Origin: a virus | Virus record (IMG/VR): IMGVR_UViG_3300024352_000571 | Location: 1-25,158 of that record | DNA: 25,158 nucleotides | Reading direction: 5' to 3' (one strand) | In this document: positions 1 to 25,158 of the stretch, in pieces | Position numbering within the stretch: the stretch's first letter is position 1 | How the letters are laid out: the number at the start of each line of letters is the position of its first letter | Notes under the pieces: model-generated | Databases searched by the model: none | What the model was told of the DNA's origin: nothing | What the model saw: the letters and a program-made list of their open reading frames with translations, nothing else | Program-made: the position numbers and the translations under genes

Positions 1-1
1 A

Positions 2-1330
2 ACATATAACTTTACTCAGCCAACATGTAACGGAGAAGATACTTATGTAGGTAATTACACAAAGACAAGACAGGAATGTCCAGTCGGTAGTGGTAATTGG
101 GTTGATTGTACATCTGCAGTATTCGTATCATTTGGAGAGTGTATTGCAACAAATGTAAGCGGTTGTGGTGGTTCTGGAGGAAATGGCGTATCTCCTTGTA
201 CTCCTGTTCCTACTCCAACCCCTACACCTACACCAACTCCTACACCTACTCCAACACCTACACAAACAACATACTATTTCTGTTGCAATGATGGAACATA
301 TGAATCAGTACTTGCAAATGACGCAAGTCAGGGTGTCCAACTTGCAAATAATATATGCGGTCAATATGGTTCATCATTAACTGGTGGAGTGTTTACAACA
401 CCACAAAATTGTGGACCTACGCCAACACCTACACCAACTCCTACACCTACCCCAACTCCTACCCCTACTCCGACACCAACATCATCAACATGGTATTTCT
501 GCTGTAACGATGGAACATATGAATCAGTGCTTGCTTCTAACTCAAGTACAGCAGTTCAACTTGCAAACAATATTTGTGGACAGTATGGCTCATCACTAAC
601 TGGTGGAGTATTCTCAACACCACAAAACTGTGGACCTACTCCAACACCTACCCCAACACCAACTCCTCCATTCTTCCCACCATTCTTCCCAACATTTAAT
701 CCTTGCTCTGATCCATCAATATTAAATCAGTCACAATGCTCTGCTTGCGGATACTACTGGTCAAATAACTTTGGAGAATGTTCTGCAACACCATGGCCTA
801 CACCTACACCTACACCTACTCCAACCCCAACTCCAACTCCAACACCTACGCCAACACCTACGCCAACACCTACGCCAACACCTACACCTGCACAAACAAC
901 GTATTACTTCTGCTGTAGTGATGGAGGTGGAGACTCTGTTCTTGCATCAAATTCTTCAACTGCTGTTCAACTTGCAAATAATATTTGTGGACAGTCTGGT
1001 TCAAGTTTAAGTGGAGGCGTGTTTACAACTCCTCAAAGTTGCATAGCATCTCCATTCTTCCCGCCATTCTTCCCACCATTCTTCCCGTTCTTCCCACCGT
1101 TCTTCCCGTTCTTCCCACCATTCTTCCCAACTTTTAATCCAGTTCCTACACCAACACCAACGCCTACACCTACCCCTACACCTCCATTCTTCCCACCATT
1201 CTTCCCGTTCTTCCCACCGTTCTTCCCACCATTCTTCCCAACATTCGGCACATGTCCTGATATACCAGATTGTAGCAACGACCCTTGCCAACAATGTCTC
1301 TATATCAATAATGGTTGCAGAGGATGCTAA
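2..1330 (+). CDS. Proline/cysteine-rich virion appendage protein (5' partial)
   Basis: The reading frame is open from base 2 to the TAA at 1328-1330, so the true start lies outside the window; 442 residues are visible. The part before 209 is Cys-rich. Then come five (Pro-Thr)n spacers, three copies of a roughly 50-residue module that begins near YYFCC and ends near PQNCG, and three runs of Pro-Phe-Phe-Pro. The C-terminus is a Cys cluster ending GCRGC. No membrane segment or known catalytic motif is visible. Pro-Thr spacers between small Cys-rich modules suggest a stiff, extracellular, possibly disulphide-stabilised fibre. The same PFFP element ends the fibronectin protein at 10206-11204, which lies among fibre genes, so a virion role is likely. 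It sits directly upstream of a small operon holding an oxygenase and a glycosyltransferase, and may be their substrate (inference). Confidence 0.75.
   Translation, partial: TYNFTQPTCNGEDTYVGNYTKTRQECPVGSGNWVDCTSAVFVSFGECIATNVSGCGGSGGNGVSPCTPVPTPTPTPTPTPTPTPTPTQTTYYFCCNDGTYESVLANDASQGVQLANNICGQYGSSLTGGVFTTPQNCGPTPTPTPTPTPTPTPTPTPTPTSSTWYFCCNDGTYESVLASNSSTAVQLANNICGQYGSSLTGGVFSTPQNCGPTPTPTPTPTPPFFPPFFPTFNPCSDPSILNQSQCSACGYYWSNNFGECSATPWPTPTPTPTPTPTPTPTPTPTPTPTPTPTPTPAQTTYYFCCSDGGGDSVLASNSSTAVQLANNICGQSGSSLSGGVFTTPQSCIASPFFPPFFPPFFPFFPPFFPFFPPFFPTFNPVPTPTPTPTPTPTPPFFPPFFPFFPPFFPPFFPTFGTCPDIPDCSNDPCQQCLYINNGCRGC
266..415 (+). repeat. Cys-module copy 1 (YYFCC...PQNCG)
   Basis: First of three in-frame copies of a roughly 50-residue module in the protein ending at 1330. 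It has a vicinal CC pair, then NDGTYESVLA, QLANNICGQYGSSL and a closing Cys. Copies 2 and 3 follow at about 491-634 and 896-1045. The spacing of the four cysteines is kept in all three, which suggests two intramodule disulphides. Confidence 0.85.
491..634 (+). repeat. Cys-module copy 2
   Basis: Second copy of the YFCC...NCG module, flanked on both sides by Pro-Thr spacers. It is nearly identical to copy 1 except for SNSSTA in place of NDASQG. Synonymous differences from copy 1 show it is not a very recent duplicate. Confidence 0.85.
896..1045 (+). repeat. Cys-module copy 3
   Basis: Third copy. It shares SNSSTAVQLANNICGQ with copy 2 but has GGGDSV in place of GTYESV and ends SCIAS. It leads straight into a Pro-Phe-Phe-Pro run rather than a Pro-Thr spacer. 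Confidence 0.85.
1052..1240 (+). repeat. Pro-Phe-Phe-Pro runs in the first fibre protein
   Basis: Two in-frame runs of FFP/FFPP units at 1052-1129 and 1184-1240 are separated by a Pro-Thr spacer. A shorter run lies at 668-691. The units are near-identical in DNA (TTCTTCCCA/CCG) to the long array at 10815-11159, in the same orientation. Confidence 0.9.
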
Positions 1331-1362
1331 AGTATGATAAACTTTTCTAAGGAGAGTTATTA

Positions 1363-1557
1363 ATGCGAAAAATAATATTTACTAACAATAATAATATTGT
1401 TGTTGCGGTACTACCATTTAATGACGAGGTAATTACCGATCAAGGAACCGTTGCTGGACTTTTATCATCTCCACAAATAGTAGAAGTAGATGTGACATCT
1501 CAGGCGACTATTGGATGGAAATATATTAATGGGGAGGCTATCAATAATGGCAACTAA
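1363..1557 (+). CDS. Small hypothetical phage protein, paralogue of the next gene
   Basis: 64 residues, starting at ATG behind AAGGAGAG (1349-1356). I do not recognise a named family. The pattern is an N-terminal beta strand (KIIFTNNNNIVVAVL), a short helix-prone middle and a strand ending GWKYINGEAI. The next gene has the same outline (KFIFVVGEDIVGDIL ... IVIGDTYIT), so the two are probably diverged paralogues. Its end overlaps the start of the next gene by 11 bases, so the pair is co-translated. Small proteins of this outline occur beside tail genes in other phages, but no function can be given. Confidence 0.7.
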   Translation: MRKIIFTNNNNIVVAVLPFNDEVITDQGTVAGLLSSPQIVEVDVTSQATIGWKYINGEAINNGN

Positions 1558-1729
1558 AAAATTTATTTTTGTTGTAGGCGAAGACATTGTTGGAGATATT
1601 CTTGTTCCTGGAACAGACAGATTTTTGCCACTACAAGAGGCTTTGATTGAAGGTATTAATATTATTGAGGTAACTCCAGAAACTGAAATTGTCATAGGCG
1701 ATACATATATTACAGAAAGTTCTAATTAA
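1547..1729 (+). CDS. Small hypothetical phage protein
   Basis: 60 residues. The ATG at 1547 is chosen because GGGGAGG at 1531-1537 gives a normal spacing and because the product then begins MATKKFIFVVGE, aligning with the start of its upstream neighbour. An earlier in-frame ATG at 1511 lacks a ribosome site and would overlap the upstream gene more. The protein is acidic and mostly beta-prone, with no Cys or membrane segment. Its stop overlaps the next start (TAATG at 1727-1731). Function unknown. Confidence 0.7.
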   Translation: MATKKFIFVVGEDIVGDILVPGTDRFLPLQEALIEGINIIEVTPETEIVIGDTYITESSN

Positions 1730-1959
1730 TGAAAAGCGAATGGGAAAAATATAAAGAAAAACTTGGTGAAACAAGGCCATGGGATTTAGTTAATCCTAAT
1801 ACAGAGTGGGCCAGTGAAGAAAAAGCAACCTCAAGATACGAAATTTGTAAAGCATGCCCAAAATTAATTAAATTAACTAGACAATGTAAAGAGTGCGGTT
1901 GTTTTATGCCTGGTAAAACTAAACTAGAAAAAGCGGCATGTCCATTAGGAAAGTGGTAA
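1729..1959 (+). CDS. Small Cys-rich, probable zinc-binding protein
   Basis: 76 residues. The C-terminal half holds C40-x2-C43, C53-x2-C56-x-C58 and C71, in the context YEICKACP ... CKECGCFM ... AACPLGKW. This is a zinc-ribbon-like arrangement known in small uncharacterised phage proteins (it resembles DUF6171, from memory). The N-terminal half is charged and Trp-containing with no motif I know. It starts at the TAATG overlap with the previous gene and is followed one base later by the oxygenase gene. It could be an adaptor or metal-binding chaperone for the enzymes beside it, but nothing in the sequence proves that. Confidence 0.75.
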   Translation: MKSEWEKYKEKLGETRPWDLVNPNTEWASEEKATSRYEICKACPKLIKLTRQCKECGCFMPGKTKLEKAACPLGKW

Positions 1960-1960
1960 T

Positions 1961-2509
1961 ATGAAAGAATCTTTTATAATTAATAATATTTTACCAAAAG
2001 AAGAATTAACCAAAATACAAAAATATGCAATGAATATGTGGATAAATTATCCAAACTATGATGAAGCATTTGGAAGACATCAATGGGCAAATACTCCAGA
2101 ACTTAAAGAGTTACATGAAAAATTATTAGATTTAGCAAGAGAATATTTTGAAGAAGAAGACATACTCCCATCTTGGTGCCTAATGTCAATTTACGAGGGT
2201 AAAGAGGCAAAACTCTGGAAACATAGAGATGATAATGCCTGTACATATCACATAAACTTTTCAGTATTTCAAAAAACACCATGGGAGTTATGGGTAGAGG
2301 GTAAGCCATATTTGCTTGAAGAAAATGATGCATTATTTACATACGGAAATGATTTAGAACATTGGCGAGAAGAGTTTCCAGATCCTGATAAAAATATGGT
2401 TTGTAATATATTTTTATTTTATTGCAAACCAGATCATTGGTATTTTACACAAGGTCCCGACTATCTATATACTCATATTAGGGCTGATAAAAATAAGGGT
2501 ATGATGTAA
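1961..2509 (+). CDS. Divergent 2OG-Fe(II) oxygenase
   Basis: 182 residues. The double-stranded beta-helix signature is visible: H88-R-D90 (in KLWKHRDD) as the metal-binding HxD, a strand after it (TYHINFSVF), and a distal H134 in LEHWRE followed by a hydrophobic strand (NMVCNIFLFY). The usual Arg/Lys that binds 2-oxoglutarate about ten residues after the distal His is not in its normal context; K144 is a candidate. This copy lacks the NDDYEGG turn shared by the seven oxygenases at 11773-18834, so it is a separate lineage. Its place between the proline-rich fibre gene and the glycosyltransferase (two bases downstream) suggests it hydroxylates a residue of a virion protein; that substrate is inferred. 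Confidence 0.7.
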   Translation: MKESFIINNILPKEELTKIQKYAMNMWINYPNYDEAFGRHQWANTPELKELHEKLLDLAREYFEEEDILPSWCLMSIYEGKEAKLWKHRDDNACTYHINFSVFQKTPWELWVEGKPYLLEENDALFTYGNDLEHWREEFPDPDKNMVCNIFLFYCKPDHWYFTQGPDYLYTHIRADKNKGMM

Positions 2510-2511
2510 TT

Positions 2512-3438
2512 ATGGATAAAATATTTGTAAGTCTAGCAGCATATCGTGACCCAGATTTAATTAATACTGTAAAAAGTTTTTATTATAATGCACAACATAA
2601 AGAGCGTTTATTTTTTTCTTTAGTTTCGCATGAAGGTCCAGAAACAGATTTTGATTTTTCTTTTATTCCAGACGATCAAATTAATTATAATAAAATAGAT
2701 CATCGTTTAGCAGAAGGCGCATGTTCTGGCAGACACTTAGCAAATTCCTTATTATCAGAAAAATATAAATATTTTTTACATACAGATTCTCATTCACGTG
2801 CATCAAACAATTGGGATACAACCTTAATTGATTATTATCAAAAATGCTCTTCAAAGTGGGGATCAGATTATATTTTCACTAAGTACCCTCACGGATTTAA
2901 AATTGAATGGGACGAAGATGGAAATGGAAAAGATGTTATAGACCTAACCAACAACACATTACATAAAGTCATACCAGTATGGGATGAAATAGAGTACCTA
3001 TACTTATTAAGATGGCATGACATTGAAGATTTAGAATATGGTGATCAAGTATATGGTTTTTGTGCAAACTTCGCTTTTGGAAGCAGCAAGGGATTCTTAA
3101 AGGCCCCTTATGATCCTTATATGTACTTTTTAGGAGAAGAGATAACTTTAGGAATTAGATTAACTGTTTCTGGCACTAAGTTAGTTGCCCCACCCATTAA
3201 TGCAATATGGACAAACTATGATAGAGATAATGGCAGAAGAAACTTTCATTGGTTAGATGATCAGACTTGGGGGATTAGAGATAGGGCTGCTCGACACAGA
3301 GTAAATGCTTTATTTCATGGAAAGGACCTTGGAGTTTATGGAATTCAAGATCATATGGAAGAGTATAGGGCTTTACAAAAAGAAACGGGGCTTGATTTCG
3401 AGCGTAAACTCCATATCAAGCCCCTATATCTTAATTAA
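2512..3438 (+). CDS. Glycosyltransferase, GlcNAc (GT60-like) family
   Basis: 308 residues. The protein opens IFVSLAAYRDPDL, the start typical of the Glycosyltransferase (GlcNAc) family (Pfam PF11397, CAZy GT60). Further hallmarks follow: GACSGRHLA at 69-77, YFLHTDSHSR at 87-96 with the DxD-like acidic site for the metal-nucleotide sugar, NWD at 100-102, PYDPYMYFLGEE at 199-210 and a late TNYDR. The founding member of GT60 is Dictyostelium Skp1 GlcNAc-transferase, which acts on a hydroxyproline made by a prolyl 4-hydroxylase. No signal peptide or membrane segment is visible, so it should act in the cytoplasm, before virion release. It is coupled to the oxygenase gene just upstream. Its last codons contain a 10-bp inverted repeat. 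Family call is strong; acceptor residue is inferred. Confidence 0.85.
   Translation: MDKIFVSLAAYRDPDLINTVKSFYYNAQHKERLFFSLVSHEGPETDFDFSFIPDDQINYNKIDHRLAEGACSGRHLANSLLSEKYKYFLHTDSHSRASNNWDTTLIDYYQKCSSKWGSDYIFTKYPHGFKIEWDEDGNGKDVIDLTNNTLHKVIPVWDEIEYLYLLRWHDIEDLEYGDQVYGFCANFAFGSSKGFLKAPYDPYMYFLGEEITLGIRLTVSGTKLVAPPINAIWTNYDRDNGRRNFHWLDDQTWGIRDRAARHRVNALFHGKDLGVYGIQDHMEEYRALQKETGLDFERKLHIKPLYLN
3387..3424 (-). terminator. Hairpin at the convergent gene junction
   Basis: A perfect 10-bp inverted repeat, GGGGCTTGAT (3387-3396) and ATCAAGCCCC (3415-3424), has an 18-base loop. Read on the - strand it lies just past the stop of the lysin gene and is followed by a T-rich tract (GTTTCTTTTTG), fitting a rho-independent terminator. 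It lies inside the last codons of the glycosyltransferase gene. On the + strand only a mixed AT tract follows, so termination there would be weaker. Confidence 0.65.
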
Positions 3439-4002
3439 TTAATTAGGATACTTCTTCATCAATTGCTTTGTTCGTGGAGTTATACCTTTCCAGGCTGTCC
3501 AATCTTCTCCACCCTTAGACATATGAAATGCAATCTCTGCATTTAAGACGGGGTTAAAAAGTTCCACATTAGACTCTAAATTAAACTTATCTCTACGTTC
3601 AGGACCAAGGTCGCCAATCATATTTATTTGAAATAAGCCATAAGAACTATCTCCAGTTCTTTTGCTAAGGTTTAGTGCCATTGGTCTACCGCCAGATTCT
3701 TTCTTAGCAATAGCCCAGGCCTCCCTTAGATTTTGACCTTCAAAGCCTACTAAATGAAGTAGGTGCTTGAGGTCTTTGTCAGATAGATTTACAGCGTTTT
3801 TGTATTTTTCTAACTGATCTTCTTTAGCCTTAGAAACAGTTTTGGCCACTTCCGTGGCCTCGATTGTTGCTTCCAGCACGACAGCACTACTATCGTTTGA
3901 TCGGTTTTCAGAAGCATTAGCGGCATTTGACCAAACGCCAAACATCGCCAATATGCTGAGTGTACCAATGATTTGCCTATTATTATTCATAAAGTTAATC
4001 AT
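3439..4002 (-). CDS. Exported lysozyme/lytic-transglycosylase-like lysin
   Basis: 187 residues from the ATG at 4000-4002, chosen for its perfect AAGGAGG ribosome site; a longer frame to 4050 would skip it. Residues 1-30 form a Sec-type signal peptide (polar start, hydrophobic IIGTLSILAMFGVW, likely cleavage after NAANA). Residues 35-75 are a charged helical linker. The catalytic fold shows AIAKKESGG with probable catalytic E102, SYGLFQIN at 120-127, a helix around LNAEIAFHM and DWTAW, the pattern of SLT-type transglycosylases and goose-type lysozymes. It should cleave peptidoglycan outside the membrane, either as the phage lysin or as a virion-associated entry enzyme. It is the only - strand gene and has its own promoter, so it can be expressed separately from the fibre genes. 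No holin is visible beside it. Confidence 0.8.
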   Translation of the reverse strand: MINFMNNNRQIIGTLSILAMFGVWSNAANASENRSNDSSAVVLEATIEATEVAKTVSKAKEDQLEKYKNAVNLSDKDLKHLLHLVGFEGQNLREAWAIAKKESGGRPMALNLSKRTGDSSYGLFQINMIGDLGPERRDKFNLESNVELFNPVLNAEIAFHMSKGGEDWTAWKGITPRTKQLMKKYPN

Positions 4003-4020
4003 AGTTTCCTCCTTAGAAAC

Positions 4021-4053
4021 GTAATGACACCTTGTTAAAGGGTGCCACATTAC
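4021..4053 (-). promoter_or_regulatory. 5' hairpin in the lysin leader
   Basis: An inverted repeat GTAATG/CATTAC is continued by CACC/GGTG, about 11 pairs with a two-base bulge and a 9-base loop. Because the predicted start of the - strand transcript is near 4052, this hairpin would be the very 5' end of the lysin mRNA, upstream of the ribosome site. It could stabilise the message or be a protein-binding site. Confidence 0.5.
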
Positions 4054-4058
4054 TTCCT

Positions 4059-4088
4059 AGTATAACATACTTTGAGACCTTTAGTCAA
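4059..4088 (-). promoter_or_regulatory. Promoter of the lysin gene
   Basis: On the - strand: -35 TTGACT (4083-4088), an 18-base spacer, and extended -10 TGTTATACT (4059-4067). The match to the sigma-70 type consensus is good. The predicted transcript has a leader of about 50 bases with a hairpin and the AAGGAGG site. Confidence 0.7.
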
Positions 4089-4101
4089 ATAATGATATAA
4101 T
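4072..4101 (+). promoter_or_regulatory. Promoter of the first fibre gene, leaderless type
   Basis: -35 TTGAGA (4072-4077), 18-base spacer, extended -10 TGATATAAT (4093-4101). Eight bases separate the -10 from the ATG at 4110, so the transcript should begin at or next to the start codon. There is no ribosome site. It overlaps the - strand lysin promoter, so polymerase can hardly use both at once. Confidence 0.7.
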
Positions 4102-4109
4102 GATGTTCT

Positions 4110-4625
4110 ATGGCTGAAATAACAAACAATTATGGCTTATCATACCCAGAATCTACGGATTCTGTGAATGTGCATAATGATATCAAAAAACTAGCAGATG
4201 ATGTTGATGATGCTATTTCCTCTCTTGATGCCTCAAATGTGCGGGTAAAGGTAATAAATAACTCAGGCTCAACTATAGGTGCAGCCAAACCAGTATATGC
4301 AACTGGACACACAAATAATAAAACTACAATCTCATTATTTACATCAGATTTATCAGATAACAAACCATTTCTTGGTTTAACAAAAACATCTCTGAATAAT
4401 GGAGATAGTGGAGAAGTAGTGGTTGCTGGTGTTTTGACAAATGTAAATACCAGTGGTTTTTCAGTAGGAGAATTATTATATGTCAATTCGTCTGGATCTC
4501 TTACAACTACCGTCACAGGTGGCGCAATCGGAATTGTAGCAGTCTCAAATGCATCAACTGGTGTAATTGTTATTCAGGCAAAGGGCAACGGTACTTGGGG
4601 AGCACTCAAGGCTGGTCTCGCTTAA
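4110..4625 (+). CDS. Virion/tail-fibre protein
   Basis: 171 residues. The first 40 form a short helical region (IKKLADDVDDAISSLD). The rest is Ser/Thr/Gly-rich beta structure: VINNSGSTIGAAKPVYATG, then KPFLGLTKTSL, then a valine-rich strand series ending GNGTWGALKAG. Segments of this form (a modified 'property' domain with GVLTNVNTSGFSVGELLYV) recur in phage tail-fibre and head-decoration proteins. No enzyme motif is seen. It opens the + strand fibre block and has a leaderless promoter directly in front. The exact position in the particle is unknown. Confidence 0.6.
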   Translation: MAEITNNYGLSYPESTDSVNVHNDIKKLADDVDDAISSLDASNVRVKVINNSGSTIGAAKPVYATGHTNNKTTISLFTSDLSDNKPFLGLTKTSLNNGDSGEVVVAGVLTNVNTSGFSVGELLYVNSSGSLTTTVTGGAIGIVAVSNASTGVIVIQAKGNGTWGALKAGLA

Positions 4626-4628
4626 TTA

Positions 4629-4637
4629 TGGTATAAT
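4629..4637 (+). promoter_or_regulatory. Extended -10 promoter, leaderless type
   Basis: TGGTATAAT ends six bases before the ATG at 4644. No convincing -35 and no ribosome site are visible. Confidence 0.55.
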
Positions 4638-4643
4638 CACAAC

Positions 4644-5048
4644 ATGGCAAATCTTCGTGGATCAGCATCTTCATACGACGTAGGAAATAAACCTCCAACA
4701 GTAAATTGGACGGTAGTTAGAGGTGACACTGCCTCATTTAAAGTATATGTTACAGACGATGTAAAGCAACCATTAAATATTCCAGACTGGACTATTGATA
4801 TGGAGATTAAAAGACCAAACAATGCAGCAGAGTCTGGCAAAATAACAGATGATGCAACATTAATACTAACATTAACACCATCAGCAGATCCAGACGACCT
4901 ACCTGGAGAGTTTACAGTATTTCTGTCTTCTGAACAATCTGCAATTTTAGAAACAGGAGACATCTTTGATATCGAACTATCAACCACTGATCTGGTTTGG
5001 ACAGTTGCTCAAGGTAGCATGGTAGTTATCGAAGACGTTACAAACTAG
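4644..5048 (+). CDS. Virion protein, baseplate/fibre adaptor-like
   Basis: 134 residues. The pattern (NWTVVRGDTASFKVYVTDD, DWTIDMEIKRP, GEFTVFLSSEQSAILETGDIFDIEL) is a series of beta strands like the N-terminal domains of phage upper-baseplate (BppU-like) proteins, which anchor receptor-binding parts. This resemblance is weak and from memory. No Cys and no signal peptide. The stop TAG overlaps the GTG of the next gene (TAGTG at 5046-5050), so the two are coupled. The start is set by the extended -10 box six bases upstream, implying a leaderless mRNA. Confidence 0.55.
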   Translation: MANLRGSASSYDVGNKPPTVNWTVVRGDTASFKVYVTDDVKQPLNIPDWTIDMEIKRPNNAAESGKITDDATLILTLTPSADPDDLPGEFTVFLSSEQSAILETGDIFDIELSTTDLVWTVAQGSMVVIEDVTN

Positions 5049-5272
5049 TGGCATCAGCAGTCGTATTAGATAACAATAAAAATAAACTACGTGCAATTAA
5101 TGCTATCTCATATGCCATCATAAACGTTGCTAATGATAATAGAACAGTAAAGATAAATGAAGTTCTACCATTTAGGGTAAAGTTTACCAACATAATGGTT
5201 CCAGGATATAGTCAAACAAACCCAGCAGGAATTGGTATTGCTGTTATTGGGTTTAATAACTATATCCTATAA
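5048..5272 (+). CDS. Small hypothetical virion protein (GTG start)
   Basis: 74 residues. The GTG at 5048 overlaps the preceding stop as TAGTG, and the product begins MASAVVLDNNKNK. The centre (LPFRVKFTNIMVPGYSQTNPAGIGIAVIGFNN) is hydrophobic and Gly/Pro-rich but not a clear membrane helix. I recognise no named family. Translational coupling to the adaptor-like gene before it suggests the products work together in the particle. Confidence 0.6.
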   Translation: MASAVVLDNNKNKLRAINAISYAIINVANDNRTVKINEVLPFRVKFTNIMVPGYSQTNPAGIGIAVIGFNNYIL

Positions 5273-5292
5273 AAAATATACAAAAAAGGAGT

Positions 5293-5298
5293 TATAAT
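5293..5298 (+). promoter_or_regulatory. Possible -10 box (or ribosome-site context) before 5305
   Basis: TATAAT ends six bases before the ATG, as in the leaderless genes, but the TG extension is absent (GT instead). AAGGAG at 5286-5291 lies about 13 bases from the ATG, farther than ideal. Either signal could serve. Confidence 0.4.
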
Positions 5299-5304
5299 AA
5301 CGAC

Positions 5305-5751
5305 ATGGCCAAATTATCAGTTGCTGCAGTAAAGAGCAAATTTCAAACAGGTGATCGTCCTAGTCAGCAAGACTATGAGGACTTAATTGATACCCTTGCA
5401 GGAGCAAGTAACGAACTTGGCTCTGCTGGTAATAATGAAAATACAATTACAGGCATTGAAAATCCAACAGTCGTTGATAACTTTGATGCGACTGAATGGC
5501 GTATGGTTAAATATCTTGTTTCCATTGCAAAGATAACAAATGGAGATAACAAGTTTTACGCAACAGAATTGACCATTCTTGTAGACGGTTCAAATGTAAA
5601 CGTCTCTGAGTATGGAACAATAGACAACGATGGGAATATTGGCACCATTAGCGTCTCTAGGGTAGGAAATACAGTTTCTTTAACTGTTACACCAGACCCA
5701 ACAATTAAGCCAGTCACTGTACGTTATGCACGTATTGGACTTAAGGCATAA
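5305..5751 (+). CDS. Tail-fibre accessory protein with shared C-terminal beta domain
   Basis: 148 residues. Residues 1-40 are a short helical part (SVAAVKSKFQTGDRPSQQDYEDLIDTL) like the start of many phage fibre proteins. Residues 60-148 form a beta domain (VKYLVSIAKITNG ... LTILVDG ... VSEYGTIDNDGNIG ... SVSRVGNTVSLTV) that matches the last 80 residues of the next gene's product (FLVKIANGSHTEVSKVILTLD ... VTEYAMVGTNGSLG). The shared domain probably caps or trimerises the fibre. So this is likely a short fibre or a chaperone-like copy of the long fibre's tip. Confidence 0.65.
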   Translation: MAKLSVAAVKSKFQTGDRPSQQDYEDLIDTLAGASNELGSAGNNENTITGIENPTVVDNFDATEWRMVKYLVSIAKITNGDNKFYATELTILVDGSNVNVSEYGTIDNDGNIGTISVSRVGNTVSLTVTPDPTIKPVTVRYARIGLKA

Positions 5752-5767
5752 AAAGGAGATATAAAAA

Positions 5768-7561
5768 ATGGCAACAGTAACTAAAGACTTTAAAGTAAAG
5801 AATGGTCTCATTGTTGAAGGCACAACAGCCACAGTAAATAATCATGACATTCTTACTAAGAAGCAAGATGACCAAGACTATATTGTCGGTCTTATTGGCG
5901 GAACATCAACTTCTGCTAACACACCTAACTCAGTTGTAAAGCGTGATGGTTCAGGAGATTTTGCTGCAGGTACAATTACAGCAGATCTCGTTGGTGATGT
6001 AACTGGTAATGCAGATACAGCAACAGCACTTGAGACTGCACGTACAATTGAATTAACAGGAGATGTAACAGGTTCTGTATCTTTTGATGGTACAGCAAAC
6101 GTACAAATCTCAACAACCCTTGATGGTGATTTTGCAACAGATGCAGAAGTTGCTACAGCAAAGCAAGAAGCAATTGATGCAGCAGCATCAGATGCAACTA
6201 CAAAGGCTAACGCAGCCCTTTCAGATGCAGAAGACTACACAGATGCTGAAATTCTTGATGCTCTTGCTACAGCAGCAACAGATGCTACAAACAAGGCTAA
6301 CGCAGCAGCATCTTCAGCAAATTCTTACACAGACGATGCAGTATCACAAGAAGTTCTTGACCGCAATTCAGCAATCTCATCTGCTATTTCAACAGAAGTA
6401 ACAGATCGTGACAATGCAATCAGTTCAGCAATTTCTACAGAGGTTACAAATCGTAACTCTGCTATTGCAACAGCAAAGCAAGAGGCTAACGATTATACAG
6501 ATGAAAAGATTTCAGATCTTGTAGATGGTGCACCAGGACTTCTTGATACCCTCAACGAGTTGGCTGCAGCAATTGCAGATGATGAGAACTTTGCAGTATC
6601 AGTAACAAACAACCTTGCACTTAAGGCTGACATTACTTATGTAAATTCAGAAATCTCAGATCTTGACTCAGCAGCACAGGGTTATGCCTCAACAGCAGAA
6701 TCTAGTGCAAATTCATATACAAACTCTGCAATTTCTCAAGAAGTTTCAGACCGCAACTCTGCGATTTCTTCAGCAATTTCAACTGAAGTTACAAATCGCA
6801 ATAGTGCAATCAACTCAGCAATCGCTGACGAAGTAAATGATCGAAATGACGCAATCGCTTCAGCAATTGCAGATCTTGATTCATCAAGCGCAACAGACTT
6901 AGCAAATGCTATTTCTCAAGAAGTTTCAGATCGTAACTCTGCAATTTCTTCAGCAATTGATGCCCTTGATACAGACGATATTGAAGAAGGTTCAAATAAC
7001 CTTTACTTCACAGATGGTCGTGCTAAGGACTCAGCAGCAGCACTTCTTACAACTGCTAACCTAACAAATATCACAATTACTGGTACAGGTAATGGTGGTC
7101 TTACAATCACAGCAGAAAATGGTGTTGCAGATTCTGATACAGATGATCTTGATGAAGGTTCATCAAATCTTTACTTCACAGATGCTCGTGCAGTTTCTGC
7201 TCTTGAAGCAGTTACTCCAGACTTCCCAGCAGTAGAGATTGCATCAGTTGCAAAGCAGGTAGCAGCAGAAGCATCTGTTGCAACTGCAAGCACAAACACA
7301 GCAGTCTCATGGGCTAAGGCAGATTATCGTTCTGCTGAATTCCTTGTAAAGATTGCCAATGGATCTCATACAGAGGTTTCAAAGGTTATCTTGACACTTG
7401 ACACATCAGATAACATAGCAGTTACAGAATACGCAATGGTTGGAACAAACGGTTCTCTTGGATCAGTTTCAGCAGATGTTTCTGGAAATGATGTTCGTCT
7501 TCGTGTTACAACCGCTAACAACAACTCAACAGTTGCTGCTATCGGAACACTTTTAAAGTAA
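5768..7561 (+). CDS. Long tail-fibre protein with coiled-coil repeats
   Basis: 597 residues behind a good AAGGAG site. It starts ATVTKDFKVKNGLIV, almost identical to the start of the gene at 7594, a likely common attachment domain. GDVTGN-type beta repeats follow (about 70-120). A long Ala/Ser/Asp-rich helical region (about 125-420) has many copies of a RNSAISSAISTEV unit, and there is a GAPGLLDTLNELAAAI module. Two copies of an EGSxNLYFTDxRA motif follow, common in T4-type fibres, then the C-terminal beta domain shared with the preceding gene (about 515-597). The helical repeats suggest a trimeric coiled-coil shaft. Confidence 0.8.
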   Translation: MATVTKDFKVKNGLIVEGTTATVNNHDILTKKQDDQDYIVGLIGGTSTSANTPNSVVKRDGSGDFAAGTITADLVGDVTGNADTATALETARTIELTGDVTGSVSFDGTANVQISTTLDGDFATDAEVATAKQEAIDAAASDATTKANAALSDAEDYTDAEILDALATAATDATNKANAAASSANSYTDDAVSQEVLDRNSAISSAISTEVTDRDNAISSAISTEVTNRNSAIATAKQEANDYTDEKISDLVDGAPGLLDTLNELAAAIADDENFAVSVTNNLALKADITYVNSEISDLDSAAQGYASTAESSANSYTNSAISQEVSDRNSAISSAISTEVTNRNSAINSAIADEVNDRNDAIASAIADLDSSSATDLANAISQEVSDRNSAISSAIDALDTDDIEEGSNNLYFTDGRAKDSAAALLTTANLTNITITGTGNGGLTITAENGVADSDTDDLDEGSSNLYFTDARAVSALEAVTPDFPAVEIASVAKQVAAEASVATASTNTAVSWAKADYRSAEFLVKIANGSHTEVSKVILTLDTSDNIAVTEYAMVGTNGSLGSVSADVSGNDVRLRVTTANNNSTVAAIGTLLK

Positions 7562-7593
7562 TAAAAAATAAATAAAAGAGGGAGTGGTGGATC

Positions 7594-8049
7594 TTGGCAA
7601 CAGTAGATAAAGACTTCAAGGTCAAAAACGGACTAGTCGTAACTAACGGCGGTAGTTTCGGAGGATCTGTAACAGTAGGAGAACCTACGCTAGATACACA
7701 TGCTGCTACTAAGGCATATGTCGATTCAGTAGTTGGCAGCACCTATGTCGGATCCACCGCTCCCCAATCACCAGAAGATGGTGATATGTGGCTTGATGAA
7801 TTAACATCAAGAATTAATGTTTATTATTCTGGATCATGGATTACTCTAGCAGCAATTGATGATACATTAAATCTTCCACAGCATATCCATGATACTGCTA
7901 TCGATGGAACTGGTTTTATTGTTTCTCAGTTTGTTAGTGCGGGTAGTTTTAATGATCCACAAGGGTCTCCTGTAGAGGGGGGATCCTATAACACCAACTC
8001 GTGGACATCTGTTTATGATGGTGGTGTAGCGATAGATAATTTCAATTAA
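7594..8049 (+). CDS. Short tail-fibre protein (TTG start)
   Basis: 151 residues. The TTG start is supported by GAGGGAG at 7578-7584 and by the product's opening ATVDKDFKVKNGLVV, which matches the ATG-started fibre upstream. Next come THAATKAYVDSVVG, a linker unit frequent in phage fibres, and GSTAPQSPEDGDMWLDE with a short beta unit (INVYYSGSWITLA), also typical. The C-terminal 60 residues are unlike its neighbours and may be a tip. It looks like a short fibre mounted on the same anchor as the long one. Confidence 0.7.
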   Translation: MATVDKDFKVKNGLVVTNGGSFGGSVTVGEPTLDTHAATKAYVDSVVGSTYVGSTAPQSPEDGDMWLDELTSRINVYYSGSWITLAAIDDTLNLPQHIHDTAIDGTGFIVSQFVSAGSFNDPQGSPVEGGSYNTNSWTSVYDGGVAIDNFN

Positions 8050-8056
8050 AAATTGA

Positions 8057-8065
8057 TGTTATAAT
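8057..8065 (+). promoter_or_regulatory. Extended -10 promoter with leader
   Basis: TGTTATAAT gives a predicted start near 8072, hence a leader of about 36 bases carrying the GAGGAGAG ribosome site before the ATG at 8109. No clear -35. Confidence 0.5.
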
Positions 8066-8108
8066 AAGCGAAGAAATACAACGGTAGAAATACCAAGAGG
8101 AGAGATAA

Positions 8109-10175
8109 ATGGCAACAAGAATGCAACAGCGCAGAGGTACCGCAGCACAGTGGACTGGCGCTAACCCAATTTTAGCAGCAGGTGAAATCGGTTTTGAAAC
8201 TGACACCAACAAATTTAAGATAGGTAACGGCTCTTCAACTTGGTCAAGCCTTTCTTATTATGCATCAGCAGATGATTTAGCAGACCTAATCGATGGTGCA
8301 CCAGATTTATTAAATACTCTTAACGAATTAGCAGCAGCCCTTGGCGATGACCCTTCTTTCCTCTCTGACCACGTAAACGGTACTACCAATGTCCACGGAA
8401 TTGCTAATACAGCAGATCTTGCTACACAAGATTTTGTTACTGATGCAATTACAAACTCAACAGTAGATCAGTCAGCCCTTGCTGGTACAGGTATTGACTG
8501 GAATGCTGGTACAGAACAATTTGATATTGATAATACAGTTGTTACTCTTAATGGTACACAAACATTAACAAATAAGACACTCAGTGGCGCAGACTTAGGT
8601 GGATCATCTACTGCACAAACACAGTCAAATAGCGATAACTCTACTAAGATTGCTACAACTGAATTCGTTCAAACCAAGATTGATGGTTTGATTAATGGTG
8701 CTCCTGGAGCACTAGATACATTAAAGGAACTTGCTGATGCAATCGGAGACGATGCTAACTACGCTGCAAGCGTTACAACAGCACTTTCTGAGAGAGTATC
8801 AAAGGCTGGAGATTCAATGACAGGTGCCCTAACATTATCTGGCGCACCATCAGATGATCTACATGCAGCAACAAAGGGTTATGTAGATTCTGGAATTGGA
8901 GCACACAATGATGATCATACAAATGTGCACGGAATTGCAGACACAGACGCTTTGGCAACAAAAGACTATGCTGAAGCACAAGTAAACACACACAATTCTG
9001 ATACAACAGACGTACACGGTATTTCTGATACATCAGCGCTTGCTACAAAAACATATGCGGACAACTCATCAGATGATGCCGTAACTGCACATAATGCATT
9101 AACTGCAAATGTTCATGGCATTAATAATACCGCAGAACTTGCAACACAAACACAGGTTGCTACTGCTGTAACAAACCATAATGGAGAAACAGAAAACGTA
9201 CACGGTATTACTGATACAGCATCACTAGTAACATTAACAATTCTTGGAGAACACAATTCTGATACAACAAATGTACACGGAATTCTTGATACATCAGCAT
9301 TAGCAACAACAGCAGATATATCAGATCATAGTTCTGCAACTGAAAATGTTCACGGAATTGTCGATACAGCAGACTTAGTTCTTACAGATGATGTTCGTTT
9401 GTCTGACACAAGAACGCCAACAGATAACACAGTTTCAACAGCAAAGATTGTTAACTCTGCTGTAACTGCAGATAAACTTGCAGGAGATTCTGTAACAGAA
9501 AGCAAGGTTGCTGACGGAGCAATTACATCTGGCAAGATTGCAAACGGTACAATTGTTAATGCTGACATTAATGCTTCAGCAGCAATTGACTGGACAAAGT
9601 TAGCAGTATCTTCAACAGTATCTGAGACAGAACTTGGATATCTTGACGGTGTAACCTCTGCAATCCAAACACAAATCGATGGCGTACCTGGCTTAATTGC
9701 AACTGCCAAGTCAGAAGCAATTGCAGATGCAACAGCACAGGTAAATGCCGTAATCGCTTCAGCACCTGCAGCACTTAATACTCTTGATGAGTTGGCTGCT
9801 GCACTTGGAGATGATGCTAACTATGCAGCAACTGTTACCACAGCACTTGCTGGCAAGGTACCATCTGCTACAACTATTTCACAAAAGACAGACTCATATA
9901 CATTATCTTCAGTATCAGAAAAAGATACTTTGATTGAAATGGGTAAGGCTACTGCACAGACAGTTACAATTCCAACAAATGCAAGCGTTGCATTCCCAGT
10001 AGGTACATCATTAGATATTCTACAGACTGGTGCTGGACAGGTAACTATTGCTGGTGCAGCAGGTGTTACAGTAAATGGAACACCAGGTTTGAAGTTACGT
10101 ACTCAGTGGTCATCTGCAACTCTCTTTAAGAGAGCAACAGACACTTGGGTTGTAATGGGCGACCTATCAGCGTAA
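8109..10175 (+). CDS. Long tail-fibre protein with Mtd-like N-terminus and NVHGI repeats
   Basis: 688 residues. Residues 1-50 (RMQQRRGTAAQWTGANPILAAGE...) match the N-terminal domain of the phage major tropism determinant type, found at the base of many fibres. There are three GAPxxLxTLxELAxALGDD modules (about 58-85, 195-225 and 550-580). Seven copies of a unit centred on NVHGI, each followed by DT(S/D)ALAT-like residues, span about 8380-9385. The C-terminus (QTGAGQVTIAGAAGVTVNG ... RATDTWVVMGDLSA) is the familiar fibre end cap. Alternating helix and short beta units suggest a long trimeric shaft. This and the fibre at 5768 are likely two different fibres of one particle. Confidence 0.8.
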   Translation: MATRMQQRRGTAAQWTGANPILAAGEIGFETDTNKFKIGNGSSTWSSLSYYASADDLADLIDGAPDLLNTLNELAAALGDDPSFLSDHVNGTTNVHGIANTADLATQDFVTDAITNSTVDQSALAGTGIDWNAGTEQFDIDNTVVTLNGTQTLTNKTLSGADLGGSSTAQTQSNSDNSTKIATTEFVQTKIDGLINGAPGALDTLKELADAIGDDANYAASVTTALSERVSKAGDSMTGALTLSGAPSDDLHAATKGYVDSGIGAHNDDHTNVHGIADTDALATKDYAEAQVNTHNSDTTDVHGISDTSALATKTYADNSSDDAVTAHNALTANVHGINNTAELATQTQVATAVTNHNGETENVHGITDTASLVTLTILGEHNSDTTNVHGILDTSALATTADISDHSSATENVHGIVDTADLVLTDDVRLSDTRTPTDNTVSTAKIVNSAVTADKLAGDSVTESKVADGAITSGKIANGTIVNADINASAAIDWTKLAVSSTVSETELGYLDGVTSAIQTQIDGVPGLIATAKSEAIADATAQVNAVIASAPAALNTLDELAAALGDDANYAATVTTALAGKVPSATTISQKTDSYTLSSVSEKDTLIEMGKATAQTVTIPTNASVAFPVGTSLDILQTGAGQVTIAGAAGVTVNGTPGLKLRTQWSSATLFKRATDTWVVMGDLSA
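8380..9385 (+). repeat. Seven NVHGI-type fibre repeats
   Basis: Seven in-frame copies of x-x-(N/D)VHGIxxTxxL inside the long fibre, spaced irregularly and partly separated by HNSDTT-like turns. The DNA of the copies has diverged at synonymous sites. Confidence 0.8.
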
Positions 10176-10205
10176 TAATATTTTAAATAAACAAAGGAGA
10201 GTAGC

Positions 10206-11204
10206 ATGGCATCAAGTAAAAGAAAAGGTATTAAGTCCTCAGCGCAGGATAACTTTTTACAACCAGATCCAGTCACAAGTTTAAGTGCTTCAAATGTAGG
10301 CACAGGACGTGACTATGGTAATGGTGCTGTTGACCTTTCTTGGTCTTTGCCTGCTACTTCTCCAGCAGCAACATCTTATACAATTACAACAACTCCAGCA
10401 ACAACAACAGTGGTCACTGGTAATGCAAATACAACATACCAATTTACTGGCTTATCTGGAGGAACATCTTATACATTTACAGTTGTAGGTACAAATGCAG
10501 CAGGTACTGCAAATCCAACAACAAGTTCTTCTGTTGCTGTTACTACAAAGCCAGGAACACCAAGTGGTGCCAGTGCATCTGCTTTATCAGCAAACACAAA
10601 CAGAATTGAATGGTCTGCCCCAGCAAATGGTGGTAGCACAATTACATCATATACAATTACTGGTTCTGATGGATCAAGTTATACTGGTGTTACATCTTCA
10701 CCATATGATGCTAACGATCCAGGTACAAATCCAGGATCACAAACTTATACAATTGTTGCTATTAATGCTAATGGTACATCTGCAGGTGTAACTACATCAT
10801 CTGTTACAACTACCCCGCCATTCTTCCCATTCTTCCCTCCATTTTTCCCACCATTCTTCCCATTCTTCCCTCCATTTTTCCCACCGTTCTTCCCATTCTT
10901 CCCTCCATTCTTCCCACCATTCTTCCCGTTCTTCCCATTCTTCCCACCGTTCTTCCCATTCTTCCCATTCTTCCCATTCTTCCCACCATTCTTCCCGTTC
11001 TTCCCACCGTTCTTCCCACCTTACTTCCCATTCTTCCCGTTCTTCCCACCGTTCTTCCCTTACTTCCCATTCTTCCCGTTCTTCCCACCTTACTTCCCGT
11101 ACTTCCCATTCTTCCCACCGTTCTTCCCACCGTACTTCCCATTCTTCCCACCATACTTTAGAGGTTGCGGATCCAACTGCGTATGCTTAGGAATTTGTAT
11201 CTAA
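10206..11204 (+). CDS. Fibronectin-III protein with long PFFP array
   Basis: 332 residues behind AAAGGAGA. Two fibronectin type III domains are visible (about 20-110 and 113-203): DLSWSLPATSPAATSYTI ... GLSGGTSYTFTVVGTNAAG, then RIEWSAPANGGSTITSYTI ... SQTYTIVAINANG. Such domains are common on phage tails and bind surface sugars weakly. The C-terminal third is a 115-residue array of FFP and FFPP units, with some Tyr replacing Phe near the end. A short Cys-rich cap (RGCGSNCVCLGICI) follows. The same array and a Cys cap end the protein at 2-1330. It is the last fibre gene before the hydroxylase operon and is a natural candidate substrate (inference). Confidence 0.8.
   Translation: MASSKRKGIKSSAQDNFLQPDPVTSLSASNVGTGRDYGNGAVDLSWSLPATSPAATSYTITTTPATTTVVTGNANTTYQFTGLSGGTSYTFTVVGTNAAGTANPTTSSSVAVTTKPGTPSGASASALSANTNRIEWSAPANGGSTITSYTITGSDGSSYTGVTSSPYDANDPGTNPGSQTYTIVAINANGTSAGVTTSSVTTTPPFFPFFPPFFPPFFPFFPPFFPPFFPFFPPFFPPFFPFFPFFPPFFPFFPFFPFFPPFFPFFPPFFPPYFPFFPFFPPFFPYFPFFPFFPPYFPYFPFFPPFFPPYFPFFPPYFRGCGSNCVCLGICI
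10815..11159 (+). repeat. Long Phe-Phe-Pro / Phe-Phe-Pro-Pro array
   Basis: 115 residues built only from P, F and Y: units of FFP and FFPP in irregular alternation, with Y for F (TTC to TAC) only in about the last third. Codons are almost all TTC plus CCA/CCG/CCT, making the coding strand nearly pure pyrimidine. Unit number is likely to vary by slippage or unequal exchange. Confidence 0.9.
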
Positions 11205-11225
11205 AATATGCAAAATTTAAATAGA

Positions 11226-11264
11226 CATGCCTATGGAGAAATTAACACCTTCTCCAAAGGTATG
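11226..11264 (+). terminator. Long hairpin between the fibre block and the hydroxylase operon
   Basis: A stem of about 15 pairs (arms 11226-11240 and 11250-11264, one mismatch and one G-T pair) encloses a 9-base loop. It lies 21 bases past the PFFP gene stop. No T-run follows on the + strand, so it is an imperfect intrinsic terminator. It also overlaps the -35 of the next promoter and might be an operator instead. Confidence 0.5.
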
Positions 11265-11271
11265 CTATAAT
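11242..11271 (+). promoter_or_regulatory. Promoter of the hydroxylase operon
   Basis: -35 TTAACA (11242-11247), 18-base spacer, extended -10 TGCTATAAT (11263-11271). The predicted start near 11278 gives a short leader with AAAGGAG (11281-11287) before the ATG at 11294. The -35 sits in the loop of the hairpin at 11226-11264. Confidence 0.65.
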
Positions 11272-11293
11272 TAAAAAGTAAAAGGAGATAACT

Positions 11294-11746
11294 ATGCATT
11301 TTGTACTAGCAGAAAATAACGACTCATCTTGGCAGGTAGTATTTGAATTTACCTTCTCTACAGATGAGAGAAAAAATATTTTAGATGCAGCACTTGCATC
11401 AAATCTCCCAATTACTATGATGGAAACAACATCTTTTAAAAATCAAGCAAAATCAGGGGCAACTTGGAACGGAACATCATTCTCTGGAGGACATGTTGCT
11501 GATGGAATGGAATATTTAGACTTGCCATCAGATGACGAATTCTGGTCTACAAGAAGAACATATTCTTTTATTTGTGATAATGTTATTATTGCAATGATTG
11601 TTGCAAATGAAGGCACTGCAATTGGCCAGTATTTAAATGAGCATCTTGCTAAAGATAATATTAAAATGATTAAGGTTCCAGAAGGTAAAAAGATTATGGT
11701 TGGAGAATCTGTTCAGTTTGACAGTTCTTCAAACACACTGCTTTAA
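11294..11746 (+). CDS. Hypothetical protein, first gene of the hydroxylase operon
   Basis: 150 residues behind AAAGGAG. I do not recognise a family. It opens with a beta strand (FVLAENNDSSWQVVFEFTF). The middle holds GATWNGTSFSGG, and a helix-strand part (TYSFICDNVIIAMIVANEGTAIGQYLNEHL) and a terminal SVQFDSSSNTLL follow. There is no signal peptide or HxD motif. It follows the main promoter of the operon, so it should be made at the highest level of the group, as expected for a structural or chaperone protein rather than an enzyme (inference). Confidence 0.6.
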   Translation: MHFVLAENNDSSWQVVFEFTFSTDERKNILDAALASNLPITMMETTSFKNQAKSGATWNGTSFSGGHVADGMEYLDLPSDDEFWSTRRTYSFICDNVIIAMIVANEGTAIGQYLNEHLAKDNIKMIKVPEGKKIMVGESVQFDSSSNTLL

Positions 11747-11772
11747 TAATTTCCTAACAGAACGGATTTATC

Positions 11773-12486
11773 ATGTACGAATATGATGAAAACCAGAATC
11801 CATGGTTTACAAAAGATCGCTCAGAAACGGCATCAAATAGATATCCAACAAAAACATTGCCAAACGGCGTCATTGTAGAAAACCCTGGGCTTGGTTTAAA
11901 CATTTATAGAAATGTCTTTTCTAAAGAAGATGCTGATAGATATATCAATACACTAGAGTCAAACCTAGATGGCAGCAAAGGCTACCGTTGGTCAGAAGCC
12001 CAAGTAACAAATTCTAATACGCCAATTAAAAGAGCAAGAGATTGTGTAGACTTTAAATTTAAGCCAGAAAATCTTGGCGCTAGGAATGATCAAAATGCCG
12101 AACTACTAGACCTACATAAAGAAATATATGATAAGTTAAAATTATGCATAGATGAATATGCAGCATATTGGGGAATTAATGTTATCTATTATGAAGCATT
12201 TAACTTTGTAAAATACGAAGGTGAAGGAAAGCATTTTAATATTCACGCAGACCATGGTCCAGCCTATAATGCAACCGTCTCTGCGGTTATTTATATTAAC
12301 GATGACTATGAGGGCGGGGAAATACAATTCCCAAGACTAGACGGATATACACTTACTCCAAAAGTTGGAGATATTGCTGTGTTCCCATCTAACTACATTT
12401 ATGAGCATGCATCTCTTCCAATGAAGAGCGGTACAAAGTATTGTGTCGTAATTATGACTGACATTAATGAGTTAGGCCATAAGTAG
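11773..12486 (+). CDS. Prolyl-4-hydroxylase-type 2OG-Fe(II) oxygenase 1
   Basis: 237 residues. The catalytic half shows H158-A-D160 (HFNIHADHG), the turn YINDDYEGGEIQF, PKVGDIAVFPS, distal H212 (YEHAS) and K222 (SGTKY) as the 2-oxoglutarate-binding residue. This is the complete prolyl 4-hydroxylase (P4Hc) layout. The N-terminal 100 residues give the supporting helices, with NIYRNVFSKEDADRYI at the start of the fold. No signal peptide, so it acts inside the cell. Its sequence is closest in this window to the copy at 13277 (shared YWGI/YNIM.. EAFNF(V/I)KY region). The stop overlaps the next GTG start. Confidence 0.88.
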   Translation: MYEYDENQNPWFTKDRSETASNRYPTKTLPNGVIVENPGLGLNIYRNVFSKEDADRYINTLESNLDGSKGYRWSEAQVTNSNTPIKRARDCVDFKFKPENLGARNDQNAELLDLHKEIYDKLKLCIDEYAAYWGINVIYYEAFNFVKYEGEGKHFNIHADHGPAYNATVSAVIYINDDYEGGEIQFPRLDGYTLTPKVGDIAVFPSNYIYEHASLPMKSGTKYCVVIMTDINELGHK

Positions 12487-13265
12487 TGAGTATAGATTAT
12501 AAAAAAATACTTTTTAAATCATACAGACCCTGGCTAACTAAAGAAAGCAAGTCTGTTCCAACACCAACACAAAAAGAAATACCACAGTGGTATAAGGATG
12601 CAGATAGGTTTGCAAAAAATCCATTTAATGGAGAATATTACAAAGCACCAAAAGAGGTTTGTCCATTTCCTAAAGCAGGAACCACAGATGACTACGGCAT
12701 GATTCCAACATGGAAAGCCTGTCCAGCAATTTTAGATGCTTTTATGACTGGATATGTTCTTAAAACACCGTGTGATCTGATTTTTTCAAAAAATGTTACA
12801 GGTTCCCTGGACGTTAAAGTTGATAATCCAATGTATCAAGATTTTTGTTCAGTAAGGCCACCTATGCCTCAGTTTGAACATCCTGCAGGATACTACAAGA
12901 GTCATTTTGCTTGGATGCCAGACTGGGGACTAAAACTGCCAGATGGATATAGTGCTTTATTTATGACACCAATGAACAGATTTGATTTACCATTTATGAA
13001 TACAACGGGTATTGTTGATTCTGATAAGGTTGAATTATTAGGCAGTTTTCCATTTTTTATTATAGATGGTTGGGAAGGTACTATTCCAGCAGGTACACCA
13101 TTTTTACAGGTTTTGCCATTTAAGAGAGAAAATTGGGAACACGAAATTGAGATATTAGATTCATCAAGCATATATGCTAAAATAGTAGATAACGCAAATA
13201 TTTATCGCCAGCCAGATGGCGGGGTATACAAAGATAAAGTTTGGACAAGAAGAGAGTATAAGTAG
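12486..13265 (+). CDS. Uncharacterised phage protein, possibly DUF6065-related
   Basis: 259 residues from a GTG that overlaps the preceding TAG stop. No catalytic motif is recognised. The N-terminus (PTPTQKEIPQWYKDADRF) and WKACPAILDAFMTGY recur in uncharacterised phage proteins, from memory. The C-terminal half (GYSALFMTPMNRFDLPF ... TIPAGTPFLQVLPFKRENW ... IEIL) has the same order of motifs as the protein at 13960 (SILTINPVNYFNEDF ... VIKAGTPIATIIP ... IEIV). Both therefore probably share one beta-rich fold. Placed between two hydroxylase genes in one operon; function unknown. Confidence 0.65.
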   Translation: MSIDYKKILFKSYRPWLTKESKSVPTPTQKEIPQWYKDADRFAKNPFNGEYYKAPKEVCPFPKAGTTDDYGMIPTWKACPAILDAFMTGYVLKTPCDLIFSKNVTGSLDVKVDNPMYQDFCSVRPPMPQFEHPAGYYKSHFAWMPDWGLKLPDGYSALFMTPMNRFDLPFMNTTGIVDSDKVELLGSFPFFIIDGWEGTIPAGTPFLQVLPFKRENWEHEIEILDSSSIYAKIVDNANIYRQPDGGVYKDKVWTRREYK

Positions 13266-13276
13266 AAGGAGATATC

Positions 13277-13960
13277 ATGTCAACTTGGACAGATAAAGAG
13301 ACATTAGGGTTTGGCATCACTTGCTATAGAGGTGTTATTAAGCCAGAACTAAATATTATAGAAAGACTAGAAAATACCCTAGGCTCACCAGCACCTTGGG
13401 GAGAATTATCTGAAGAAGGAAAGCAGTACCATTGGCTACCAGCATATGTTGGATATCAGCAGTTAATGCCAGACTATCGTGATTGCTATGACTTTAAGTT
13501 TAAAAAAACAGATATTGAAAATGATAAAAGTGAAGACTCTCTTCTACTTCAGCAAATTTGGCAAGACGTATATGATGCACAGGCACCAGTAGTTGATGAT
13601 TATAGAAAAGACTATAACATCATGCCATTAAAGTATTGGGAAGCATTTAATTTTATTAAGTACGGACCAGGGCAGCACTTCAAAGAACACCATGATCATG
13701 GTTTTTCATACAACTGTACTGTATCATTAGTAGCATACATCAATGATGATTATGATGGCGGAGAGTTATACTTTAGATTACAGAATTTAAATATAAAGCC
13801 AAAGGCAGGAGACCTGTATGTCTTCCCTTCAAACTTTATGTATCCGCATCAGGCAATGCCAGTACACTCTGGTACTAAATATTCTATTGTCACAATGCTA
13901 GACTATAGCAGAAAGTATCATACTCCAGATATGTATGATCCAAAGTGGGCAAATGAATAA
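13277..13960 (+). CDS. Prolyl-4-hydroxylase-type 2OG-Fe(II) oxygenase 2
   Basis: 227 residues behind AGAAGGAG (13264-13271). Key residues: H138-H-D140 in HFKEHHDHG, YINDDYDGGELYF, PKAGDLYVFPS, distal H191 (YPHQA) and K201 (SGTKY). The core aligns well with oxygenase 1, including DFKFK before the core and EAFNFIKYG. These two look like an old duplication separated by the insertion of another gene. The stop overlaps the next ATG (TAATG). Confidence 0.88.
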   Translation: MSTWTDKETLGFGITCYRGVIKPELNIIERLENTLGSPAPWGELSEEGKQYHWLPAYVGYQQLMPDYRDCYDFKFKKTDIENDKSEDSLLLQQIWQDVYDAQAPVVDDYRKDYNIMPLKYWEAFNFIKYGPGQHFKEHHDHGFSYNCTVSLVAYINDDYDGGELYFRLQNLNIKPKAGDLYVFPSNFMYPHQAMPVHSGTKYSIVTMLDYSRKYHTPDMYDPKWANE

Positions 13961-14667
13961 TGCTAAATATTTCAGTTGAAAAATTATACGGCTGTAACTT
14001 TGATATTCAGCCAATGTCAATTAAAAGAGATTGGATGGATGTAACATCTGAAAAGCATGCATATAGATGTTTTCCTGTTACACAAGCAAACGTTGTTGGC
14101 TGGAATCTTTCTTGTAAAGAAGATATAGTATTTTTTTGGGATGGCATTAATGATCAAACAGATCAACACGTAAAAATTACTAGTCCTGAAGGCTCATATG
14201 CAGGTAGAGGTCAGTCATCAATAAGTCTTAATACATCATTGATTTTTAGGACTGACCCAGATGTAAGTATTTTAACGATTAATCCCGTTAATTACTTTAA
14301 CGAAGATTTTGAAACAATGTCTAATCTAATAAGTACTTCTTTTTATGATAATCCATTGCCATTAGCACTTAAGGCAAAAAAGGCAAATCAAGAAGTTGTT
14401 ATAAAGGCTGGAACACCAATTGCAACGATTATTCCAATTTCTTTAACCAATTTAAATAATACAACTATTGAGATTGTAGCGTATCAAGATCCAGATCGTA
14501 AAAGACAACAAGCAAACATAAATTATGGAACAGCAGCACAAGTCGTTAACTCATCTGGAGAATGGACAGACTGGTATCGTGAGGCAGTAGACGAAAATGG
14601 AACATCCCTTGGATCACATGAAGTTAAGACATTAAAACTAGATGTAGTAGATAGGTCAGGGTTTTGA
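13960..14667 (+). CDS. DUF6065-like protein of unknown function
   Basis: 235 residues. The N-terminal half (RDWMDVTSEKHAYRCFPVTQANVVGWNL) resembles DUF6065, a family of unknown function, from memory. The C-terminal half shares its motif order (around AGTP at 150-153) with the protein at 12486. It is mostly beta, with no Cys pair or enzyme motif that I can assign. Its TGA overlaps the next ATG (TGATG at 14665-14669). It may bind the substrate of the neighbouring oxygenases; that is only a guess. Confidence 0.65.
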   Translation: MLNISVEKLYGCNFDIQPMSIKRDWMDVTSEKHAYRCFPVTQANVVGWNLSCKEDIVFFWDGINDQTDQHVKITSPEGSYAGRGQSSISLNTSLIFRTDPDVSILTINPVNYFNEDFETMSNLISTSFYDNPLPLALKAKKANQEVVIKAGTPIATIIPISLTNLNNTTIEIVAYQDPDRKRQQANINYGTAAQVVNSSGEWTDWYREAVDENGTSLGSHEVKTLKLDVVDRSGF

Positions 14668-15134
14668 TGAGTGATCAATTAAAACCAAGCCACACAGATA
14701 TTGTAAATCAATATATTGCTGACGCAAAAGCACAAAAGATTAATCACTATATTATAACTGTCTCTAGAGATGGAGAATCACCAGTCAGATCCATTATTTC
14801 CTATGACAATGTTGTAGATGCTGTTGCGGGATATCAAATGTATCAGGATGCTGGATTTGCAAGAAATTTTTTAACAGTTTCTTTATATGAACCATCTGGG
14901 AAAATTAATACCAAAGTTTTAAAAAGAAATCAGGCAGGGGATCCATCTTTTGTTAGACAAAACTACATTGATACAACTGATGCCCTATATGCTATCAAAG
15001 ATAAACTTAATAAAGAAGACTATGAAAAACTATGCCTCAAAATCGCACAGTCATTTGGTAGAGATAACTGGCGTTTTGATGTCGAAAGATTTCTTACAAA
15101 ACTAGAAGTGGAGGCAAAAATCCAGGAGCATTAA
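14667..15134 (+). CDS. Hypothetical protein
   Basis: 155 residues from the ATG at 14667, preferred over a TTG one codon earlier because it overlaps the preceding stop. The product is mixed alpha/beta: a helix (DIVNQYIADAKAQKI), strands (HYIITVSRDGES, SIISYDN), then helices (TTDALYAIKDKLNKEDYEKLCLKIAQSF and the C-terminal FDVERFLTKLEVEAK). No motif or family is recognised and no Cys pair or signal peptide is present. It ends just before an extended -10 box that starts a new transcript inside the operon. Confidence 0.6.
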   Translation: MSDQLKPSHTDIVNQYIADAKAQKINHYIITVSRDGESPVRSIISYDNVVDAVAGYQMYQDAGFARNFLTVSLYEPSGKINTKVLKRNQAGDPSFVRQNYIDTTDALYAIKDKLNKEDYEKLCLKIAQSFGRDNWRFDVERFLTKLEVEAKIQEH

Positions 15135-15138
15135 CCTG

Positions 15139-15147
15139 TGATATAAT
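15139..15147 (+). promoter_or_regulatory. Internal extended -10 promoter, leaderless type
   Basis: TGATATAAT ends six bases before the ATG at 15154. No ribosome site and no clear -35. It would give the last five oxygenases their own transcript. Confidence 0.6.
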
Positions 15148-15153
15148 CTTATT

Positions 15154-15909
15154 ATGAAGCCAGAAGATGCAGTTTTAGCAATACGACACCCATCCATTAC
15201 ACCGTCAGGATTTTTCGGCAGTGGACCAGATAACATTATTGAATTACAAAACTTTATGACAGATGAAGAAGTTGATTTTTTAGATAATGCAGCAAGAAAT
15301 TTAACAATCTGGGATATTACAGAAAGCCATAAAAATGAAAATGGTACCATCACCTATGATGCTGATTACTGGAAAGATAGAGTCTGCAGTGCTCCATCTT
15401 TAAATCAAAATGATCCAAAGATTGTTCCAGTTATTGTGGGTTTGTTTAATAGACTGCAACCAATTATTGAAGATTTCTTTAAGGTAAAGGTTCAGCCAAC
15501 TGGACAAACAATAGTAAAGTGGAATCCAGGACAGTTCCAATTACCTCATGCAGATAAAGAACTGCACTCTGGACCAGATGCAGGAACGCCAAATGACTTT
15601 CCTAATTATGATATAGCAAGTTTATTTTATATTAATGATGACTACGAGGGCGGAGAGTTATATTTTCCAAACCAGGGTATACAGTTTAAACCTAAAAGAG
15701 GTTCCGCATACTTCTTCCCTGGAGATATGAATTACGTGCATGGAGTTACAGAAATACGAGAAGGATTTAGATATACCTGTCCATTTTTCTGGGAGATTTT
15801 AGAGCATACTGGAGAAGAGAAGCCAGATTTTAATAAAAAATATGATAGAATTTTCCCAAATGATGAGGCAATCAGACAGTGGGATCCAAAAAATGGGATT
15901 AGGAAGTGA
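15154..15909 (+). CDS. Prolyl-4-hydroxylase-type 2OG-Fe(II) oxygenase 3
   Basis: 251 residues. H132-A-D134 (LPHADKE), YINDDYEGGELYFP, PKRGSAYFFPG, distal H196 (YVHGV) and R206 (FRYTCPFFW). The Arg is the usual 2-oxoglutarate ligand, where oxygenases 1 and 2 have Lys. The N-terminus (IIELQNFMTDEEVDFLDNAAR) is the standard first helix of this fold. A C-terminal extension of 40 charged residues follows the core. The leaderless promoter just upstream and the end overlapping a possible GTG of the next gene suggest co-expression of the five oxygenases from here. Confidence 0.88.
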   Translation: MKPEDAVLAIRHPSITPSGFFGSGPDNIIELQNFMTDEEVDFLDNAARNLTIWDITESHKNENGTITYDADYWKDRVCSAPSLNQNDPKIVPVIVGLFNRLQPIIEDFFKVKVQPTGQTIVKWNPGQFQLPHADKELHSGPDAGTPNDFPNYDIASLFYINDDYEGGELYFPNQGIQFKPKRGSAYFFPGDMNYVHGVTEIREGFRYTCPFFWEILEHTGEEKPDFNKKYDRIFPNDEAIRQWDPKNGIRK

Positions 15910-15911
15910 CT

Positions 15912-16790
15912 ATGGAAGTATTAGAGATATATCCAAAGATTGTAGTTTATAGAAATGTTTTTGAAGATGCCAAAAAGGTAGAGCAAATTCTTAAAGACTC
16001 AACAAGTAATGACCCAGATAGACTTCTAAGCGAATGGACAAGATGGTCTATATTTGGCGATTACTTGAATCCAACAATTCCAGGTAATTTTCCTAGAGGA
16101 TTTAATCAGCAAGCAATTGACGAATTGGAGGCAAATACTCCAGCACAAGAAGATCATAAATACTTCTTGCAGGAATTATGGAATGGTTACAATAAAGTTG
16201 GTAGAGACTATTTAGATAAATTTGGTGCAGAGTTTGGTTTTGATGAAGAAGAGATGACTGAAGACCAGGATGGCAATAGATTGCCTAGATGGCAAATGTA
16301 TGGTCCATCTATCTGTAAGTATGATTCCTCTTGGGAACACCCAATGGCGATGACATATCATTCTGATTATATTAGAGAGCCAATAACAAGTCCAGGATAT
16401 AAATTTGCAGTAACAGTTAATGCATATTTTAATGATGACTACGAAGGTGGTCAAATTGATTTCTATGCAGGCAATGAACTGTATAGTTATAAGCCAAAGG
16501 CTGGCGATTGGTTAGTATTCCCATCTGGACATCCAGAGGTATTAACTAAGGACGAGAAGGTATACTTACATGGAGTTGTTGCTCCAACTCAAGGTCATAA
16601 ATATTTCTCTAGAATGTATTGGAGAAAGTATGCTAACGGTGCGCCAGAGTGGTTTGAAAAAGAAAAAGAATATGGCAAAGAAGTATGGGCTTCAATGCAG
16701 GATGAAATTATGGAAAAGTTCCGTAATTCTGTTCCAAATAGATTCGAAATCCCAGAAGGAGTGAGAATAAATAATGAATTTAACCAATAA
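15912..16790 (+). CDS. Prolyl-4-hydroxylase-type 2OG-Fe(II) oxygenase 4
   Basis: 292 residues from the ATG at 15912, six bases after AGGAAG; a GTG at 15906 overlapping the previous stop is an alternative. H150-S-D152 (MTYHSDY), YFNDDYEGGQIDF, PKAGDWLVFPSG, distal H220 (YLHGV) and K230 (GHKYFSR). It is the longest of the set, with an acidic insertion before the core (FGFDEEEMTEDQDGN) and a long C-terminal tail. It overlaps the next gene by 17 bases in another frame. Confidence 0.87.
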   Translation: MEVLEIYPKIVVYRNVFEDAKKVEQILKDSTSNDPDRLLSEWTRWSIFGDYLNPTIPGNFPRGFNQQAIDELEANTPAQEDHKYFLQELWNGYNKVGRDYLDKFGAEFGFDEEEMTEDQDGNRLPRWQMYGPSICKYDSSWEHPMAMTYHSDYIREPITSPGYKFAVTVNAYFNDDYEGGQIDFYAGNELYSYKPKAGDWLVFPSGHPEVLTKDEKVYLHGVVAPTQGHKYFSRMYWRKYANGAPEWFEKEKEYGKEVWASMQDEIMEKFRNSVPNRFEIPEGVRINNEFNQ

Positions 16791-17517
16791 GAAAAGAGTA
16801 AATAAGGACTTAGTTCTTTATGAAAACTTTATCGATGCTGATACTGCTGCAAAATTAATTAAGATTTTGGATAAGCATGCAGAGAGTGGAAAACTATCAT
16901 GGACACCAATCTCATTCTATGAATCATATTCATCAGTGTTGCCTCAAGATAATGACGAGGACATTATTGCAGAAGGTTTAGCACCAACAATATTTTCTGA
17001 TATGAAACAAGGAATCATTAATGCTGTTGCAAGTGTTCATGACCTTGATCCAAAGATTATTTGTCAAATTGGATATCATACTCAAAAATGGGAACCAGGA
17101 GCATATGCTCGTATTCATTCTGATAACACAGATGAAAAAGGAAACTCAGGTGCTTTTACAAGAAGTAGATATGCTGCGTTCTTATATCTAAACGATGACT
17201 TTGAAGGTGGTCTACTAAACTTCCCATCAAACGATGTTTCTATTAAGCCACAAGTTGGTATGCTTGCCGCATTTGATGGCGGGTTTAATAATATGCATGA
17301 AGTCACTATGATTACTAAAGGCGTTAGGTACACCCTAGGTTCATTCTGGGATGATCGTGAAGAAGATGCCTATCCACAAGAGTTAAGAGACGCTTGGGCT
17401 AAAGAGATGGAAGAAACAAGAGCCTATCAAGCAAAAGAAAAAGCAGAATGGCAAGAACTATTAAAGGAAGGGTATAAGTTAGACCCAGACGGAAATAAGT
17501 ACAAGGTTGAGGAATAA
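16774..17517 (+). CDS. Prolyl-4-hydroxylase-type 2OG-Fe(II) oxygenase 5
   Basis: 247 residues. H115-S-D117 (ARIHSDN), YLNDDFEGGLLNFP, PQVGMLAAFDGG, distal H175 (NMHEV) and R185 (VRYTLGSFWDD). The core is complete. The C-terminal 55 residues are highly charged and helical (EEDAYPQELRDAWAKEMEE...), probably a coiled-coil tail that could dimerise or bind a partner. The start lies inside the end of oxygenase 4, and the stop overlaps the next ATG. Confidence 0.87.
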   Translation: MNLTNKKRVNKDLVLYENFIDADTAAKLIKILDKHAESGKLSWTPISFYESYSSVLPQDNDEDIIAEGLAPTIFSDMKQGIINAVASVHDLDPKIICQIGYHTQKWEPGAYARIHSDNTDEKGNSGAFTRSRYAAFLYLNDDFEGGLLNFPSNDVSIKPQVGMLAAFDGGFNNMHEVTMITKGVRYTLGSFWDDREEDAYPQELRDAWAKEMEETRAYQAKEKAEWQELLKEGYKLDPDGNKYKVEE

Positions 17518-18185
17518 TGTCAATGCTATTTATGGAAAAAGAGTTTCAGGAAGCAGGCTACGAAACAAGTAGGTGGCGTGATGATATGGAAGTTCTTGTT
17601 GTCCATAATTATATGACAGAGGATGAATTTGCTCAGGTTTGGAAAGTTATTGATGAAACTCCAGAAGAAGATTGGTCAATTCATTACAGACAACATCTCA
17701 AGCAATTCTGCTTGGAAAAGTTTGGTAGAGATGACGTAGAAAATCTTGTTGCTGAAGGAAAGTACGAGATTACCCTTGGATGGGATGACAAAAATTATGA
17801 TGTTTCTGGGTCCCCATTGGCGCTTAGTCTTCAAACAAAGTTTCACAATCTTTTACAGAAAGCAGATCCTAGTTTAGAGTTAGCAGGCTTTGCAACATTA
17901 CAAAGAATGCAAGAAGGGGTTCAATTAAAGTCACATACAGATCAGCACACAGACCCATCAATTAAATATGCTGCTATACTATATCTTAACGATGACTATG
18001 CGGATGGAACCCTATTCTTTAAAAACAAAGATATAGATTTACGTCCAAAACCAAGAGACCTTCTTGTATTCCCAGGCAACGAAGAATATGAACACGGAGT
18101 AAGGTTTGTTGGAGCAGGTCCAGTAAGATACGTTTTAGTTGGGTTTGTAAAAGTAAGAGGCTTTTACGATAACAACAAATACTAA
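17517..18185 (+). CDS. Prolyl-4-hydroxylase-type 2OG-Fe(II) oxygenase 6
   Basis: 222 residues from the TAATG overlap. H140-T-D142 (KSHTDQH), YLNDDYADGTLFF, PKPRDLLVFPG, distal H193 (YEHGV) and R204 (VRYVLVGF). The turn is ADG where the others have EGG or DGG. The N-terminal region before the core (VWKVIDETPEEDWSIHYRQHLKQF) differs from all the others, pointing to a different substrate surface. Confidence 0.86.
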   Translation: MSMLFMEKEFQEAGYETSRWRDDMEVLVVHNYMTEDEFAQVWKVIDETPEEDWSIHYRQHLKQFCLEKFGRDDVENLVAEGKYEITLGWDDKNYDVSGSPLALSLQTKFHNLLQKADPSLELAGFATLQRMQEGVQLKSHTDQHTDPSIKYAAILYLNDDYADGTLFFKNKDIDLRPKPRDLLVFPGNEEYEHGVRFVGAGPVRYVLVGFVKVRGFYDNNKY

Positions 18186-18195
18186 AGGAGTGGTT

Positions 18196-18834
18196 ATGAA
18201 TAAAGAAATACTAGAAGAAAAAGTTTACTACTATACAGATGTTATAGCAGATCCTAAGAAACTTGTTGCTGCGATTGACAACTTGGACTCAAGTGTTTGG
18301 GGCGAGTGGATGGCATGCAGTGGTTTAGAATATGTTTATGGAGAAAGCAAGGATATCTTGCCTAGACATATGAGAGATTCTGATAACGAAGAGTATGACT
18401 ATATTTATAACACAATCAATGATGCTATGCATGCTGTAGCAAGAGACTATGCTGAGGCTATGGGTAATACTGATGATCCAAAACTTTTTCCAGTACACCC
18501 TATTAAAAAGTACAAGGCTGGAACCTTTATGGGAGCACACTTTGATCAGCAAGAAGGTGACGAAAGACTTAAGTATTCTTTAGTTATGTACCTTAATGAT
18601 GATTACGAAGGTGGAGAGATTTCGTTCTCAATTAGAAATCCAGAAGGAGTAATTCAAGGTGGAACTCCAGCAGAAGATTTTGAAGTTGCAAAACAAAATA
18701 AGTCTTATAGTTTTGCTGTAAAACCAAAAGCGGGTAGTGTAATTATTTTCCCACCATCACCACCATATCACCATACTGCACACTTAGTTAAGAGTGGTTT
18801 TAAGTATATGGTTCCGCAACACTGGATTCACTAA
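18196..18834 (+). CDS. Prolyl-4-hydroxylase-type 2OG-Fe(II) oxygenase 7
   Basis: 212 residues from the ATG at 18196, five bases after AAAGGAG; a GTG at 18190 lies too close to that site. H115-F-D117 (MGAHFDQQ), YLNDDYEGGEISF, then an insertion of about 25 residues (GGTPAEDFEVAKQNK) not seen in the other copies, PKAGSVIIFPPS, distal H193 and K203 (SGFKYMVPQHW). It ends the operon; the next gene has its own promoter. Confidence 0.86.
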   Translation: MNKEILEEKVYYYTDVIADPKKLVAAIDNLDSSVWGEWMACSGLEYVYGESKDILPRHMRDSDNEEYDYIYNTINDAMHAVARDYAEAMGNTDDPKLFPVHPIKKYKAGTFMGAHFDQQEGDERLKYSLVMYLNDDYEGGEISFSIRNPEGVIQGGTPAEDFEVAKQNKSYSFAVKPKAGSVIIFPPSPPYHHTAHLVKSGFKYMVPQHWIH

Positions 18835-18863
18835 AACCATAACCCTCAATAATACAATTAGAG

Positions 18864-18892
18864 TTTACAAAAAATAAAAACTCTGGTATACT
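18864..18892 (+). promoter_or_regulatory. Promoter of the ribonucleotide reductase gene
   Basis: -35 TTTACA (18864-18869), 17-base spacer, extended -10 TGGTATACT (18884-18892). Predicted start near 18899, leader of about 26 bases with AAAGGAG (18911-18917) before GTG at 18925. A 7-bp inverted repeat AGAGTTT/AAACTCT (18861-18867 and 18878-18884) spans the -35 and spacer and could be an operator. Confidence 0.7.
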
Positions 18893-18924
18893 TAATCAAT
18901 AACAGTTTTTAAAGGAGCATATCT

Positions 18925-20955
18925 GTGTCTGATTTTTTTAGTTTTCGTTTGTCTGAAGAGTTCATAAGTGAGTATAAAACAAAGGAACCGCCATTTGGTT
19001 TTGCAGACGCTGGTGGTAATTCTTTAGGAGAGATTACATTTATTCGCACCTACTCCCGTATGAAGGAAGATGGAACTAAAGAAAGATGGCATGAGGTTTG
19101 TCGTAGAGTAATCGAGGGTATGTACTCAGCCCAGAAGAATCACGCAAAAGAAAACAGACTACCTTGGAATGACTATAAGGCACAGTCATCTGCAAAAGAA
19201 GCCTTTGATAGATTGTTTAATTTAAAGTGGACACCACCAGGACGAGGCCTATGGTCTTTTGGCACGGCACTTACAATGGAAAAGAAGAATTCAGCAGCAC
19301 TACAAAACTGCGCTATGGTATCTACTAAAGACATTGATCGCAATGACCCAGGTGCTCTATTTGCTTGGACTATGGATGCCCTAATGATGGGTGTAGGTGT
19401 AGGGTTTGATACTGTCGGAGCAGACAAGAATTTGCCTATTTATAGCCCAACAGAGCCACCACAGGTATACGAAATCCCAGATACACGGGAGGGATGGGTA
19501 GAATCCGTTAGACTTCTTATAAACTCATATTTAAAGCCTAATATGTATATTCAGGAGTTTAACTATGACCTTATTAGACCTCTAGGAGCACCTATCAAGG
19601 GCTTTGGAGGCACTGCAAGCGGTCCTGCACCACTTATCCAACTACACAAGCAGATCACGTCTGTAATCGGCGGTAGAGCAGGAGAAACCCTAGATTCAAG
19701 AGCAATAGTAGACATCGTTAATCTCATTGGTACCTGTGTGGTATCAGGAAATGTCAGACGATCTGCGACATTGGCTTTGGGTGGAGCAGAAGATCAAGAC
19801 TTTATGAATTTGAAGAATGCTGAGGTTTTTCCAGATCGTAACTCATTTGATCCAGAAAAGCCAGGTTGGGCTTGGATGTCTAACAACTCTATTTCTGCGA
19901 CGGTAGGTACAAAGTACGAAGATTACGTAGACCTAATCGTTGATAACGGAGAGCCAGGATTCATTTGGCTTGACGTTGCTAGAAACTATGGCAGACTTAA
20001 GGATGCACCAGATGGTAAAGACTACCGTGTAATGGGATTTAATCCTTGTGCAGAGCAGCCATTGGAATCATACGAATTGTGCACCTTAGTCGAGGTACAT
20101 TTAAATCGTCATGAATCCAAGGAGGACTTTCTACGCACCCTTAAGTTTGCCTACCTCTATGGCAAGACTGTAACGCTAATCCCTACACACTGGCAACAGA
20201 CAAATGGTATTATGCAACGTAATCGTCGTATTGGAACATCACTTACAGGTATAGCATCATTCTCAGACAAATTTGGTTTGCCTGTTGTGCGTGAATGGAT
20301 GGACGAAGGATATAACACTATCCGTAAGTATGATCATCAATATTCAGAGTGGTTATGTGTTCGTGATTCCATTAGAGTCACAACTGTTAAACCATCAGGG
20401 TCTGTATCAATTCTTTCTGGCGCAACTCCAGGAGTACACTGGGCTCCAGGCGGAAACTATTTCTTGAGAGCAATTCGTTTTGGGAATACTGACCCAATGA
20501 TTCACTTGTTCAAGGCTGCTGGATATAAGATGGAAGCAGACCTTGTATCTGCGAATACAACTGTCGTATATTTCCCAGTACATTCTGGACATGCAAGATC
20601 TGAAAAAGAAGTTACATTATTTGAGAAGATTGCGCTTGCTGCTACTGCTCAGAAATACTGGTCTGATAACGGCGTGTCTGTAACGCTTTCATTTGACAAA
20701 GAAACTGAATCAAAGCATATTGCGCCAGCACTTCATATGTACGAAGGACAGTTAAAGGCAGTTTCATTCTTGCCGATGGGAAATAAGGTATATCCACAGC
20801 AACCGTATACTGAAATTACAGAAGAAGAATATAACTCATATATTGGCCAAATCAAAAAGATCGACTGGTCTGCCATCTACGACGGAGCAGAAAATCTTGA
20901 GGCACAAGGCGAAATGTACTGTACTACAGATGCTTGTGAAATAAAAATATCTTAG
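18925..20955 (+). CDS. nrdJ: Class II (adenosylcobalamin-dependent) ribonucleotide reductase
   Basis: 676 residues from a GTG seven bases after AAAGGAG. It reduces ribonucleotides to deoxyribonucleotides for phage DNA synthesis, using a B12-made thiyl radical and no oxygen. The catalytic residues follow the monomeric Lactobacillus-type enzyme: C129 (LQNCAMVS) and C386 as the redox pair, C375 in NPCAEQPL as the radical cysteine with E377 two residues on, and the C-terminal shuttle pair C666/C671 (YCTTDAC). The spacings C375-E377-C386 and C666-C671 equal C408-E410-C419 and C731-C736 of that enzyme. It is shorter than the Lactobacillus protein (about 739), mainly between C129 and C375. By eye its codons are somewhat richer in G+C than the fibres. 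It depends on host cobalamin. Confidence 0.93.
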   Translation: MSDFFSFRLSEEFISEYKTKEPPFGFADAGGNSLGEITFIRTYSRMKEDGTKERWHEVCRRVIEGMYSAQKNHAKENRLPWNDYKAQSSAKEAFDRLFNLKWTPPGRGLWSFGTALTMEKKNSAALQNCAMVSTKDIDRNDPGALFAWTMDALMMGVGVGFDTVGADKNLPIYSPTEPPQVYEIPDTREGWVESVRLLINSYLKPNMYIQEFNYDLIRPLGAPIKGFGGTASGPAPLIQLHKQITSVIGGRAGETLDSRAIVDIVNLIGTCVVSGNVRRSATLALGGAEDQDFMNLKNAEVFPDRNSFDPEKPGWAWMSNNSISATVGTKYEDYVDLIVDNGEPGFIWLDVARNYGRLKDAPDGKDYRVMGFNPCAEQPLESYELCTLVEVHLNRHESKEDFLRTLKFAYLYGKTVTLIPTHWQQTNGIMQRNRRIGTSLTGIASFSDKFGLPVVREWMDEGYNTIRKYDHQYSEWLCVRDSIRVTTVKPSGSVSILSGATPGVHWAPGGNYFLRAIRFGNTDPMIHLFKAAGYKMEADLVSANTTVVYFPVHSGHARSEKEVTLFEKIALAATAQKYWSDNGVSVTLSFDKETESKHIAPALHMYEGQLKAVSFLPMGNKVYPQQPYTEITEEEYNSYIGQIKKIDWSAIYDGAENLEAQGEMYCTTDACEIKIS

Positions 20956-20957
20956 TA

Positions 20958-20966
20958 TGATAAAAT
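20958..20966 (+). promoter_or_regulatory. Extended -10 promoter, leaderless type
   Basis: TGATAAAAT ends nine bases before the ATG at 20976. No ribosome site. A single mismatch from TATAAT. It overlaps the stop of the reductase gene region. Confidence 0.45.
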
Positions 20967-20975
20967 AGACTCACA

Positions 20976-23900
20976 ATGTCTACTCCGTCAAACCTATATG
21001 CAGAAAAAATCTATGCTGAACATCCACAATTCATGTGGGCTTTGGATGATCAAGCAGATTATGTTTCTTTAATTTCTGAAGCCAATAGAGAAATATCTTT
21101 ATGGTCTATTGATAACGGAGCGTCTATTGAAACAGAAGAATTGCTGGATGCACCATTTCCTAATAGCATAATTAATAAGATTACACCAGACGCAGTTTTG
21201 GGTGAAACCTTTTCTACAACACTAGTAAGTCCAGAATTAGTAAATGTTGACGACTTAAACCAAGTACTCAAAACATTTTCTATAGGATCTTATTTTTATA
21301 CAACAAGCCCTTACGCACTTAGTCTTGAAATTGGGTATAGGTATTATGATGATGCCTTAGAGTCTTATGTTGATGTTTTAAGACCATATGAAGTATCGTT
21401 AAAAGACAAATGGTACTTTATATCAGAAACCTTTAGTCCAGACTTTGATAATTCATCTATTAGACTAGTTGTTAAAATTAATTACTTGGGTCAGTCTACA
21501 GAACTAACCGATTATGTTTTTTATGTCAATGGAGTTACTTTTGGTCAATGGGCAGAAGAGTTTCAATCAAGTTCACTTGGAGTTTCAACTGTTACATTGC
21601 CAACCGATATTGCGCTAACTTCTTCAGAGGTTGTGCCAGCAGCAGCGTATGGTTTATCCGACACATATGGATATTATTTTGTAAATAGCAAGTCATTAGT
21701 TGCTAAAAACTTTGGTGTTCCAATGGTGTTTGGTTCAACAAATATTACAAAGATATATGAAAATAGTAATAAGCCAAGTTTGATTATTCCTTCAAATGGA
21801 ATGTTGTCTGATGGAGGAAGGTATCAAGACTTTACTCTAGAGTTTTGGCTAAGAACAAATAATTCATCTTCCCAAGCAAGAAGAATTGTTGGACCTATCG
21901 CATCAACAGACGGTATATATTTAGACGGACCATTCTTAATATTAAAGATTAACAACTATTATCAATCATATTATATTGGTCAATGGGAACGTCCAATGCT
22001 TATTGATTGGAAATACTCAAATAACCTATCTACAATTTTATTAAATGGTGAAGAGGTTATATCTTTAACTATTGATAGCGCAAATCTATCACTTCCAGAT
22101 AAGTTTAATGCTCTTAAAGATCAGGATTGGATAGGTTTTTATGCATACTCTGATGTACAGCCTATTGAATTAGACTGTGTTGCTATTTATCCATACCTCG
22201 TACCTTCATTGGTTGCTAAGAGAAGATTTGTATATGGTCAGGGAGTCCAGTACCCAGAAAACCTTAATGCGTCATACGGTGGAAGTTCTGTAGTATTTGA
22301 TTATGCGTTTGCAGAATATACAAAAAATTACAACTACCCAGACTTAGGCTCATGGTCTCAGGCATCATTAGATAATGTTATTGTAGAAGATAACTACTTA
22401 ACTACGCCAAAGTTTTCTATTCCTCAAGTCTTTATAAACGATACTACTAAAACAGAACAGATGTTGTTTACTGATTGTGCAGTAATTCAAAACGAGGATG
22501 AGTTATTTTTAAACCTCAGACCATCTACAAGTTGGAACAATGTCAACTCTTATTTGTATTTTGATAAGTTTAATTTAAATGGACAACAAATTCACGCATT
22601 CTACGGAATATTTAAAAAGCCAGACGTATATTCTGGAACAGAAGTTCTTATGCGTTTAGAAGATCAGGCTTCAAATTATTTTTCTATTGAGTGCGTTGGA
22701 AACGATGTTAGATATATTTTAAAATATGGTGAAGATGATCCAGTAACAATATATGAATCATTCTCAGTTTCTAATGAATCCCCATTTGCTGTTGGATTAG
22801 AGATAGATGTTTTCAGAGATACTTTTGGTGGAAACGTTACTTCATTTTTTACCAACTCTAATCTTTCTTTGTATATTGGCGGAACAAAGAATTTTGATAA
22901 AACGTTTACGGGTAATATTTATAAAATAGGTTTATGTTCTGAAAAGAATGTTAAGGATATTGCAAATCTATTTGATGAAATTGGTGTGCCAAAAGATTAT
23001 GAGAATATATTTAATTTATACGGACCTGGAGTTGACTACGATGGCGGAACGGCAGATCAAACATTCTGGACTTACATTCTTAATGGCGGTACATATGCAG
23101 ACTTCTTAACTATCCAGTTACAGGCCCATAAGCCAAGTTGCGCTATTGCCCCTAAAGATTATTTTGATAATTTTTATTTAGACACAGACTTTAAGGGATC
23201 TTGGAAAGACTATGTACCTTTATCGTACTTTGGTCAATATATCACTGATGAGTATGGGGATAGTAAATTTGGATTAGATTTTATACAGTTTAATATTAAT
23301 TATCCAGCACCAACAAAGTTTAAGGAAACAGAAGTTATAAGTGAAGATGGATGGCTTTATTCTGAACTTGCAGCAGAATATTCTTATCCAGCACAAAGAA
23401 CCTACGAATCTCTTGATAACTTTTTATATACTGGGTATGTTGATTATCAGGATTTAGCAGAAAAATCTATCAAGACATATTCTTATGATACATCAAGTTC
23501 TATTTTAAAAACATATATAACTTTTGAATATCTAGAAACTGGAGCCAACGCAGTAGATGGATTTTTTGTCAATACGCAAGATGTTCCAAAAAATGGAGTG
23601 ATCACACCTGGAAGTGAGTGGGTAAACACAAAGTATGAGGTTGTTGATAATATAATTATTTATCCACCTAAAGGTGTTGATTTTAATAAAATTGCTATTG
23701 TTATGCATCTTGAGTTTGACGTTGAAGGTGTAAAGTATCAACCAATTAAAATTAAAAACTTGCAATTAGCATCTCAGGCATTTAATTATAATACAGCAAA
23801 CAACGTCGGTACAAGATTTGGAACTAACGTATATCCATATGTTAATAATGGATATTATTATAACTATAAAGCCAAAAATCCTTTTACTATTTATAAAGGA

Positions 23901-24662
23901 TCTTCCCCATATCTTTATCTAACTAGACATTCGGGATTAGAAATCCGTGGCGACTACGATCCACAGATTAATCGTGGTGTTGCTATACCAGTTAATGCCA
24001 ATAAGTCACAAAATTATGAAGTGATGGCTATGCAATCTTTGGTTAGGTTTAATGGGGACTTCTTCCCATATGCTCCTACACAAATTATGCAAATTAATGC
24101 AAAAGCAAAAACAATTAAATTTTATATGGTTGCAAATCATCCAACAGGCAAAAGAGCAAAGATATATGCTATAGACGGTAATACAGGTGCCCTATACAGT
24201 GGAATTGTATTTTACTTAAATGGTAAGGTTGTCAAAGAACCAGTTATTAATATTAATGAGTGGTCAATGCTAGGCATAGGCTTCCCAAGCATTTTAAATT
24301 TCAAATCTTACGCTGGATCAATTATGATAAATGGTCCTATTATTTTTAATAGTTTGTCTTATTATCAGACAACAAATCTACAGGCAATTCAGACTGTAAC
24401 TCAGAGACCTTGGGCAAGAGTAAAGTTTGCTGCCGATGGCCTATTTGATTGGGAATACTGGAACGACTATTTCTTGTGGCAGGGAGTACTTGTTCAGTCC
24501 TCAGTAAGTTACTACGGTGTAAATCCATCAGACCTATACAAGGCCTACACAGGAACAAATAAAATTATTATTGACGATAGTCGTGTATTTAGCATCAATG
24601 GGTACGAATACTCTATATTTAAAGACCTAACATGGCAATCACAAATCTCAGATCCAGTATAA
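20976..24662 (+). CDS. Very large minor tail / adhesin protein with LamG-like domains
   Basis: 1228 residues. The first segment (YAEHPQFMWALDDQADYVSLI) is a typical opening of actinophage and phage tail proteins that carry concanavalin-like domains. At least three beta-sandwich regions are seen: about 283-375 (FTLEFWLRTNNSSS ... STILLNGEEV, the clearest LamG signature), about 530-660 (FYGIFKKPDVYSGTEVLMRLED ... LSLYIGGTKNF) and about 1020-1130 (KTIKFYMVANHPTGKRAKI ... IVFYLNGKVV). Tyr and Asn are abundant; Cys is rare, unlike in the proline-rich fibres. Probably a tail-tip or baseplate protein that binds host surface polymers. A leaderless promoter precedes it. Confidence 0.7.
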   Translation: MSTPSNLYAEKIYAEHPQFMWALDDQADYVSLISEANREISLWSIDNGASIETEELLDAPFPNSIINKITPDAVLGETFSTTLVSPELVNVDDLNQVLKTFSIGSYFYTTSPYALSLEIGYRYYDDALESYVDVLRPYEVSLKDKWYFISETFSPDFDNSSIRLVVKINYLGQSTELTDYVFYVNGVTFGQWAEEFQSSSLGVSTVTLPTDIALTSSEVVPAAAYGLSDTYGYYFVNSKSLVAKNFGVPMVFGSTNITKIYENSNKPSLIIPSNGMLSDGGRYQDFTLEFWLRTNNSSSQARRIVGPIASTDGIYLDGPFLILKINNYYQSYYIGQWERPMLIDWKYSNNLSTILLNGEEVISLTIDSANLSLPDKFNALKDQDWIGFYAYSDVQPIELDCVAIYPYLVPSLVAKRRFVYGQGVQYPENLNASYGGSSVVFDYAFAEYTKNYNYPDLGSWSQASLDNVIVEDNYLTTPKFSIPQVFINDTTKTEQMLFTDCAVIQNEDELFLNLRPSTSWNNVNSYLYFDKFNLNGQQIHAFYGIFKKPDVYSGTEVLMRLEDQASNYFSIECVGNDVRYILKYGEDDPVTIYESFSVSNESPFAVGLEIDVFRDTFGGNVTSFFTNSNLSLYIGGTKNFDKTFTGNIYKIGLCSEKNVKDIANLFDEIGVPKDYENIFNLYGPGVDYDGGTADQTFWTYILNGGTYADFLTIQLQAHKPSCAIAPKDYFDNFYLDTDFKGSWKDYVPLSYFGQYITDEYGDSKFGLDFIQFNINYPAPTKFKETEVISEDGWLYSELAAEYSYPAQRTYESLDNFLYTGYVDYQDLAEKSIKTYSYDTSSSILKTYITFEYLETGANAVDGFFVNTQDVPKNGVITPGSEWVNTKYEVVDNIIIYPPKGVDFNKIAIVMHLEFDVEGVKYQPIKIKNLQLASQAFNYNTANNVGTRFGTNVYPYVNNGYYYNYKAKNPFTIYKGSSPYLYLTRHSGLEIRGDYDPQINRGVAIPVNANKSQNYEVMAMQSLVRFNGDFFPYAPTQIMQINAKAKTIKFYMVANHPTGKRAKIYAIDGNTGALYSGIVFYLNGKVVKEPVININEWSMLGIGFPSILNFKSYAGSIMINGPIIFNSLSYYQTTNLQAIQTVTQRPWARVKFAADGLFDWEYWNDYFLWQGVLVQSSVSYYGVNPSDLYKAYTGTNKIIIDDSRVFSINGYEYSIFKDLTWQSQISDPV

Positions 24663-24664
24663 TA

Positions 24665-24673
24665 TGGTATACT
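24665..24673 (+). promoter_or_regulatory. Extended -10 promoter, leaderless type
   Basis: TGGTATACT ends seven bases before the ATG at 24681. A GTG at 24675 lies one base from the box and could not be on a transcript made here, so the ATG is the better start. Confidence 0.6.
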
Positions 24674-24680
24674 GGTGGTT

Positions 24681-25082
24681 ATGAAAAACAAAGATCAGTC
24701 ACTTTTTGGTAAAGACGGAAAGCCACGCATGCCAGGCCAGATTGGCGAAACTAAGGTAACTTTAATAGATAAGCAGTATGATTGGGGTATCTACGTATGG
24801 AAGAAGGCTAACGGTAAGTGGTTTACAGATGGTCAAGGAAATATTTTAAATATTCCTTCAATGAAGGGTGATCTTGGTAAGATTGCAGAATTAAAGCAAG
24901 CAGCAGCATATTATGGAGAGCCAGATGGCGAAGCATATTTTTTCGCTGGTATGGGTAGAGTCACTGACGAAGAGTATTCTGAGCAAGTAGATAGAATGAA
25001 GGCTGGCTTAATTCCAAACCTAAATGACCTAGGTGCTGTTCAGGCAGCAAAAGATACAATTGCTAAATATGGAGATGAATAA
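24681..25082 (+). CDS. Small hypothetical phage protein
   Basis: 133 residues from the ATG at 24681, set by the promoter in front. The protein begins KNKDQSLFGKDGKPRMPGQIGETKVT, has KKANGKWFTDGQGNI and a helical second half (LGKIAELKQAAAYYG, YSEQVDRMKAGL, LGAVQAAKDTIAKYG). No named family is recognised. Its length and position after the large tail protein fit a tail-assembly or virion component. Its stop overlaps the next ATG (TAATG). Confidence 0.65.
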   Translation: MKNKDQSLFGKDGKPRMPGQIGETKVTLIDKQYDWGIYVWKKANGKWFTDGQGNILNIPSMKGDLGKIAELKQAAAYYGEPDGEAYFFAGMGRVTDEEYSEQVDRMKAGLIPNLNDLGAVQAAKDTIAKYGDE

Positions 25083-25158
25083 TGGACGAAGATCAAGTTT
25101 TTATTAGTGCAAATATAGATACCCCAACAAGTTTTATGGATCAGTTTAAACAGGATGA
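25082..25158 (+). CDS. Start of a hypothetical gene (3' partial)
   Basis: An open frame starts at the ATG overlapping the previous stop (TAATG at 25080-25084) and runs to the window end: 25 codons, MDEDQVFISANIDTPTSFMD and onward. Too short to assign. Confidence 0.5.
   Translation, partial: MDEDQVFISANIDTPTSFMDQFKQD

Follow-up and report, generated by a model that had tools for sequence, protein, structure and literature searches.

Phages with many 2-oxoglutarate (2OG)-Fe(II) oxygenase genes are already known: T4-like cyanophages usually encode one to five (PMC3037559), while 24 have been described for cyanophage S-SCSM1 (PMC9602691). The functions of the cyanophage enzymes have not been specifically investigated (PMC9602691), the role of phage prolyl-hydroxylase-like genes has been termed 'cryptic' (PMC9301287), and published guesses on them usually invoke host metabolism. 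Among viruses of eukaryotes, the prolyl 4-hydroxylase (P4H) of PBCV-1 has characterised peptide substrates (Eriksson 1999, as cited in PMC9301287), and collagen hydroxylation and glycosylation are attributed to mimivirus (as cited in PMC8968730). In Dictyostelium, Skp1 is modified by a prolyl hydroxylase/GlcNAc-transferase pair (PMC8724618). The literature searched, a scope that left out bioRxiv and most subscription journals, held no direct report of proline hydroxylation of tail fibres by a phage. The window analyzed here, positions 1–25,158 of IMG/VR record IMGVR_UViG_3300024352_000571, derives from a freshwater phage whose hosts are probably actinobacteria, and gave no megablast match to isolated phages. 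Like S-SCSM1, in which a run of such genes flanks the tail fibre genes, it brings together a large set of diverged PF13640 genes in a single phage. Unlike in S-SCSM1, the copies are orthologous across a lineage, keep a fixed order and lie behind a tail gene with FFP repeats. The stretch of S-SCSM1 that contains its cluster showed no FFP-type repeat, and the window copies tested against cyanophage oxygenases reached about 24–40% identity at best. The adjoining FFP-repeat gene and its two-way link to the oxygenases are what is new in this locus.

An ORF and profile search located seven PF13640 (2OG-FeII_Oxy_3) genes at 11773–18834, tightly packed on the plus strand, where all features named below also lie: copy 1 (11773..12486, 237 aa, 44.2 bits), copy 2 (13277..13960, 227 aa, 58 bits), copy 3 (15154..15909, 251 aa, 35.5 bits), copy 4 (15906..16790, 294 aa, 28.4 bits), copy 5 (16774..17517, 247 aa, 36.4 bits), copy 6 (17517..18185, 222 aa, 40.8 bits) and copy 7 (18190..18834, 214 aa, 43.6 bits). 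All seven pass the Pfam cut-off of 27 (28.4–58 bits). The original prediction of seven genes with conserved key residues is thereby borne out, its lengths of 212–292 residues differing trivially from the 214–294 aa counted from the first start codon. Three unrelated genes are interspersed among the copies: a conserved gene of 259 aa (12486..13265, phrog_7084), a DUF6065 gene (PF19541, 13960..14667, 98.6 bits) and a facultative gene of 156 aa (14664..15134) present in 26 of 80 relatives. These genes and a further oxygenase-like gene at 1961–2509 had been absent from that prediction. The DUF6065 gene beside copies 2 and 3 is kept in relatives and also occurs in the distant phage G143; a search for it among isolated phages gave no match. 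Copy 4 is the most variable of the seven and is missing from some relatives. The single strand and the close spacing, from overlaps of 17 bp to gaps of 19 bp, suggest that the cluster forms an operon. It recurs with 100% identity on two further contigs from IMG/VR, L007 and L008, which rules out an assembly artefact.

We then compared the active sites of the copies. Residues H158, D160, Y174, N176, D177, D178, G182, H212, G220 and Y223 (copy 1 numbering) are invariant, and the HxD...H motif with a basic 2OG-binding residue (HAD, H212 and K222 in copy 1) is present in all seven copies and in nearly all of about 590 orthologues. This basic residue is K in copies 1, 2, 4 and 7 and R in copies 3, 5 and 6, exactly as predicted, and either residue is fixed inside the clade of each copy (about 60–100 related phage sequences). 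An AlphaFold2 model of copy 3 (pLDDT 87.8), the only copy modelled, displays the double-stranded beta-helix of peptidyl prolyl hydroxylases. Its top folds are the PBCV-1 collagen prolyl hydroxylase, which is the first Foldseek match (E 5e-11), bacterial and algal P4Hs, the latter including the enzyme with (Ser-Pro)5 (PDB 3gze), and PHD2 (Z 16). The viral PBCV-1 enzyme (vCPH, PDB 5c5t/5c5u) comes from a virus of a eukaryotic alga and is about 16% identical to copy 3 in the region that aligns; the substrate proposed here, an FFP repeat, sets the two apart as well. For copy 2, a phmmer search against the PDB gave the prolyl 4-hydroxylase of Bacillus anthracis as best match (E 8e-6), copy 5 weakly matched the cyclophane-peptide oxygenase YhhC, and an NCBIfam profile search returned nothing above its cut-offs. 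By family, all seven copies are of the P4H type with intact active sites, and the similarity to peptidyl hydroxylases suggests peptidyl proline as the target residue. PF13640 also includes enzymes with other targets, so proline need not be the target of all seven.

The class II ribonucleotide reductase (RNR) gene that follows the operon (18925..20955), ends the conserved block and serves as lineage marker could instead place the cluster in the modification of nucleotides or phage DNA, with TET/JBP-like oxygenases acting alongside the RNR and the product of 12486..13265. An AlphaFold2 model of the latter (pLDDT 91.9) indeed resembles dUTPases best (Z 9.7 over 121 residues, Foldseek E 3e-4), and a halovirus homologue is likewise found near an RNR. 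While the GI(V/I)DSD motif is kept, the tyrosine of dUTPase motif 3 is absent from the window protein and its close relatives, and we did not assign it to the dUTPases despite the similar fold. Copy 3, the only copy listed, matches Tet_JBP with 19.9 bits, below the cut-off of 34.9, whereas its PF13640 score lies above threshold, so that membership in the TET/JBP oxygenases was rejected. Together with the resemblance of its model to peptidyl prolyl hydroxylases and the operons of two relatives (L033 and L078) that have no adjoining RNR, this renders a role in DNA modification very improbable.

To trace the history of the copies, 80 related loci with 74–100% identity were collected using copy 5 as query. 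Phylogeny had been named beforehand as one of two tests that could refute the original prediction, and the tree shows seven separate clades, each copy forming its own across about 60–100 related phage sequences, and no recent tandem duplication. The latter is also ruled out by between-copy identities of 17–29% (42% for copies 1 and 2) and by the longest exact DNA match between copies, which does not exceed 17 bases. Copies 1 and 2, proposed to be duplicates, are the closest pair and sisters in the tree, but their split is older than the lineage and hence no recent duplication. The median dN/dS per copy of 0.046–0.074 indicates strong purifying selection, which together with the residue conservation rules out pseudogenes. 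Since the clades are separate, K or R is fixed in each, and dN/dS and identities are low, the copies are old and separately maintained, and all seven are very probably catalytically active, in line with the expectation that they had not mostly decayed. The many prolines of a long repeat could call for mere dosage, that is, more hydroxylation capacity without division of labour, related contigs hold up to 13 PF13640 matches, and the distant phage G143 has true tandem expansions among its own P4Hs. The low identities, the separate fixation of K or R and the clade-wise conservation across the lineage make this highly unlikely for the window; with neither recent duplicates nor inactive copies, the claim that the copies serve something other than dosage stands.

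Directly upstream of the operon lie a tail protein gene with FFP/FFPP repeats (10206..11204), which encodes an fn3 domain (50 bits), about 30 FFP/YFP units and a Cys-rich C-terminal tip, and a small variable gene (11294..11746, 150 aa) between it and copy 1. We propose the repeat protein as the main substrate. Of the 48 relatives with room for it, 45 have an FFP ORF upstream of copy 1. In the reverse test, where loci were chosen by an FFPPFFPFFP DNA pattern alone, a P4H gene followed within 3 kb on the same strand in 47 of the 52 matches listed, at a median distance of 151 bp. P4H genes occurred in 58 of 77 stretches chosen in this way (again among the matches listed), compared to 3 of 80 chosen by PTPT and 1 of 79 chosen by a GAGA control pattern. 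The single control phage with P4Hs is G143, which has 12 PF13640 matches. Its main run of P4Hs encloses a DUF6065 gene and is immediately preceded by a gene with FFPP/YFPP repeats. In L033 and L078 the block has relocated to the opposite side of the fibre genes with FFP gene and P4Hs still together. Among 84,980 cellular genomes the pattern was found in seven contigs, in three of them in frame; of these three, only L521 is a true array, and P4H genes follow it immediately. The linkage is tight, but the counts are not independent events, since a single broad lineage accounts for most of the FFP loci and distant cases are few (G143 and L521). The predicted FFP/FFPP substrate context thus gains strong genomic support. 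Linkage by itself fits a mere neighbour of the P4Hs as well as a substrate, and the FFP protein is taken here as the probable substrate.

Alternatively, the FFP gene might be no more than a neighbour and the P4Hs might act on tail proteins with collagen-like Gly-X-Y repeats, a situation like that of the chlorovirus PBCV-1 and of mimivirus. GXY genes lie upstream in many relatives, the PBCV-1 collagen P4H is the best structural match, and giant viruses with hydroxylated viral collagen are known (PMC8968730). We consider this unlikely, since the operon adjoins the FFP and not the GXY gene even in the rearranged loci, selection for FFP alone retrieves it, and DSL-LC01, the named phage with the closest RNR, encodes several collagen-like proteins but showed neither FFP repeats nor P4Hs in the 100 kb examined of its 129 kb. 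The published proposal for cyanophage 2OG-Fe(II) oxygenases (PMC3037559, PMC9602691) would instead direct the enzymes at host proteins or host 2-oxoglutarate/nitrogen metabolism as auxiliary metabolic genes. Bacterial P4Hs hydroxylate EF-Tu, and PDB 5v7y and 4iw3 are among the structure matches. Consumption of 2-oxoglutarate, however, needs no seven diverged, separately conserved active sites, and the position directly behind tail genes with the link to the FFP repeat makes a host target quite unlikely.

PT repeats had also been predicted as a P4H context. The window starts with a PTPT-repeat tail protein gene (2..1330, 5′ end missing) whose product also includes some FFP units and ends in a Cys-rich region, followed by the eighth oxygenase-like gene (1961..2509, phrog_2954, E 4e-14) and an adjoining glycosyltransferase gene of the PF11397 polypeptide GlcNAc-transferase family (2512..3438, 117.4 bits against a cut-off of 21, E 1e-33); the latter two are also paired in L094, L092 and L180. 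The glycosyltransferase sequence found no significant match in the PDB. PTPT-selected records contained PF13640 in 3 of 40 cases against 1 of 33 controls (p 0.62), which speaks against PT repeats as a general P4H partner and disfavours that part of the prediction, and PF11397 in 10 of 40 against 0 of 33. We thus propose that the PTPT protein is the GlcNAc-transferase substrate; it is possibly a secondary P4H substrate. The polypeptide alpha-GlcNAc-transferase family also initiates mucin-type O-glycans on Ser/Thr. Since PF11397 enzymes accompany PTPT repeats with or without P4H, the acceptor leans to Thr rather than hydroxyproline, two options that family membership itself cannot separate. The window resembles the Skp1 system in having prolyl hydroxylases and this transferase family on the same contig, and differs from it in that the transferase tracks PTPT repeats whether or not a P4H is present.

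The best reading, which we regard as reasonably probable, is that the operon is a virion-maturation cassette hydroxylating the FFP stalk. The stalk of a phage tail or adhesin would consist of FFP/FFPP and YFP repeats on an fn3 base with a Cys-rich tip. The P4H set, encoded behind it and probably in the same transcription unit, would hydroxylate stalk prolines during stalk synthesis, and nearby Pro-rich or collagen-like tail proteins might be hydroxylated too. Many diverged enzymes would be kept because one active site may not suffice for all proline positions and contexts, and a stalk that is very hydrophobic on its own would gain stiffness and hydration from hydroxyproline. Both this sharing of work among the enzymes and the effect on stalk mechanics are inferred. 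The stronger claim that each enzyme has one substrate site of its own is not supported: the presence of copy 4 goes with a larger FFPP fraction (Fisher p 0.007, raw), an association that fails phylogenetic correction because it comprises a single supported independent pair, and the copy 7 type showed no relation to the FFPP fraction (p 0.72). GlcNAc addition by the PF11397 enzyme would be a second, separable modification, of the PTPT stalk.

As in mimivirus, a virus would hydroxylate and glycosylate its own structural protein, here proposed from the genes, with another host domain, other substrate repeats and another enzyme set. P4Hs acting on repetitive Pro-rich rods prior to glycosylation also recall the hydroxyproline-rich cell-wall proteins of plants and algae, by analogy only, as the substrates have no shown kinship. 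More tentatively, these phages might possess a counterpart of plant extensins and mucins, with P4H-hydroxylated FFP rods and PF11397-GlcNAc PT rods whose genome-specific Cys-rich tips, common to both stalks, are swapped as a host-range unit. Since repeat protein and P4H operon predict each other across phages, they point to a specific candidate substrate that short synthetic peptides can probe; repeat peptides of the FFP-type, PT and GXY kinds are FFPFFPFFP, FFPPFFPPFFPP, YFPYFP, PTPTPT and GPQGPAGPQ. If the reading holds true, the locus would provide several natural P4Hs, possibly differing in site preference, and proline hydroxylation, perhaps with GlcNAc addition, would be part of building the host-contact stalk in a widespread group of freshwater phages.

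A profile search of this phage fragment, an entire IMG/VR record of 25,158 bases, returned seven plus-strand open reading frames between 11773 and 18834 that match PF13640 above cut-off (copies 1–7: 11773–12486, 13277–13960, 15154–15909, 15906–16790, 16774–17517, 17517–18185 and 18190–18834). HxD, an NDD-type turn, a distal histidine and a lysine or arginine are common to all of them, and profile search and residue comparison thus confirm the original prediction of seven prolyl-hydroxylase-type oxygenases (P4Hs) with shared key residues in one cluster. A 259-aa gene (12486–13265), a DUF6065 gene (13960–14667) and a 156-aa gene (14664–15134) are interleaved among the copies on the same strand. 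Because neighbours lie within −17 to +19 bp of each other as far as the end of copy 7, the spacing suggests that the cluster forms one transcription unit. On the plus strand, a protein with fn3 and FFP repeats is encoded upstream of the block (10206–11204), one small gene apart, and a class II ribonucleotide reductase (RNR) downstream (18925–20955). This RNR shares 64% identity with its counterpart in 'Actinomycetia phage DSL-LC01', a genome from a lake metagenome, and a gene for WhiB, which is typical of actinobacteria and their phages, is present in 7 of 23 related records, all seven at least 64 kb long. A freshwater actinobacterial host is hence likely.

Copy 5 as query yielded 80 loci with 74–100% identity, nearly all of which follow the order copy 1, 259-aa gene, copy 2, DUF6065, (156-aa gene), copy 3, (copy 4), copies 5, 6 and 7, RNR. 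Copies 1, 2, 3 and 5 are well conserved across relatives; copies 4, 6 and 7 are more variable, and copy 4 is missing from some relatives. The 259-aa and DUF6065 genes are constant partners of the operon. The former has a dUTPase-like fold with the motif GI(V/I)DSD and is devoid of the catalytic motif-3 tyrosine; its homologues in haloviruses HF1/HF2 lie close to an RNR. In a tree of 90 proteins, built by a quick method and with several long branches that leave the deep branching order unsure, each of the seven copies forms its own clade. Copies 1 and 2 are sisters, yet their split was already present at the base of the lineage, which speaks against recent tandem duplication. Members from G143, a distant phage record, fall near copies 1/2, 3 and 4, besides its own tandem expansions. 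The predicted pattern of lysine in copies 1, 2, 4 and 7 and arginine in 3, 5 and 6 was borne out, being invariant across orthologues of at least 40% identity, and median dN/dS among close relatives was 0.046–0.074 for all seven (four pairs only for copy 4). Given separate clades, fixed K/R residues and low dN/dS, the copies are old, distinct and under selection.

Copy 3 was picked for structure modelling because of a weak Tet_JBP match. Its model (pLDDT 87.8) is closest to PBCV-1 collagen prolyl hydroxylase, Bacillus anthracis P4H, which is also the sequence match of copy 2, algal P4H and PHD2 (Z ~15–16). Copy 5 weakly matches YhhC, the oxygenase for a cyclophane-containing peptide (E 1.4e-4, far below cut-off), and might thus act on a non-proline target within the aromatic repeat. 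In PHROGs, several families of these oxygenases bear the labels 'ferrochelatase', 'DNA endonuclease' or 'DNA endonuclease V'; these labels seem mistaken for proteins of PF13640 and also appear in cyanophage records of RefSeq.

Of the 48 related loci whose sequence extends 1.8 kb or more upstream of copy 1, 45 have an FFP-repeat frame ahead of it and, in the reverse test on loci picked solely by a DNA pattern for FFPPFFPFFP, a same-strand P4H follows within 3 kb (median 151 bp) in 47 of 52 with at least 3 kb downstream, among the matches listed; these counts come mostly from one broad lineage and are not independent events. Among similar-sized stretches, P4Hs occur in 58 of 77 FFP loci (matches listed) versus 3 of 80 PTPTPTPTPT and 1 of 79 GAGAGAGAGA loci, and in entire comparison records of at least 30 kb in 3 of 40 PTPT and 1 of 33 GAGA (control) records, although the patterns are not alike in base composition, and the sets they draw differ accordingly. 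The sole GAGA record with P4Hs is G143 (12 PF13640 matches), where an FFPP/YFPP/WFPP-repeat gene was found, unlooked for, directly upstream of the main P4H run. PF13640 was absent from 8 of 26 FFP records checked whole, six of them below 15 kb and the others 38 kb and 26 kb. At L033, L078 and L079, the FFP gene and P4Hs lie together on the opposite flank of the genes for lysis and fibres. Among 84,980 cellular genomes the FFP pattern is all but missing, occurring on 7 contigs; three cases are in frame, and the only real array (L521) has P4Hs directly downstream. In the 45-kb G143 (L499–L501), DUF6065 and, by eye, a tryptophan-halogenase-like gene (L501:8711–10225) also lie near the repeat protein. 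The related contigs G067, G068 and G069 (L502–L507) carry 11–13 PF13640 matches, more than the window.

The gene at 2512–3438 matches PF11397 in the profile search, a family that includes the Skp1-hydroxyproline GlcNAc-transferase and a related mucin-type GlcNAc-transferase of protists. Both enzyme types have been described (PMC8724618). PF11397 is present in 10 of 40 PTPT-selected versus 0 of 33 control records (p 0.0015) and in 7 of 47 records of the FFP/P4H lineage, most being fragments. It lies near the PT-repeat gene (2–1330 in the window), sometimes with a P4H and a homologue of the oxygenase-like gene at 1961–2509 alongside (L180, L092). By record counts and gene neighbourhoods, the P4H operon is thus the companion of FFP repeats, and the glycosyltransferase that of PT repeats. 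The original listing of PT among the P4H contexts is thereby disfavoured, though FFP units also occur inside the window's PT protein. The original interpretation is partly supported, its view of distinct copies rather than added dosage being backed by the tree, K/R residues and dN/dS. The gene at 1961–2509 itself is an eighth oxygenase-like gene (phrog_2954) and pairs with PF11397 in several phages. Many relatives (L104, L106, L109, L110, L114, L117, L119, L129, L135, L139) also have tail genes of the collagen-like GXY type, often a few kb upstream of the PT-repeat gene.

The Cys-rich C-terminal tips of both proline-repeat proteins (11160–11204 for FFP and 1240–1330 for the other in the window; relatives L103–L135) are alike within and unlike between genomes. 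The best match was the own-genome pair in 8 of 10 genomes, the exceptions being the window and G002, and the summed pair score was 891 versus 374 ± 80 after shuffling (0 of 20,000 shuffles as high). This suggests shared and swapped tips serving in receptor binding or as an assembly tag.

Sets of up to five such oxygenases were reported in cyanophages as early as 2010 (PMC3037559), and a cyanophage with 24 followed in 2022 (PMC9602691); both papers propose roles in host metabolism. Many marine phages carry PHD-like folds according to a structure survey (PMC12774648), and a Baltic Sea study termed the use of viral P4H cryptic (PMC9301287). Our literature search, incomplete in coverage, found no paper in which a particular repeat protein is connected with phage P4Hs, so this link is provisionally new.

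The FFP stalk would be synthesised and its prolines probably hydroxylated by the enzymes encoded next door, consuming O2 and 2-oxoglutarate with Fe(II). Several P4Hs may be kept because prolines occur in varied contexts (FFP-F, FFP-P, P-P, YFP, array ends) or varied proteins. For such a division of labour among the copies there was one statistical hint, which was lost after kinship correction.
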